Origin: Burkholderiales bacterium
Lineage (GTDB): Bacteria; Pseudomonadota; Gammaproteobacteria; Burkholderiales; Burkholderiaceae_C
DNA length: 64,000 nt
Direction of reading: 5' to 3'
Assembly (NCBI GenBank): GCA_947464185.1
Contig: CANHVY010000006.1
Span: forward strand, 37,033-101,032
The translations under genes were made by a program, and so were the position numbers. How positions within the stretch are numbered: position 1 is the first letter of the stretch; every line of letters starts with the position of its first letter. Shown in pieces: positions 1 through 64,000 of this stretch. The notes under the pieces were generated by a model that saw only the letters and a list, made by a program, of their open reading frames with translations, did no database searches and was not told the origin of the DNA.

Positions 1-350
1 AGGCGCTTCAGGCCCTCCACGTCCGGCATCACGTGCGTCTTGCCCGCCAGCCACAGGTCCGGGCACTCGTCACCGCGAGCACCGGCGTGGGCGCGGATCA
101 TCTCGCCCAGCGTCACCTCGCCCAGGGGCAGCGGCACGCGGTTCCAGGTCGCACCATGGCTGACGGGATAACGGCCGGTGTAGTAGCTCATGCGGCTGGG
201 GCCGCACACACCGCTGCTGACATAAGCCTGCGAGAAGCGCACGCCACGCGCAGCCAGGGCGTCGAGGTTCGGCGTGTGCAGGTGCGGGTGGCCGGCGCAG
301 GACAGGTGGTCCCAGCGCAGCTGGTCGGCCATGATGAAGAGGACGTTCAT
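1..350 (-). CDS. Sulfatase family protein, N-terminal part (truncated by window edge)
   Basis: Minus-strand translation from ATG at 350: MNVLFIMADQLRWDHLSCAGHPHLHTPNLDALAARGVRFSQAYVSSGVCGPSRMSYYTGRYP...; sulfatase N-terminus with C-G-P-S-R active-site signature. Confidence 0.85.
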   Translation of the reverse strand, partial: MNVLFIMADQLRWDHLSCAGHPHLHTPNLDALAARGVRFSQAYVSSGVCGPSRMSYYTGRYPVSHGATWNRVPLPLGEVTLGEMIRAHAGARGDECPDLWLAGKTHVMPDVEGLKR

Positions 351-401
351 GGGCGCGGCGCACGGGTGACGCCCATCATCAGCGTCATCACGCCACCCGG
401 G

Positions 402-1376
402 TCAATCGGCCTTGAACCCGGACGCCTTGACGACAGGCCCCCAGCGTTCGGTATCGCGCTTCATCAGGGCGGCCAGGTCGGCAGGCGTGCCGCCGACCGG
501 CTCGAGGCCGAGCTTGCCGAAGCGCTCGCGCACCTCGGCCGCCGCCAGCGCCTTGTTGATCGCTGCGTTTTGCTGACGCACGACGGCCTCGGGCGTCCTG
601 GCTGGCGCGTACACCGCGAACCAGCTCGCCCCCTCCACGCCCCGCAACCCCGACTCGGTGAAGGTGGGGACGTCGGGCAGCAGGGGGCTGCGCGCCGCAC
701 CGGAAGTGGCCAGGATGCGGGTCTTGCCCGAGCGGTGCAACTCGATCTGGTCGACCAGGGTGTCGATGGCCGAGCTCACCTGGTTGCCCACGAGTGCGTT
801 CATGAGCGGTCCGCCTCCGTTGAAGGGCACGTGGACTATGTCGAGGCCCGCCCCCCGCGCCATCATCACGCCGAAGAAGTGGGGCAGGCTGCCCGGGGCC
901 GGGCTGCCGAAGTTGGTCTTTTCGGCGTTGGCCTTGAACCACTGCAGCAGTTCGGGCACGGTCCTGGCCGGATGGCTGGCGTTCACCGACAGGCCGAACT
1001 GGAAGTTGGCCAGGTGCGCCACCGGCGCGAAGTCGGCTACGGGGTCGTAGGGCAGTTTGCTGAACACCAGCGGCGCCAGCACCGGCACGACGATCGGCGC
1101 CAACATCAGGGTGCCGCCATCGGGCGCGGCGTTCTTGAGTTGCTCCGCGGCGATTCGCCCCCCCGCGCCGGGCCTGTTCTCGACCACCACCGGCTGCCGC
1201 AGTTCGGCCGACATTCGCTCTGCGATCAGACGCGCCGCGATGTCGGCAGAGCCTCCGGGGGCGAATCCGACCAGGAGCTTGACCGGCCGGTCGCTCTGGG
1301 CGTGGGCAGCGGGCAGCAGGCTGGCAGCAGCCAGGGCGGTGAATTCGCGGCGCTTCATGGGATGTCTCCTCGGCAA
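402..1376 (-). CDS. Bug/TctC-family tripartite tricarboxylate transporter substrate-binding protein
   Basis: ORF with signal peptide and VKLLVGFAPGGSADIAARLIAE...VVVENRPGAGGRIAAEQL, typical Bug motifs. Confidence 0.9.
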   Translation of the reverse strand: MPRRHPMKRREFTALAAASLLPAAHAQSDRPVKLLVGFAPGGSADIAARLIAERMSAELRQPVVVENRPGAGGRIAAEQLKNAAPDGGTLMLAPIVVPVLAPLVFSKLPYDPVADFAPVAHLANFQFGLSVNASHPARTVPELLQWFKANAEKTNFGSPAPGSLPHFFGVMMARGAGLDIVHVPFNGGGPLMNALVGNQVSSAIDTLVDQIELHRSGKTRILATSGAARSPLLPDVPTFTESGLRGVEGASWFAVYAPARTPEAVVRQQNAAINKALAAAEVRERFGKLGLEPVGGTPADLAALMKRDTERWGPVVKASGFKAD

Positions 1377-1471
1377 AGTCTCACATCACCCGGGTTGTAC
1401 CGGGGTTGTGGAACGCAATCTAGCCGCTCAGAATGGATTGATCTAATCAACTCCTGCAAGGGTTTACACGA

Positions 1472-2005
1472 GTGTCTGACGCGCCTTCTGGCACGGCCCG
1501 CCGCCCACGCATGGCGGACCCACAGGCGCTAGGCGACCTGTTGCTGTATTGCCTGAGCCGCCTGGCCGGCGCAGCCGGCACGTCCGCCGTGCGCCTTTGC
1601 GAGGGGCGCTACGGCATCACCCGGCGTGAGTGGCGCATGCTGGCCCTGCTGGCAGAAGGCGGGGTGATGCATCCCTCCGCACTCTCCGTGCAGGCCCAGC
1701 TCGACCGGGCCCGCACCTCTCGCGCGCTGTCGGCGCTGGTAGCCAAGGGCTGGGTGCGCCGCACGGTGCAGGCCAGTGACCAGCGCTATGCCCATGTGGA
1801 GCTCACCGACAGCGGGCGGCGGCTGCACGCGCAACTCTTCCCCGAGATCGCGGCGCTCAACCGCGAGCTGCTGAGCGTGCTGTCGCCCGAGGCCATCGGC
1901 ACGCTGGAAGCCATGCTCGATCGCTTACAAATCCAAGCCGACCACCTCGCCGCCACCTGCGCCTTGCCCAAGGCGGGACGCCAGCGCGGCAGGGCGAGAC
2001 TCTGA
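1472..2005 (+). CDS. MarR-family transcriptional regulator
   Basis: wHTH: YGITRREWRMLALLAEGGVMHPSALSVQAQLDRARTSRALSALVAKGWVRR...SDQRYAHVELTDSGR. Confidence 0.85.
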   Translation: MSDAPSGTARRPRMADPQALGDLLLYCLSRLAGAAGTSAVRLCEGRYGITRREWRMLALLAEGGVMHPSALSVQAQLDRARTSRALSALVAKGWVRRTVQASDQRYAHVELTDSGRRLHAQLFPEIAALNRELLSVLSPEAIGTLEAMLDRLQIQADHLAATCALPKAGRQRGRARL

Positions 2006-2072
2006 CTCAGGAGAACCCGGAGAAGTCTGATCCCCTCCAGCGCCGCAACATCTTGGCCATCGACCAGGATCG

Positions 2073-2222
2073 ATGCATCGGTCCGTATATCTGGGCCACA
2101 CGAGTGAGGGGCACCGCCTGCACATCACCTTCACATTGCGAGGTGCGGGATCCTTGATCCGGGTGATTTCGGCACGGGATATGCACCGCAAGGAGAGAGC
2201 TGTTTATGACCAAACGCCGTAA
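2073..2222 (+). pseudogene. Truncated BrnT-like toxin C-terminus
   Basis: 49-codon ORF MHRSVYLGHTSEGHRLHITFTLRGAGSLIRVISARDMHRKERAVYDQTP*; matches the BrnT C-terminal pattern (LGHT..G..L.V.FT.R...IRVISAR.M...ER..Y); N-terminal half absent; overlaps the following antitoxin start. Confidence 0.65.
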
Positions 2223-2475
2223 GCCCATCCCCCGCTTCGGGACCGAGGGGCAGGAACGTGCGTTCTGGGAAAGCATGGGTCAGGATTCCACCGGCTTCGT
2301 CGATTGGGGCGGCGCGCAACGGGTGACACTGCCCAACCTCAAGCGTTCGACCAAGACCATCTCGCTGCGCCTGCCCCAGCACCTGCTGGACGCCGTGAAG
2401 GCCGCGGCCAACGCCCGCGACGTGCCCTATCAGTCCCTGATCAAGGTCTGGCTGCAGGAGAAGGTAGGTACTTAG
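2206..2475 (+). CDS. CopG/BrnA-type antitoxin
   Basis: KPIPRFGTEGQERAFWE...VDWGGAQRVTLPNLKRSTKTISLRLPQHLLDAVKAAANARDVPYQSLIKVWLQEKVG; classic CopG antitoxin family. Confidence 0.85.
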   Translation: MTKRRKPIPRFGTEGQERAFWESMGQDSTGFVDWGGAQRVTLPNLKRSTKTISLRLPQHLLDAVKAAANARDVPYQSLIKVWLQEKVGT

Positions 2476-4665
2476 GCGCGCTCTGGCGCCCCAGCGCTGA
2501 CCCCTTCCACCGCGACTTCAGCAGAACATGACCGTTCCACGTCCTGGGCAGCGAGCAGCCCCGCCGCTCGGTCCAATGGCACCACGGTAGCCAGCGTCGT
2601 GCCGCCTCGCGGCTGCAGGCGCGGCGGGAAGACTGCGATCTTCTGCGCCGGCGCCAGGCGCGTCTCGCGCCCGGGCTCAAGGTCGCGCTCGTTCACGCCA
2701 GCCACCGGAGCGCGCGCCACGCCGTCGACGATCTCCAGGTCCCACCACCAGCGCTTGACGGGATTACGCTCGCCGCCGCCCGTGCGGTCGTCGTGTTCAA
2801 TGAGATCACGCCGAGCTGCCGCGCTTTCGATGGCCTGCCACAGCCGTTGCTCGTACTCCACCAGGTCTTCGCTGTTGAAGGGGCAGGTCTTCATGCAGCG
2901 GCCGCAGGCCGAGCCCTTCATGTTGGTCAGCCGGTACTTGCCGCACTTCTCCACGTCCGGCTTCCAGATTTCATAGCCGTTGAAGACAGTCTTGGGGCCG
3001 TAGGGGATGGCGTTGCAAGGGCATTCGCGCGCGCACTTCAGGCACTGCGCGCAGGTGTCCTGCAGGCCGAAGTCGATGGGCTGGTCCACGGCCAGGGGCA
3101 GGTCGGTGGTGAAGACTACCGACTTCGAGCGCGGACCGATGAAGGGGTTGAGCACCAGCTCGCCAATGCGTGACAACTCGCCCAGCCCGGCCATCAGCAC
3201 GGCCGGCAGGTGCAATACCTCGGAGTGGGCGTTGGAGTGGGCGCGGGCGCCAAAGCCCATGCGCCTCACATGCGCGGCCATCAGCCCGGCAATCAACGCG
3301 CCGCGCAGGTAGGCCCGCATGGACTGCGCGCCAGAGATCCAGTCGTCGCCCGAGGCGCCCTCCATGGTCTCGAAACCCTGGTCGATCAGCATCACCACCG
3401 CAAACCGGTGGTAGGGCTCGATGGGCCGGCCTTCTACCTCGTCATGGGAATACCACATCCAGGGCTCGGCCTCGCAGATGCCCACGAAGTCCGCCCCGAG
3501 GAAGTGGCCCAGCGCCTTGATGGACTGCGCGTTGCGCAGGGGGTCTGACAGGTTCCCGCCCCAGCCCGTGGGCTGCAGCTTTTCGCGCGAGCCCTGCAGC
3601 GGCACCAGTCCCCGGATGAGCGGCGTCATCGCCAAGGCCAGCGGGTGCTTGATCGCAAAGCGGCTGCGCTCCTGCTGCGCGCGCGGGCCCAGGTCACCGG
3701 CCAGGGCGCGGGTGAACAGGTCGGCGCGCTTGGGCACGCGCTGGATGCGCGCGCGGTCGATCATCGTGGTGGGTTGCGCCACGCGGCGAATGCGCTCCAT
3801 GGGCGAGCGCCCCAGGTGCACGGGCCGCTGCGCCAGGTCATCGTCCTCGAAACCCGGCCGCGTGCCGCCCACGCCGAGCCAGGCCTCGGTGTCGGGCCAG
3901 TCCAGCGATTCGTCGGCCGCGATGGGCACATCGCAGGCGATGTCCAGATCGGTGGTGACCACGCCGATGCGAAAGCCTCGGCGCGAGAACGGCATTTGCA
4001 GCACCCCATCCACGGCGCGTGCCACGCCAGCGCGCTGGGCCAGCGCCGGCAGGTCCAGCGCGGTGTCACATGCCACATGCCACATGCCCGCGGGCCTGCC
4101 AGCCCAGCGTCCGCAGATAGCCCGCCAACACGGCTGCCACCTCGGCGCAGCGCAGGTCAGTGCGCTCGACGTTGCTGCCCCGGACCCAGGCGTCCCCCGG
4201 CTCGCCCTCTGCCGGCTCGCGGCCGAACTCGATGAGGAAGACCAGGGCGTGGGTGTGAGCAGGGGTGTCAACGGGGGTGTGGGTAGCAGCTTGCGCGGCC
4301 GTGGCAGATGCAGTGGTGGCGGTGGGCGCATAGCCACCCGCACTTCCCCGTTCGGCGAGATTCAGGCGGCAAACCCCCGCCAGCGTCGCGTCCAGGAAAT
4401 AGACCGCGGCCTTCAGGTGCTGCTGGCGCGCCACCAGGTCATCCGGGATGGGCGCGCGGGCCGAAGCTACGGCACCGTCAAGCACAGGGGACAACAGGCG
4501 ACGGTACTCGGGAACGCTGCCTGACACCGCATGGACACCCGGACTGCAGCCCTCCCCCGGCTGCACGGCCGGTTGCGGGGGCGCTTCAGGGTCGCGCCGC
4601 AGGCGTTCGGTGGGCAACACGCCCATGTGAACGGGCCGGTCGCGGTGGGAGTGCAGGCGGGACAT
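2472..4665 (-). pseudogene. Reductive-dehalogenase-like 4Fe-4S protein, frameshifted at a 7-bp tandem repeat (possibly phase-variable)
   Basis: 5' part in frame of ORF 4066..4692 (ends ...GWQARGHVACGM*), 3' part in ORF 2472..4343 (VACDTALDLPALAQRAGV...TCAQCLKCARECPCNAIPYG...CGRCMKTCPFN); removing one CACATGC unit joins them in frame. Confidence 0.75.
4067..4087. repeat. (CACATGC)x3 tandem heptamer inside reductive-dehalogenase-like gene
   Basis: cacatgc cacatgc cacatgc read directly. Confidence 0.95.
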
Positions 4666-4769
4666 GGGCGGGGCGGGTGGACAGGACCTCAACGGTTGAG
4701 CAAGGCCCCTACAGGTGCATGGGTCTTCGTCAAGCGCGGAGTATGCGGCGCCCGCACAATCGACCCACC

Positions 4770-5597
4770 ATGACCGATCTCGTCACCCGCCGCCTGCTGG
4801 TGGACCTGCAGACACCGTTGCCGCGCCACTGGAACGGGGGCGACGCCTTCCGCACGGCGCTGTTCAACGCGCTGTCCATGAGCTTCCCCGCCGGCGAGCA
4901 GTTCTTCATCGACTCGGTCAAGCGCGGGCTGGCGCGCCTGGAAGGCCCGGCGCGCGAGCGCTTCGAGGCCGAAGCGCGGGGCTTCATCGGCCAGGAGGCG
5001 ACACACCGGCGCATCCACCAGTTGTTCAACGAGCACCTGACACGCCAGGGCCTGGTCAACCACTGGGAGCCACGCATCCACCGCCGCCTCAAGCGCCTGG
5101 AACGCCTGGCGAGCCATGAGCCGCGCGCCTGGCTGGCGGTGACCGCCGCCACCGAGCACCTCACGGCCTTGCTGTCGGAGTACCTGCTGTCGCACCCACA
5201 GGCGCTGGAAGGCGCGGAACCCCGCCTGCGAGACCTGTGGCTGTGGCATGCCAGCGAAGAGAACGAGCACCGCTGCACCGCTTTCGACCTGTACCGCGCG
5301 CTGGGCGGGAACGAAACTTGGCGGCTGCGCCTGTTCCGCCTGGTGAGCTGGCACTTCGCCACCGACGTGCTGCGCCAGACCCTGCACAACCTCTGGCGCG
5401 ACGGCACCTGGCGCCAGGCTGCCACCTGGTCCAGCGCCTGGCGCACCCTGTTCGGCCCGCAAGGCGTGGTGCTCACGCAATGGCGCGGGTGGCGTCGCTA
5501 CACCGCGCCCGACTTCCACCCCAGCGAAGCCGATGGCCTCAAGGCGCAGCGCTGGCTGGCCGAGCACGCGGACCTGGCGCCGCGCGTGCGGGGCTGA
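4770..5597 (+). CDS. Metal-dependent hydrolase (PF10118-like)
   Basis: MTDLVTRRLLVDLQTPLPRHWNGGDAFRTALFNALSMSFPAGEQFF...QEATHRRIHQLFN...WHASEENEHRCTAFDLY. Confidence 0.8.
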   Translation: MTDLVTRRLLVDLQTPLPRHWNGGDAFRTALFNALSMSFPAGEQFFIDSVKRGLARLEGPARERFEAEARGFIGQEATHRRIHQLFNEHLTRQGLVNHWEPRIHRRLKRLERLASHEPRAWLAVTAATEHLTALLSEYLLSHPQALEGAEPRLRDLWLWHASEENEHRCTAFDLYRALGGNETWRLRLFRLVSWHFATDVLRQTLHNLWRDGTWRQAATWSSAWRTLFGPQGVVLTQWRGWRRYTAPDFHPSEADGLKAQRWLAEHADLAPRVRG

Positions 5598-5633
5598 GCG
5601 CAAGCTGCAGCCGGCCCTTCGGGTCGCCCGGCC

Positions 5634-7004
5634 TCAGGCGCGGCTCCGCTCCACCACGGTGCGCACGTCTGCCGCCGCACCCACACTCCAGCAGGCCTCG
5701 ATCAAGGCCTGCACACGTTCCGCACCCAGCACCTCGTCGGCCTGGCCGTGGAACTTGGCCTCCAGGTCGGCATCGCTCATGGGGCGCTGCAGCGAGCCGA
5801 TGGCGTGCTCGATGAAGACATGCTCGCGCCGGCCGTCGCGCAGCACGGCGGTCACGTCCACCTGCTCTTCGCGGATGGCGTCGTCCAGCGTGGCCACCAC
5901 CTTGCGGCGCAGCGCCACCAGGGGCTCGCTGGTCACCACGGCGTCGGCGAACTCACCCTCGCCGGCGCGGCCGAACGTCAGGCCCGCGGCGCAGCCGTGG
6001 TAGATGCTGAACTTGGCCTGCAGACCGTCGGCCGGCTCCTTCTTGCCGCACAGCTCCAGCACCAGCGAGTGCACCTTCAACTCAATGCGCTCCACCTCCT
6101 CAGGCTTCACACCGCGCGCGCGCAACTGGGCGCAGGCATCGATGCCCGGGTGCACGACGATGCCGCAGGCAAAGGGCTTGTAGGCGTTGAACGAGATCTC
6201 GAAGCGCTGGCCCAGCTCGTCGGTGATCTCGCGCCAATCGTGCTTGGTGGACACCACCTGCATCAGGCCGCGCGGGGCTTCCAGCGCGCGCGGGCTGGCG
6301 GTGTAGCCGTGGCGCGCCATCAGTGCCGACATCAGCCCGACGCGCGCGGCTGCACCGGGGTGCAGCGGCTTGGTCATGGAGCCAAACTGCTCGCGCAGGC
6401 CCACGGGCTGCGAAGCGGCAATGCCCAGCGCCATCTGGGTGCGCTCCACGTCCAGGCCCATCAGGCGGGCGCAGGCCGCCGCAGCCCCCAGGGTGCCGGT
6501 GGAGCCGGTGATGTGCCAGCCGCGGTCGTAGTGCTCGGGGTACATGGCGTTGCCCACGCGGCAGGAGACGTCGATGCCCAGCACCAGAGAGTCGATGAGC
6601 GCACGGCCGCTGGCGCCCGTCACCTCTGCCAGCGCCAGCAGCGCCGAGGCCACGGGGCCGGCAGGGTGGATGATGGTCTTGAGGTGCGTGTCGTCGAAGT
6701 CGAAGGTGTGCGAGGAGATGCCGTTGACCAGCGCGGCGCTGGCCATGTCCACACGCTCGGCGCGGCCCAGCAGCGTGGCCTGCGGTGCAGGTTGCAGCAT
6801 CTGCACGGCCGCCAGCGCTGCGGCGACGGACTCGTGATGCGAGGCCCCCACGGCGCAGCCCAGCCAGTTCAGGAACGTACGGTGCGCCTCGTGGTCCACC
6901 GCGTCACTCCAGCCCCGTGACGGGTGGTTCGCGACGAACTCGGCCAGGATGCGGGTGACGGGCGGGGCGTGATGGTCGGCGGCGACCTGGGTGTTGCGGG
7001 CCAT
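5634..7004 (-). CDS. MmgE/PrpD family protein
   Basis: LNWLGCAVGASHHESVAAALAA...FDFDDTHLKTIIHPAGPVASALLALAE...FGSMTKPLHPGAAARVGLMSALMA. Confidence 0.9.
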   Translation of the reverse strand: MARNTQVAADHHAPPVTRILAEFVANHPSRGWSDAVDHEAHRTFLNWLGCAVGASHHESVAAALAAVQMLQPAPQATLLGRAERVDMASAALVNGISSHTFDFDDTHLKTIIHPAGPVASALLALAEVTGASGRALIDSLVLGIDVSCRVGNAMYPEHYDRGWHITGSTGTLGAAAACARLMGLDVERTQMALGIAASQPVGLREQFGSMTKPLHPGAAARVGLMSALMARHGYTASPRALEAPRGLMQVVSTKHDWREITDELGQRFEISFNAYKPFACGIVVHPGIDACAQLRARGVKPEEVERIELKVHSLVLELCGKKEPADGLQAKFSIYHGCAAGLTFGRAGEGEFADAVVTSEPLVALRRKVVATLDDAIREEQVDVTAVLRDGRREHVFIEHAIGSLQRPMSDADLEAKFHGQADEVLGAERVQALIEACWSVGAAADVRTVVERSRA

Positions 7005-7108
7005 GGGAACGGTCTCGGTCGGTCGTGGTTCAGGAGCGGGACGCACGCCTGTGAAGGCTCTTGGCGCGCCCGCGTGATCTCTGCGGTGTTGCGGCGCTCA
7101 GGCGGCGC

Positions 7109-8104
7109 TCAGGCGTCCAGGTCGATCTTGCGGTCCTTGGCCACCTTGGTCCAGCGCGCGATGTCCTCGCGGATGAACTGGCCAAAAGCGTCGGGCCTCA
7201 TCGGCCAGGGCTCCACGGCCTCGGCAGCCAGCTTGTCCTTGAGATCGCCACCGGTCAGCACCGAGCCCAGGCTCTCGTTCAGGCGCGCCACCACAGCCGC
7301 GGGCATGCCCGCGGGGCCGACCACGCCGTACCACTGCAGCGCGTCAAAGCCCTTGAAGCCGGCCTCGATCATGGTGGGCACCTCTTTCAGCGCCGGGTGA
7401 CGCGTGTTGCCGGTAACCGCCAGCGGCCGCACGCGGCCACTGCGGATGTGCGGCAGGCCAGCAGCCAGCCCCGGGAACATGGCCTGCGTCTGGCCCGCCA
7501 GCAGATCGGTGAAAGCCGGGGCGATGCCCCGGTAGGGAATGTGCACGGCGAAGGTGTCCGTGGCCTGCTTGTACAGCTCCATCGTCAGGTGCGTGAGCGA
7601 GCCCTGCCCGGCCGAGCCGTAGCTGGCGCGGCCCGGGTTCTTCTTCAGCCACTGCGTGAACTCTGCGATGGTGGACACCGGCAGGCTGGCGTTGACCACC
7701 AGCACGTTGGGTGTGGCGCCGATCATGGCCACGGGCGTGAAATCCTTGATCGGGTCGTAGGGCAGCTTGCTGCGCGTGGCCGGGCTGGTGCCGTGCGTGG
7801 CCACATAGCCCTGCAGCAGGGTGTAGCCGTCCGGCGCGGCCTTGGCCGTGGTCTGGCAGGCAATCGCTCCGCCGCCGCCGCCGATGTTTTCCACGACGAA
7901 GTTCTGGCCCAGTGCGCGGCCCCAGCGCTCGGTGACGGTGCGCCCCACGAGATCGCTGCCGCCACCAGCGGCCACGGGCACGATGTACCTGATGGAGCGG
8001 CTGGGAAAAGCCTGCGCCAGCGCGGCCGTCCACGGCGCGCCCAGGCTGCAGGCGCCCACGGCGGACAGGGCGGGCAAGGTGGTGAGGAGTCTTCTGCGTT
8101 GCAT
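7109..8104 (-). CDS. Bug-family substrate-binding protein
   Basis: FPSRSIRYIVPVAAGGGSDLVGRTVTERWGRALGQNFVVENIGGGGGAIACQT. Confidence 0.9.
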   Translation of the reverse strand: MQRRRLLTTLPALSAVGACSLGAPWTAALAQAFPSRSIRYIVPVAAGGGSDLVGRTVTERWGRALGQNFVVENIGGGGGAIACQTTAKAAPDGYTLLQGYVATHGTSPATRSKLPYDPIKDFTPVAMIGATPNVLVVNASLPVSTIAEFTQWLKKNPGRASYGSAGQGSLTHLTMELYKQATDTFAVHIPYRGIAPAFTDLLAGQTQAMFPGLAAGLPHIRSGRVRPLAVTGNTRHPALKEVPTMIEAGFKGFDALQWYGVVGPAGMPAAVVARLNESLGSVLTGGDLKDKLAAEAVEPWPMRPDAFGQFIREDIARWTKVAKDRKIDLDA

Positions 8105-8153
8105 GGGGTGTCTCCAGCGAAACGGGTGAGCGAAACGGGTGAACCAGAAAAAG

Positions 8154-8855
8154 TCAGGCTTCGAAGCCGCAGCGCTGGCGCAGCTCGGCCGTGTCAGGTG
8201 CGGTCATCATCTCGATGAAGCGGATGGCCAGCGCAGGGTGATCGGCGCGGGCGGGCACGGCCGCGGTGTAGACCGTGGCCAGCTCGAACTCGGGCGGCAA
8301 CAGGCCCACCAGGTCCACGCCCGGCGTGAACAGGATCTCGGTCACCTGCGTGCAGCCGATGGGGTGGGCGGCCGGCGAGGCGGCGAGCTCCCGCATGGCG
8401 GTGGCGCCGTTGGGAAAGGTGCGGATGCGCGGCTGCAACTCGGCGTCCAGCCCCAGCTCCCGCAGCACCTTCGCAAAGTGAATGCCGGCGGTGGCGCGCT
8501 GCGGATCCGGGAAGTGCACCACGTCGGCCGCCCGCAGCGCCGCCGCCAGGACTTCGGGCGTGGCCACCGCTGGGTGCGGCGTGCCCGTGCGCACGGCCAC
8601 ACCGGTGCGCACCCGCCCCAGCGGGGCGCGGATGTCGGGCCGCAGCAGGCCCTCGGCGATGAGCGTGCTCACGATGGCGTCGCTGGACACGAAGAGGTCG
8701 CAAGGCTCGCCCGCGGCAAAGGCCTCCTTCATCGCGCCCACGGCGCCGAAGCGGCCATCGGTCTGGGCCCCCAGCTCCTGCAGCAGGCGCGGCTGCAGCG
8801 CGGTCACGAGGCCCTGCGCAGCGCCGGCGCACAGCAGGTGGAGCGTCGTCGTCAT
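8154..8855 (-). CDS. ModA-like substrate-binding domain protein
   Basis: MTTTLHLLCAGAAQGLVTALQPRLLQELGAQTDGRFGAVGAMKEAFAAGEPCDLFVSSDAIVSTLIAEGLL...GCTQVTEILFTPGVDLVGLLPPEF. Confidence 0.75.
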   Translation of the reverse strand: MTTTLHLLCAGAAQGLVTALQPRLLQELGAQTDGRFGAVGAMKEAFAAGEPCDLFVSSDAIVSTLIAEGLLRPDIRAPLGRVRTGVAVRTGTPHPAVATPEVLAAALRAADVVHFPDPQRATAGIHFAKVLRELGLDAELQPRIRTFPNGATAMRELAASPAAHPIGCTQVTEILFTPGVDLVGLLPPEFELATVYTAAVPARADHPALAIRFIEMMTAPDTAELRQRCGFEA

Positions 8856-8860
8856 GGCCT

Positions 8861-9844
8861 TCAGTCCACCTTGATGCCGGCCGTCTTCACCAGGTTGGAC
8901 CACTTGGCGATGTCGTCGTTCAGGTACTTGGTGAACTCGTCCACGCCCATGGTCAGGGCGGCAGAGCCCTGGGCGCCCCACTGGCGGCGCAGCTCGGGGT
9001 TGGAGGTGATCTTGGAGATCTCGGCGTTCAGGCGGTTCACGATGGCCGCAGGCGTGCCCTTGGGCGCCATCACGCCCAGCCAGATGGTGGCTTCATACCC
9101 CGGCACGCCGGCCTCGGACAGCGTGGGCAGGTCCGGCATGATGGCCGAGCGCGTGCGGCCCGTGGTGGCCACGGCCTTGACCTTGCCGGCCTTCACCTGC
9201 TCCACCATGGTGGGGATGGCGTCGAACATCAGGTCCACCTGGCCGCCCAGCACGTCGGTGCGGGCCTGCGCGCTGCCCTTGTAGGGCACGTGCACGATCT
9301 TCACGCCCGCCATGGCCTTGAGCAACTCGCCAGCCATGTGGTACGGCGTGCCCGGGCCGGAAGAGGCGTAGGTCATGCCGTCCGGCTTGGCCCTGGCGGC
9401 GCGCAGCACATCGGCCACCTGCGCCGAGGGCAGGCCGGAACGGGCCACCAGCACCAGGTCGGATGCGTTGATGGGCGCCACACCCACGAAGTCACGCATC
9501 AACTGGAACGGCTTGTTCGGAATCAGCGATTCATTGACCGTGTGCGTGTTGCTCATCACCAGCAGGGTGTAGCCGTCCGGTGCGCTCTTGGCCACGGCGT
9601 CGGTGCCGATGATGGAGCCGGCGCCGGGCCGGTTCTCCACCACGAAGCTCTGGCCCAGGGCCTCCTGCAGCCGCTGCGCCACGATGCGGCCGAAGACGTC
9701 GGCCGAACCGCCCGTGGCAAAGGGCACCACCAACCTGACGGGCTTGGCGGCCGGCCACTCCTGGGCAAAGGCGGCGCCGCTTGCCAGCGCCAGGGCCGCG
9801 CTCGCCACGCAGGCGATGCGGCGGATCAGATCAACTCCGCTCAT
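8861..9844 (-). CDS. Bug-family substrate-binding protein
   Basis: WPAAKPVRLVVPFATGGSADVFGRIVAQRLQEALGQSFVVENRPGAGSIIGTDAVAKSAPDGYTLL. Confidence 0.9.
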   Translation of the reverse strand: MSGVDLIRRIACVASAALALASGAAFAQEWPAAKPVRLVVPFATGGSADVFGRIVAQRLQEALGQSFVVENRPGAGSIIGTDAVAKSAPDGYTLLVMSNTHTVNESLIPNKPFQLMRDFVGVAPINASDLVLVARSGLPSAQVADVLRAARAKPDGMTYASSGPGTPYHMAGELLKAMAGVKIVHVPYKGSAQARTDVLGGQVDLMFDAIPTMVEQVKAGKVKAVATTGRTRSAIMPDLPTLSEAGVPGYEATIWLGVMAPKGTPAAIVNRLNAEISKITSNPELRRQWGAQGSAALTMGVDEFTKYLNDDIAKWSNLVKTAGIKVD

Positions 9845-10249
9845 GAAGTACTCCAGTTCGATGAAGGCAGGCCGCGGCCGGGCCGCCGTTCGGCCGGAGC
9901 GCATTGTGCGGTGTTGGCAGGCGTGGGGTCGCGACCGGCCAGGCCCGGTTCAGGAAGACGCCGCCCGCGCCGAGCTGCCGCGCCGCCACGGCAGCACCCC
10001 CATGCCGCCGCCGCGGCTGCCAGCACCTTGCCGGCGCCCACCCACTCGGCTTACAGCCCCAGGCCGAGCAGCCATTGATGGGGGAGCTTACGGGGGCAGG
10101 TCACCAGGTCACCAAGAACGCAAGCACGGCCAGCAGGTGCGCGCGCACGCCACCGCCCTTGCTGTCTGCGCGGCGCGCGCGGTGCGTTGATGGGACGTCC
10201 GGCCGCAGCAGGTCACGTCACGTCAGCGGCAGTTCCGACTGGCCTTGGG

Positions 10250-11371
10250 CTATTTGGGTTCAAGGCACAGGATCATTTCATCGGCGCTCAGTCGTGCAAG
10301 CCGTGGGCCGTGCTTTTTTGATGCGGGCCCACCCAGGGTGCTAAACACACTGGTCACGCTCTGCGTCTTGACCTTAAAGAGCTTGGACGCGGCGCTCTTG
10401 ATCATGCTGGCGTCGATGCCGTTTGAGCATTCATGGTCCGGAAAAGTAATGATTGCTGACACGTCGCGCTGAGCCAGCGATGCCAGCAGTTCTTTGATCG
10501 CGGGTAGAGATGTAGTTTTCTGGCTGTACCGCGAACTAGGCCGTTCATTCAACGGTGGGTAGCGGCCAACGCCGAAAACGGGGCTTGTGACCCCTGCCGC
10601 GATTGCTTCGAGCACATGATAGAAGCGGCTGTACTGGACGGCAGAGTACGGAGGGTCGATGAAGGCTAGATCGCCAGGCCTAAGCTGTAAGGCGATCTGG
10701 TTGGCATCGCCAACATGAGCTTCTCCGGCCACCTGCGCATGGAGTGGGGTGATCTGACCAAGCGCCGCCTGAACGTCGGCGCACAGATCGCGGTGCCAAC
10801 TAATCTGCAGGTACTTGAGCGCCGTATCTGTGGGCTGAAATGGCTGTGCTGTATGACCAGGGGATGCTGCGCATTTGCTCGCTGCTATCACAAGCGCGGC
10901 AAGGCAAATTTCCCGCTCGGGAGAACTTGCGGGAACGGTGTCTCGAAGCGCTTGAATCCATGCTGCCTGAACGGGACTGTAGTAGTGCCCAGCATAGGCA
11001 TAGACCAGGCTACTCTTGTCAAACTGGTTTGACCAGTTTCGAGCCTCTTTGACGAATGAGGCGTCAATGTCGCTGGGCGCCAGCGCACCGAAGGCGTCGA
11101 AACGCGATGTCGCCGGGCGCAGCCAGTCGTTCCAGAGTTCGACGGGATCAGCAGCGCTGTCTCGCTGGATTACGGCCCCAGCAAGAACTGCGCTGTAGCG
11201 TTGCAGATCAAACGCCCAAGTCTCGATCCGATAGCGTTCTGCCACGTGCCAAGCAACTGAAGCAGAGCCCGTGAAGAGGTCAATGAATCGCTTGTGTCGA
11301 CCAACCATCCCATTCAGCGCTTCACCCAGACCGTTGCCGAGCATTGCTCGCTTCGAGCCCATGTATTTCAA
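10250..11371 (-). CDS. D12-class (Dam-like) DNA N6-adenine methyltransferase
   Basis: MKYMGSKRAMLGNGLGEAL...FIDLFTGSASVAWHVAER (motif I) ... DLAFIDPPYSAVQYSRFYHVLEAI (DPPY motif IV); start overlaps stop of upstream gene. Confidence 0.85.
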   Translation of the reverse strand: MKYMGSKRAMLGNGLGEALNGMVGRHKRFIDLFTGSASVAWHVAERYRIETWAFDLQRYSAVLAGAVIQRDSAADPVELWNDWLRPATSRFDAFGALAPSDIDASFVKEARNWSNQFDKSSLVYAYAGHYYSPVQAAWIQALRDTVPASSPEREICLAALVIAASKCAASPGHTAQPFQPTDTALKYLQISWHRDLCADVQAALGQITPLHAQVAGEAHVGDANQIALQLRPGDLAFIDPPYSAVQYSRFYHVLEAIAAGVTSPVFGVGRYPPLNERPSSRYSQKTTSLPAIKELLASLAQRDVSAIITFPDHECSNGIDASMIKSAASKLFKVKTQSVTSVFSTLGGPASKKHGPRLARLSADEMILCLEPK

Positions 11372-12666
11372 AGACTAGTGCTCCAAGCAAGTAGCGCGTC
11401 AGCTCTTGACAGCAAGTGGGTATCCATGCTGCGCGTGGAGGTCGAATGCAGCTGAAACGGCAACGGCGTTGGCGGACCTTCTAGCTGACTCAGGTGCTCG
11501 AAGTCCATCCATTTCTCCTCAGGTCGTGTCCCGGAGTCGGGGTCGAAGAGCCCGGCGTGTGCGAGCCAGTCTTTGAGCCAATCTCTTGCAGGAGTCTTTG
11601 GGTGGTTGGCCAGCGCACTGTTGGGCATCAGTGTCGCCAAACGAAGCAAGAAAAACGCGCGCGCGATCATGTTTGCGGGCTTTAGATCGCTGGCAAACGC
11701 AAGCTGAAAAATCGGAGAAGGCAATGTGCCCTCATCGAAGAAGGCGGTCAGTAGTGTGCGGGGCGTGCCCGTGACTCTTTCTAGGTCCTTTACGAGGCGT
11801 TGTCGCCAAGTGGCGCGGGCAGCGTCGTCAACCGCAACCTCGTCGTCATTCAGCTCCGCATCAACGAGGTACCTGACAAGCTCTTGCTCGAAACGTAGGC
11901 CAAAGCCGGTTGGCTCTGCCAGGGCCCACAGATCACGCACGAACTCGAAATCCGACACCTGCATCGACTGAAGAGGGACCCTTGCTGTCGGCGTCTCGTA
12001 GCTTGCTTGATTTCTCGCCGTGTGCTCGTTCCCCATCGCAAGATCAAGCGCCCAGCGATTCAACGTCGTGTTCGCTGCGATTCGGCCAACGGATGCCTTG
12101 AGATCCCCAATCGTTACGGACGGCAGGATCTTCAGTTGCCCGAGCAATAGCCCTTCGGCGGACGGCGTCTTGGCCCAAGCCTCCCAAAGTTTCCAGACCA
12201 CTTCGTGCGTCCGCATGGTTCGCCAAGACGGCACTTTCGACGTCCCTCCGCGCTCCAAATAGCTGTTGTCTCGGTTGCTGACGCGCATGCCATGAGAGGA
12301 GAGGAGCGATATGGCTGCTCTCAGCTCGCCGTAGTAGGCGAAATGAATCGCTTGGGCTGGGGCGTTGCCGAGCATCGATGCAAGCGCAGCGGACAGAAAG
12401 CGCCATCCCTCTGTCAAATGCACGAGCGCATCAACGGCGAGAGCCGCTGGGGTCGTTGGCGGCTCGGTTGCTGGCAGCAGAGGAGCACCAAAGGGCTGCG
12501 CGGCTCGGCTAAAGCCGGCGTAGCTGCTCTGTATCAGGCCTGGGTCGCACAGGTCGATCGGGATCAGGCTTGCTGGCACCAATGGCCTAGTCGGAGGCGC
12601 ATTGCGATGTCGGCGGTTCTGAGGCTGGTTTCGTTGCGCATGGCTGCGGCGATGGCGGTTACTCAT
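11368..12666 (-). CDS. Uncharacterised 432-aa protein in DGQHR/methyltransferase operon
   Basis: Complete ORF overlapping both neighbours by 4-8 bp; helical stretch ALVHLTEGWRFLSAALASMLGNAPAQAIHFAYYGELRAAISLLSSHGM; no family recognised with confidence. Confidence 0.85.
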   Translation of the reverse strand: MSNRHRRSHAQRNQPQNRRHRNAPPTRPLVPASLIPIDLCDPGLIQSSYAGFSRAAQPFGAPLLPATEPPTTPAALAVDALVHLTEGWRFLSAALASMLGNAPAQAIHFAYYGELRAAISLLSSHGMRVSNRDNSYLERGGTSKVPSWRTMRTHEVVWKLWEAWAKTPSAEGLLLGQLKILPSVTIGDLKASVGRIAANTTLNRWALDLAMGNEHTARNQASYETPTARVPLQSMQVSDFEFVRDLWALAEPTGFGLRFEQELVRYLVDAELNDDEVAVDDAARATWRQRLVKDLERVTGTPRTLLTAFFDEGTLPSPIFQLAFASDLKPANMIARAFFLLRLATLMPNSALANHPKTPARDWLKDWLAHAGLFDPDSGTRPEEKWMDFEHLSQLEGPPTPLPFQLHSTSTRSMDTHLLSRADALLAWSTSL

Positions 12667-14206
12667 TGCCCCAGCCCAGAATTGCCAGTGCCCGCGAAGC
12701 GGCCTCGCTGACGTGCTCGTTCTTTGACTTCGAGGCCGCAGTCAAGGCAGCCTTGTTTAGCGCCTTGTAGCCACTGCTGCCACGATACTGACCCTGCATG
12801 ACCTTGTCTTGCTCGGCCATGCCGGGAGCGGCGCTGGTTCTCCAGTCGACGTCGTCGACCAATGCGGTCGCCACCGCATGAACAAAAGTTGTCAGATTTC
12901 GATTCGATTCCAACTGCTTCAGAGCCTTTCCAACGAGTTCATCGTTGGGCTCAGATTCATCCTCGGATCCTTCGATCTCCAGCAGCCCTACCTTGTCATA
13001 AACCAACTGCGCTAGGGAGTTGTACGCAAAGCTGACCGCGCGGAAGCCCTGGTCAGTAGCCAGCAGAGTAAAGGGGCCTGCAAATGCGTAAGTCGCTGCA
13101 TCTTCCCCTGACTTGCCTGCGCTTGCGGCAAGCGCAAGCTTCCATGGCGCCTTCGAGGCGGCCGTAGCTGTACGCATTGCGCTCCAGCACAATATCAAAA
13201 ACGCCGCTTGCTCCGGGCGTCTCCAGCGGATGATGTAGCGGGCTCCGTTCTTGTCGATGGAGCCAAATAGGCCCCCCAACTTAGTGATGTCTTCCGGGTC
13301 GGCCCCTGCGTCATTGCCCTTCGCCCAAGTCCGCACGAACGTTGCCATCAGCGAGCGTATCGCTGCAGCATTTGAAACGTGCCCATCGACCCGCTTGCCG
13401 AAAAGCTCAATGCGTTCCTTCCAAGGGCTGGACGGATTGCGCCAAAGAACTTCGGCCAGCTCTTGCGATCTATGCTCTTGGTAGATCTTGATCGACTCGC
13501 CTCGCTTGAGCCACTCTTGATCCCGCAGTTCGGGGTACAGATCGAATGCCAAACTCGTATTGATGCGCTTCGGCTCAACGTTGATGACCCAGAAAAGGTA
13601 CGCCTGCCAAGTCAGTGGCAAGTTGTCGAAAATGACGACCGGAACCTCGTAGTCATCGGGCAATGAAATCAGGTCCGTCGCGAGCAGCCGATGCTGCCCG
13701 TCGACAATTTCCAATGGCGGTAGTGCCTGGGCCGGATCAACATCGCCGACTGGGAAGTTCAGCTCGTAATGCTGACCATTAATGGAGATTCTTACGATAT
13801 CGGCGAGCGCGACGGTGCGCTCTCTGCCCTTCCTTGTGCGGATCTCGTTAAGGCCGAGCACGTTGACCAAGATGCTCGTAGGGAGCCACCCTGGATTGAC
13901 CAACTCGGTGTGGGCGGCTGGGTCCAGGCCGCCTTCAGTAGAAAGAGGAAATCCGTACTCAAGATAACGGCCAATTTTTGATAGCCGGTCCTCATCATGC
14001 GTGCGCTGATAGCCAGCAGTCTTGCTGGCTCGACGATCTTCGACGGTTCTTGGCTGAACGCCGCTTAGGGCGCGCAGGGTCTTAAGCGATAGCGAGCCGA
14101 CGTAGAAATGCGTCGGGGGCTTCGGACGATTACCTCCCCAGGTCGCCACGTCCCACGTCTGTAGCCATTGGTTGACTCGAAGTAATGGCCTGATATTTCT
14201 AGTCAT
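12659..14206 (-). CDS. DGQHR-domain protein (DndB/DpdB-like)
   Basis: MTRNIRPLLRVNQWLQTWDVATWGGNRPKPPTHFYVGSLSLKTLRALSGV...ALPPLEIVDGQHRLLATDLISLPDDYEVPVVIFDNLPLTWQAYLFWVINVEPKRINTSLAFDLYP; DGQHR motif followed by NVEPKRIN. Confidence 0.8.
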   Translation of the reverse strand: MTRNIRPLLRVNQWLQTWDVATWGGNRPKPPTHFYVGSLSLKTLRALSGVQPRTVEDRRASKTAGYQRTHDEDRLSKIGRYLEYGFPLSTEGGLDPAAHTELVNPGWLPTSILVNVLGLNEIRTRKGRERTVALADIVRISINGQHYELNFPVGDVDPAQALPPLEIVDGQHRLLATDLISLPDDYEVPVVIFDNLPLTWQAYLFWVINVEPKRINTSLAFDLYPELRDQEWLKRGESIKIYQEHRSQELAEVLWRNPSSPWKERIELFGKRVDGHVSNAAAIRSLMATFVRTWAKGNDAGADPEDITKLGGLFGSIDKNGARYIIRWRRPEQAAFLILCWSAMRTATAASKAPWKLALAASAGKSGEDAATYAFAGPFTLLATDQGFRAVSFAYNSLAQLVYDKVGLLEIEGSEDESEPNDELVGKALKQLESNRNLTTFVHAVATALVDDVDWRTSAAPGMAEQDKVMQGQYRGSSGYKALNKAALTAASKSKNEHVSEAASRALAILGWGNE

Positions 14207-14264
14207 TGGCACTCCCCGTACCTTTCCTACGACGACTCGATCTCCGGAGCGACCCTTAGACCGA

Positions 14265-14585
14265 GAACTACCGTTCCGCCTTGGCAGAAAGACCCGCCTG
14301 ACGCGCTGCCTTGGACGCCCGATAGCCGCCGCCGCACCATTACCACCCGGGCCCAAGCTCCGACAACCGCCAAAGTGTAGTCAAGCGGATCTTTGGCCTC
14401 GTGGAACGCCTTGGCATCGTCAACGATGGGCATGAGGTCCGCCACGATGCCCACCAGCGCACTCTTGAGCGCGTCTTCCAGGCTGCCGCCCTTGATGGCC
14501 GCGCTCGTCAATGCGCGGCCCGTGGCGTTGATGAGGTGGTAGGTGAGCTTCTCTGAGAAGGCAGGCAAAACCTGCAGCGCGGACC
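14265..14585 (-). pseudogene. Decayed C-terminal fragment of a filamentous-haemagglutinin/polymorphic-toxin-like protein (DUF637/pre-toxin-like region)
   Basis: Minus-frame LQVLPAFSEKLTYHLINATGRALTSAAIKGGSLEDALKSALVGIVADLMPIVDDAKAFHEAKDPLDYTLAVVGA, then coding potential shifts frame (YRASKAARQAGLSAKAER*); no start and no complete ORF of its own. Confidence 0.5.
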
Positions 14586-14682
14586 CCCCTCTTTCGTTCG
14601 GTAGCATTCGCAACCTTTCAACCCTGGGCCGATCCCATTCCCTGCTGTGGCGCACGGTGGTGCGGGCGGCGGTCTCCTCATC

Positions 14683-15561
14683 ATGCGCATTGCCACCTAC
14701 CAATTCCAGGGCCAGCGCCACGTCGGCCTGGTCGACGCCTTGGCCCGCACCGTCACGCCCCTGGCTTTGTCGGCGGCAGAAGCCGCACGCGGCGCCCTGC
14801 CGCTGGTGGAGCGTGCCGCCCGCGGTGAGGCCCTGCCCGGTGCTGCCGGCGCGGCCGTGCCGCTGGACGCGGTGACGCTGGAGTCGCCCATCCCGCTGCC
14901 GCGCCGCAACGTGTGGTGCGTGGGGCGCAATTACCACGCCCACGCCAAGGAACTGCGCGAGACGGTCTTCAAGAACAGCAACGCCGACCCGCAGGCCTGG
15001 CCCATCGTCTTCACCAAGGTGCCCGAGTGCGTGGTGGCCACCGGCACCGACGTGCGCCTGCCAGGGGCCGCCGTGTCCAGCCAGATCGACTACGAGGCCG
15101 AGCTGGCCATCATCATCGGCAAAGGGGGCCGCAACATCTCCAAGGCCGAGGCGCTGTCGCACGTCTTCGGCTACACCATCGTCAACGATGTGACCGCGCG
15201 CGACGTGCAGATGCGCCACCAGCAGTGGGACCTGGGCAAGAGCTTCGACACCTTCTGCCCCATGGGCCCGTGGATCGTGACGGCCGACGAACTCGACGGC
15301 ACCGACACCCGGGTGCGCTGCTGGGTCAACGGCGACCTGCGCCAGGACGCGCGCACCCAGGACCTGATCTTTGACCTGCCCACGTTGATCGAGACCTGCT
15401 CGCGCGGCATCACCCTGCTGCCGGGCGACATCATCGCCACGGGCACGCCAGCGGGCGTGGGCATGGGCCTGAACCCGCCGTCCTGGCTGAAGCACGGCGA
15501 CACGGTGGTGATCGAGATCGACGGCATCGGCCGGCTCAGCAACCGCTTCGTGGACGCCTGA
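14683..15561 (+). CDS. Fumarylacetoacetate hydrolase family protein
   Basis: NVWCVGRNYHAHAKEL...IDYEAELAIIIGKGGRNISKAEALSHVFGYTIVNDVTARDVQ...GDIIATGTPAGVGMGLNPP. Confidence 0.92.
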   Translation: MRIATYQFQGQRHVGLVDALARTVTPLALSAAEAARGALPLVERAARGEALPGAAGAAVPLDAVTLESPIPLPRRNVWCVGRNYHAHAKELRETVFKNSNADPQAWPIVFTKVPECVVATGTDVRLPGAAVSSQIDYEAELAIIIGKGGRNISKAEALSHVFGYTIVNDVTARDVQMRHQQWDLGKSFDTFCPMGPWIVTADELDGTDTRVRCWVNGDLRQDARTQDLIFDLPTLIETCSRGITLLPGDIIATGTPAGVGMGLNPPSWLKHGDTVVIEIDGIGRLSNRFVDA

Positions 15562-15615
15562 GCGGCGCCGCTGCGACCCACCACGACCAGATCTGACTCC
15601 CCAAGAGAACCCACC

Positions 15616-16602
15616 ATGCAACGACGCCACCTGATCACCGCCGCCGCAGCCACCACGCTGGCCGCCACGTTCGGCGCCCGCCCCGCTGCCGCCCAGAGCG
15701 CTTGGCCGGAAGGACGCAACATCACCATGATCGTGCCCTTCCCGCCGGGGGGCGTGGCCGATACCGTGGCACGCCCGGTGGCCGAGGCCCTGGCGCGCGA
15801 ACTCAAGGCCACCATCGTGGTGGAGAACCGCGCCGGCGCCGGCGGGGGCCTGGGCATCGCCGCGGCTTCGCGTGCGGCGCCCGATGGCTACACGCTCCTG
15901 ATGAGCCTGTCGTCCATCTCCATCCTGCCCGAGGCCGACCTGCTGTTCGGCCGCAAGCCTGCCTTCACGCTGAACCAGTTCCGGCCCATCGCCCGCTTCA
16001 CGGCCGACCCCACCGTGCTGGTGGTGCGCGCCGAAGCCCCGTGGAAGACGCTGGCGGAGTTCGTGGCCGATTCGAAGAAGAAGCCGGGCGGCTACAACTA
16101 CGGCAGTTCCGGCAACTACGGCACCATGCACGTGCCCATGGAGATGCTCAAGGCCAGCGCGGGCTTTCCTGCCAACCACGTGCCCTTCACGGGCGCCGGG
16201 CCGGCGGTGCTGGCCCTGCTGGGCGGGCAGATCGACGCCGTGGCCAGCGGCCCGTCCACCGTGGCGCAGCACATCAGAGCCGGCAAGCTGCGGGCCCTGG
16301 GCCACTGGGGCGACAAGCCGCTGCAGTCGCTGCCCGAAGTGCCCAGCCTCACGCAACTCGGCCAGCCGGTGAGATTCGCGCAGTGGGCCGGCCTGTTCGT
16401 GCCCGCGGGCACGCCGGAAGACATCATCCTGAGGCTGCGCGCCGCTTCCCGCAGGGCCGCGGCCGACCCGGCGGTGGTCGCCACCATCGGCAAGGCCGGC
16501 AGCCCCATCGAGTACCTGGACGCGCCCGAGTTCCAGGCCTACTGGGACGCCGACGCCCGGGCCATGGCCGAGGCGGTCAAGCGCATCGGCAAGGTGGAGT
16601 AG
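15616..16602 (+). CDS. Bug-family substrate-binding protein
   Basis: ITMIVPFPPGGVADTVARPVAEALARELKATIVVENRAGAGGGLGIAAASRAAPDGYTLL. Confidence 0.9.
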   Translation: MQRRHLITAAAATTLAATFGARPAAAQSAWPEGRNITMIVPFPPGGVADTVARPVAEALARELKATIVVENRAGAGGGLGIAAASRAAPDGYTLLMSLSSISILPEADLLFGRKPAFTLNQFRPIARFTADPTVLVVRAEAPWKTLAEFVADSKKKPGGYNYGSSGNYGTMHVPMEMLKASAGFPANHVPFTGAGPAVLALLGGQIDAVASGPSTVAQHIRAGKLRALGHWGDKPLQSLPEVPSLTQLGQPVRFAQWAGLFVPAGTPEDIILRLRAASRRAAADPAVVATIGKAGSPIEYLDAPEFQAYWDADARAMAEAVKRIGKVE

Positions 16603-17397
16603 TCAGTAGCCCTCGGCCGCGCGCTGCGCGGCCTGCTCGATGCGCGGCCAGGTGTTCATGAGGTGCTCGCGCATGGCCTGGGCCATCGCGTCAGCATCGC
16701 GCGCGGCCAGCGCCTGCGCCATGGCCTCGTGCTCGGCCATGGCGGCGCCCCAGTTGTCGGGTACGCTGTTGCCCACATAGCGGATGCGGCGCATGCGCTG
16801 CGCCAGGGTGGCGTGCGTGGCGGACAAGGTTTCGTTGCCGGCCAGCGCCACCACCGCCTCATGGAAGCGCTGGTTGAGCGCAAAGTAGGGCTGCCGCTCG
16901 CGCCGGCGGAAGTGCTCGCGCATCTGCTCGTGCAAGGCAAGCACCGCGTTGATGCGCTCCTGCGGCGCGCCGCAGGCCTCGCGGGCGGCGAACTCCTCCA
17001 GCAGCGCGATGACGCGCAGCATGTCTTGCGCATCCTTGGCGGAGAAGGCGCGGACGATGGCGCCGCGCAGGGGCTGCATCTCCACCAGGCCTTCCGCGGC
17101 CAGCACCTTCAAGGCTTCGCGGATGGGCGTGCGCGACACCCCCAGGTTCGCCGCCAGTTCCAGCTCGGGCACCCGCTCGCCCGGGCGCAACTGGTTCTCG
17201 ACGATCAGGTCGCGCAGCCGGGCGGTGACCTCATCGTGTAGGCGCGGCCGGCTGATGGCCGGCGCGGGCGACAGCGGGGGCGCGACGGCCGGATGCAGGT
17301 CAGCCGGTGGTGCATCGGTGGAATCAACGGCAGGGAAAACCACGATCGGATTCTGCTGGGGTTTCGCTATTCTCGTTCCGTAATTACGGATTACCAA
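16603..17397 (-). CDS. GntR-family (FCD/FadR-type) transcriptional regulator; start may be downstream
   Basis: RLHDEVTARLRDLIVENQLRPGERVPELELAANLGVSRTPIREALKVLAAEGLVEMQPLRGAIVRAF + FCD-like C-terminus. Confidence 0.9.
   Translation of the reverse strand: MVIRNYGTRIAKPQQNPIVVFPAVDSTDAPPADLHPAVAPPLSPAPAISRPRLHDEVTARLRDLIVENQLRPGERVPELELAANLGVSRTPIREALKVLAAEGLVEMQPLRGAIVRAFSAKDAQDMLRVIALLEEFAAREACGAPQERINAVLALHEQMREHFRRRERQPYFALNQRFHEAVVALAGNETLSATHATLAQRMRRIRYVGNSVPDNWGAAMAEHEAMAQALAARDADAMAQAMREHLMNTWPRIEQAAQRAAEGY
17377..17390. promoter_or_regulatory. Perfect 14-bp palindrome TCCGTAATTACGGA, candidate GntR operator
   Basis: Read directly; lies at the GntR gene 5' end, between GntR and the divergent amidohydrolase gene. 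Confidence 0.55.
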
Positions 17398-17488
17398 TCA
17401 CGGGTTTCCCCCATCGGCGCCTGCACCGACCGCCGCCCCTGAAGACTGTCCTGCCGCGCAGCCCCTTTCTGCCCAGCCGTCCATCACC

Positions 17489-18394
17489 ATGGCACGCCGC
17501 ATCGTCGACGCCCACCACCACTTCTGGGACCTGGGCCGCAACCGCCACCCCTGGCTGTGCGACGAGCCACCCATTGCCTTTCGCTATGGCGACTACGCCG
17601 CTCTGCGGCGCAACTACCTCCAGGCCGACTACCTGCGTGACGCGGCGGCCGCTTCGATGGACGTGCAGGGCACGGTCTACGTCGAAACCGAGTGGGACCC
17701 GGCCGACCCGCGCGGCGAGATGCGCTACGTCGAGAGCCTGATAGGCGAGACCGGCCTGCCCACCGTGGCCGTGGCCCACACCCGGCTGGATGCACCCGAG
17801 GCCGCCGAACTCCTGGCCTACCACGCGGCCTTCCCCTTCGTGCGCAGCATCCGCCACAAGCCACGCGCCCACCCGCGCCCTGGGATGGCCGAGCCGGGGG
17901 GCATGACAGACAGTGCCTGGCGGCGCGGCTTCGCGCAACTGGCGCCGCTGGGCCTGCGCTTTGACCTGCAGACGCCCTGGTGGCACATGGGCGAGGCCGC
18001 GGCCCTGGCGCGCGACTTCCCCGACACCACCCTCATCATCAACCACGCCGGCCTGCCGGCGGACCGCAGCGCCGAAGGCCTGGCGGCTTGGCGCACAGCA
18101 ATGGCACAGGTGGCCGGCTGCCCCAACGTGTGCGTGAAGATCTCGGGCATCGGCGTGCCAGGCCAGGTCTGGACGGCCCAGGCCAACGGCGCCATCGTGC
18201 GTCACCTCATCGAGGTCTTTGGCGTGACGCGCTGCATGTTCGCCAGCAATTTCCCGGTGGACAGCTTGTGCGGCAGCTTCGAGGCCATCTTCGGCGGCTT
18301 CGGGGACATCGTGGCGGACCTGTCTGACGACGAGCAGGACGCCCTCTTCCGCCGTAACGCGATCCGCATCTACGACATGGGCTTGGCCGAATGA
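17489..18394 (+). CDS. Amidohydrolase family protein (TIM-barrel, PF04909-like)
   Basis: RIVDAHHHFWDLGRNRHPWL...TLIINHAGLPADRS...CMFASNFPVDSL. Confidence 0.9.
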   Translation: MARRIVDAHHHFWDLGRNRHPWLCDEPPIAFRYGDYAALRRNYLQADYLRDAAAASMDVQGTVYVETEWDPADPRGEMRYVESLIGETGLPTVAVAHTRLDAPEAAELLAYHAAFPFVRSIRHKPRAHPRPGMAEPGGMTDSAWRRGFAQLAPLGLRFDLQTPWWHMGEAAALARDFPDTTLIINHAGLPADRSAEGLAAWRTAMAQVAGCPNVCVKISGIGVPGQVWTAQANGAIVRHLIEVFGVTRCMFASNFPVDSLCGSFEAIFGGFGDIVADLSDDEQDALFRRNAIRIYDMGLAE

Positions 18395-18452
18395 GTGCCC
18401 CTCGCCGCTACGGAGCGCTGATGTCCAAGCACGTGCATGAAGGGAGCGTCGA

Positions 18453-19367
18453 GTGAGCGCCGACGACACACGCACAACGGATCGCCCCGCGCTCGCCTAC
18501 ATCGGCCTGGGGCTGATGGGCGGGCCCATGAGCGCGCACCTGGTGTCACGCGGCTGGACCGTGCGCGGCTACGACACGGTGCCAGAGCGGCGGGACGCCG
18601 CCGCAGCGCGCGGCGTGCAGGTCTGCGCCAGCGCGCGCGATGCTGCTCAAGGTGCGGGCCTGGTGCTGCTGAACCTGCCCACCACCGATGCCGTGGAAGA
18701 GGTGATGTTCGGTGCGCAGGGGCTGGCGCAGGTGATGCTGCCGCCGCAGCGCGTGGTGGACTTCTCCACCATCGCCGTGGACCGGGGGCGCGACTTCATC
18801 GCCCGCCTGCAGGCGCAGGCAGGCTGCGGCTGGGTGGACGCGCCCGTGTCCGGCGGCCCGGCCGCCGCAGGCGCCGGCACGCTGACCGTGATGGCCGGCG
18901 CCCATGAGGACGACCGCGCCGCGGTGGCGACGCTGATGTCCGACGTGGTCGCCCGCTTCACAGTGCTGGGCCTGCCCGGCAGCGGCCTGGTGGCCAAGAT
19001 GCTCAACCAGCTGATGGTGGGCTGCCTGCACGCCACGGTGGCGGAGTTCACGCTGATGGCCGAGACCGCCGGCATCGAGGCAGACCTGGTGCCCCAGGCC
19101 CTGGCCGGCGGCCATGCCGACGGCGTTCTATTCCAGCAGATCTACCCCCGCATGCGCAGCCGCGACTTCGCGCCGCGCGGCTACGTCCGGCAACTGCTGA
19201 AGGACCTGGACATGGTGCTGGCCTTCGCCAAGGACCTGCAGGTGCCCACCCCCATGACGGCGCAGGCTCAGACCCTGTACCGCATGCTGGCCCACCTGGG
19301 CCACAGCGAGCTGGACACCTCGGCAGTATTCAAGCTGTACGAACGCGAACACGGCCCGCCCAGCTGA
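18453..19367 (+). CDS. NAD(P)-dependent oxidoreductase, 3-hydroxyisobutyrate dehydrogenase family
   Basis: LAYIGLGLMGGPMSAHLVSRGWTVRGYD...DAPVSGGPAAAGAGTLTVMAG...KMLNQLMVG. Confidence 0.9.
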   Translation: MSADDTRTTDRPALAYIGLGLMGGPMSAHLVSRGWTVRGYDTVPERRDAAAARGVQVCASARDAAQGAGLVLLNLPTTDAVEEVMFGAQGLAQVMLPPQRVVDFSTIAVDRGRDFIARLQAQAGCGWVDAPVSGGPAAAGAGTLTVMAGAHEDDRAAVATLMSDVVARFTVLGLPGSGLVAKMLNQLMVGCLHATVAEFTLMAETAGIEADLVPQALAGGHADGVLFQQIYPRMRSRDFAPRGYVRQLLKDLDMVLAFAKDLQVPTPMTAQAQTLYRMLAHLGHSELDTSAVFKLYEREHGPPS

Positions 19368-19440
19368 CCCGGCCTGGCTTGACCCTGCCCCACCTCAACC
19401 CACCCCACCCAACCACAACCGCAAGTAGAGGAGACACACC

Positions 19441-20430
19441 ATGAAACTGTTCAAGACCCTGAGCCTGGCCGCCGCGGCCGCCCTGCTGATGGCCGGCGCC
19501 GCGCAGGCGCAGATCAAGCTGCGCTACGCCCACGTGGGCGTGGCCAATGCCCCGCAGACTTTGTATGCCGATGAGGTGGCCAAGCTCGTCAAGGAACGCA
19601 CGCAGGGTCGGGTGGAGATCCAGGTCTTCGCCAACTCGCAGCTCGGCGGCGTCGGCGAGATGGTGGACGGCATCAAGTCCGGCGCCATCGCCATGGGCCA
19701 CCACGACTTCGCCTCACTGGGCAAGATCCTGCCCAACACGGCCGTCTTCAACGCGCCCTTCATCTACCGCGACGCCGCGCACGCGCTGCGCGCCACCGAT
19801 TCGCGCAGCTCGGAGGCCCTGAAGGCCATCAACGCCGAGTTGGTGCAAAAGGGCGGGATGCGCATAGTGGGCAGCTTCTTCCAGGGCACGCGCCACCTCA
19901 CCTCCAAGGAACGGGTGCTGTCCCCCGCCGACATGAAGGGCAAGAAGTACCGTGGCGTGCCCGTGAAGCTGTGGTCGTCCATGCTCACAGGCATGGGTGC
20001 CGTGGCCACGCCGGTGGAGGTGTCGGAGCTGGCCACCGCCCTGGCCACCGGCCTCGTGGTCGGCCAGGAGAACCCGCTGCCCAACATCTTCAACCTCAAG
20101 CTCTTCGAGGTGCAGAAGTTCGTCATGCTCACAGGCCACATGCAGTCGGTGCTGTCGGTGTTCGTCAACGAGAAGATCTGGGCGGGCGTACCTGCAGCCG
20201 ACCGCAAGATCATCGAGGACACCATGGCCGAGGTGGGGCAGAAGACGCTGGACTGGGACAAGCAGACCTTCGACCGCTACCGCAAGGACCTGGAGGCCAA
20301 GGGCATGACCTTCATCTCCGACAAGGAAGGGCTGCAGCTGGACGCCTTCCGCCAGGCCGTGATCGGGCAGGTCAACAAGGACTTCCCGGAGTGGACCACG
20401 CTGATCCAGCAGATCCAGGCCGTCAAGTGA
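19441..20430 (+). CDS. TRAP transporter substrate-binding protein (DctP family)
   Basis: Signal peptide; KLRYAHVGVANAPQTLYADEVAKLVKERTQGRVEIQVFANSQLGGVGEMVDGIKSGAIAMG. Confidence 0.92.
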   Translation: MKLFKTLSLAAAAALLMAGAAQAQIKLRYAHVGVANAPQTLYADEVAKLVKERTQGRVEIQVFANSQLGGVGEMVDGIKSGAIAMGHHDFASLGKILPNTAVFNAPFIYRDAAHALRATDSRSSEALKAINAELVQKGGMRIVGSFFQGTRHLTSKERVLSPADMKGKKYRGVPVKLWSSMLTGMGAVATPVEVSELATALATGLVVGQENPLPNIFNLKLFEVQKFVMLTGHMQSVLSVFVNEKIWAGVPAADRKIIEDTMAEVGQKTLDWDKQTFDRYRKDLEAKGMTFISDKEGLQLDAFRQAVIGQVNKDFPEWTTLIQQIQAVK

Positions 20431-20495
20431 GCCTGGGGCCGCGGCAGGTCTTGCACCCCGCCGCGGCCTGACCCATCGCCTCACCGGGAACTTCC

Positions 20496-20978
20496 ATGTC
20501 CGCCTTGCGCCGAATGACCGTCGTGGCCTGCCTGCTGTTGCTGGCCGCGCTGATCTTCACCCCCAGCCTGCAGATCGTGATGCGCGGCGTTTTCAACGTG
20601 CCCATGTCGGGCGCGGAGGAACTGACCCGCTACTTCCTGATCGCCTTGACTCTGGTGGGGGCAGCGCATGTCACGCACGAGGGTGGACAGATCCGCATGC
20701 AGGAGTTCCAGGCCCTGCTGCCCGCACGGCTGCGCTTTGCGGTGCAGTTGCTGATTGAGGTGGCGGCCGCGGGGATGTTCGCGCTGATGGCCGTGGCGTC
20801 GGTGGTCTCCATCCGCAACAACCTGAACAACCAGACCGCCACACTGGAGATGCCCTACTGGCTGTTCATGGCGCCGATGACCATCGGCATGACCCTGCTG
20901 ACGCTGGAAAGCCTGGCCCTGCTGCGGCGCACCTGGCGCCAGGGCCACGCCGACAACAAGCAGACCACCCTGGCCTGA
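20496..20978 (+). CDS. TRAP transporter small permease (DctQ family)
   Basis: Small 4-TM-type protein between DctP and DctM; VMRGVFNVPMSGAEELTRYFLIALTLVGAAHVTHEGGQIRM. Confidence 0.88.
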   Translation: MSALRRMTVVACLLLLAALIFTPSLQIVMRGVFNVPMSGAEELTRYFLIALTLVGAAHVTHEGGQIRMQEFQALLPARLRFAVQLLIEVAAAGMFALMAVASVVSIRNNLNNQTATLEMPYWLFMAPMTIGMTLLTLESLALLRRTWRQGHADNKQTTLA

Positions 20979-21006
20979 CCGACCCCCTTCTGACGCACGC
21001 ACCCCC

Positions 21007-22287
21007 ATGAGCGGATTCCTCGTCGTCCTCGCGTTCCTGGCGCTGTTCATGCTGGGCTTCCCGGTGGTGCTGGCCATCGGCCTGCCCAGCATCGCTTACC
21101 TGCTGCTCAACGACCTGCCGCTGCAGATGGTGGCGCAGCGCACGCTGTATGCGCTGGACTCCTTCCCGCTGGTGGCCGTGCCGGTGTTCCTGTTCGTGGG
21201 CAGCCTCATGAACACGGCCGGCATCTCCAAGCACATCTACCGCTTTGCAGACACGGCCGTGGGCCGGCTGCCCGGCGGACTGGCGCAGGTCAACATCTTC
21301 GGCAGCCTGGTGTTCGCCGGCATGTCGGGCTCGGCCCTGGCCGACATCGGAGGCATCGGCCGCATCGAAATCGACGCCATGAAGTCCAAGGGTTTCAACC
21401 CCGCCTTTGCCAGCGCGGTGACGTCGTCGTCGGCCATCGTGGGGCCCATCTTTCCACCCAGCATCCCGCTCATCCTCTACGGCACCGTCACCGGCGTGTC
21501 GGTCATTCAGCTGCTGCTGGGCGGCATCCTGCCTGCCCTGCTGTGCGTGGCCGCGTTGATGATCATGACGGCCTGGCTGTCGGTGCGCCGCGGCTACCCG
21601 CGCGCCGACCGTTGGCCCGGCTGGGCCCGGCTGTGGGCCGACATGAAGCCGGCCCTGCCCGCGCTGATGGCGCCGGTCATCCTGATCGGTGGCATGCTGG
21701 CGGGCTGGTTCACCCCCACCGAGATTGCCGCGGTGACCGTGGCCTACGCGCTGCTGATCAGCAGCCTGTTCTACCGTGAGCTGACCTGGGCGCGCCTGAT
21801 CGGCGCCGCCCTGGAAACGCTGCGCGCCTCCTCAGCCATCCTGATCATCGTGGCCGTGGCCGCACTGTTCGGCTGGGTGCTGTCAGTGGAGCAGGTGCCG
21901 CAAGCCATGACGAAGTTCATGCTCTCGATCTCCACGGAGCCCTGGGTGCTGCTGCTGCTGGTGAACGTGCTGCTGCTGGTGGTGGGCATGTTCCTGGACA
22001 GCACCACCGCCATCCTGGTGATCGCCCCCATCATCGCCAAGCCCCTGATGGCCGCGGGCGTGGACCCGGTGCACCTGGGCATGGTGGTGATCTTCAACCT
22101 GATGATCGGCCTGCTCACGCCGCCCATGGGGCTGGCGCTGTTCCTGGTGGCCGACATCGCCAAGGTGCGCATGCAGGACGTGCTGCGCGAAATGCTGCCG
22201 TTCTACGTGCCGCTGGTGGCCACGCTGCTGCTGATCACCTTCGTGCCGGCGATCACGCTGTGGCTGCCGCGCCTGGCGGTGGGTTGA
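21007..22287 (+). CDS. TRAP transporter large permease (DctM family)
   Basis: LLLNDLPLQMVAQRTLYALDSFPLVAVPVFLFVGSLMNTAGIS...SAIVGPIFPPSIPLILYGTVTGVS...LTPPMGLALFLVADIAKV. Confidence 0.95.
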   Translation: MSGFLVVLAFLALFMLGFPVVLAIGLPSIAYLLLNDLPLQMVAQRTLYALDSFPLVAVPVFLFVGSLMNTAGISKHIYRFADTAVGRLPGGLAQVNIFGSLVFAGMSGSALADIGGIGRIEIDAMKSKGFNPAFASAVTSSSAIVGPIFPPSIPLILYGTVTGVSVIQLLLGGILPALLCVAALMIMTAWLSVRRGYPRADRWPGWARLWADMKPALPALMAPVILIGGMLAGWFTPTEIAAVTVAYALLISSLFYRELTWARLIGAALETLRASSAILIIVAVAALFGWVLSVEQVPQAMTKFMLSISTEPWVLLLLVNVLLLVVGMFLDSTTAILVIAPIIAKPLMAAGVDPVHLGMVVIFNLMIGLLTPPMGLALFLVADIAKVRMQDVLREMLPFYVPLVATLLLITFVPAITLWLPRLAVG

Positions 22288-22379
22288 GGGACTGACCGGT
22301 CCCGGGTGCGCCTACTGGCGGGCCCGGACCTGAACTCCTGCCCCGAACTTCCGACCTGAACTTCCCCACAAGGATTCAC

Positions 22380-23321
22380 ATGAAACCCACCATCGCCCTG
22401 TTCACCGGCGACCCCGCCGGCATCGGCCCGGAACTGGTCGACAAGCTCCTGGCCGACCCGGGCACCCTGGCCAAGGCCGACGTCATCCTCATCGGCCAGC
22501 GCGGCCAGGTGCGGGTGCCAGACGGCGTGCGCTGGCACGACTGGGCCGGCGCGGAGGCCCCGGCCTTCCCGCGGGCCCAGGCCACGGCCGACAACGGCGG
22601 CTACATGCTGCAGGGGCTGGAGGTGGGCGCACGCCTGGCGCAGTCAGGCGCGGCCGACGCCTTGTGCTTTGCGCCGCTGAACAAGGGCGCGCTGCGCGCC
22701 GGCGGCATGCACCAGGAGGACGAGCTGCGCTGGTTCTCGGAGTTGCTGGCCTATGACGGCATCTGCGGCGAGCTCAACGTGCTGGCGAACCTGTGGACGG
22801 CGCGTGTCACCTCGCATGTGGCGCTCAAGGAGGTGAGCGAACTGCTGGCGCCGCACAAGGTGGCGGACGCCATCAGCATGATCCACCGGGCGCTGCAGGC
22901 CTCGGGCAAGGCCAGCCCACGCATTGCGGTGTGCGGCCTGAACCCGCACAACGGTGACAACGGCAACTATGGCGACGAGGAAGGCCGCATCATCGAGCCC
23001 GGCGTGCGCCTGGCGGCGGAACGCGGCTTCCCGGCCGACGGCCCCTTCCCCGCCGACACCACCTTCGTGCGGGCCATCCGTTCCGAGGGCGGCTACGACG
23101 GCGTGGTGACGATGTACCACGACCAGGGCCAGATCGCGATGAAACTGATGGGCTTCGAGCGTGGCGTCACCGTGCACGGCGGCCTGCCCATCCCCATCAC
23201 CACGCCGGCCCACGGCACGGCCTACGATATTGCCGGGGCCGGCAAGGCCAACCCCGGCGCCATGCTCAACGCCTTCGATCTGGCCTGCCGCATGGGCATG
23301 AGCCGGTGCACCAGTCACTGA
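22380..23321 (+). CDS. PdxA-family dehydrogenase (4-hydroxythreonine-4-phosphate dehydrogenase-like)
   Basis: KPTIALFTGDPAGIGPELVDKLLAD...GVTVHGGLPIPITTPAHGTAYDIAGAGKANPGAMLNAFDLA. Confidence 0.88.
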   Translation: MKPTIALFTGDPAGIGPELVDKLLADPGTLAKADVILIGQRGQVRVPDGVRWHDWAGAEAPAFPRAQATADNGGYMLQGLEVGARLAQSGAADALCFAPLNKGALRAGGMHQEDELRWFSELLAYDGICGELNVLANLWTARVTSHVALKEVSELLAPHKVADAISMIHRALQASGKASPRIAVCGLNPHNGDNGNYGDEEGRIIEPGVRLAAERGFPADGPFPADTTFVRAIRSEGGYDGVVTMYHDQGQIAMKLMGFERGVTVHGGLPIPITTPAHGTAYDIAGAGKANPGAMLNAFDLACRMGMSRCTSH

Positions 23322-23341
23322 AATCTGCAGGAGACCGCACG

Positions 23342-24313
23342 ATGCAACGCAAGACCTTCACCGCCGCGCTGATCACCCTGGCGGCAGCCCTGTCCCTGCC
23401 CGCCGGCGCGCAGACGGCCTACCCCACCAAACCCGTCAAGCTGATGGTCGGCGCCGGCCCGGGCGGGGGCACCGACATCATCGCCCGCCTGCTGGCCGAG
23501 AAGTTCGCGGAAGGCCTGAAGGGCACCTGGGTGGTGGAGAACAGGCCCGGCGCCTCGAACACGATTGCCGCGGACATCACCGCCAAGGCCCCGGCCGACG
23601 GCCACACGCTGCTGGTGGCCACCAACACCGGCCAGGCCATCGCCCCGCACCTGCTGAAACTGGCCTTCGACCCCTTGAAGGACCTGGTGCCCCTGGGCCT
23701 GATCGCCACCGTGCCGAACGTGCTGGTGGTGGGCGCACAGGTGCCCGTAAAGAACGTGAGCGAACTCGTGGCTGCGATGAAGGCCAAGCCCGGGGACTTC
23801 AAGTACGCCTCCTCGGGCGTGGGCAGCACCCAGCACATCGCAGGCGAGGCCTTCGACATGGCCGCGGGCACCAAGAGCCAGCACATCCCCTACAAGGGCA
23901 GCAGCCAGGCGCACCTGGACATCATCGGCGGCAGTGTGCAGATGATGTTCGACACCACCTCCTCCGCGATGGCGCAGATCAAGGCCGGCAAGTTCAGGCC
24001 CCTGGCCGTGACCACGCCTGCCCGCTCGCCCCAGCTGCCCGAGGTGCCCACGCTGGCCGAAGCGGGTGTGCGCGGCGCCGAGATGAGCACCTGGTATGCG
24101 CTGTATGTCACCGCAGGCACCCCGCCCGATGTGGTGGCCCGGCTGCAGGCCGAGCTGGCACGCGTGATCAGGCTGCCGGACGTGGACGCCCGCCTCAAGG
24201 GCCTGGGCGGCGAGCCGTCGACCATCACGCCCGCGCAGTTCGCCGAGCTCAATCGTCAGGAATTCGAGCGCTTCGGCAAGCTGATCCGCGACGCCAAGAT
24301 CAAGCTGGATTGA
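23342..24313 (+). CDS. Bug-family substrate-binding protein
   Basis: YPTKPVKLMVGAGPGGGTDIIARLLAEKFAEGLKGTWVVENRPGASNTIAADITAKAPADGHTLL. Confidence 0.9.
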   Translation: MQRKTFTAALITLAAALSLPAGAQTAYPTKPVKLMVGAGPGGGTDIIARLLAEKFAEGLKGTWVVENRPGASNTIAADITAKAPADGHTLLVATNTGQAIAPHLLKLAFDPLKDLVPLGLIATVPNVLVVGAQVPVKNVSELVAAMKAKPGDFKYASSGVGSTQHIAGEAFDMAAGTKSQHIPYKGSSQAHLDIIGGSVQMMFDTTSSAMAQIKAGKFRPLAVTTPARSPQLPEVPTLAEAGVRGAEMSTWYALYVTAGTPPDVVARLQAELARVIRLPDVDARLKGLGGEPSTITPAQFAELNRQEFERFGKLIRDAKIKLD

Positions 24314-24386
24314 CACCCGCCTGAGCACCGAAAGGCGCCATCCACTGGCCTCCGCGGATTGCGCCCAGGGCGCGACACCTCCCGCG

Positions 24387-25388
24387 TCAGCGGTCTTGCG
24401 CTGCCGGCAGCCGCACCACCAGGTTGCCCACGAGCTGGCCAGACTCCACGGCCTCGTGGGCGGCCACGATGTCGTGCAGGTCCACGCGGCGGGCGATCGG
24501 GTGCTGCAGCAGCCCGTCGTCGAGCATCCCGCGCAGCGCGGCCTCGGCAGCGGCGCGGTCGGCCACGCTCAGGGCGTAGACGATGAAGAAGTGCCAGGAC
24601 AGGTTCTTCACGATGAGCGGGAAGAAGGGGAACTCGAACCCCGCATTGCCGCTGCCGTAGACGACGGCGCAGCCACCGGGCTTGAGCATCTCGGCATCGA
24701 GCAGGCCGTTGGCCGCGACGTCCACCTCGATGACGCGGTCCAGCCCTTCACCGCCGGTCAGCTCGGCCACGCGGGCGGCCAGGGGCTCGTCACGGTAATT
24801 GATCGTGGCGTGTGCACCAGCCGCCAAGGCCACCTGGGCCTTGTGCGCCGAGCTGACGCTGGCAATCAACTGGCGTGCGCCCAGCAGGCGCGCGAACTGG
24901 ACGGCGTAGTGCCCGACCGCCCCCGCGCCACCGGCCACTAGCACGCGCTGGCCGGCCACGCCGCCGTAGCCGCGCACCGCGTGCAAGGCCGTCAGCGCGG
25001 GGATGCCGAAGCAGGCGCCCGCCTCCTTGGGCACGCCATCGGGCAGCTCCACCGCCTGCGCCGTGGGCAGGACGGTGCACTCCGCCGCCGTGCCGTCAGG
25101 GCGGCCCCAGGCGGCGTTCCAGACCCAGACGCGCCGGCCCAGGCGTTCCACAGGCACCCCGGAGCCCACGGCCTCGATCACGCCGGCACCGTCGCTGTGC
25201 GGGGTGACGCTCGGAAACGGCATGCCGCGGCCGCGAAGGTCCGCCCGTGACTTCACATCCGTGGGGTTGACGCCCGACCAGTGCAGGCGAACCTTCACCT
25301 CCCCGGGACCAGGCTCGGGTTCGGGCAGGTCGCCCAGCTGCAGCACCTCGCGCGCAGCGCCGGTGCGGGTGTAGAAGGCTGCTTTCAT
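24387..25388 (-). CDS. NADPH:quinone reductase / zinc-type alcohol dehydrogenase-like (MDR family)
   Basis: MKAAFYTRTGAAREVLQLGDLPEPEPGPGEVKVRLHWSGVNPTDVKSR...VLVAGGAGAVGHYAVQFARLLGA. Confidence 0.88.
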   Translation of the reverse strand: MKAAFYTRTGAAREVLQLGDLPEPEPGPGEVKVRLHWSGVNPTDVKSRADLRGRGMPFPSVTPHSDGAGVIEAVGSGVPVERLGRRVWVWNAAWGRPDGTAAECTVLPTAQAVELPDGVPKEAGACFGIPALTALHAVRGYGGVAGQRVLVAGGAGAVGHYAVQFARLLGARQLIASVSSAHKAQVALAAGAHATINYRDEPLAARVAELTGGEGLDRVIEVDVAANGLLDAEMLKPGGCAVVYGSGNAGFEFPFFPLIVKNLSWHFFIVYALSVADRAAAEAALRGMLDDGLLQHPIARRVDLHDIVAAHEAVESGQLVGNLVVRLPAAQDR

Positions 25389-25495
25389 GAGCGGATCCTG
25401 AAGCAATGGCTGGCGGTGCGGGTGAAGGCGCGGGTGGCAAGTCGCGGCAGTCCACGCTTCGCAGGCGGGGCTCCGCGCCGCCACACTGCGGCATG

Positions 25496-26209
25496 ATGCC
25501 AGCCATGCCAAGCGATGCCCGTCCATTGCCGCCGGCCACGGCCCGCGTCTGGGCCTGGCTGGAGGGCCACCCCTTGATGACAGGTTTCATGCTCATCGGC
25601 GGCGCGGCGGCGGCCCTGCAGCTGGGGCACCGCAGCACCGAGGACCTGGATTTCGCCTGGGTGGGCCCATCGGACGCCCTGCCTCGCACCCAACTTCAGG
25701 AACTGCAGCGCCTCATGGCCGCGCAAGGCTGGCCGTGGCGGGACGCGCAGCGCCCGGAGAACGTGCGGCGTGCGTTGGAAGCCGGGATGCACCTGGCCGA
25801 CTACCAGCAGGTGCACCGCGTCGGTGAATCGGTCCAGTTGACACTGGTCAGCCTGGACCCACCGCTGCGTGCGCTGTTGCTGACTCCCGAGCGGGCGCAG
25901 CGTCGGATCGCCTCCCTGGAAGATCTGCTGCTCACCAAGCTGTACGCAGCGTCGCGGCGATCGCGGTCCAGCGACTGGGTGGACCTGCACGCCCTGATGA
26001 CACGGCACGGCTACCACCTGGGCCATGCGGTGACGCTGTTTCGCCGCCTGGACCGGCCCGACCTGTTCCAGTCGCTGCTGGCGCGGTGGCGCGAAGGCCG
26101 GGCCGAACAGGGGCCGCAGCCCCCCGAGGCGGTGCGGCAATACCTGCGTGCACAGGTCGAGGAGCTGGACCGGCGCATGGAGCAAGCCTGGCCCGGGGCT
26201 TCAGGCTAA
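25496..26209 (+). CDS. Nucleotidyltransferase, AbiEii/AbiGii-like
   Basis: GFMLIGGAAAALQLGHRSTEDLDFAWV...SLEDLLLTKLYAASRRSRSSDWVDLHALMTRHGY; GG..A...(G)R.(T)(E)DLDF nucleotidyltransferase pattern. Confidence 0.65.
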   Translation: MPAMPSDARPLPPATARVWAWLEGHPLMTGFMLIGGAAAALQLGHRSTEDLDFAWVGPSDALPRTQLQELQRLMAAQGWPWRDAQRPENVRRALEAGMHLADYQQVHRVGESVQLTLVSLDPPLRALLLTPERAQRRIASLEDLLLTKLYAASRRSRSSDWVDLHALMTRHGYHLGHAVTLFRRLDRPDLFQSLLARWREGRAEQGPQPPEAVRQYLRAQVEELDRRMEQAWPGASG

Positions 26210-27015
26210 GCGCGGACCTGCTGCGCCCGCTGCGCCGCCAGCACCTCGGCGCGCACGCACTCGGTCAACTCTTCCTTCAGCGCGGCGAAGGCCGGGGTGG
26301 TCTTCATCGAGTAGTGCCGTGGGTGCGGCAGGTCCACGGGGCGGTCGAGCTTGATGCGGCCCGGGCGCGCGCTCATCACCACCGTGCGGCTGGCCATGAA
26401 CACGGACTCGTCGATGTCATGGGTGACGAAGAGCACGGTCTTGCGCTCGGCCTCCCAGATGGACAGCAGCAACTCCTGCATCAGCTCGCGCGTCTGGTGG
26501 TCCAGCGCGCCGAAGGGCTCGTCCATCAGCAGGATGCGCGGCCCGTTGGCCAGGGCGCGGGCGATGGCCGTGCGCTGCTGCATGCCGCCCGAGAGCTGCT
26601 TGGGGTAGTGCTGCTCGAAGCCCGTCAGGCCCACCTTCGCGATGAAGCCATGGGCGATCTCGAGCTGCTGTGCGCGCGGCAGTCCGCGTTCGCGCAGGCC
26701 GAAACACACGTTGTCCAGCACGTTCAGCCAGGGGAACAGGGTGTAGCTCTGGAACACCATGCCGCGGTCGGCACCGGGGCCCTCGATGCGCTGGCCGTCG
26801 AGTTGCACCTCACCGGCCGTGGGGTGGTCCAGCCCGGCCACGATGCGCAGCAGCGTGCTCTTGCCGCAGCCGCTGGGGCCGAGGATGGTGACGAAGTCGT
26901 TCTCGGCCACGTCCAGATCGGTGGACTGCAGGGCCAGGGTGCCGCCCCCGGCGCCGTCAAAGCGGCGCTCGACGCCGCGGATCTTCAAGATGGTCAAAGG
27001 ACACACTCCAACCAA
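26206..27015 (-). CDS. ABC transporter ATP-binding protein (nitrate/sulfonate/taurine type)
   Basis: LGPSGCGKSTLLRIVAGL...LSGGMQQRTAIARALANGPRILLMDEPFGALDHQTR. Confidence 0.92.
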   Translation of the reverse strand: MVGVCPLTILKIRGVERRFDGAGGGTLALQSTDLDVAENDFVTILGPSGCGKSTLLRIVAGLDHPTAGEVQLDGQRIEGPGADRGMVFQSYTLFPWLNVLDNVCFGLRERGLPRAQQLEIAHGFIAKVGLTGFEQHYPKQLSGGMQQRTAIARALANGPRILLMDEPFGALDHQTRELMQELLLSIWEAERKTVLFVTHDIDESVFMASRTVVMSARPGRIKLDRPVDLPHPRHYSMKTTPAFAALKEELTECVRAEVLAAQRAQQVRA

Positions 27016-27097
27016 GCCAGCGCCACGGAACCTGCGCTGCCGGGCCGTCGGCGATCGGCCCCCTCAGGGGGTTGCGAGCGAACGCGAGCTTGGGGGC

Positions 27098-27871
27098 TCA
27101 TAGCCTTGCCCAGGGATACAGCCGCCGGTTCACGGCCTTGAACAGCAAATCGCTGGCCAGCCCGATGACGCCGATGACGATGATGCCGAAAATGATCTGG
27201 TCGGTGGCCATCAGCGCCTGGCTGTCGGTGATCATGTGGCCGATGCCACTGGAGGCACCGATGAGCTCGGCCACGATCACATACGTCCAGGCCCAGCCCA
27301 GCACCATGCGAAGCGTCTCCGCGATCTCGGGCGCCGCGCCCGGGATCAGCACGCGCCGGATCAGCCCGCGGTCGCCCACGCCCAGGGTGTAGGCGGCCTC
27401 CACCAGATCGCGCCGTGTGTTGCCCACGATCACGGCGATCATCAACACCAGTTGGAAGAAACTGCCGATGAATATGACAGCGAGCTTCTGCGCCTCACCG
27501 ATGCCCGCCCACAGGATCAACAACGGAATGAAGGCGCTGGCCGGCAGGTAGCGGGCGAAACTGACGAAGGGTTCGAAGAAGGCCTCGATGGGTTTGTAGG
27601 CCCCCATGGCCACGCCCAGGGGCAAGGCCAGGACGGCGGCGATGAGGAAGCCGCCCACCACGCGCCACACGGTCATGCCGATGTCTTCGGCAAAGCCCAT
27701 CTGCGTCAGCAGCACCCAGCCCGACTTCACCATGGTGATCGGATCGGCCAGGAAAGTCTTGCTGACGAAGCCACCCAACGTGGCCACCGCCCAGGCGGCC
27801 ACGAAGACGACGAAGAAGGCCACGCCCAGCACCACGCGGGTGCCGGGCGCCACAGGGGTCAGCGGCTTCAA
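27098..27871 (-). CDS. ABC transporter permease (SsuC/TauC-like)
   Basis: FARYLPASAFIPLLILWAGIGEAQKLAVIFIGSFFQLVLMIAVIVGNTRRDLVEAAYTLG. Confidence 0.9.
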   Translation of the reverse strand: MKPLTPVAPGTRVVLGVAFFVVFVAAWAVATLGGFVSKTFLADPITMVKSGWVLLTQMGFAEDIGMTVWRVVGGFLIAAVLALPLGVAMGAYKPIEAFFEPFVSFARYLPASAFIPLLILWAGIGEAQKLAVIFIGSFFQLVLMIAVIVGNTRRDLVEAAYTLGVGDRGLIRRVLIPGAAPEIAETLRMVLGWAWTYVIVAELIGASSGIGHMITDSQALMATDQIIFGIIVIGVIGLASDLLFKAVNRRLYPWARL

Positions 27872-27884
27872 GATGCGGGCCGTG

Positions 27885-28847
27885 TCACTTCAGGAAGCGC
27901 GTGTCGGCCAGCTTGGACATGTCCGGCAGGGCCTTGATGATGCCGGCCTCCAGCAGGATCTCGGCGGCCTTCTTGCTGAACGCGGCGTGTTCGCCGGCGA
28001 AGAACTTGGCGTTGGCCTCACGGTCCTGCCAGCGCAGGTAGGCTTGGCTCTTCTCGAAGGCCTCGCCGGTCTGCTTGACATCGGCGCCCATGATCTCGAA
28101 GCTCTTCTTCGGCTCGGTCTTGATCATGGCCACGGCATCGAAGTAGGCGTCGGTCAGGGCCTTGGCGGCCTTGGGGTTCTCGGCCAGGAACTTGGGCGTG
28201 CAGCCGAAGGTGTCCATGATCATCGGGTAGTCCAGCGTGGTGGCGATGATCTTGCCGGCCTCGGGTTTGGCACGCACAGCACTCAGGAAGGGCTCGTAGG
28301 TCATGGCCGCGTCGATGCCGGCGGTGCCCGCGATCATGGCGTTGGCAGCAGCCTGCGGCTCGAGGTTGACCACCTTGACGTCCTTCATGCTCAGGCCGTT
28401 CTCGCGCAGCATCCAGGCCAGGGTGAAGTAAGGCGCGGTGCCGGGCGCGCTGGCAGCCACGGTCTTGCCCTTCAGGTCCTTGATGGAGTTGATGCCGGCC
28501 TTGACCACCATGCCGTCGGCGCCGAAGCTCTTGTCGAGCTGGAAGATCTGCGTGGTGGCCACGCCGTTGGCATTCCAGACCACCCAGGTCTCCACCGTGG
28601 TGGCCGCGCACTGGATGTCACCGGAGGCAATGGCCAGGTGGCGGTCCTTCTGCGGGATCTTCTTGATGCTGACGTCCAGCCCGAGCTTCTTGTACAGACC
28701 CGCCTCCTTGGCCAGGGTCAGCGGGGCAAAGCCCGTCCAGCCGGACATGCCAATGGCGACCTTGGTCTCCTGAGCGGAGGCGGCGGTGCCGAGGGTGGCC
28801 AGGGAGACAGCGGCCGAAGCGGCCAGGGCGATCATGGACTTCTTCAC
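27885..28847 (-). CDS. ABC transporter substrate-binding protein (nitrate/taurine type), probable GTG start
   Basis: VKKSMIALAASAAVSLATLGTAASAQETKVAIGMSGWTGFAPLTLAKEAGLYKKLGLDVSIKKIPQKDRHLAIASGDIQCA. Confidence 0.88.
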   Translation of the reverse strand: MKKSMIALAASAAVSLATLGTAASAQETKVAIGMSGWTGFAPLTLAKEAGLYKKLGLDVSIKKIPQKDRHLAIASGDIQCAATTVETWVVWNANGVATTQIFQLDKSFGADGMVVKAGINSIKDLKGKTVAASAPGTAPYFTLAWMLRENGLSMKDVKVVNLEPQAAANAMIAGTAGIDAAMTYEPFLSAVRAKPEAGKIIATTLDYPMIMDTFGCTPKFLAENPKAAKALTDAYFDAVAMIKTEPKKSFEIMGADVKQTGEAFEKSQAYLRWQDREANAKFFAGEHAAFSKKAAEILLEAGIIKALPDMSKLADTRFLK

Positions 28848-28911
28848 AGGGGACTCCTCATCAAAGTGGTCAGGCAGAAAACGGCAACCGCAGGGGGGAA
28901 CCATAAGCCCC

Positions 28912-30449
28912 TCACGCGGCCACCCACAAGGCTGGCAAACCCGCAAGCTGGCGCAACACGCCAGCCGCTTGGCCATTCAGGACGGCCGCCGCAGCGGCTT
29001 CGATGTCAGGTGCCAGGTAGCGGTCCTGCATCATGGCGGGGCAGCGCTGGCGCAGCAGCCCATGGGCCGCCTCCAGCGGGGCCGAGCTGCGCAGGGGCCG
29101 CAAAAACTCCACGCCCTGCGCCGCCGCCAGCCACTCGATGCCCAGGATGTGGGCCACGTTGGCGATCATGGGCTGCAGGCGCCGCGCGGCAAAGGTGGCC
29201 ATGCTGACATGGTCTTCCTGGTTGGCGCTGGTGGGCACGGAATCCACGCTGGCCGGGTGCGCGAGCGACTTGTTCTCGCTGGCCAGGGCGGCGGCTGTTA
29301 CGTGGGCGATCATGAAGCCGCTGTTCAGGCCCGGCTCGGCGCAGAGAAAGGGCGGCAGGCGCGAGACGTTGGCATCGATCAGCATGGCGATGCGGCGCTC
29401 GGCAATCGCCCCGACTTCGGCGATGGCCACCGCCATCGCGTCGGCGGCCAGCGCCACCGGCTCGGCGTGGAAGTTGCCGCCGGAAATCATCTGTCCGCTC
29501 TCGGCAAAGACGAGCGGGTTGTCGGTCACTGCATTGGCCTCGCGCAGCAGCACCAGCGCGGCGTGGCGCAGCTGGTCCAGGCAAGCACCCACCACCTGGG
29601 GCTGGCAGCGCAGGCAGTAAGGGTCCTGCACGCGGTCGTCGCCTTCGCGGTGCGAGGAGCGGATCTCGCTGCCCTGCAGCAAGGCGCGGTAGTAGCGGGC
29701 CACGTCAATCTGCCCCGGCTGGCCGCGCAGCTCATGGATGCGCGGGTCGAAGGGCCCGTCGCTGCCGCGCGCCGCGTCCACCGTCAACGCACCGATGACC
29801 AGCGCTGCCTCCAGCACCGGCTCGAAGCTGAACAGCGCGTGCAGCGCCAGCGCGGTGGAGGCCTGCGTGCCGTTGATCAGCGCCAGGCCTTCCTTGGCCG
29901 CCAGCTCCAGCGGCGCAATGCCGTGCGCGCGCAAGACCTTGGCGGCGGGCTGACGTTGCCCGTCGACGACAAACTCCCCCTCGCCCAGCAAGGCCAGCGT
30001 CATGTGCGACAGCGGCGCCAGGTCGCCCGAGGCGCCGACGGAGCCCTGCGACGGGATGTGGGGCACGAGGCCTGCGTTGAACACCTCCAGCAGCTTGTGG
30101 ATCACCACCGGCCGCACACCCGAATGCGCGCGCGCCAGGCTAGCCGCCTTGAGTGCCAGGATGAGCCGCACCACGGGCGCGGCCATCGGCTCGCCCACAC
30201 CCACGCTGTGCGAGCGGATGAGGTTGCGCTGCAGGGCGGCCAGATCGTCCGCCCCGATGCGGGTGCTGGCCAGCTTGCCAAAGCCCGTGTTGACGCCATA
30301 GACCGGCGCATCCCCCGCCGCGGCCCGTTGCACCACCGCTGCGCTGGCCTCGATGGCAGGCCAGGCGCCGGCCTCCAGCTGCAGCTGCACGCCGCCGGCA
30401 TGCAGGGCCTGCAGGTCGTCGAGGCTGAGGTGGCCGGGCTGGAGGATCA

Positions 30450-30453
<4 letters not shown>
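28912..30453 (-). CDS. hutH: Histidine ammonia-lyase
   Basis: [16 protein letters not shown]...[24 protein letters not shown] (MIO-forming ASG) ...[16 protein letters not shown]. Confidence 0.96.
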
Positions 30454-32156
<1,703 letters not shown>

Positions 32157-32261
32157 GGCGGACTCGTCGGCTGGGGGTCGGGTGCAGGCTGCGGGTACAC
32201 GCTGCGGAAGCCGGCACCGCCTCAAGACCCGAGGCAGCGCCCACTAGGGTTGCACTCTAGT

Positions 32262-32271
32262 TGTCTAGACA
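32262..32271. promoter_or_regulatory. TGTCTAGACA palindrome, candidate HutC operator in hutU-hutC intergenic region
   Basis: Perfect 10-bp palindrome 25 bp upstream of hutC start. Confidence 0.5.
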
Positions 32272-32295
32272 GGCCTAGGCAAGTAGCATGAACCT

Positions 32296-33033
32296 ATGGT
32301 TTCCACCAAGACCACCTCGCCAGGCACTGCGCAGTCGCCCGCCCCCTTCGCCCGCATCAAGCAGCATCTGAAGGAGGGCTTGGCCGCGGGCCGCTGGCCA
32401 CCGGGCGCCCTGATGCCTTCAGAGGCCGAGCTGGTGGCCCTGTTCGGTGTCAGCCGCATGACGGTCAACCGCGCGCTGCGCGAACTGCAGGCCGAGGGCC
32501 TGGTGCAGCGTTCGCAGGGGGTGGGCACCTTCGCCGCTCCGCTGCACCAGGTGTCCAGCACCCTCACCATCCGCGACCTGCAGGAAGAGATCAGCGCCCG
32601 CGGGCACCTGCACCACGCCGTCGTGCATCTGCAACGCAGCGAGCCGGCCCCCGAGCCGTTGGCGGCCCAGTTGGGGGTGGCGGTGGGCGCGGAGGTCTTC
32701 CACACCTTGATCGTCCACCATGAGAACGGCCTGCCGCTGCAGTGCGAAGACCGCTTCGTCAACCCGGGCTGCGCCCCGGGCTACCTGGGAGCCGACTTCA
32801 CGCAGACCACGCCTACGCGCTACCTGTTCGAACACACCGCCCTGTGGCGCGCGCAGTACTCCATCGAGTCGGCCCGCGCCACGGCCCAGGAGGCCCAGCT
32901 GCTGAGCATCGCGCCAGACGAGCCCTGCCTGGTGGTGGTGCGGCGCACCTTCACGCGAGACGCGGCCATCACGATCGCCCGGCTGGTGCACCCCGGATCG
33001 CGCTACCGGCTTTCGGGAGAATTCACGCCATGA
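32296..33033 (+). CDS. hutC: Histidine utilization repressor, GntR/UTRA family
   Basis: IKQHLKEGLAAGRWPPGALMPSEAELVALFGVSRMTVNRALRELQAEGLVQRSQGVGTFAA...UTRA-like C-term; in hut locus. Confidence 0.93.
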   Translation: MVSTKTTSPGTAQSPAPFARIKQHLKEGLAAGRWPPGALMPSEAELVALFGVSRMTVNRALRELQAEGLVQRSQGVGTFAAPLHQVSSTLTIRDLQEEISARGHLHHAVVHLQRSEPAPEPLAAQLGVAVGAEVFHTLIVHHENGLPLQCEDRFVNPGCAPGYLGADFTQTTPTRYLFEHTALWRAQYSIESARATAQEAQLLSIAPDEPCLVVVRRTFTRDAAITIARLVHPGSRYRLSGEFTP

Positions 33034-33953
33034 ACCTGGCTCTGCAGTCGCCGCAACCCAAGCCCCCAAGCACCCAGCGCGTCGAAGAACGGCGCGCGTG
33101 CGAGTCAGCTGGCCTTGCCGCACGGGCGCTATCCATCGCCGAAGACGCCACGGTGCAGGCCTTTGCCGTAGACGGCGCCGTGGTGCTGCGCGGGCTGTTG
33201 ACACCCGCGGAGCTGGAGGTGTTGCGCCAGGGCATCGATGCCAATCTGGCAGCGCCCAGCCCGCGTGCCCTGGTGGCCAGCCAGCCTGAAGACCCCGGCT
33301 TCTTCATCGAGGACTTCTGCAACTGGACCGACAACGAGCACTACCGACGCCTGATCTTCGACTCCGCGCTGGCGGCCGTGGCCAGCCGGCTGATGCAAAG
33401 CCGCACCGCGCGGCTGTACCACGACCACATGCTGACCAAGGAGCCGGGCACGCGCCAACCCACGCCGTGGCACCAGGACCAGCCGTACTACAACGTGGAC
33501 GGCACACAGAACGTCAGCTTCTGGATCCCCGTGGACCCGGTCAGCCGCGCCGCTACGCTGGAGTTTGCTGCCGGCACGCACCGCGGCCCCTGGCTGATGC
33601 CGCGCACCTTCATGACGAACGAGGCGCGCTGGTTTCCGGCGGGCACGCTGGCCGAGTTGCCCGACATCGAGGCCGGCCGCCACGCGCAGCCGCCCACCCA
33701 CCGCATCCTGGGCTGGGCGCTGGAGCCGGGCGATGCCGTGGCCTTCCACATGCTGACCCTGCACGCCTCGGGCGGGGTGGAGCCGGGCCGGCGCCGGCGC
33801 GTGTTCTCGGTACGCTTCCTGGGCGACGACATGCGCCATGCGCCCCGACCCTGGAAGACCTCGCCCGACTTCCCCGGCCTGGCCGAGGAGCTGCCCGCAG
33901 ACGCGCCGATGGAGCACCCGCTGTTCCCGCTGCTGTGGGGTGCGCAGCCGTGA
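33030..33953 (+). CDS. Phytanoyl-CoA dioxygenase (PhyH) family protein within hut operon
   Basis: YHDHMLTKEPGTRQPTPWHQDQPYYNVDGTQNVSFWIPVDPVSRAATLEFAAGTHRG (HxD iron motif); ATGA overlap with hutC. Confidence 0.88.
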   Translation: MNLALQSPQPKPPSTQRVEERRACESAGLAARALSIAEDATVQAFAVDGAVVLRGLLTPAELEVLRQGIDANLAAPSPRALVASQPEDPGFFIEDFCNWTDNEHYRRLIFDSALAAVASRLMQSRTARLYHDHMLTKEPGTRQPTPWHQDQPYYNVDGTQNVSFWIPVDPVSRAATLEFAAGTHRGPWLMPRTFMTNEARWFPAGTLAELPDIEAGRHAQPPTHRILGWALEPGDAVAFHMLTLHASGGVEPGRRRRVFSVRFLGDDMRHAPRPWKTSPDFPGLAEELPADAPMEHPLFPLLWGAQP

Positions 33954-34723
33954 GCGCCGTGGCCCACACCGCCCCGGGTTCAGCGGGCCTGCACCACGCC
34001 ACAGGCACCCTGCACACCGTGCGCCTGCAAGAGGCCACCGCACTGCCCTGGCGCAACGGCGGCGGGGTCACGCGCGAGCTGCTGGCCTGGGCGGCGCCGC
34101 GCCTTGATGACACGCCCGAAGGCCCTCAGGTCCAAGCCACCGATTGGGCCGTACGGGTGAGCGTGGCCGACATCACGCAGGACGGGCCTTTCTCCGCCTT
34201 CCCCGGCATCGACCGCTGCTTTGCGGTGCTGGAGGGCGACGGGGTGGTGCTCACGCTGCGCGGCGAGGATCTGCACTTGACGCCCGACAGCGACCGGCTG
34301 GCGTTTGACGGCGCGCAGGCGCCCGGCTGCCGCCTGATCAACGGGCCCACGCGCGACCTCAACCTGATGGTGCGGCACAGCGCCGGGCGGGCCTGGATGC
34401 AAAGGGCCGTGGCGGGGCAGTCGTGGCCGCCCCCCGTACCTCTTCAGCAAGCCCCCGATGCGCAGCCCCTCCGCCCGCCAGTCATGGGCTCGCAGATGAA
34501 GGGCGAAGGCTGGGCGTGGCAGGGCCTGTACACGCATGGCCCTGCTTGCGTGGACACGCCCGGCGGCCGCCTCGAACTGCAGCCCGGCACGCTGCTGTGG
34601 TCTGACGCCGGGTCTGATCACCCGCCCGAAGATGACCTGACGGCGCCCTGGTGCCTGGTCGCGGGCCGCCAGGCCTGGTGGCTGGGTCTGCAGGCCCCTG
34701 GGCCGAAAGAAGGACGCACATGA
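33950..34723 (+). CDS. hutD: HutD family protein, GTG start
   Basis: [17 protein letters not shown]...[37 protein letters not shown]. Confidence 0.9.
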
Positions 34724-35943
34724 CGAACCGCAAGTTCACCCTCTGGCGCCACGCCCGCCTGGCCACGCTGGCCCCACCCTCGGGCTGGGGCCTGATCGAG
34801 GACGGCGCGCTGCTGACGGAAGGCGACCGCATCGCCTGGCTGGGGCCGGATGCGCAACTGCCGGTCGACCTTGCCGGTCATGAGATGCAAGAGCACGACC
34901 TGCAAGGCGCGCTGCTCACGCCAGGGCTGATCGACGCCCACACCCACCTCGTCTACGGCGGCGACCGCGCAGCAGAGTTTGAGCTGCGCTTGCAAGGCGC
35001 CACCTACGAGGAGATTGCCCGTGCCGGCGGTGGCATCCGCTCCACCGTCGCGGCCACACGGGCGGCCAGCGACGAGGCCTTGTTCGCGCTGGCCGTGCCA
35101 CGCGCCCGTGCACTGATGGCCGAAGGCGTGACCACGCTGGAGATCAAGTCTGGTTACGGCCTGGACGAGAGCACCGAAGCGCGCTGTCTGGCCGTGGCAC
35201 GGCGCCTGGGGCTTGAGCTGCCGCTGACGGTGCGCACCACCTCGCTGGGCGCGCACGCGCTGCCTACGGAGTTCGCCGGCCGGGCAGATGACTACATCGA
35301 AGCCGTCTGCGCCTGGCTGCCCGGCCAGCACGCCGCCGGCCTGGTGGACGCCGTGGACGTGTTCTGCGACACCATCGGCTTCACGCTGGCGCAGACCCGG
35401 CGCGTGTTCGACGCGGCGCGCGCGCTGGGCCTGCCCGTGAAGCTGCACGCCGAGCAGTTGAGCAACCAGGAAGGGGCCGCGTTGGCCGCGCAGTACCAGG
35501 CGCTGAGCTGCGACCACCTGGAGCACCTGTCATCGGCCGGCATTGCCGCGATGCGGCAGACCGGCACCGTGGCCATGCTGCTGCCCGGGGCCTACTACTT
35601 TCTGCGCGAGACGAAGCTCCCGCCCGTGGCCGCGCTGCGCGAAGCGGGCGTGCCGATCGCCATCGCCACCGACCACAACCCTGGTTCCTCGCCCGCGCTG
35701 TCACTGCTGCTGATGCTGAACATGGCCTGCACGCTGTTCCGCCTGACGCCTGAGGAGGCCTGGCGCGGTGTCACGCTGAACGCCGCTCGGGCGCTGGGCC
35801 TGGGCGACCGCGGCACCTTGGCCGTCGGCCAGCGGGCAGACCTGGCCGTGTGGGACGCCGAGCACCCGCGCGAGATGGCCTACCGCTTCGGCCACAACCC
35901 CTGCCGCCGCGTCGTGTGCAGCGGCATCGAAAGGCTTGCATGA
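34720..35943 (+). CDS. hutI: Imidazolonepropionase
   Basis: [46 protein letters not shown]...[18 protein letters not shown]. Confidence 0.96.
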
Positions 35944-36728
35944 GTTTCACCCTGCACCGCGGCCACACGCCGCTGCTCATCAGCATGCCGCACGTGGGCA
36001 CCCACCTGCCCGAGGACCTGAAGCCGCGGCTGGTGGAGCGCGCGCTGCAAGTGGAAGACACCGACTGGCACCTGGAACGCCTCTATGCGTTCGCGAAAGA
36101 TATGGGCGCCAGCCTCATCGTGCCCGTGGAAAGCCGCATCGTCATCGACCTGAACCGCGGCAGCGACAACCAGCCCATGTACCCGGGCCGCAACAACACC
36201 GAGCTGTGCCCCACGCGGTTCTTCACGGGCGACGCGATCTACCGCGAAGGCTGCGCCCCTGACGAGGCTGAAGTGCGTGAACGCATCGCGACGCACTGGC
36301 AGCCTTATCACGACACCCTGGCCGAGGAACTGCGTCTCCTCAATGTCCTGCACGGCCACGCCGTGCTGTTCGACGCGCACAGCATCAAGGGCGAGTTGCC
36401 CTGGCTGTTCGAGGGCGCGCTGCCCGATCTGAACCTGGGCACGGTGGAGGGCCGCAGTTGCGCCTTGTCGCTGCGCGCGGCGGTCTACGCCGTCTGCCAG
36501 CGGCAGAGCGCCTACACCCATGTGCTGGACGGCCGCTTCAAGGGCGGGCACATCACGCGCCACTTCGGGCGCCCGGAAGGCGGCGTCCACGCCGTGCAAC
36601 TGGAGATGGCCTGGCGCGCCTACATGGACGAGCACCCGCCCTACGCCTGGCACGAGGCGAAGGCCGCGGCGGTGACCCCGCTGCTGCGCGAGCTGGTGCA
36701 GGTGATGATCGATTGGCGGCCGGCATGA
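35940..36728 (+). CDS. hutG: N-formylglutamate deformylase
   Basis: [22 protein letters not shown]...ADTDWHL-type, [26 protein letters not shown]...[26 protein letters not shown]. Confidence 0.95.
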
Positions 36729-38086
36729 CGAGCGTGACGCACACCCCACTCCAAGGCGCGACAGGCCCCGGCGGCCACACCCCGCAGCGACTGCACGCCG
36801 CCCACGCCTGGGTGGAGGGCCGCTGGCAGGCCGAGGTGCTGCTGGAGACCACGCCTGACGGCACCTGGGGCGCGGTCACGCCGGGCGTCACCGCACCGCC
36901 AGCGGATGCGCAGCGCCTGCCCGGCCCCGTGCTGCCCGGCCTGGTCAATGCGCACAGCCACGCCTTCCAGCGCGCCTTCGCCGGCCTGGCCGAGCGGCGC
37001 GAAGGCACGCACGACGATTTCTGGAGCTGGCGCGACCGCATGTACGGCGTGGCGCTGCGCATCACGCCTGACGAACTGCAGGCTGTGGCCACCACGCTCT
37101 ACCGCGAGATGCGGGCCGGCGGCTACACCCACGTCTGCGAGTTCCACTACCTGCACCACGCCCCGGACGGCACGCCCTACCCCGATCGCGGTGCGATGGC
37201 GCGTGCGCTGGCGCGAGCCGCACAGCAGGCGGGCATCGGTCTGACCCTGCTGCCGGTGCTGTACGAGCGGGCGGGCTTCACGCAGCCCCAGCTGCGCGCC
37301 GACCAGCGCCGCTTCGCCACCACGGTGGACCAGGTCATTTCGATGCGTGACGAGATCCGCTCTTGGCGCATGAGCGGCGTGGACGCGGGCGTGGCGGTCC
37401 ACTCGCTGCGCGCCGCGCGGGGCGAGTCCATCGCCGCGCTGGCCCAGCGCTGCGCCGACGACCCCGGGCCGGTGCATGTGCACATCGCCGAGCAGACGGG
37501 CGAGGTCGAGGATTGCCTGGCCGCCACCGGCCAGCGCCCCATCGAGTGGCTGTGTGCGAACGTGCGGCTGGATGCCCGCTGGCACCTGGTGCACGCCACG
37601 CACGCCACACCTGATGAGATCGAGGCGGTGGCCCGCACGGGGGCGGGGGTCGTGGTCTGCCCCACCACCGAGGCCAACCTGGGTGACGGCCTGTTCGACC
37701 TGCCCCGCTGGCTGGCCTCGGGCGTGCCGCTGTCGATCGGCTCGGACAGCCACGTCAGCCGCCAGTGGCCGCGCGAGTTGCAGTTGCTGGAATACGGCCA
37801 GCGCCTGGTGCACCGGCGGCGCAACGTCGCCGCCGCCCCCGAATCGGGCGAGCCTTCCACGGCGCAGCGCCTGTTCCAGGCCATGCTGCAAGGTGGCGCC
37901 GCAGCCGCAGGCAGGCGGAAGGTGGGCCTCGTCCCCGGGGCCCCTGCAGACTTCCTCGTGATGGACACCACGGTCGACGCACTGGCCGGTGTGCCGCGCG
38001 AGAACCTGCTGGATGCGCTCGTCTTCGCAACAGACGTGCCCGCCTTCGCCCAGACCTGGGTGGCGGGTGTGCGGTGCACGTCGTGA
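36725..38086 (+). CDS. hutF: Formimidoylglutamate deiminase
   Basis: LPGLVNAHSHAFQRAFAGLAERREGTHDDFWSWRDRMYGVALRITPDELQAVATTLYREMRAGGYTHVCEFHYLHHAPDG. Confidence 0.95.
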   Translation: MTSVTHTPLQGATGPGGHTPQRLHAAHAWVEGRWQAEVLLETTPDGTWGAVTPGVTAPPADAQRLPGPVLPGLVNAHSHAFQRAFAGLAERREGTHDDFWSWRDRMYGVALRITPDELQAVATTLYREMRAGGYTHVCEFHYLHHAPDGTPYPDRGAMARALARAAQQAGIGLTLLPVLYERAGFTQPQLRADQRRFATTVDQVISMRDEIRSWRMSGVDAGVAVHSLRAARGESIAALAQRCADDPGPVHVHIAEQTGEVEDCLAATGQRPIEWLCANVRLDARWHLVHATHATPDEIEAVARTGAGVVVCPTTEANLGDGLFDLPRWLASGVPLSIGSDSHVSRQWPRELQLLEYGQRLVHRRRNVAAAPESGEPSTAQRLFQAMLQGGAAAAGRRKVGLVPGAPADFLVMDTTVDALAGVPRENLLDALVFATDVPAFAQTWVAGVRCTS

Positions 38087-38218
38087 TGGCAGGGCCTGGA
38101 GGGGCTGAGAGGGCTTGCGGCGGCTGCACGCAACTCCCAGCGGGTACCGGCACGATCAACGCTTCACGAGAAGAATCTAGTAATTACAATAGACAGTTCT
38201 AGTATTTTGTAACTCTGC

Positions 38219-39370
38219 GTGAATCGCAACTTCCGCCGCCCCTTTGTCGCCGCCCTGGCTCGCCGCCTTGAAGCGCACCCCATCCTGATGCAGGTGCTGG
38301 TCGGCCCCCGTCAGGTGGGCAAGACCACTGGGGTGAAGCAAGTCATCGAACAGGCTGACCACCCCTCCCACTACGCCAATGCAGATGGGCTGCTGGCAAG
38401 CGACCACACCTGGCTCAGGGAGCAATGGCAGCAGGCCTTGCTGCTGGGCGAGGGCAGCCTGCTGGTGATCGACGAGATCCAGAAAGTCCCGAACTGGCCC
38501 GAGACCCTCAAGGCGCTGTGGGATGCCAGGCCCGGGTTCCTGCGCGTGGTGTTGCTGGGCTCCAGCGCGCTGCAGGTCCAGGCCGGTGTAACCGAGAGCT
38601 TGGCCGGCCGCTTCGAACTCCTGCGTGTGCACCACTGGACCTTTGCCGAACTGCAGCAGGCCTTCGGCTACGACCTGCCGCGCTATCTGGCGTACGGCGG
38701 CTACCCCGGCGCCGTGGCTTTCGAGGACGACCCGGACCGCTGGTACGCCTACATGAAGGATTCCATCGTGGAGGCCGTGATCGGCAAGGACATCCTGCAG
38801 CAACGCCGTGTGGGCAACCCCGCCTTGTTCCGACAGGCCTTCCAGATCCTGTGCCAGTACCCGGCGCAGGAGATCAGCTACACCAAGCTGCTGGGACAAC
38901 TGCAAGACCGGGGAAACACCGATCTGGTGAAGACCTACATCGAGTTGTACGCGAGCGCCTTCCTCATGCACGCACTGCAGAAGTACTCCCCCAAGGCCTG
39001 GCTCAGCCGCGGCTCCAGCCCCAAGATGCTGCCCGCCTGCCCGGCGCTGTACAGCATGGCCACAGGCGTGAACGTGACGTCCAATGCGGAACAACGAGGG
39101 CGCGCCTTCGAACTGGCGGTCGGTGCGGAGCTTGCACAGCAGCCTGGTGAGCTCACCTACTGGCGCGAGCGTCAAGACGAGGTGGACTTCGTCTACCAGA
39201 GCCGCAGTGCGCTGTATGCCATCGAGGTGAAATCGGGCCGCAGGAAGTCGGGGCGGGGGCTGGAGGCGTTTTGCAAACAGGTGCCGCAGGCCTTGCCGGT
39301 CATCGTGACACCAGACAACTTCGCGGCGTTTTCCGCCGATCCCCGCGGCTTCCTGGCCCAAGTGGCCTGA
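38219..39370 (+). CDS. AAA ATPase with DUF4143-type C-terminus, GTG start
   Basis: LVGPRQVGKTTGVKQVIEQ...LLVIDEIQKVPNWPETLKALWD...EVDFVYQSRSALYAIEVKSGR (nuclease-like motif). Confidence 0.88.
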   Translation: MNRNFRRPFVAALARRLEAHPILMQVLVGPRQVGKTTGVKQVIEQADHPSHYANADGLLASDHTWLREQWQQALLLGEGSLLVIDEIQKVPNWPETLKALWDARPGFLRVVLLGSSALQVQAGVTESLAGRFELLRVHHWTFAELQQAFGYDLPRYLAYGGYPGAVAFEDDPDRWYAYMKDSIVEAVIGKDILQQRRVGNPALFRQAFQILCQYPAQEISYTKLLGQLQDRGNTDLVKTYIELYASAFLMHALQKYSPKAWLSRGSSPKMLPACPALYSMATGVNVTSNAEQRGRAFELAVGAELAQQPGELTYWRERQDEVDFVYQSRSALYAIEVKSGRRKSGRGLEAFCKQVPQALPVIVTPDNFAAFSADPRGFLAQVA

Positions 39371-39375
39371 TCCTC

Positions 39376-40911
39376 ATGTCCTTTGCCTCCTTCGCCTCCC
39401 TGGGGCTTCACCCCGACCTGCTGCGCACCCTGGCCCAGCGCGGCCACTTGCGGCCCACGACCATCCAGGCGGCGGCCATCCCCGCTGCGCTGGCGGGCCG
39501 CGACCTCATCGGCGCGGCCGTCACCGGCTCCGGCAAGACGCTGGCCTACGTGCTGCCCCTGCTGCAGAGCCTGCTGCGGCTGCTGCACACCGAGCCCGAG
39601 ACGCCGCGCCCGGCACGCGCGCTGGTGCTGGTGCCCTCGCGCGAGCTGGCGCTTCAGGTGACCGACACCTTTCTCGCCTACACCCAGGCTTTGGCACTGC
39701 GCGTGAAGGTGGTCACCCTGGTCGGCGGGGTTTCGGTCAACCCGCAGCTGATGGCGCTGCGCGGGGGGGCCGATGTGGTGGTCGCCACCCCCGGCCGGTT
39801 GCTGGATCTGGTGGCCCGGCGCCGAGCCCGAGGGCCGGAACAGGCCTACAGCGGCCTGCGACTGGACCGCCTGGAAACCCTGGTGCTGGACGAGGCCGAC
39901 CGCTTGCTGGAAGACGGCTTTGCTGACGAACTCGGCCGGGTGCTGGGCCTGCTGCCACAGCGCCGCCAGCAGTGGCTGTTCTCGGCCACTTTCGGCCCCG
40001 AGGTGATGGCCCTCGCGCAGGACCTGCTGCACGACCCGGTGGAGATCGACGTGGTGCCAGCGGCGGCGGATGAACGCCCCGTCAGATCCCCGCCCAGGCA
40101 GGCCACCGTACACCCCACCGCGCCGGAAACGTCCAACGCACCCACGCAAGCGCAGGCGGTGGCCACGGCATCGAGCCTCGCTGCGAACAGCTCACGCACG
40201 ACCCGACCAACCGCAGAGGCCACGGCCGCGCCTGGGCCCAGCCTGCCCCCCACGCTGCCCTCCACCCTGGTGCAGCGCGCGCTGCAGGTCGACACCGCCC
40301 AGCGCACCCCCTTGCTGCGCCACCTCATCCGTACCGAAGGCTGGCCGCGCGTGCTGGTGTTCGTGGCCACGCGCTACGCCACCGAACATGTGGCGGCCAA
40401 GCTCAAAGCGGCCGGCCTGCGCGCCGCGGCCCTTCATGGTGAGCTGAGCCAGGGCGCGCGCACGGGTGCGCTGGCGGACTTCCGCAGCGGCGCCGTGTGC
40501 GTGCTGGTGGCCACCGACATGGCCTCGCGCGGGCTGCACATCGAGCAGTTGCCCGCCGTGGTGAACTACGAACTCGCACGCTCGCCGGCCACGCACATCC
40601 ACCGCATCGGACGCACCGCCCGGCAGGGCGCTGCGGGCGTGGCCGTGAGCTTCATCGCCGCCGACGACCCCGCCCAGGAAGCCCACTTCCGCCTGATCGA
40701 AAAGCGCCAGGGCAAGCGGGTGGCGCGCGAGCAGGTGCCGGGCTTCGAGCCCGCGGCTTCGCCGGCTGAGGCACCTGCGCCTGAACAGGCGGACGAGCCG
40801 CCAAGCCTACGCAAGGGCCTGGACCCGCACGGCGGACTCAAGGGCCGGCGCAAGAGCCGCAAGGACAAGCTGCGCGAGGCGCTGGCCACACCGGGCGAGC
40901 CGGCACGCTAG
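39376..40911 (+). CDS. DEAD/DEAH-box RNA helicase (RhlE-like)
   Basis: TTIQAAAIPAALAGRDLIGAAVTGSGKTLAYVLPLL...VLDEADRLLEDGF...SATFG...HRIGRTARQG. Confidence 0.93.
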   Translation: MSFASFASLGLHPDLLRTLAQRGHLRPTTIQAAAIPAALAGRDLIGAAVTGSGKTLAYVLPLLQSLLRLLHTEPETPRPARALVLVPSRELALQVTDTFLAYTQALALRVKVVTLVGGVSVNPQLMALRGGADVVVATPGRLLDLVARRRARGPEQAYSGLRLDRLETLVLDEADRLLEDGFADELGRVLGLLPQRRQQWLFSATFGPEVMALAQDLLHDPVEIDVVPAAADERPVRSPPRQATVHPTAPETSNAPTQAQAVATASSLAANSSRTTRPTAEATAAPGPSLPPTLPSTLVQRALQVDTAQRTPLLRHLIRTEGWPRVLVFVATRYATEHVAAKLKAAGLRAAALHGELSQGARTGALADFRSGAVCVLVATDMASRGLHIEQLPAVVNYELARSPATHIHRIGRTARQGAAGVAVSFIAADDPAQEAHFRLIEKRQGKRVAREQVPGFEPAASPAEAPAPEQADEPPSLRKGLDPHGGLKGRRKSRKDKLREALATPGEPAR

Positions 40912-40989
40912 ACCCAGCACATCCGCCAACGTGCACGCGCCGCGGCCACCCGACAGACCGCCCGTCCCTTCTGAACAATCCGATCCCAC

Positions 40990-42510
40990 ATGACCGCTGA
41001 CCTAACCCCGCCCCGCGTTCCCACAGCACAACCCGACGAACTGGACTTCGCCAGCCTGCCCCTGGCCCCGCATGTCCAGGCCAATCTGCAGCGCCTGGGC
41101 TATCTGCAGATGACGCCGATCCAGGCGGCCACCCTGCCGCTGGCCCTGGCCGGGCGCGACCTGATCGCCCAGGCCCGCACCGGCAGCGGCAAGACCGCCG
41201 CCTACGCGCTGCCGCTGCTGGCCAACCTCAACCCGCGGCTGTTCGCGGTGCAGGCCCTGGTGCTGTGCCCCACGCGTGAGCTGGCCGAGCAGGTGACGCA
41301 GGAGATCCGCCGCCTGGCGCGCGCCGAGGACTCGATCAAGGTGCTGACGCTGTGTGGCGGCGCGACGATGCGTCCGCAGATCGCCAGCCTGGAACATGGC
41401 GCCCATGTCGTGGTGGGCACGCCAGGGCGCATCCTGGATCACCTGGCGCGCCAGACGCTCACGCTGGGTGCGCTCAACACCCTGGTGCTGGACGAGGCCG
41501 ACCGCATGCTGGACATGGGTTTTGCCGATGACATCGCCCAGGTGGTGCGCCAATGCCCCCGCGTGCGCCAGACGCTGCTGTTCTCGGCCACCTATCCCGA
41601 GGGCGTGATGGCGCTGGGCGCCAAGTACATGCGTGAGCCGCAGACCGTGAAGGTGGCCGAGCGCCACGCGGCGCAGACCATCCGCCAGCGCTTCTACGAG
41701 GTGCAGGAGCAGGAACGTCTGCATGCTGTGGGCTTGCTGCTGAACCACTACCGGCCGGTGTCGACGCTGGCTTTCTGCAACACCAAGCAGCAGTGCCGCG
41801 ACCTGGTGGCCGTGCTGCAGGCGCAGGGTCTGGTGGCGCTGGAATTGCACGGCGACCTGGACCAGCGTGACCGCGACCAGGTGCTGGTGCAGTTCGCGCA
41901 GCGCAGTTGCAGCGTGCTGGTGGCCACCGATGTGGCCGCCCGCGGCCTGGACATCAGCCAGCTCGAAGCCGTCATCAACGTGGACATCTCGCCCGAGGTG
42001 GAGGTGCACACGCACCGCATCGGGCGGGTGGGGCGGATGGCCCTGCAGGCGCCGCCCGAAAACGCCGACCCGGCCGGCGCAGGCACCGACGCCAAAGGAG
42101 GGCGCAGCGCGCCCGGACCCGCCGCGCCGGCCCCAGGCTGGGCCTTCAGCCTGGCGAGCATGGAAGAAATGGGCCGCGTGGGGCGCATCGAGGCCGCCCA
42201 AGGGGCCGAGGTCGAGTGGCACCCGCTTTCAGAACTCACCGGGCAGGCGGGCGGCGCTGCCACCGGTCCGCTGCTGCCCCCCATGGCCACGCTGCAGATG
42301 CTGGGCGGGCGCAAGGAGAAGATCCGCGCCGGCGACGTGCTGGGCGCGCTGACCAAGGACATGGGCTTTGCCGGCACCCAGATCGGCAAGATCAGCATCA
42401 ACGAGTGGTCCACCTACATCGCGGTGGAGCGTGGCATCGCCCCCGAGGTGCTGCGCCGCCTGAACGCCGGCAAGGTCAAGGGCCGCAGCGTGAAGGTGCG
42501 CATGCTTTGA
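40990..42510 (+). CDS. dbpA: ATP-dependent RNA helicase DbpA
   Basis: TPIQAATLPLALAGRDLIAQARTGSGKTAAYALPLL...VLDEADRMLDMGFADDI + C-terminal DbpA RNA-binding domain (GRKEKIRAGDVLGALTKDMGFAGTQIGKISINEWSTYIAVERG). Confidence 0.92.
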   Translation: MTADLTPPRVPTAQPDELDFASLPLAPHVQANLQRLGYLQMTPIQAATLPLALAGRDLIAQARTGSGKTAAYALPLLANLNPRLFAVQALVLCPTRELAEQVTQEIRRLARAEDSIKVLTLCGGATMRPQIASLEHGAHVVVGTPGRILDHLARQTLTLGALNTLVLDEADRMLDMGFADDIAQVVRQCPRVRQTLLFSATYPEGVMALGAKYMREPQTVKVAERHAAQTIRQRFYEVQEQERLHAVGLLLNHYRPVSTLAFCNTKQQCRDLVAVLQAQGLVALELHGDLDQRDRDQVLVQFAQRSCSVLVATDVAARGLDISQLEAVINVDISPEVEVHTHRIGRVGRMALQAPPENADPAGAGTDAKGGRSAPGPAAPAPGWAFSLASMEEMGRVGRIEAAQGAEVEWHPLSELTGQAGGAATGPLLPPMATLQMLGGRKEKIRAGDVLGALTKDMGFAGTQIGKISINEWSTYIAVERGIAPEVLRRLNAGKVKGRSVKVRML

Positions 42511-42543
42511 ACCTCTGAAAGGCCCCGGGTGCTCAGGGTGCCA

Positions 42544-42560
42544 CGCACCAAGGTGGTGCG
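42544..42560. promoter_or_regulatory. NtrC-like site CGCACCAaggTGGTGCG
   Basis: 7-bp inverted arms with same 17-bp architecture as the TGCACCA-N3-TGGTGCA NtrC consensus; about 19 bp upstream of sigma-54 core. Confidence 0.6.
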
Positions 42561-42578
42561 ACGCCTGGCACCGACATT

Positions 42579-42594
42579 TGGCACGTCCTTTGCT
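42579..42594 (+). promoter_or_regulatory. Sigma-54 (-24/-12) promoter TGGCACG-TCCT-TTGCT
   Basis: Full match to TGGCACG-N4-TTGC[A/T] consensus, upstream of the cyanate transporter operon. Confidence 0.8.
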
Positions 42595-42652
42595 ATTTCG
42601 TGCCTTGTCCGAGACAGAGAGTCTGGACAAGCCGAACCAGAAGGACCCTGCC

Positions 42653-44032
42653 ATGACGCCCGACTTCGACCCCTACGACGCCGACCGCCCCTTGCGCCTG
42701 GGCTGCGCCTGCGGCCAGCACCGCAGCGACGCCGAACACGCCACGACCACCCTGCGTGAGCGCAGCCAGGCGGCGGACTTCGAGTCCGAGGCCAGCCGCT
42801 TCGTCGAGGCCGCCCTGGTCAAGGCACTGTTCCCGCAGGACGCCCTGCGCCGGCGCTTCCTCAAGGCGGTGGGCCGCCGCACGGCCTCGGCCGCTATCGC
42901 CAGCGTGCTGCCCGTGGCCAGCCTGCAGGCCATGGCGCAGGACAAGGGACCGATCGAGAAGAAGGACCTCAAGATCGGCTTCATTCCCATCACCTGCGCC
43001 ACGCCGCTCATCATGGCGCACCCCTTGGGCTTTTACTCGAAGCAGGGACTGAACGTCGAGGTCGTGAAGACGGCGGGCTGGGCGCTGATCCGCGACAAGA
43101 TGATCAACAAGGAGTACGACGCCACGCACTTCCTCAGCCCCATGCCCCTGGCCATCTCCATGGGCCTGGGCTCCACGGCCACGCCCATGAACGTGGCCAC
43201 CATCCAGAACACCAACGGCCAGGCCATCACGCTGAGCGTCAAGCACAAGGACAAGCGCGACCCGAAAGACTGGAAGGGCTTCAAGTTCGCCGTGCCCTTC
43301 GAGTACTCGATGCACAACTTCCTGCTGCGCTACTACGTGGCCGAGGCCGGGCTGGACCCGGACCGGGACATCCAGATCCGCGTGGTGCCGCCGCCCGAAA
43401 TGGTGGCCAACCTGCGCGCCGGCAATATCGACGGCTTCCTCGGCCCCGACCCCTTCAACCAGCGGGCGGTGTTCGAGGAACTCGGCTTCATCCATCTGCT
43501 GACCAAAGACCTCTGGAACGGGCACCCCTGCTGCGCCTTCGGCACCAGCACCGAGTTCATCCAGAAGAACCCCAACACCTTTGCGGCGCTGTTCCGCGCG
43601 GTGCTGACCTCGGCGGCCATGGCGCGCGAAGCGCGCAACCGGGAACTGATCGCCAAGGTCATCGCCCCGCAGCAGTACCTCAACCAACCCGAGGCCGTGA
43701 TCGCGCAGGTGCTGACCGGCAAGTTCGCGGACGGCCTGGGCAAGGTGCAGAACGTGCCCGACCGCGCCGACTTCGACCCCATCCCCTGGCAGAGCATGGC
43801 CGTGTGGATGCTCAGCCAGATGAAGCGCTGGGGCTATGTGAAGGGTGATGTGAACTACCGGCAGATTGCCGAGCGGGTGTTCCTGCTGACGGATGCGCGC
43901 AAGCAGATGGCGGCGCTGGACATGAAGCCCCCTGCGGCCAACGCCTACCCGAAGATCACGGTGATGGGCAAGGTGTTCGACCCCGCCAAGCCCGACGAGT
44001 ACGTGGCCAGTTTCGCTATCAAGCGCACCTGA
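42653..44032 (+). CDS. CmpA/NrtA-type ABC transporter substrate-binding protein (cyanate module)
   Basis: RRRFLKAVGRRTASAAIASVLPVASLQAMAQ (Tat-like signal) then DLKIGFIPITCATPLIMAHPLGFYSKQGLNVEVVKTAGWALIRDKMINKEYDATHFLSPMPLAISMGLGS; operon with cynS. Confidence 0.9.
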   Translation: MTPDFDPYDADRPLRLGCACGQHRSDAEHATTTLRERSQAADFESEASRFVEAALVKALFPQDALRRRFLKAVGRRTASAAIASVLPVASLQAMAQDKGPIEKKDLKIGFIPITCATPLIMAHPLGFYSKQGLNVEVVKTAGWALIRDKMINKEYDATHFLSPMPLAISMGLGSTATPMNVATIQNTNGQAITLSVKHKDKRDPKDWKGFKFAVPFEYSMHNFLLRYYVAEAGLDPDRDIQIRVVPPPEMVANLRAGNIDGFLGPDPFNQRAVFEELGFIHLLTKDLWNGHPCCAFGTSTEFIQKNPNTFAALFRAVLTSAAMAREARNRELIAKVIAPQQYLNQPEAVIAQVLTGKFADGLGKVQNVPDRADFDPIPWQSMAVWMLSQMKRWGYVKGDVNYRQIAERVFLLTDARKQMAALDMKPPAANAYPKITVMGKVFDPAKPDEYVASFAIKRT

Positions 44033-44044
44033 ACCCGCGCTGCC

Positions 44045-44947
44045 ATGTCGACCCTGAACGTCCTGATGCAAGGCGAACGCGTACGTGCGGCATTGGTGTC
44101 GCTGCTGCTGCTCGGCCTGATGCTGCTGGTGTGGCATCTGGCCACCCTCAGTCCCGCAGCGGCCCCGGCAAAGCCCGTGGCCATGACCGCGGAACAGATC
44201 GAGTACGCCAAGTTGATGGGCAAGGACCCGGGCGCTTCCGCGGGCGCCGAAGCGACTGCCCAGAAGTCAGGCTTCCCCACCCTGACTCAAATGGGCTCGA
44301 CCATCGCGCACCACCTGTCGTCGCCGTTCTACGACAACGGGCCCAACGATAAGGGCATCGGCCTGCAACTCGCCTACTCGCTGGGGCGCGTCGGCCTGGG
44401 CTACCTGCTGGCCGCGCTGGTGGCCATCCCGCTGGGCTTCGTGATCGGCATGAGCCCCCTGCTGTACCGCGCGCTGGATCCCTTCATCCAGGTGCTCAAG
44501 CCGATCTCGCCACTGGCCTGGATGCCGCTGGCGCTCTACACCATCAAGGACAGCGCCGCCAGCGGCATCTTCGTCATCTTCATCTGCTCGGTCTGGCCCA
44601 TGCTGATCAACACCGCCTTTGGCGTGGCGGGTGTGCGGCGCGAGTGGCTGAACGTGGCACGCACGCTGGAGGTGCAGCCCCTGCGCAAAGCCTTGCAGGT
44701 GATCCTGCCGGCCGCGGCCCCCACCATCCTCACGGGCATGCGCATCAGCATGGGCATCGCCTGGCTGGTCATCGTGGCCGCCGAGATGCTGGTGGGTGGC
44801 ACAGGCATCGGCTACTTCGTCTGGAACGAGTGGAACAACCTCTCGCTGCCCAACGTGATCTTTGCCATCCTGACCATCGGCCTGGTGGGTATGGCGCTGG
44901 ACCAGGTGTTTGCCCGCGCGCAGAAGGCGGTGACCTATGCCGAATGA
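44045..44947 (+). CDS. ABC transporter permease (nitrate/cyanate type)
   Basis: GLGYLLAALVAIPLGFVIGMSPLLYRALDPFIQVLKPISPLAWMPLALYTIKDSAASGIFVIFICSVWPMLINTAFGVAGV. Confidence 0.93.
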   Translation: MSTLNVLMQGERVRAALVSLLLLGLMLLVWHLATLSPAAAPAKPVAMTAEQIEYAKLMGKDPGASAGAEATAQKSGFPTLTQMGSTIAHHLSSPFYDNGPNDKGIGLQLAYSLGRVGLGYLLAALVAIPLGFVIGMSPLLYRALDPFIQVLKPISPLAWMPLALYTIKDSAASGIFVIFICSVWPMLINTAFGVAGVRREWLNVARTLEVQPLRKALQVILPAAAPTILTGMRISMGIAWLVIVAAEMLVGGTGIGYFVWNEWNNLSLPNVIFAILTIGLVGMALDQVFARAQKAVTYAE

Positions 44948-45824
44948 ATTCCTCCAGGTCGAGAACCTGGGCAAGGCCTACGGCGCAGAGCCGGTGTTCG
45001 AAGGCGTGCACTTCAGCCTGTCCGAAGGCGAGTTCGTCTGCATCATCGGCCACAGCGGCTGCGGCAAGACCACCATCCTGAACGCGCTGGCCGGTCTGGA
45101 GACGGCCAGCACCGGCCATGTGTTCATGGATGGGCGCGAGGTGGTGGCGCCGGGCCTGGACCGGGGCGTGGTCTTCCAGGGCCATGCGCTGATGCCCTGG
45201 CTGAGCGTGCGCGACAACATCGCCTTTGCGGTGCGCAGCAAGTGGCCGCAGTGGCCGCGCACCCAGGTGGCCTCCCATGTCGAGAAATACGTGCAGCTGG
45301 TCGGCCTGGGCGCGGCGCTGGACAAGAAGCCGTCACAGCTTTCCGGGGGCATGAAGCAGCGCGTGGGCATCGCCCGCGCCTTTGCGATCGAGCCCCGCAT
45401 GCTGCTGCTGGACGAGCCCTTCGGCGCGCTGGACGCGCTGACGCGCGGCACCATCCAGGATGAGCTGCTGCGCATCTGTGCGCAGACGCGGCAGACCGTG
45501 TTCATGATCACGCACGACGTGGACGAGGCCATCTTGCTGGCCGACCGCATCCTGCTGATGAGCAACGGCCCGCGCGCCCGGGTGGCCGAGATCGTGCGCA
45601 ACACCATGCCGCGGGACCGCCAGCGCGCCACCTTGCACCACGACCCGCAGTACTACCGGCTGCGTAACCACCTGGTGGACTTTCTGGTCAGCCGCTCGAA
45701 GGATCTCTCCCACGGCAGGGCGCCCATGAGCCCGCCCGAGGTGAGCCCGGGCTTGGAGCTTGACGCCGAAACCCCCGCGCTCCAGGCCGACCCCAAGGTG
45801 GTGCCGCTGCACCGCGCTGCCTGA
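44937..45824 (+). CDS. ABC transporter ATP-binding protein (nitrate/cyanate type)
   Basis: IIGHSGCGKTTILNALAGLE...LSGGMKQRVGIARAFAIEPRMLLLDEPFGALDALTRGTIQDELL. Confidence 0.93.
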   Translation: MPNEFLQVENLGKAYGAEPVFEGVHFSLSEGEFVCIIGHSGCGKTTILNALAGLETASTGHVFMDGREVVAPGLDRGVVFQGHALMPWLSVRDNIAFAVRSKWPQWPRTQVASHVEKYVQLVGLGAALDKKPSQLSGGMKQRVGIARAFAIEPRMLLLDEPFGALDALTRGTIQDELLRICAQTRQTVFMITHDVDEAILLADRILLMSNGPRARVAEIVRNTMPRDRQRATLHHDPQYYRLRNHLVDFLVSRSKDLSHGRAPMSPPEVSPGLELDAETPALQADPKVVPLHRAA

Positions 45825-45875
45825 TCCCTGATCACCCCGCTTTCAACCTCAACCTGTTTCAGGAGAAACGTTCCC

Positions 45876-46319
45876 ATGAGCCGCCTCGAAGTCACCGAAA
45901 AGATCATCGCCACCAAGGTCGCCAAAGGCCTCAAATGGGCTGACGTCGCCGCCAAGGTGGGCCTGAGCAAGGAATGGGTGACCGCCGCCTGCCTGGGCCA
46001 GATGACGCTGGACAAGAAGCAGGCCGACACCCTGGGCAAGATCTTCGGCCTCACCGCCGAGGAGAAGAAGTGGCTGATGGTCGTGCCCTACAAGGGCAGC
46101 CTGCCCACCAGCGTGCCCACCGACCCGCTGATCTACCGCTTCTACGAGCTCATCAGCGTCTACGGCACGACGTTCAAGGAACTCATCCACGAGGAGTTCG
46201 GTGACGGCATCATGAGCGCCATCGACTTCAAGATGGACCTGCAGCGTGAACCCGACCCCAAGGGCGACCGGGTCAGCATCAACATGAGCGGCAAGTTCCT
46301 GCCGTACAAGACCTACTGA
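45876..46319 (+). CDS. cynS: Cyanate hydratase (cyanase)
   Basis: EKIIATKVAKGLKWADVAAKVGLSKEWVTAACLGQMTLDKKQADTLGKIFGL...PTDPLIYRFYELISVYGTTFKELIHEEFGDGIMSAIDFKMDLQREPDPKGDRVSINMSGKFLPYK. Confidence 0.97.
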   Translation: MSRLEVTEKIIATKVAKGLKWADVAAKVGLSKEWVTAACLGQMTLDKKQADTLGKIFGLTAEEKKWLMVVPYKGSLPTSVPTDPLIYRFYELISVYGTTFKELIHEEFGDGIMSAIDFKMDLQREPDPKGDRVSINMSGKFLPYKTY

Positions 46320-46361
46320 TCTGCCCGTCCCAAGTCCGCCCCCCTCAAGGCCGGGCGGCGG

Positions 46362-47408
46362 TCAATCCGCCGTCGCGCCCGAGTCCTTCACCACCTTGGC
46401 CCACTTCGCGATCTCGCCGGCCTGGAAGCGCGTGAGTTCCTCCGGCGTGGACAGCCAGGTGTCCAGCCCGAGCGACTTCAGCTTGGCCTGCACATCCGGC
46501 AGGTTGAACACGCGGTGGATCTCCTGGTTCAGGCGCGCCACCACCTCCTTGGGCGTGCCGGCGGGCGCGAAGACGGCGAACCAGCTCGTGGCCTCGAAGC
46601 CGGGTACGGTCTCGGCCACAGTGGGCACGTCAGGTGCGGCTGGTGAGCGCTTGGACCCGGTCTGCGCCAGCGCACGGATCTTGCCCTCGCGCGCCATCGG
46701 CAGGGCCGAGGGCATGTTGTCGAACATCAGCTGGATCTGCCCGCCCACCAGGTCGGGGATGGCGAACTGGCGGCCCTTGTAGGGTACGTGCGTCATGGTG
46801 GTGCCGGTGAGCGACTTGAACAGCTCGCCCGAGACGTGCACCGACGAGCCGATGCCCGGCGAGCCGAAGCTCAGCTTGTTGGGGTTGGCCTTGAGGTGGG
46901 CGATGAACTCGGCCACGTTGCGCGCCGGCACGTCGTTGTTCACCACCAGCAGGTTGGGCGTGCTGGCCACGTGCGACACCGGCACGAAGTCCTTGACCAA
47001 GTCGTAGGGCATCTTCTTGTACAGCGCCCCGTTGATGGAGTGCGTGCCCACGGTGGCCATCACCAGCATGTGGCCATCCGGCGGCGCCTTGGCCACCGCC
47101 TCGGCACCGATGTTCCCGCCAGCCCCGGGGCGGTTATCCACCACCACCGGCTGGCCGAGGTTGGCCTTCTCGGAGAAGGTGCGCGCCAGGATGTCGGGCG
47201 CGCCCCCTGGCGGGAAGGTCACCACCAAACGGATGGGCTGACGCGGAAAGGCCTGCTGGGCCAGGGCCTGCGGCGCGGTGAGGGTGGCTGTGGCGGCGAA
47301 CGCGGCCAAAGCGGCGAAGGTGGCCAGCGCCCGACGCGGCGTCCGCATGGCAGGGGCAGGGGCAGGAGCAGAGACAGGGGCAGGGCAACTGCGGGTGAAC
47401 ATCGGCAT
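46362..47408 (-). CDS. Bug-family substrate-binding protein
   Basis: FPRQPIRLVVTFPPGGAPDILARTFSEKANLGQPVVVDNRPGAGGNIGAEAVAKAPPDGHMLV. Confidence 0.9.
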   Translation of the reverse strand: MPMFTRSCPAPVSAPAPAPAMRTPRRALATFAALAAFAATATLTAPQALAQQAFPRQPIRLVVTFPPGGAPDILARTFSEKANLGQPVVVDNRPGAGGNIGAEAVAKAPPDGHMLVMATVGTHSINGALYKKMPYDLVKDFVPVSHVASTPNLLVVNNDVPARNVAEFIAHLKANPNKLSFGSPGIGSSVHVSGELFKSLTGTTMTHVPYKGRQFAIPDLVGGQIQLMFDNMPSALPMAREGKIRALAQTGSKRSPAAPDVPTVAETVPGFEATSWFAVFAPAGTPKEVVARLNQEIHRVFNLPDVQAKLKSLGLDTWLSTPEELTRFQAGEIAKWAKVVKDSGATAD

Positions 47409-47643
47409 GGGATTCGTCTCCTGTTGTGAAGCCGGTACCGCCCGGCTTTCACATGCCCGCAGTCGAGCACAAACCCCCGCGCTTGCCTACCGGGCTGACC
47501 CGAAGGAAGCCCGCTGCTGAACCCACGCCGACGCTGCGTGTGCGCAAGTCGTCCGGGGCCCCACCACGCGATGCTGTGGCTGCGCGGTCGACCAACCGCA
47601 CTCCCATCACCCTTTCCCACCCACCCCTTGCAAGGAATTCCCC

Positions 47644-47967
47644 ATGGAAACGAACACCCGCACCGTGCACACGGACGGCAGCCAGGACAGCAGCCACCAG
47701 CTGCGCCACATGGTGGACGAGATCGACACCTACCTGCGCTCGGCCGCCGACAGCGGTGACCAGAAATTCAACGCCGTGCGCGACAAGCTTGCGGTGCAGG
47801 TGCGCGAGATGCGCGCCCAGCTTGACGAGCTGAACCAGGCCACGCTGGCGCGGGTCAAGCGTGCCGCCCAACAGGCCGACCAGTCGGTGCAGGCGCACCC
47901 GTATGGCGCCATGGGCATCGCGGCAGCCACCGGCCTGCTGATCGGCTTTCTGGCCTCGCGGCGCTGA
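47644..47967 (+). CDS. DUF883 (ElaB/YqjD-like) family protein
   Basis: QLRHMVDEIDTYLRSAADSGDQKFNAVRDKLAVQVREMRAQLDEL...VQAHPYGAMGIAAATGLLIGFLASRR. Confidence 0.88.
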   Translation: METNTRTVHTDGSQDSSHQLRHMVDEIDTYLRSAADSGDQKFNAVRDKLAVQVREMRAQLDELNQATLARVKRAAQQADQSVQAHPYGAMGIAAATGLLIGFLASRR

Positions 47968-48067
47968 AGATCTTGGCAGTTCAGGCTGCCTTCGACGGGC
48001 TCCTGCCCACGCGGCTGCGGGCCTGCCGCGCCGCCCAGGCCGGCCGGCAGAGGCGCGCCTGGGTGTG

Positions 48068-48397
48068 GTGAGCGTCTTGCGCAGGCTGCTGGGCAGCGCG
48101 GCGGGCATCGCCACCACCCACCTGGAGTGGGTGGCCCTTCAAATCGAGGCCGAGAGACGGCGTCTGGCACGGCTTTCGATGTATGCCGCGCTTACCCTGT
48201 TGCTGTTGTTCACCGGCATCTGGCTGGGCGTCGCGGGCCTGCTGCTGTGGGCCGAACCGTCACAGCGCGCAGCCATCGCCGCCGGTCTGGCCCTGGGCTT
48301 CCTGGCGGCGGCGGCGGTGGCCGCGTGCCGTTGGCGCCGCCTGTCGCGCCACCGCCGGGCCTTCAGGTGGGCACCACCAGGGCCGTCGTCTCCTTGA
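48068..48397 (+). CDS. Phage-holin/YqjE-family membrane protein (housekeeping context with DUF883), probable alternative start
   Basis: LEWVALQIEAERRRLARLSMYAALTLLLLFTGIWLGVAGLLLWAEPSQRAAIAAGLALGFLAAAAVAA. Confidence 0.75.
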   Translation: MSVLRRLLGSAAGIATTHLEWVALQIEAERRRLARLSMYAALTLLLLFTGIWLGVAGLLLWAEPSQRAAIAAGLALGFLAAAAVAACRWRRLSRHRRAFRWAPPGPSSP

Positions 48398-48830
48398 CCT
48401 CCTCCATCACCACGTAGCTGTGCGACTGGCATGGCACCGGAATGCGCTTGAGGATGTCGCCCAGCAGGTTGCGGTACTCGGCCATCTCGGCCAACCGCGC
48501 CTTGACCAGGTAGTCAAAGCTGCCGGAGACCAGATGGCACTCCATCACCTCGGGCATGTGCAGCAGCGCTTTGCGCACTTCGTCGAACACCTCGCCTGAC
48601 TTGGCCGAGAGGGTGATCTCCACAAAAACCAGCAGCGTGCGCCCCAGGGCCTTGGGGTCGACACGCGCGTGATAGCCCGTGATGACGCCACTGCGCTCCA
48701 TGCGCCGCACCCGCTCGGCGCAAGGCGAGGTGGACAAGCCGATGCGCTCGCCCAACTCCGTCATGGAGATGCGGCCCTCGCGCTGCAGGATGTCCAGGAT
48801 GCGGCGGTCGATACGGTCGAGTTCAGCCAT
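48363..48830 (-). CDS. Lrp/AsnC family transcriptional regulator
   Basis: [60 protein letters not shown]. Confidence 0.93.
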
Positions 48831-48992
48831 GGTCAGGAAAAGTTTCGGGGGAAGGAAGGCACCAGAGCCCGACTTCGATCGACTTTACTGCTCTACATCA
48901 TAAATTCCAAAAAGTTTGCTGCTTTCCAATCCATAAACTTGATATTCAAACGGTCAAGTTCGTGTCTCACCAGAGATTCAAGAGAGGCTTGT

Positions 48993-50309
48993 ATGAAGGT
49001 CATCGTCCTGGGCAGCGGCGTCATCGGCACCACCACCGCCTATTACCTGGCCCGCGCCGGGGCGCAAGTCACCGTGCTGGACCGCCAGGCCGGCGCCGCC
49101 CTGGAAACCAGCTTTGCCAACGCCGGTCAGGTCTCGCCCGGCTACTCCACCCCCTGGGCCGCCCCGGGCATCCCTGTCAAGGCCTTGAAGTGGATGTTCC
49201 AGCGGCATGCCCCGCTGGCCATCCGCCCAGACGGCAGCCTGTTCCAGTTGCGCTGGATGGCGCAGATGCTGCGCCACTGCACGGCAGCCAACTACGCCAT
49301 CAACAAGGAGCGCCTGATGCGCGTGGCCGGCTACAGCCGCGACTGCCTGCGCGCCTTGCGTCAGGACATCGGCATCGAATACGACCACCGCACGGGTGGC
49401 ACGCTGCAGGTCTTTCGCACCCAGGCACAGATGGACGCGGTGGGCCGCGACACCGCCGTGCTGAAGGACTGTGGCGTGGACTTCGAGGTGCTGGACCGCG
49501 ACGGCCTGACCCGCGTCGAGCCCGGCCTGGCCCACGCCCGCGAGCGCCTGAGCGGCGGCCTGCGCCTGCCGGATGACGAAACCGGCGACTGCCACCTGTT
49601 CACGCGCCGCCTGGCCCAGGAGGCCGAGCGTTTGGGCGTGGAGTTCCGCTTCAACACCCAAGTCAACAGGCTGCTGACGAATGGCACAGCCGTCACGGGC
49701 GTGGAGCTCGCCGGGCCTGACGGCAGCCCCGGACAGGTGATATCGGCCGACCGCGTGGTGCTGGCCCTGGGCAGTTACTCCCGGCAGATGCTGCAGCCGC
49801 TGGGGCTGGACCTGCCGGTCTACCCCGTCAAGGGCTACTCGCTGACCATCCCGCTGCAAGACGAAGCCCTTGCGCCGCAGTCCACGGTGCTGGACGAAAC
49901 CTACAAGATCGCGCTCACCCGCCTGGGCAACCGCATCCGCGTGGGCGGCATGGCCGAGCTGGGCGGATTCGACCTGCGGCTGAACCCGCGCCGACGCCAG
50001 ACGCTGGAAATGGTGACGCAAGACCTGTTTCCGGGCGGCGACCTGCCGCGCGCGGAGTTCTGGACCGGCCTGCGCCCCATGACGCCCGACAGCACGCCCC
50101 TCATCGGCGCCACGCGCTGGGCGAACCTTTATCTGAACACCGGCCACGGCACCCTGGGCTGGACCATGGCCTGCGGCAGCGCCCGCGTGACGGCCGACCT
50201 GGTCCTGGGCCGACCGGCCGACATCCGTACCGACGGTCTCGGCCTGCATCGGTATGCGGCCTCCGGGCGCAGCAGGCTTGCTATGCTTCCGGGCCTGCCT
50301 TCCACCTGA
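48993..50309 (+). CDS. dadA: D-amino acid dehydrogenase
   Basis: [69 protein letters not shown]; divergent from Lrp. Confidence 0.94.
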
Positions 50310-50318
50310 AAATCTGCC

Positions 50319-51185
50319 ATGGACCACCGACGACGCTTACTTACTGCGGCGGGCGTGGCGGGCGTCGCGGGGCTGGCAGCGTCCCTGCCGCTGCAGGGGC
50401 TGGCCCAGGGTGGCACCGTCTACCGCTTCTCCCCCGTCAACCAGTACGGGATCGAACTGACCGCCCGGTACTGGAACTCCATCATCGAGTACGTGTCCAG
50501 CAAGAGCGGCGTGCGGTTGGAGCTGAAGATCGGCCGCACCTCGGCCGACACCACGGCCTACGTGCTGGCCCACGAGGTGGAGTTCATCTTCTCCAACCAC
50601 ATGTTCAGCCCGGAGCGGGAGCGGCTGGGCTGGAAGGTCATCGCGCGGCGCCAGACGCCCCCCATCCAGAGCCAGATCGTGGTGCTGGCGGAGTCGCCCA
50701 TCCAGAAGCTGGAACAGCTGGAAGGGCAGGCGGTGGCCTTTCCGGGGCCCGAGGCCACGGTGGCCTACAAGTTCTCCTACGCCCAGCTGCTCAAGCGCAA
50801 CATCAACGTGCAGGTCGTCTTTGGCGGCAACATGGACGGCGCCTTCGCTCAGCTGGCCAGCGGCAAGGTGGCGGCGGCCGGCACGCACTCGCAACTTTCC
50901 GAAGGCTGGTCCAAGCGGGAGAACCGCAAGCTGCGGGCCCTGTGGAACTCCGAGCCGCTGCACGATCTGGCGGTGATGGTGGCACGCAAGGTGCCACAGG
51001 CCGATGCCGAGGCCGTGGGGCGGGCTTTCGCCGGCATGCTGGCCGACCCCGCCGGCCAGCGCGTGCTGGCCACCGTGGGGGACCTCGTCAAGCTGCAGCC
51101 CACGGCGGGCTTCGTGGCCTCCAACGGTTCGGAGTACGGTCCCTACCGTCAGTTCTTTGCGACGGCCCCCGCGCAATTGCGTTGA
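50319..51185 (+). CDS. PhnD-like phosphate/phosphonate-type periplasmic binding protein
   Basis: YRFSPVNQYGIELTARYWNSIIEYVSSKSGVRLELKIGRTSADTTAYVLAHEVEFIFSNHMFSPER...FPGPEATVAYKFSYAQLLKRNINVQVVFGGNMDGAFAQLASGKVAAAGTHSQL. Confidence 0.8.
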   Translation: MDHRRRLLTAAGVAGVAGLAASLPLQGLAQGGTVYRFSPVNQYGIELTARYWNSIIEYVSSKSGVRLELKIGRTSADTTAYVLAHEVEFIFSNHMFSPERERLGWKVIARRQTPPIQSQIVVLAESPIQKLEQLEGQAVAFPGPEATVAYKFSYAQLLKRNINVQVVFGGNMDGAFAQLASGKVAAAGTHSQLSEGWSKRENRKLRALWNSEPLHDLAVMVARKVPQADAEAVGRAFAGMLADPAGQRVLATVGDLVKLQPTAGFVASNGSEYGPYRQFFATAPAQLR

Positions 51186-51204
51186 CAGGTCACGGACCTT
51201 GAGC

Positions 51205-54024
51205 GTGAAGAAATCCTGGAACACCGTCGTCGCCGCGCTGGGCCGGCTGTGGCCTCAGTCGCTGACGAACCGGGTCTTTGCGCTCTACGCGGTCACACTG
51301 GTCACGTTCCTCGGCGTCGGGCTCATGGTGTTCCTGAGCCATCAGGTCCGGCAGCAGATCGAGGAGACGCAGCGGGCCTCGGTGATGCTGGTGGAGGTCG
51401 TCGCACAGGCGGTGCAGGACAGCGTCGTCATCGGCGACTACGACACCGTGCGCAAGACGCTGGACCGCGCCGTGCAGGGATCGGTCTTCCGCTCCAGCCA
51501 GTTCATCGACACCAAAGGCGGCCGCATCCGCATCGACAGCCGGACCCCGCTGCGCGGCCAACCCCCTGGCTGGCTGGTGCAGTGGGCCGAGCGAGAGTTG
51601 TACGACGTGAACCGCAACATCACGGTCGGCGGGCGCGACTACGGCGTGCTGCGCCTGACCTTCGACGCCCACACGGTGGCCCACGACTTGTGGAACCTGG
51701 CGATCCTGCTGGTCGGCGCCGGGCTGGCCAGCCTGGTGCTGGGGCTGGTGGCCATCCACTTCCTGCTGCGCCGTTGGCTGGGCGGGCTGGAGCGTCTGTT
51801 GAGACTGGACAAGGCCCTGGCCGCGGGCCGGGTGGATGTCTCGCAGATCGACACCCAGGGCGCCCCCACCGAGGTCACGCGCGTGGTCGCCATGTTCCAG
51901 CGCATCGCCGAGCTGATGCGCGAGCGTGAAGTCAGCCGCCGCGCGCTGGACAACCAGAAGTTCGCGCTCGATCAGCACGCCATCGTCAGCATCACCGACC
52001 TGGCCGGCAGCATCACCTACGCCAACGACCGCTTCTGCGACATCACCGGCTTCACGCGCGATGAACTGCTGGGGCGCAACCACCGCATCATCAATTCAGG
52101 TCGGCAACCGGCGAGCTTCTTCGAGAACCTGTGGAAGGTGATCGGCGCGGGTCAGGTCTGGCACGGGGAGATCTGCAACCGCAACCGGGCCGGCGAGCTG
52201 TACTGGGTCAGCGCGACCATCGTGCCGCTGCTGGACGAAAAGGGCCGGCCGGAGCAGTACATCGCCATCCGCACCGAGATCACCGAGCGGGTTCGGGCTG
52301 AGCGCGCGCTGGAGGAGATGAACCAGAACCTGGAGAACACGGTCCAGCATCGCACCCAGGCGCTGGAGGAAGCCACCCTGGCGGCCTCCCTGGCGAACCG
52401 GGCCAAGAGCGACTTCTTGTCGAACATGAGCCACGAGATGCGTACCCCGATGAACAGCATCCTGGGCATGTCCTACCTGGCGCTGCGCGCCTCGCCCTCG
52501 CCGAAGGTGCGGGACTACCTGCGCAGCATCCACGACTCCGGCAAGTACCTGCTGGAGCTGATCAGCGGCATCCTGGACTTCTCCAAGATCGAGTCCGGCA
52601 AGCTGGAGGTGGAAAACGTCGACCTGCTGCTGCCCGCCATCTACGCCGACGTGGTGAGGCTGATGGAGGAACCTGCCCTGGAAAAGGGGCTGGAGTTGCG
52701 GGTGGAACTCGATGAACGCCTGCAGCAGCCCTTCAAGGGCGACCCGCTGCGCATCCGCCAGATCCTGCTGAACTACGCCAGCAACGCCGTGAAGTTCTCC
52801 TCCAAGGGCGTGGTGCGCCTCATCGGCCGGGCGGGTGCGGAAGGGCCGGATGGGGTGGAGGTGGTGTTGCAGGTCGCCGACGAAGGCATCGGCATGACGC
52901 CCGAGCAGGCCGCCCAGTTGTTCCAGCCCTTCCACCAGGCCGATGCCTCCACCACCCGGCAGTTCGGTGGCACAGGCCTGGGCCTGGCCATCTGCCGCGA
53001 ACTCGCCAAGCTCATGGGCGGTCAAGTGGGCGCGGACAGCCAGGCCGGCGCAGGCAGCACCTTCTGGTGCCGGCTGCGGCTGCCGAAGGGGCAAATGCCG
53101 GCGGCCAAGCCCAGGGAATCCGACCTCGGCGCCCTGGACGAGCGCTGGGGGCCGCTGCTGCGGGACGTGCGTGTGCTGGTGGTGGACGACAACGTCGTCA
53201 ACCAGGCCGTCGCCCGTGAATTGCTGCAGGCCACGGGCGCCCGGGTCGAGCTGGCCGGCGATGGCCAGCAGGCGCTGGACCTGTTGCAGACCTTGGAAGT
53301 GGACTGCGTGCTGATGGACATGCAGATGCCGGTGATGGACGGCCTGGAGGCCACGCGCCGACTGCGGGCACAAGAGCGATTGCGCCGCCTGCCCATCATC
53401 GCCATGACGGCGAACGCCAGCACCCAGGACCGGCGCGCCTGCCTGGCCGCCGGCATGAACGACTTTGTCTCCAAGCCCGTGGAGCCCCAGCGACTCCTGG
53501 ACATCGTGGCGCGCTGGGCGGGTCATTCGGCTGCCAAGTCAGGGCCTGCGACTCCAGTTGCCGCGCGCGCTGCCGAACCTGCTGTCGGACAGAACTCCGC
53601 GCCTGCTCCAGGAAATGCTCCCTTCCCCACGCCAACGCCTTCACTCCCTTCCCTGCACCCAGGAGAAGCCGTCCTGGACCTCCAGTTGCTGGGTACCCTC
53701 ACCCGCGGCAGCGCCAGCACCCTGGTGCCCATCGTCAAGGTCTTTGAATCGATGATGGACAAGACCGTGGTCGAGTTGCAGCAGGCCCTGGCGGCGCGCG
53801 ACCCCAAGCGGTTGGGGCAGCTCGGCCACAAGGCCAAGTCCTCGGCCTCGGCGGTGGGGTCCCAGGCCCTTTCCCAGCACTGCCACGCCCTGGAGATGGC
53901 CATGCAAGCTGCGGAGCCCGACTTCACATTGGCAGCAGAGCTGGTGCAGGAGATCGAGCGGCTGAGCCCGCTGGTGGTGCAGGCCTTGCGGACACATCTG
54001 GCGGCGGCAGCGCAGCCCTCCTGA
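51205..54024 (+). CDS. Hybrid sensor histidine kinase (PAS-HisKA-HATPase-REC-Hpt), probable GTG start
   Basis: PAS region ITYANDRFCDITGFTRDELLGRNHRIINS; MSHEMRTPMNSILGM; GGTGLGLAICREL; REC VLVVDDNVVNQAVA..LMDMQMPVMDGLEA; Hpt LGHKAKSSASAVGSQ. Confidence 0.94.
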   Translation: MKKSWNTVVAALGRLWPQSLTNRVFALYAVTLVTFLGVGLMVFLSHQVRQQIEETQRASVMLVEVVAQAVQDSVVIGDYDTVRKTLDRAVQGSVFRSSQFIDTKGGRIRIDSRTPLRGQPPGWLVQWAERELYDVNRNITVGGRDYGVLRLTFDAHTVAHDLWNLAILLVGAGLASLVLGLVAIHFLLRRWLGGLERLLRLDKALAAGRVDVSQIDTQGAPTEVTRVVAMFQRIAELMREREVSRRALDNQKFALDQHAIVSITDLAGSITYANDRFCDITGFTRDELLGRNHRIINSGRQPASFFENLWKVIGAGQVWHGEICNRNRAGELYWVSATIVPLLDEKGRPEQYIAIRTEITERVRAERALEEMNQNLENTVQHRTQALEEATLAASLANRAKSDFLSNMSHEMRTPMNSILGMSYLALRASPSPKVRDYLRSIHDSGKYLLELISGILDFSKIESGKLEVENVDLLLPAIYADVVRLMEEPALEKGLELRVELDERLQQPFKGDPLRIRQILLNYASNAVKFSSKGVVRLIGRAGAEGPDGVEVVLQVADEGIGMTPEQAAQLFQPFHQADASTTRQFGGTGLGLAICRELAKLMGGQVGADSQAGAGSTFWCRLRLPKGQMPAAKPRESDLGALDERWGPLLRDVRVLVVDDNVVNQAVARELLQATGARVELAGDGQQALDLLQTLEVDCVLMDMQMPVMDGLEATRRLRAQERLRRLPIIAMTANASTQDRRACLAAGMNDFVSKPVEPQRLLDIVARWAGHSAAKSGPATPVAARAAEPAVGQNSAPAPGNAPFPTPTPSLPSLHPGEAVLDLQLLGTLTRGSASTLVPIVKVFESMMDKTVVELQQALAARDPKRLGQLGHKAKSSASAVGSQALSQHCHALEMAMQAAEPDFTLAAELVQEIERLSPLVVQALRTHLAAAAQPS

Positions 54025-54251
54025 TGCGCGAAGCCCGTCAAGAGCGCGACTTCAGGACACGGCGTCGCACCCGTAGCCCCACCGGAAGACGCCCCGCGCG
54101 AAAGCGCCCCAGTGCATAAAGGTTCAGGCGGACATCGGTGGACTGGCCCAGGGCGGCCTGGGCCAGCACCCGGACCGACCGTGGTCAGACAGCGCTTGGC
54201 TTGATCCCGGACAGGGCGGGCGGCCCTCGGGAGCGGGAGGATCGGGCCACG

Positions 54252-56972
54252 ATGCTCCCGTCCCCCCACACAGGCCTGAGCCAGGCCGAGGCTGCACGAC
54301 GCCTGAAGGCCGAGGGCCCGAACGAGCTGCCACGAGGCCGTCGGCGCACGCTGTGGCGCATCGTGCTGGAAGCCACGCGCGACCCGATGTCGCAGTTCCT
54401 GATAGCCGGCGTGACGATCTACCTGCTGCTGGGCGACGTGCACGAGGCGCTGCTGCTGGGTCTGTTCGTGCTCATGACCATCGGGCTGTCAGTGGTGCAG
54501 CAGCAGCGCACCGAACGCGTGCTGGAAGCCCTGCGGGACCTGGCCAGCCCCCGGGCCCTGGTGCTGCGCGGCGGCGAGCGCCTGCGCATTCCCGGCCGCG
54601 AGGTGGTGCGCAGCGATCTGCTGCTGATCGGCGAGGGCGACCGCGTGGCCGCGGACGGCGTTCTGCTGTCGGCCCACGCCCTGGAGACTGACGAGTCGCT
54701 GCTGACGGGCGAGTCCGTACCGGTGCGCAAGACAGCGAAGCAAGAAGGTGCCGTTGAACCGGCCAGCCCGGGGACGGCACCGGAGGAAGCATCCGCCCCC
54801 GCCAGCGCCCAGCCCGGCGGTGACGGACAACCCTTTGTCTGGGCCGGCTCGGTGGTGGTCAAGGGCCAGGGCATCGCACAGGTCACTGCCACTGGGGCGG
54901 CCAGCGCCATGGGGCGCATCGGGCAAGCGCTGGGCAGCATCGAGACCCCGGACACCCCGCTGACTTTGCAGACGCGCCGGCTGGTGCGCCTGGCCGCCAT
55001 GGCCGGCGCGGCAGCCAGCCTGCTGTTCATCCTGGGCTTCGGGCTCACAAGAGGGGACTGGCTGGCCGCGCTGCTGGGCGGGGTGACGCTGGCCATGTCG
55101 CTGCTGCCCGAAGAGTTTTCGCTGATCCTGACGGTGTTCATGGCCATGGGCGCGTGGCGCCTGTCGCACGAACGCGTGCTGGCGCGGCGGCCCGCCGCCA
55201 TCGAGGCGCTGGGCGCGGCCACGGTGCTGTGCACGGACAAGACCGGCACGCTGACCTGGAACCGCATGGCGGTGACCGACCTGGCGGTGATGGGCCTGCC
55301 GGTGGCGAACCTGGAGAACCCGGCGGCTGCGGATGCCGCCGCTGCAGACCCGCCGGCCCTGCGGGTGTGGACAGCCGGCGGCGCCGGGCCGACCGCGCCG
55401 CTGCCCGAAGCTTTTCATGCCCTGCTCGAAGCCGCGGTACTGGCCAGCCAGCCCGAACCTTTCGACCCCATGGAGCGCGCCTTCCACGCCCTGGGCCAGG
55501 AACACCTGGGCCCGGCCCATGGCCATGACGGCTGGGAACTGGTGCATGCCTGGGGCCTGACGCCTGAACTGCTGGCCATGTCGCATGTGTGGCAGGCACC
55601 CGGGCAGGAATCACCCACCATCGCGGCCAAGGGCGCGCCCGAGGCGATGGCGCTGCTGTGTCGCCTGAGCGAGGCGCAGGCCGCCGTCTGGCAGGAGGCG
55701 GCCCGGCAGTTCACCTCCAGCGGCAAGCGCGTGCTGGCCGTGGCACGGGCCGTGGTCACCGCACAGAACGCACAGACCACACAAACCGCCCAGAACGGCC
55801 GGACCGCCCATACCGCCCATACCGCCCATAGCGCCAACCCCGGCGCGCCCTGGCCCGCCACGCCCCACGGCTTCGAGTTCCAGCCCCTGGGCCTGGTCGC
55901 CCTGGCCGACCCGCTGCGCCCCGAGGTGCCTGCCGCCGTGGCCGAGTGCCGGCGGGCCGGGGTGCGCGTGGCCATGGTCACCGGCGACCACCCCGGCACC
56001 GCCCTGGCCATCGCCACCCAGGCTGGCATCGACACCACGGGCGGCGTGCTCACCGGCGCCGACATCGAGGCGATGGACGAGGCTGCGCTGCGCGAGCGGG
56101 CGCTGCGCACCAGCGTCTTCGCCCGCGTGATGCCGCAGCAAAAACTCAAGCTGGTGCAGGCCCTGAAAGCCGGTGGCGAGGTGGTGGCCATGACGGGCGA
56201 CGGCGTGAACGACGCCCCGGCGCTGAAGGCCGCGCACATCGGCATTGCCATGGGCCGGCGCGGCACCGACGTGGCGCGTGAGGCCGCCAGCCTGGTGCTG
56301 ATGGAAGACGACTTCGGCGCCATCGTCAAGGGCCTGCGCATGGGCCGGCGCATCCTGGACAACGTGCGCAAGGGCATGGTGTTCGTGCTGGCGGTGCACG
56401 TGCCCATCGCGGGCCTGGCACTGCTGCCCCTGCTGCTGGGCTGGCCTCCGCTGTTCACGCCCGTCCACATCGCCTTCCTGGAACTGGTGATCGACCCGGT
56501 GTGCGCCATCGTCTTCGAGGCCGAGGGCGACGAGGACGACGTGATGGCCCGCCCACCGCGAGACCCGGCCGCCGCCATCGTCTCGGCGGACCTGGTGCGC
56601 CTGGGCCTGTGGCAGGGCGGCGCGGTACTGGCCGTGCTGGCGGCGCTGTACGTGGCCGTGACCTGGGCCGGCAGCGGTGTCGAAGAGGTGCGCGCCGCGG
56701 TGTTCGCCGCCCTGGTGGGCAGCCTCGCGGCCCTGGTGCTGGCCAACCGCAGCTTCAGCGTGGCCTTGGGTGTCTCCCTGAGGCACCCGAATCCGGCGCT
56801 CTGGACTGTCATGCTGGTCAGCGCGGTGCTGCTGGGCCTGGCGATGGCGGTGCCTGCGCTGCGCTCGGTGTTCGGGTTTTCCGAGCCTTCGGCCCTCATC
56901 TTGAGCCTGGCAGGACTCACCAGCGTGGCCCTGCTGCCCTTGCTGGGGCGCATCGCCCGGCGGCGGGGTTGA
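54252..56972 (+). CDS. Cation-translocating P-type ATPase
   Basis: TDESLLTGESVPV...LCTDKTGTLTWNRM...MVTGDHPGTALAIA...AMTGDGVNDAPALKAAHIGIAMGRRGTDVAREAASLVL. Confidence 0.95.
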   Translation: MLPSPHTGLSQAEAARRLKAEGPNELPRGRRRTLWRIVLEATRDPMSQFLIAGVTIYLLLGDVHEALLLGLFVLMTIGLSVVQQQRTERVLEALRDLASPRALVLRGGERLRIPGREVVRSDLLLIGEGDRVAADGVLLSAHALETDESLLTGESVPVRKTAKQEGAVEPASPGTAPEEASAPASAQPGGDGQPFVWAGSVVVKGQGIAQVTATGAASAMGRIGQALGSIETPDTPLTLQTRRLVRLAAMAGAAASLLFILGFGLTRGDWLAALLGGVTLAMSLLPEEFSLILTVFMAMGAWRLSHERVLARRPAAIEALGAATVLCTDKTGTLTWNRMAVTDLAVMGLPVANLENPAAADAAAADPPALRVWTAGGAGPTAPLPEAFHALLEAAVLASQPEPFDPMERAFHALGQEHLGPAHGHDGWELVHAWGLTPELLAMSHVWQAPGQESPTIAAKGAPEAMALLCRLSEAQAAVWQEAARQFTSSGKRVLAVARAVVTAQNAQTTQTAQNGRTAHTAHTAHSANPGAPWPATPHGFEFQPLGLVALADPLRPEVPAAVAECRRAGVRVAMVTGDHPGTALAIATQAGIDTTGGVLTGADIEAMDEAALRERALRTSVFARVMPQQKLKLVQALKAGGEVVAMTGDGVNDAPALKAAHIGIAMGRRGTDVAREAASLVLMEDDFGAIVKGLRMGRRILDNVRKGMVFVLAVHVPIAGLALLPLLLGWPPLFTPVHIAFLELVIDPVCAIVFEAEGDEDDVMARPPRDPAAAIVSADLVRLGLWQGGAVLAVLAALYVAVTWAGSGVEEVRAAVFAALVGSLAALVLANRSFSVALGVSLRHPNPALWTVMLVSAVLLGLAMAVPALRSVFGFSEPSALILSLAGLTSVALLPLLGRIARRRG
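55803..55829. repeat. (ACCGCCCAT)x3 in-frame 9-bp tandem repeat within P-type ATPase
   Basis: Encodes (TAH)x3 inside TAQNAQTTQTAQNGRTAHTAHTAHSAN. Confidence 0.95.
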
Positions 56973-57014
56973 GGGTCCGTCAGCCGCGGGCGCTGGTGCC
57001 CCGGGTTTCGGGCA

Positions 57015-57920
57015 TCAAGCCAGGCCCAGCATCCCGCGCAGCACGGGGTGGGCGAAGCGGCGCCGCATGGTGACGGCGTAGAAGCGCTCCTGCAGTTGCG
57101 GGATGCTGCAACGCTCCACCAGCACGCCGCTGCGCAGTTCGTCACTCACCACCACAGGCGGCACCAGGGCCAGGGCGCCGGTCTCGCGCGCCAGCAGGCG
57201 CAGCATGGCCATGTCGTCGACCTCGGCCAACAGCACCGGGCGCACGCCAGCCTCCTCCAGCAGCAGGTCGAAGGCGGGGCGCACGGCGCTGTCTGCGCTG
57301 GGCAGGATCAGCGGCTGGCAGTCCAGGTCCTGCGGGAAGCGAAAGGCCGGTGCGGCCGGCCCCTTGCCCCTACCCTTGCGCAGACGTTCCGGCGGGCGCG
57401 AGACCAAGCTGAGCGACTGGGATGCCACGCGGCGACTGACCCACCCGGCCGAGGTGTCGCGTGGCGCAGCCTCATTGGACAGCACCACATCCAGCGTGTG
57501 CGCCGACAACTGCGCCAGCAGCTCGCGAGGCGTTCCCGACACCAGCCGGATCTGCACCTGCTCGTCACGCAGCAGGGGTGACAGCCAGCCGAGCTGGAAG
57601 TTGCGCGACAGCGTGGCCACCGACCCCACCCGCAGCACCGCGCGCTTCAGCGTCGACGTGCCGCGCAGTGCGCCCAGCAGCTCCTGGCCGGCCTGGAAGA
57701 TGGTGTCGGCATGCGCCAGCGCCACGCGGCCGGCCTCGGTCAGCACCAGCTGCCGGTTCCTGCGCTCGAACAGCGCGTGCCCCAGGCGTTCCTCCAGTTG
57801 GCGCAACTGGATCGACAGCGCCGAGGGCGAGACGTGCAGCGCCTCGGCCGCCTTGGTCAGGTGGCGGCGATGGGCTACCACCCAGAAGTAGCGCAGATGA
57901 TGGAAGTTCAACTCGGCCAT
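57015..57920 (-). CDS. LysR-family transcriptional regulator
   Basis: ELNFHHLRYFWVVAHRRHLTKAAEALHVSPSALSIQLRQLEERLGHALFERRNRQLVLTEAG. Confidence 0.93.
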   Translation of the reverse strand: MAELNFHHLRYFWVVAHRRHLTKAAEALHVSPSALSIQLRQLEERLGHALFERRNRQLVLTEAGRVALAHADTIFQAGQELLGALRGTSTLKRAVLRVGSVATLSRNFQLGWLSPLLRDEQVQIRLVSGTPRELLAQLSAHTLDVVLSNEAAPRDTSAGWVSRRVASQSLSLVSRPPERLRKGRGKGPAAPAFRFPQDLDCQPLILPSADSAVRPAFDLLLEEAGVRPVLLAEVDDMAMLRLLARETGALALVPPVVVSDELRSGVLVERCSIPQLQERFYAVTMRRRFAHPVLRGMLGLA

Positions 57921-58073
57921 GTCGGAAGCTTAAATTTTATCAAACCATGAGTTTCGAAAGATGAATTGGACTCCAGTGCACCGGATTCCTACAGTGATGC
58001 TCATCGCTCCACCTGGATTTGTGGTGGGTTCCTTCCAGGCGGCCCGACGCCAGCCCCCCTCTGGAGACCTCAC

Positions 58074-59048
58074 ATGCCTGGCATGGACCTTCTGCTGACC
58101 AACCTGCTGCAACCCATCGTGCTGGCTTTTCTGCTGGGCACGCTAGCCGGAGCGGTCAAGAGCGAACTCGAGCTTCCCGAAGCCGTGGTGAAGCTGCTCG
58201 CCATCTACCTGCTGTTCTCGCTGGGCCTGACTGGCGGGCGCGAACTTGCCAAGGCCGACATGGCCGCTCTTTGGCCGCTACTGGCCATTACGCTGCTGAT
58301 GACCTTCGGCATCCCCACCCTAGCCTACATCGTCACGCGGCGCCTGGGCCGCATGGACATCAGCAATGCGGCCGCCATCGCCGCCCACTACGGCTCGGTC
58401 TCGACCGCGACCTTCTTCGCCTCCATGAGCTTTGCCACCGCGATGGGCACGCCTGCGGAAGGCTACATGGCCGCAATGGTGGCGCTGATGGAGTTCGGCG
58501 TCATCTACTCGCTGGTGCTCGCCCGGGTGGCCATGGGCCGCAAGAGTAGCGCGCGCGTCAACGCCAGCGAGTTGTTCATGAGCGTGATCCGGGGCCGAGG
58601 CATCCTGCTGCTCATCGGGGGCATGAGCATCGGCTACATCGCCAGCGACAAGCAGTGGCAGCAGATCTCGCCCTTCTACGAGGGGCTGTTCCGCGGCATG
58701 CTGATGCTCTTCCTGCTGGAAATGGGCATCACCGCCTCCCGCCAGATCAAGGCCTTCCGGCAGGTGGGCGTGTTCATGGCCGGCTTCGGCATGCTCATGC
58801 CCCTGCTGCACGGCATCGTGGGCGTGACGCTGGCGCACGGGGCCGGGCTGTCGGTGGGCGGGGCTTTCGTGTTCGGCGCCATCTGCGCCAGCGCATCGTT
58901 CATCGATGCGCCCGCGGCCTGCCGCGCCTCGCTGCCCGAGGCCAACCCCGGCATCTACCTGACCTCTTCGCTGGGCGTCACGCTGCCCTTCAACCTGCTG
59001 CTGGGGCTGCCGCTGTACTACCAGTACGCGCAGTGGCTCGCACGCTAG
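58074..59048 (+). CDS. SbtA-like sodium-dependent bicarbonate transporter family permease
   Basis: NLLQPIVLAFLLGTLAGAVKSELELPEAVVKLLAIYLLFSLGLTGGRELAKAD...AAHYGSVSTATFFASMSF...ASFIDAPAACRASLPEANPGIYLTSSLGVTLPFNLLLGLPLY. Confidence 0.9.
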   Translation: MPGMDLLLTNLLQPIVLAFLLGTLAGAVKSELELPEAVVKLLAIYLLFSLGLTGGRELAKADMAALWPLLAITLLMTFGIPTLAYIVTRRLGRMDISNAAAIAAHYGSVSTATFFASMSFATAMGTPAEGYMAAMVALMEFGVIYSLVLARVAMGRKSSARVNASELFMSVIRGRGILLLIGGMSIGYIASDKQWQQISPFYEGLFRGMLMLFLLEMGITASRQIKAFRQVGVFMAGFGMLMPLLHGIVGVTLAHGAGLSVGGAFVFGAICASASFIDAPAACRASLPEANPGIYLTSSLGVTLPFNLLLGLPLYYQYAQWLAR

Positions 59049-59069
59049 GCGTCACGCCCAGGTGTGGTG

Positions 59070-60827
59070 TCACACCGCCGAGGACTGCGGCACGGAGTGC
59101 ACCTCGGCGGCCTGCGGGCCTGCCAGCATCGCCCGCAAGGTCTGCAGCGTGTCCGCCTCGTGCAGCGGCTTGTCGTCGCGGATGCGCAGCATGCGCGGGA
59201 AGCGCACGGCGATGCCGCTCTTGTGGCGCGGGCTGGCATTCAGGCCCTCGAAACCCAGCTCGAACACCAGGCTGGGGGCCACGCTGCGCACGGGGCCGAA
59301 CTTCTCCAGCGTGGTGGCGCGGATGATCTTGTCCACCCGTGCGAACTCGGCGTCGCTCAGCCCGGAATAGGCCTTGGCGAAGGCCACCAGTTGCAGGCCG
59401 TCGGGCCGGGCCGGCTCACGGCGCCGGATGGCTTCCACCACCGAGGCAGCTTCGGCGGCGTCCACGGGCGGACGGCTCCACACCGCGAAGGTGTAGTCGG
59501 TGTAGACGCTGGCGCGGCGGCCATGGCCGGCCTGGGCATAGATCAGCACCGCGTCCACGGTCAGCGGGTCCACCTTCCACTTCCACCAAAGGCCCTCGGC
59601 CTTGGTGCGACCGCTGCCGTAGCGCGCGGCGCGGTGCTTGAGCATGAAGCCTTCCACGCCGCGCCCGCGCGCACTCTCGCGCAGCGCGGCGCAGGCTGCC
59701 CAGTCGGCCACCACCACCTCGGGTGACAGGGTCCACGGCGTCCCCTCCGGCAGGGCCGGCACGTCGGCCTGCGCGAGCAAGGCGAACAGGCGCTCGCGGC
59801 GCACCTGCTGCGGCAGGCCGCGAAGATCCTGGCCCTCGTGCTCCAGCAGGTCGTAGGCCACGAAGCGCAACGGCGCCTGCGCCAGCACCTTCTTGGTCAG
59901 CAACTTGCGGGCGATGCGCTGCTGCAGCAGAGCGAAGGGCGCGGGCTGGTCCTGCCCCGGCAGCCAGGCCAGCACCTCGCCATCCAGCACGGTACCCTCG
60001 GGCAGCGTGCGCAGCGCGGCTTCGAGCTCGGGGAAGCGCTCGGTCATCAGTTCCTCCCCGCGCGACCAGATCCACACCTGGCCGGCGCGGCGCACCACCT
60101 GGGCGCGGATGCCGTCGTATTTCCACTCCACCAGCCAGTCGGTCACCGGGCCCAGGGTGGCGTCGGTGGGTGCCTGGGGCAGCGCGTGCGCCAGGAAGAA
60201 GGGGTAGGGATGGCCGGCGTCCAGCGTGGTCGTCCCGTCCTGCGCCACCAGGGCCTGGAAGCGCTGCGCGCTGGGCGCATGCCGCGCGTCGGTATAGCCC
60301 ATCATGCGCTGGGCCACGGCCTTGGGGTCGATCCCGGCGCACTCGGCCAGCGCACGCTGCACCAGCAGCTTGCTGACCCCCACGCGAAAGCCGCCCCCGA
60401 TCAGTTTCACCAGCAGGAATCGACCCTGCGCGTCCAGTTCGTCGAAGGCCGCGCGCAGGCGCGCTGCCTGCTCCTGCGGGCTCTGCCCCTTCAGGGGCAG
60501 CAGGCGCTGTTCCACCCAATGGGCCAGGCCCGCTTCGCTGCGGCCGGCTGCGGGCGGCAGCACATGCGCAATGGTCTCGGCCAGGTCACCCACGGCCTGG
60601 TAGCACTCGTCGAACAGCCAGTCGTCGATGCCAGCCACGGCACAGGCCGTCTGGCGCAGCAGCGCCGTGGGCACCACCTGGCGCGGCTTGCCGCCGGCCA
60701 GGAAGTACACGGCCCAGGCCGCGTCTTCGGACGGCGCCTGGGTGAAGTAGTCCACCATCGCCGCCACTTTGGCCGTGGTGGCCGTGCTGGCGTCGAGCGA
60801 CTGGTACAGGTCGGCAAAGCGGCGCAT
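59070..60827 (-). CDS. ATP-dependent DNA ligase
   Basis: DWLVEWKYDGIRAQVVRR (KxDG nucleotidyltransferase motif); LDGEVLAW; GVEGFMLKHRAARYGSGRTKAEGLWWKWK. Confidence 0.93.
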   Translation of the reverse strand: MRRFADLYQSLDASTATTAKVAAMVDYFTQAPSEDAAWAVYFLAGGKPRQVVPTALLRQTACAVAGIDDWLFDECYQAVGDLAETIAHVLPPAAGRSEAGLAHWVEQRLLPLKGQSPQEQAARLRAAFDELDAQGRFLLVKLIGGGFRVGVSKLLVQRALAECAGIDPKAVAQRMMGYTDARHAPSAQRFQALVAQDGTTTLDAGHPYPFFLAHALPQAPTDATLGPVTDWLVEWKYDGIRAQVVRRAGQVWIWSRGEELMTERFPELEAALRTLPEGTVLDGEVLAWLPGQDQPAPFALLQQRIARKLLTKKVLAQAPLRFVAYDLLEHEGQDLRGLPQQVRRERLFALLAQADVPALPEGTPWTLSPEVVVADWAACAALRESARGRGVEGFMLKHRAARYGSGRTKAEGLWWKWKVDPLTVDAVLIYAQAGHGRRASVYTDYTFAVWSRPPVDAAEAASVVEAIRRREPARPDGLQLVAFAKAYSGLSDAEFARVDKIIRATTLEKFGPVRSVAPSLVFELGFEGLNASPRHKSGIAVRFPRMLRIRDDKPLHEADTLQTLRAMLAGPQAAEVHSVPQSSAV

Positions 60828-60870
60828 GGCCGCATGATGCCTGGGCGGTGTGCCGGGCGCGGCCGGTGCG

Positions 60871-62178
60871 CTACGCGAGGGCCCGGCAGATGCCCGAGGG
60901 GGCCCCGACGCCCACTTGGGCCAGCCCGCCTTCCAGCATCTCCTGCGTCACCAGCGTGATACCCGACGGGCTGACGTGAAAGCCACGCGCCAGGTCGGCC
61001 GCCCGGTCCACACCCGCCGTGAAGCCGTCCGGCAACCGGCAGCGCTTGTCCACGATGGCGCGGCGCAGGGTGACGCCGCGACCGATGCGGGTGTCGGGCA
61101 GCACCAGCGAATCCTCCACCACGCTGCCCTCGTCCACCCGCGCCTTGCAGAACAGCACCGAGCGCCGCACCACCGCGCCGCTGACGATGCAGCCGCTGGC
61201 CACCAGCGAATCCACCGCGTAGCCGCGGCGTCCCCCGTCCTCGTCGAACACGAACTTGGCCGGCGGCAGTTGCGGAATCTGGCTCAGGATGGGCCAGGTG
61301 TCGTCGTACAGGTTCAACTCCGGCAGCACCCGCGTGAGGTCCATGTTGGCCTCCCAGTAGGCATCCACCGTACCCACGTCGCGCCAGTAAGGCTGGCCTT
61401 GCACCGAGTTGATGCAGCTGCGCGCGAAGCGGTGGGCATAGACGCGCCGCTGCCCGATCAGCTGCGGGATCAGGTCGTGTCCGAAGTCGTGGCTGGACGT
61501 GGGATCGGCCGCGTCGTGGGCCAGTTCGGCAAACAGCACGTCGGCATTGAAGACGTACACGCCCATGCTGGCCAGCGCCCGCTCCGGGCTCGATGGGAGT
61601 GGTGTCGGGCAGGCCGGCTTCTCTTCGAAGGCCACGACGCGCTCGTCCTCGTCCACCGCCATCACGCCCAGCCCGCAGGCCTCGGCCAGCGGCACCTCGA
61701 TGCAGGCCACGGACAACTCCGCGCCGCGGACCACGTGCTCCTGCAGCATCACCGAGTAGTCCATCTTGTAGACGTGGTCGCCCCCCAGCACCAGCACGTG
61801 GTCGGGGCGCGCCTCGCGGATCAGGCCCTGGTTCTGCCACACGGCGTCGGCCGTGCCGTCGTACCAGCCCTCGCCGTGGCGCTGCTGCGCTGGCGCGATG
61901 TCGATGAACTCGCCCAGCGAGTGCGACAGGAAACCCCAGCCCCGCTCGATGTGCCGGATCAGGCTCTGGGCCTTGTACTGCGTGAGCACGCCGATGCGGC
62001 GGATGCCGGCGTTCACGCAGTTGCTGAGCGTGAAGTCGATGATCTTCAACTGCCCCGCAAAAGGCACCGCTGGCTTGGCCCGGCCCTCCGTCAGGTGCTG
62101 CAGGCGGCTGCCGCGGCCACCGGCCAGCACCATGGCATAGGTGCGCTGGGTCAGGTGGTTGCGGGGAAGATGGGGCAT
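60871..62178 (-). CDS. glgC: Glucose-1-phosphate adenylyltransferase
   Basis: [72 protein letters not shown]. Confidence 0.95.
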
Positions 62179-62377
62179 CGATGGACTGGGCGCGCGAAGC
62201 CCACACCGTAGCGGCTGCGCACGGGCCCGGATTGCCCAGGCGCAAGACAGGCCCTCGTCATCTTCGTGAAGCCGTGCAAAGGCACACTCAAGCCGCGTAC
62301 TCGGGCGGCACACTCCAGCGCCACGTCCTGCCGGCCCTGCCCTGTCTCAGCCTCACGTCGAACCGCGCCCCAAGCAC

Positions 62378-64000
62378 ATGACCATCCGTCACCTCGACCA
62401 GCTTCTCACCCCCCGCAGCGTGGCCGTCTTCGGCGCGTCCGACCGCCCCGGCAGCGTGGGGGCCACCGTCTGGCGCAACGTTCGGCAAGCGCCCTTCACG
62501 GGCCCGCGCTGGCCGGTGAACCCCAGGCGCGAGCGTCTGGGGGACGACGTCTGCTTTCCCGACGTGGCGGCCTTGCCGCAGGCGCCGGACCTAGCCGTGA
62601 TCTGCACCCCACCGGCCAGCGTACCGGGGCTGATCGAGGCCTTGGGCGTGCGCGGCACGCGCGCCGCCGTGGTGCTGACCGCCGGGCTGGACGCTGCCAC
62701 CAAGGCCGCCATGCTCCAGGCCGCCGGGCGCCACCTGCTGCGCATCCTGGGGCCCAACTGCCTGGGCTTGCTGGCGCCGCACATCGGCCTGAACGCCAGC
62801 TTCGCGCACGTGGACGCCCGCCCCGGCGCCCTGGCCTTCGTGTCCCAATCCGGCGCGCTCGTCACCGCCATGCTGGACTGGGCGGCCGGGCGCGGCATCG
62901 GCTTTTCGCACTGCATCTCGCTGGGTGAGCACGCCGACGTGGACTTCGGTGACCTGCTGGACTGGCTGGCCGGATGCCCGCACACACGCGCCATCCTGCT
63001 GTACGCGGAATCGGTGGAGGGCGCGCGCAAGTTCATGTCGGCCGCGCGCGCCGCCGCGCGCAACAAGCCGGTGCTGATCGTCAAGGCCGGGCGCTCGGCC
63101 CAGGGCCAGGCGGCCGCGGCTTCGCACACGGGCGCGCTGGCCGCCTCCGACCTGGTGCTGGACGCCGCCATCCGCCGCGCCGGCATGCTGCGCGTGGACA
63201 CGCTGCAAGACCTGTTCGACGCCGCCGAGACCCTGTCGCACTTCAAGGGCCCCATCGTCAGCGACGCGGCCCTGCAGGCGCCCGCCGCCGATGGCTTGAT
63301 GCTGGTGACCAACGGCGGCGGTGCCGGCGTGCTGGCCGCCGATGCCTGCGCCCGCGAAGGCGTGGCGCTGGCGCCGCTGACGCCGGCCCTGCACGCGGCG
63401 CTGGAGCCCGGCCTGCCACCGAACTGGTCGCGCGCCAACCCCGTGGACATCATCGGCGACGCCCCCGTGGAGCGCTACGTCCACACCCTGCGCACCCTGC
63501 TGCAGGCGCCGGGCAGCGGCACCGTGCTCTTCATGCACGCCCCCACCGCCATCGTGCCCAGTGCCGACATCGCCCGCGCCCTGGTGGCCGAACTGGGCCC
63601 GCTGCTGCGCGCGGCCCCCGGCCGGCTGCAGGCCTGCTGGCTGGGCGCCCAGGCGGTGCAGCAGGCGCGTGACATCTTCGATGCCGCCGGCATCGCCTGC
63701 CACGACACACCGGAAAACGCGGTGCGGGCCTTTTCCATGCTGGCCACCTACCGGCGCAACCAGTTCGAGCTGATGCAGACGCCGCCGCTGCAACCAGCGC
63801 TCGCCCAAGCGCCCGCCACACCCGACGCCGTCATCGACCGCGCCCTGGCCGAGGGCCGCGAGATGCTCACCGAGCCCGAGGCCAAGGCGCTGCTGGCCGC
63901 AGCCGGCGTGTCCGTGGTCGCCACCACCATCGCCGGGCCCACAGCGCAGGCCGCCGTGCAGGCCGCGCGTACGCTGGGCTTTCCCGTGGTGCTGAAGGTG
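62378..64000 (+). CDS. CoA-binding acetate-CoA ligase/acetyltransferase-type protein (NDP-forming acyl-CoA synthetase family), truncated by window end
   Basis: MTIRHLDQLLTPRSVAVFGASDRPGSVGATVWRNV...ILGPNCLGLLAPHIGLNASFAH...PGALAFVSQSGALVTAMLDWAAGRGIGFSHCISLGEHADVDFGDLLDWL; ATP-grasp-like start near window end. Confidence 0.88.
   Translation, partial: MTIRHLDQLLTPRSVAVFGASDRPGSVGATVWRNVRQAPFTGPRWPVNPRRERLGDDVCFPDVAALPQAPDLAVICTPPASVPGLIEALGVRGTRAAVVLTAGLDAATKAAMLQAAGRHLLRILGPNCLGLLAPHIGLNASFAHVDARPGALAFVSQSGALVTAMLDWAAGRGIGFSHCISLGEHADVDFGDLLDWLAGCPHTRAILLYAESVEGARKFMSAARAAARNKPVLIVKAGRSAQGQAAAASHTGALAASDLVLDAAIRRAGMLRVDTLQDLFDAAETLSHFKGPIVSDAALQAPAADGLMLVTNGGGAGVLAADACAREGVALAPLTPALHAALEPGLPPNWSRANPVDIIGDAPVERYVHTLRTLLQAPGSGTVLFMHAPTAIVPSADIARALVAELGPLLRAAPGRLQACWLGAQAVQQARDIFDAAGIACHDTPENAVRAFSMLATYRRNQFELMQTPPLQPALAQAPATPDAVIDRALAEGREMLTEPEAKALLAAAGVSVVATTIAGPTAQAAVQAARTLGFPVVLKV

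Follow-up and report, generated by a model that had tools for sequence, protein, structure and literature searches.

A 7-bp tandem array at the frame break of a predicted catabolic reductive dehalogenase gene in a Rubrivivax-group bacterium

The rdhA locus and its neighbours

We analysed a 64,000-nucleotide stretch of DNA (the window) from a Rubrivivax-group bacterium, whose nearest relatives are likewise Rubrivivax-group genomes. One end of the window holds a reductive dehalogenase gene, rdhA, in two parts that meet at a short tandem array, along with several neighbouring genes:

3..350, minus strand: 5' end of a sulfatase gene (PF00884, 152.5 bits) that extends past the window edge, with 96% identity in the rdhA cluster of locus L034
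402..1376, minus strand: TctC/Bug-family solute-binding protein gene, which also adjoins rdhA in the nearest relative, L034 (61% identity)
2073-2221 and 2206-2475, plus strand: fragment of a BrnT toxin gene, truncated at the N-terminus, followed by an orphaned BrnA antitoxin gene (PF12441)
2472..4085, minus strand: 3' part of rdhA, encoding the predicted catalytic corrinoid and 2x[4Fe-4S] core (TIGR02486, 4ras_A, six active-site residues), with an open frame from within the array down to the stop codon at 2472
4066..4665, minus strand: 5' part of rdhA, encoding the putative vestigial duplicated cobalamin-fold domain (MSRLHSHRDRP...GHVACGM*), with its stop codon inside the array
4067..4088, minus strand: tandem array, three copies of GCATGTG on the coding strand (CACATGC on the plus strand) plus one base, 22 bp and perfect, the site of the frame break

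The original prediction had called the gene a reductive dehalogenase from the sequence alone, and homology bears this out. The C-terminal part aligns with residues 170-690 of the NpRdhA chain (PDB 4RAS, E=2.5e-244) at about 66% identity, keeps all six of the active-site residues named for that enzyme (F291, S422, M423, Y426, K488 and R552 in NpRdhA numbering; PMC10463259) and contains the [4Fe-4S] motifs CxxCxxCxxxC, at residue 345 of this part, and CGRCMKTCP; its TIGR02486 score of 147.7 bits lies slightly under the cut-off of 160.35. The N-terminal part aligns both with the core's own residues 223-284 and with the NpRdhA residues before 170, and a vestigial duplicated cobalamin-fold N-domain has been described for catabolic RdhAs (PMC10463259). 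The likely start is the ATG at 4665 (MSRLHSHRDRP), the same as in the orthologues; inspection revealed no twin-arginine leader (TAT signal) there, and the window gene carries no fused C-terminal reductase domain. Enzymes of the NpRdhA type are oxygen-tolerant and vitamin-B12-dependent, and by its sequence the gene is predicted to be a full-length catabolic reductive dehalogenase of this type, without a reductase domain. Because the single frame that a full-length enzyme needs is broken at 4067-4088, we place it in the NpRdhA subfamily as a disrupted gene and do not count it among the working members.

The window gene is the only rdhA found in the assembly (a draft of 169 contigs, 95.94% complete). 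One further TIGR02486 match, on contig 38 with 34.6 bits, was the only other one in the genome; it was considered as a compensating rdhA and set aside as probable QueG-like background, since this model gives sub-cut-off matches in 11 of 14 control genomes.

The TctC-type gene and the sulfatase gene lie downstream of rdhA on the same strand, and the linkage of all three recurs in L051, L056, L058 and L066, which are less similar to the window than L034 is (L034:4031-10770). This arrangement suggests a shared catabolic or uptake cluster, which, as a speculation, might act on sulfated halo-aromatics. Between rdhA and these two genes lie a MarR gene, the BrnA antitoxin gene and the truncated BrnT fragment; as an apparently full-length BrnT-BrnA pair is found on the other side of rdhA in L009 (about L009:3402-3980), the module seems to have moved and decayed beside rdhA.

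The heptamer array and the frame break

On the plus strand, the array consists of three perfect CACATGC units and one further C, embedded in the minus-strand gene. TRF calls it at 4067-4088 with 3.1 copies and a 100% match, and the three exact units occupy 4067-4087, precisely where the original prediction had placed them, at the end of the upstream frame. That frame runs from the ATG at 4665 to ...WQARGHVACGM*, its stop at 4066 falling inside the array. The downstream frame (...VACDTALDL...) passes through the array and ends at 2472; it is already open upstream of the array, to 4343, and therefore does not begin there. Because 7 equals 1 modulo 3, the N- and C-terminal parts are mutually out of frame at three copies. 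With two copies the length at this point equals that of the orthologues, which carry both parts in one frame; the proposals that the two frames are one gene broken at the array, and that one unit fewer restores the frame, are thus both upheld.

Dinucleotide shuffles of the window never produced the 21-mer array, which occurs at a single site in its own genome. We estimated the repeat background from 20 stretches of 20 kb together with the window and its flank, using eight unit lengths that all break the frame (5, 7, 8, 10, 11, 13, 14 and 16 bp), and the array was the only perfect one of at least three copies in 476 kb; heptamers in two copies number 46 in 464 kb, or roughly one per 10 kb. Since it is never given by shuffling and is unique in 476 kb, we take the array to be a real duplication product.

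That the array stems from faulty assembly or consensus calling, or that it is the minor allele in a mixed population whose real allele is intact, is unlikely. The draft state of the genome, which may be a metagenome bin as many related genomes are, and the fully constrained appearance of the gene would fit such an origin; against it, a 22-bp array is far below short-read and k-mer lengths, and the exact gain of a 7-bp unit in an array shorter than reads or k-mers is an unusual mode of assembly error.

The position of the array bears on whether the broken gene could still work. It lies mid-gene, at neither promoter nor terminus, in an indel-tolerant linker whose length also varies among intact orthologues (+8 aa in L039, +10 aa in L043 and L010), so that the break falls at the boundary of vestigial domain and core, about residue 170 of NpRdhA. 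Speculatively, translation might restart at an in-frame ATG within the array (4085-4083), which overlaps the upstream stop (the ATG lies 17 nt before it), and produce the catalytic core as a separate chain, which would pair with the N-domain; alternatively, low-level +1 frameshifting at AUG-UGA-C might yield some full-length protein. A split gene that still functions would also accord with the lack of relaxed selection described below. However, the Shine-Dalgarno-like GGCAGG upstream is only weak, the RNA fold around the ATG is unremarkable (z -1.17), the restart codon exists solely through the repeat and no orthologue is split at that point, and we regard this alternative as highly improbable.

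Intact orthologues and the age of the lesion

Comparison at the site covered 43 locus rows of intact orthologues, some of which duplicate the same genome. None of them carries the repeat, and all read straight through, for example ARGHVQGDTALDL. The relatives' frames are uninterrupted (679-786 aa), with identities from 86-91% down to about 50%; the closest, G112/L034 and G011/L009 (86-91%), have unbroken QARGHVQGDTALDL and RARGHVQGDTALNL, respectively, with repeat-free codons at the site such as CAT GTG CAG GGT GAC. In 88 loci compared, the N- and C-terminal parts share one frame in all but one, L049; a further rdhA, that of L080, has a frame break elsewhere, further downstream in the gene. 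L049 and L080 both come from metagenome bins, and their breaks lie at other gene positions than that of the window. The original prediction had proposed to compare copy number in related genomes, and here the comparison found the repeat absent from the orthologues and its 21-mer absent from the other 80 genomes of the genus (present in 1 of 81). As the intact orthologues lack the repeat, the lesion is private to the window genome among the genomes compared.

A search of a plasmid collection for a near allele found none; the matches were all partial and only 60-80% identical, among them the BhbA plasmid of Comamonas sp. 7D-2. Within the genus, several genomes additionally hold RdhA-like ORFs (L013-L021), 1081-1282 aa long and 45-51% identical, which are probably of the reductase-fused, self-sufficient type.

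Selection on the C-terminal part is indistinguishable between the window lineage and intact lineages. Its dN/dS is 0.18 and 0.18 against two intact relatives and 0.19 between intact relatives, and lineage-specific changes number 65 synonymous to 24 nonsynonymous in the window, compared with 24 to 7 and 35.5 to 11.5 in the two intact relatives. As these ratios match those of intact lineages, decay has not begun; and because constraint is as strong as in intact relatives and the window rdhA showed no further break of the frame, the lesion is recent, and we rejected an old pseudogene, for which relaxed selection would be expected. Normal purifying selection thus acted on the gene until very recently and may still do so; a switching or a still-functional split gene would show this pattern too.

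Synonymous divergence from the nearest relatives is uneven along the gene, with a dS of about 0.87 in the N-domain (4090-4665) and about 0.39 in the catalytic part (2472-4064). This two- to threefold excess is also present between two intact relatives (0.85 versus 0.28); recombination and alignment effects are both possible sources, and the data do not separate them.

In its title, the original prediction had leaned towards a phase-variable switch, in which slippage of the 7-bp array would toggle rdhA on and off in the population. Contingency loci are expected to have many repeat copies, to be conserved or variable among relatives and often to lie in promoters or at gene ends. As in such a locus, the perfect array sits within an ORF and its unit, not a multiple of three, changes the frame; the match of the two-copy length to the orthologues and the absence of decay would also suit a switch. 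Yet the array is private to one genome, occurs in no orthologue and is not maintained among relatives, which is the outcome that the original prediction itself had named as pointing to a simple one-off mutation; it has three copies against the 10-63 found in the promoters of Haemophilus hmw1/hmw2, a known 7-bp system (PMC10127715); and it is placed mid-gene, where coding-region repeats are suppressed, in contrast to their enrichment close to gene ends (Lin and Kussell, as cited in PMC4692102). There is no other comparable array in 476 kb, and the product would be a cytosolic catabolic enzyme and not a surface structure. Beyond the frame arithmetic nothing speaks for switching, which we hold to be very improbable.

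From the original trio of switch, inactivating duplication and assembly error, it is the second that we favour: the array is probably a recent, one-off tandem duplication of 7 bp, which disrupts an ordinary catabolic gene, and no dedicated contingency locus. Replication slippage or a small template-switch event would have added a 7-bp unit to the variable linker that joins the vestigial N-domain to the catalytic core, leaving three GCATGTG copies and a +1 frame. Where orthologues have 12 nt (for example CAC GTG GCC GGC in L040), the window has CAT GTG GCA TGT plus 7 nt. Either substitutions may have produced a two-copy ancestor to which slippage then added the third copy, or one template-switch event may have written the whole array; the data do not separate these routes. 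Translation from the normal start would end in the array after about 199 residues, and because of this a full-length enzyme is not expected. Both the mutational mechanism and the loss of enzyme activity are what we infer from the sequence. As a counterpoint to a one-off duplication, a perfect three-copy array stands out in this genome, with one in 476 kb, and three-copy arrays are somewhat more prone to slippage than unique sequence.

The locus thus reads as a clean case of a bioremediation-relevant enzyme lost recently from one lineage, with the gene still intact in its relatives, and cautions that short out-of-frame repeats are not always switches. That a minimal three-copy heptamer reversibly switches a dehalogenase, or that a two-chain enzyme arises by restart inside the repeat, is very improbable; if either were true, an environmental bacterium would be bet-hedging its breakdown of halogenated aromatics. 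Switching, if demonstrated, would mean contingency control of a pollutant-degrading enzyme; a limited literature search found no precedent for such control, no phase-variable rdhA and one frameshifted rdhA.

Comparison with known systems

NpRdhA of Nitratireductor pacificus pht-3B (PDB 4RAS) has the same two-domain plan as the window gene, with a duplicated N-domain, no reductase domain and the same active-site residues; the window gene differs in losing its frame where the two domains join. The N. pacificus cluster includes ferredoxin and ferredoxin-reductase genes (PMC10463259), of which none was identified among the window neighbours. Self-sufficient RdhAs of the BhbA/JtRdhA type share the homologous core; their fused phthalate-dioxygenase-reductase domain has no counterpart in the window gene. 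With Haemophilus influenzae hmw1A/hmw2A the array has in common the 7-bp unit, but there the 10-63 promoter copies are experimentally variable (PMC10127715), as opposed to three mid-ORF copies in one genome. The gene is of a known kind, and a frameshifted rdhA already has a precedent in Dhaf_2620 of Desulfitobacterium hafniense DCB-2, which is likewise truncated by a frameshift and has a relative with an intact copy (PMC4511579); unlike the window gene, it belongs to an organohalide-respiring host and carries another lesion, near the N-terminus.

Follow-up and report, generated by a model that had tools for sequence, protein, structure and literature searches.

The ParB-like DGQxR proteins SspE (PMC13251355) and DndI (PMC11662687) have been demonstrated to act as NTP-dependent sensors of DNA modification that gate defense. 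Of their relatives with the DGQHR motif, DndB is described as repressing the dnd operon in an ATP-dependent manner, with both ATP and GTP being bound by a DndB-like protein (PMC12704722), and DpdB is described as a ParB-like ATPase deployed in a modification step of the Dpd system (PMC12839542). A QR pair, the DGQHR element itself, and an FxxxN element are the motifs given for the DGQHR and GmrS domains (PMC4619093). Here, we analyze a locus of a Burkholderiales bacterium at which a DGQHR protein is encoded together with an adenine methyltransferase and a third protein lacking a family match; the cassette constituted by these genes is probably a mobile three-gene, restriction-modification-like defense system. 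The window, i.e., the whole stretch of 64,000 nucleotides that was analyzed, carries the cassette as follows:

12659..14206, minus strand: first cassette gene, encoding the DGQHR-domain protein P0003 of 515 aa (TIGR03187, motif LEIVDGQHRLLATD)
11368..12666, minus strand: middle gene, encoding P0002 of 432 aa (all-helical model; no family match)
10250..11371, minus strand: D12-class N6-adenine DNA methyltransferase P0001 (class A) of 373 aa, with a TTG start (PF02086, DPPY motif)

The three genes form one operon, with start/stop overlaps of 8 bp between the DGQHR and middle genes and 4 bp between the middle and methylase genes, in the order and at the coordinates that the sequence-only reading had given. 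The depressed GC content that it had noted is equally evident gene by gene (DGQHR 56.9%, middle 59.6%, methylase 57.3%, i.e., 57-60% against 67-72% in both catabolic flanks). Genes for Bug receptors, an FAH-family protein, and a GntR regulator surround the cassette in the window. A relative from the same family (L042) lacks the cassette and has a different, high-GC stretch between its orthologous Bug and FAH genes. When compared by blastn with Achromobacter sp. RTa (L004), the sole extended DNA match is window 10250-14207, at 72%, with nothing adjoining it, and the ends of this match are the methylase stop codon and the DGQHR start codon. Since the homology begins and ends precisely at those codons, the cassette comprises exactly three genes. 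dndCDE are absent beside it: catabolic genes bound it and the homology stops at three genes. A search of the genome with the Pfam D12 model found no further D12 methylase. The cassette is a horizontal acquisition; in the window it is a small insert in a catabolic locus, outside any defense island. Better contextual evidence than this setting is furnished by the prophages, plasmids, and integrative island that carry it as cargo.

P0003 scores 71.2 bits against TIGR03187, above the curated NCBI cut-off of 58.85, and is hence a member of the DGQHR family. It falls below the cut-offs for DndB in Pfam (24.7 vs 29.1), for DGQHR_dnd_1 (55.6 vs 450 bits), and for the DpdB equivalog (23.9 vs 300 bits); a weak DpdB match recurs in 11 of the 12 DGQHR members compared. 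The QR pair, DGQHR, and FxxxN motifs are invariant among the 12 homologs. Foldseek relates the DGQHR model to the ParB-like PadC (E 4.4) and to SspE (E 6.8), both non-significantly. Judging by its sequence family, P0003 is predicted to be an NTP switch with the ParB/Srx fold.

Searches of Pfam, NCBIfam, PADLOC, PHROGs, and PDB sequences give no credible match for the middle protein, P0002; likewise, its family is absent from PADLOC-DB (2023), NCBIfam (2026), Pfam, and PHROGs. The predicted structure consists entirely of helices (pLDDT 71), and Foldseek searches with the models of both P0002 and P0003, hereafter the core proteins, recover no significant solved structure. Across 18 middle sequences, H83, W88, H108, YY111-112, LR115-116, TH153-154, D208, RN218-219, and SY222-223 are invariant, with the His, Arg, Asp, and Asn residues among them suggesting a site of catalysis or binding. 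The wholly helical build and an RNxxSY motif prompted consideration of P0002 as a HEPN ribonuclease, an identity that neither profile nor structure comparison supports: hhalign of the family with YaaC and AbiV-HEPN sequences gave a probability of 0.2% each (with few template sequences), and Foldseek of the model with AbiV gave an E of 2.2 at a probability of 0.20. Kinship with SspH was also rejected, the match being confined to one homolog (E 0.0006, ~60 profile positions) and missing from the other twelve. We propose that P0002 belongs to a new all-helical family and acts as an effector or effector partner.

Neither P0002 nor P0003 matches DUF262 or HNH (DUF1524) in Pfam at E 1, or any nuclease family in Pfam, PADLOC, NCBIfam, or PHROGs, in agreement with the earlier remark that a recognizable restriction nuclease is absent; the three cassette proteins have no recognizable effector domain, be it a nuclease, an RNase, or another, and no toxin fold was recognized in the core proteins. 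The two core proteins of the window match no model of PADLOC-DB 2023, and their homologs show weak DpdB/DndB similarity and the single SspH match in that collection. The conjecture that the triad belongs to no named system is upheld by this comparison, and we found no description of the triad in the open literature.

P0001, the proposed self-mark enzyme, scores 47 bits against PF02086 (cut-off 22) and matches the PADLOC MTase_II model with an E of 3e-20. The methylases of the loci surveyed below fall into class A (the type of the window) and class B (DpnM/Dam type), with ~20% mutual identity; the class-B enzyme of L016 matches DpnM with an E of 3e-53, and a third type, MT-A70, is found at L063. 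The MT-A70 gene is convergent to the core, as are the class-B genes of L012 and L020, and at these three loci the methylase would thus be expressible independently, as in restriction-modification systems.

The cassette was recovered at 21 independent loci, i.e., the window and 20 others, the latter comprising 14 prophage-like contigs, two plasmids, the Achromobacter island, and three other genomes. Searches with the middle protein yielded Achromobacter, Zymomonas pZZM405, Rhizobium tumorigenes pRt932, the genomes G374, G630, and G1022, and 11 IMG/VR contigs, to which a DGQHR search added three contigs, each with a middle gene. A weak middle hit at L003 (120 residues, E 4.6e-4, internal stop) was left out, and another, at L009, proved to be a transposase frame. 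In 20 of the 21 loci, the middle gene is directly preceded by the DGQHR gene, the remaining one (L065) being a 3.4 kb contig on which the 5' end of the middle gene is cut off; at every locus with a readable neighborhood, the two are linked. An adenine methylase adjoins the core at all 21. Hence, the conserved triad supposed by the sequence-only reading is a reality, and its methylase is no solitary gene with random neighbors. Of 399 genomes examined in the order, the same two carry both the DGQHR subfamily and the middle family, with the weak L003 hit, which would have been a third for the middle family, left out; the cassette is thus rare, being present in ~1% of genomes or fewer.

The carriage of the cassette on mobile elements is apparent from its surroundings: an integrase adjoins it in L011, L012, L013, and L019, late tail genes lie near it in L016 and L020, and in Achromobacter it sits beside conjugative-type genes, including a relaxase and, by inspection, a VirB6-type gene. 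Just upstream in Achromobacter, there is a sequence resembling a tRNA 3' end by eye, where ARAGORN calls no gene. The cassette occurs in none of 50,697 phage records, lytic phages included. Because several copies sit in prophages yet the phage records have none, we infer that a role as host-benefit cargo of temperate elements fits better than a lytic phage function.

The pairwise identities of the DGQHR and middle proteins are strongly correlated (rho 0.83), as against values of 0.19-0.24 for the methylase and either core protein. By this measure, the DGQHR and middle proteins behave as a co-evolving core and the methylase as an interchangeable part. On the DGQHR+middle tree, the methylase class (A/B) changes at least four times, counting strongly supported branches alone. 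At L016 (class B), the DGQHR protein is 71-77% identical to those of L006, L015, and L028 (class A); no segment of either core protein is specially divergent at this swap, and a search for a recognition region varying with methylase class found none. In light of the at least four class changes and the one MT-A70 replacement, the conserved feature is adenine methylation and not one given enzyme.

This modularity bears directly on the possibility that the cassette is an epigenetic regulatory module, with the DGQHR protein repressing or otherwise regulating the methylase in a DndB-like, nucleotide-dependent manner, the middle protein as its partner, and methylation altering gene expression or prophage behavior rather than labeling self DNA for defense. 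While DndB, the ATP-dependent dnd repressor, offers a precedent (PMC12704722) and the operon opens with the DGQHR gene and closes with the methylase, the core pair persists despite unrelated methylases, some of which are encoded on the opposite strand, outside the operon. A regulator devoted to a single methylase gene would not be expected to outlast such swaps, and the middle protein would be left without an explanation; we regard such a regulatory function as unlikely.

The pattern of decay is also instructive. At L031, the DGQHR gene is frameshifted and the middle gene carries an IS66-like insertion; at L063, a frameshift likewise disrupts the DGQHR gene; and L065 has the truncated middle gene. 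In each of these the methylase frame is intact, and across the loci no broken methylase was seen with an intact core. Such a bias, with n=3 and some of the assemblies being drafts, is predicted by a core that attacks unmarked DNA. The same bias would suit an addiction (toxin-antitoxin-like) module, in which a latent toxin core would be restrained by methylated host DNA and loss of the element would kill, with defense at most a by-product; the compact size of the cassette and its carriage by plasmids, prophages, and an island point the same way. Sequence alone does not separate this scenario from defense, and with no toxin fold recognized in the core we rate it as improbable. We consider it equally improbable that the core pair helps deposit or builds on the adenine mark to yield a product shielding the element from host restriction, as might be proposed from the weak DpdB match in 11/12 DGQHR members, the part of DpdB in a modification step (PMC12839542), and the many prophage copies, but against which stand the absence of the cassette from the 50,697 phage records, lytic phages included, the need for one helper pair to serve three unrelated methylase types, and the missing base-transfer enzyme.

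The linkage, the swapping, the position as cargo, and the bias in decay all point in one direction, and on this agreement we regard defense as the probable function. Counting against it are the roles of the DGQHR relatives, which are a repressor (DndB) or a participant in the modification step (DpdB) and not restriction effectors, the lack of a recognized effector domain in the cassette, and the lack of a defense-island setting in this genome. By analogy, the DGQHR protein would serve as the switch and the middle protein as the effector, with the methylase providing the self-mark. Under this proposal, the methylase would modify host DNA at N6 of adenine, with GATC or a site containing it as the most likely target; the DGQHR protein, as a nucleotide-binding switch, would survey DNA jointly with the middle protein; and where the mark is missing, NTP binding or hydrolysis would free the putative effector activity of the middle protein, so that the invader is blocked. 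More tentatively, the cassette may represent an undescribed m6A-gated form of defense, in which the presence or absence of adenine methylation is read by a ParB-like NTP switch together with a helical effector from a new family, and the marking enzyme is freely exchangeable between unrelated methylases.

As for the site, the class-B methylases retain the E. coli Dam residues N120, R124, N126, and P134; Dam structures indicate that N120 and R124 help in reading GATC. Distant relatives of class A (21-25% identity), with the common motifs GHxA/D and DPPYxxxxYSRFYHxLE, adjoin AlwI-family and BglII/BstYI-family nucleases, and AlwI-type methylases recognize GGATC/GATCC (PMC3526280). We infer that both methylase classes may mark a site with a GATC core, which would be the simplest account of swaps without change in the core. 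A difference in site among the methylases would count against the defense proposal, since a sensor of unmethylated sites could not then stay constant across swaps, as the core appears to. GATC is neither avoided nor enriched in the cassettes and flanks (observed/expected 1.05 and 1.03). The published adenine methylation of Zymomonas ZM4 comprises CAGN4CTG, GAAGN7TCC, and GANTC, with no GATC (PMC8432527). That study does not list the pZZM405 methylase, and the sequenced ZM4 strain may lack pZZM405; were the plasmid present and the gene expressed, the ZM4 methylome would speak against a GATC mark.

If the defense function is true, the cassette would bring a new effector family into a modification-gated immune system of minimal size (4 kb), and the DGQHR/ParB-type switch, known with sulfur and deazaguanine marks, would also serve plain adenine methylation. 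With methylases swapped naturally on cores that have changed little, the question of what the sensor reads lends itself to direct testing.

Among the known systems, Dnd and Ssp deploy proteins of the ParB/Srx superfamily in a modification-gated setting, with DGQHR in DndB and DGQQR in DndI/SspE, and in this they resemble what is predicted for the cassette. They differ in the mark, sulfur as opposed to adenine methylation; moreover, the HNH domain of DndI/SspE is missing from the cassette, which adds the middle family, and P0003 scores below the DndB-type cut-offs. Dpd similarly has a DGQHR-domain protein beside DNA modification genes, with weak DpdB similarity in 11/12 members, whereas the cassette is without a tRNA-guanine-transglycosylase-type gene and P0003 scores below the DpdB cut-off. 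The GmrSD/DUF262 type IV systems have a nucleotide-binding domain of the ParB/Srx type related to the one predicted for P0003, in which the motifs listed in PMC4619093 are present; the cassette differs in having neither DUF262 nor HNH/DUF1524 and in always having a methylase. Type II restriction-modification systems of the AlwI, BglII/BstYI, and DpnII kind share its D12 adenine methylases, with class B being DpnM-like, but the cassette has no recognizable endonuclease and its methylases are swapped without visible change in their partners. A BglII/BstYI-family locus on the Acinetobacter plasmid pTR3_1 combines a P0003-related DGQHR protein (profile E 4e-23) with a class-A-like methylase; instead of the middle family, it encodes a nuclease from a known type II family along with a protein of 208 aa. 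We file the cassette as a putative modification-based kind of defense outside Dnd, Dpd, GmrSD, and type II restriction-modification.

A further arrangement of the DGQHR gene, sited at a type II restriction-modification locus, is found on an Acinetobacter plasmid, and a distant relative of the window's class-A methylase lies in an operon of a Roseibium plasmid:

1084-5051, Acinetobacter sp. TR3 plasmid pTR3_1: locus with a restriction gene of the BglII/BstYI family, an HTH gene, a methylase resembling class A, and a DGQHR gene
3935-8783, Roseibium aggregatum plasmid: operon that joins the distant class-A methylase with an unknown protein of 581 aa and a DUF2357 protein

On pTR3_1, two genes come after the restriction, HTH and methylase genes: one encodes a hydrophobic protein of 208 aa, the other a DGQHR protein of 383 aa that is related to the cassette's P0003. 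The Roseibium operon is possibly another methylase-linked system. At a further locus with the triad (L063, 8268-11851), an MT-A70 gene (PF05063) that runs convergent to the core occupies the methylase slot, and a frameshift interrupts the DGQHR gene.

In the window (1-64000), GATC is over-represented, with 294 sites against the 198 expected from shuffles, and this comparison revealed no avoidance of the motif. Between the cassette and the catabolic FAH gene lies a fragment not found at the FAH loci of relatives:

14227-14560, minus strand: open frame fragment (RALTSAAIKGGSLEDALKSALVGIVADLMPIVDDAKAFHEAKDPLDYTLAVVGAW)

On two plasmids, the triad is accompanied by further genes:

12277-16369, Rhizobium tumorigenes pRt932: after the triad, two genes without a name, coding for 503 and 748 aa
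11857-13580, Zymomonas pZZM405: DUF4433 and macro-domain genes, about 2 kb past the triad

Since genes for a Mu-type transposase and TniB lie upstream of it, the pRt932 triad may be a transposon passenger. On pZZM405, the DUF4433 and macro-domain genes show the combination typical of DarTG, a toxin-antitoxin pair.
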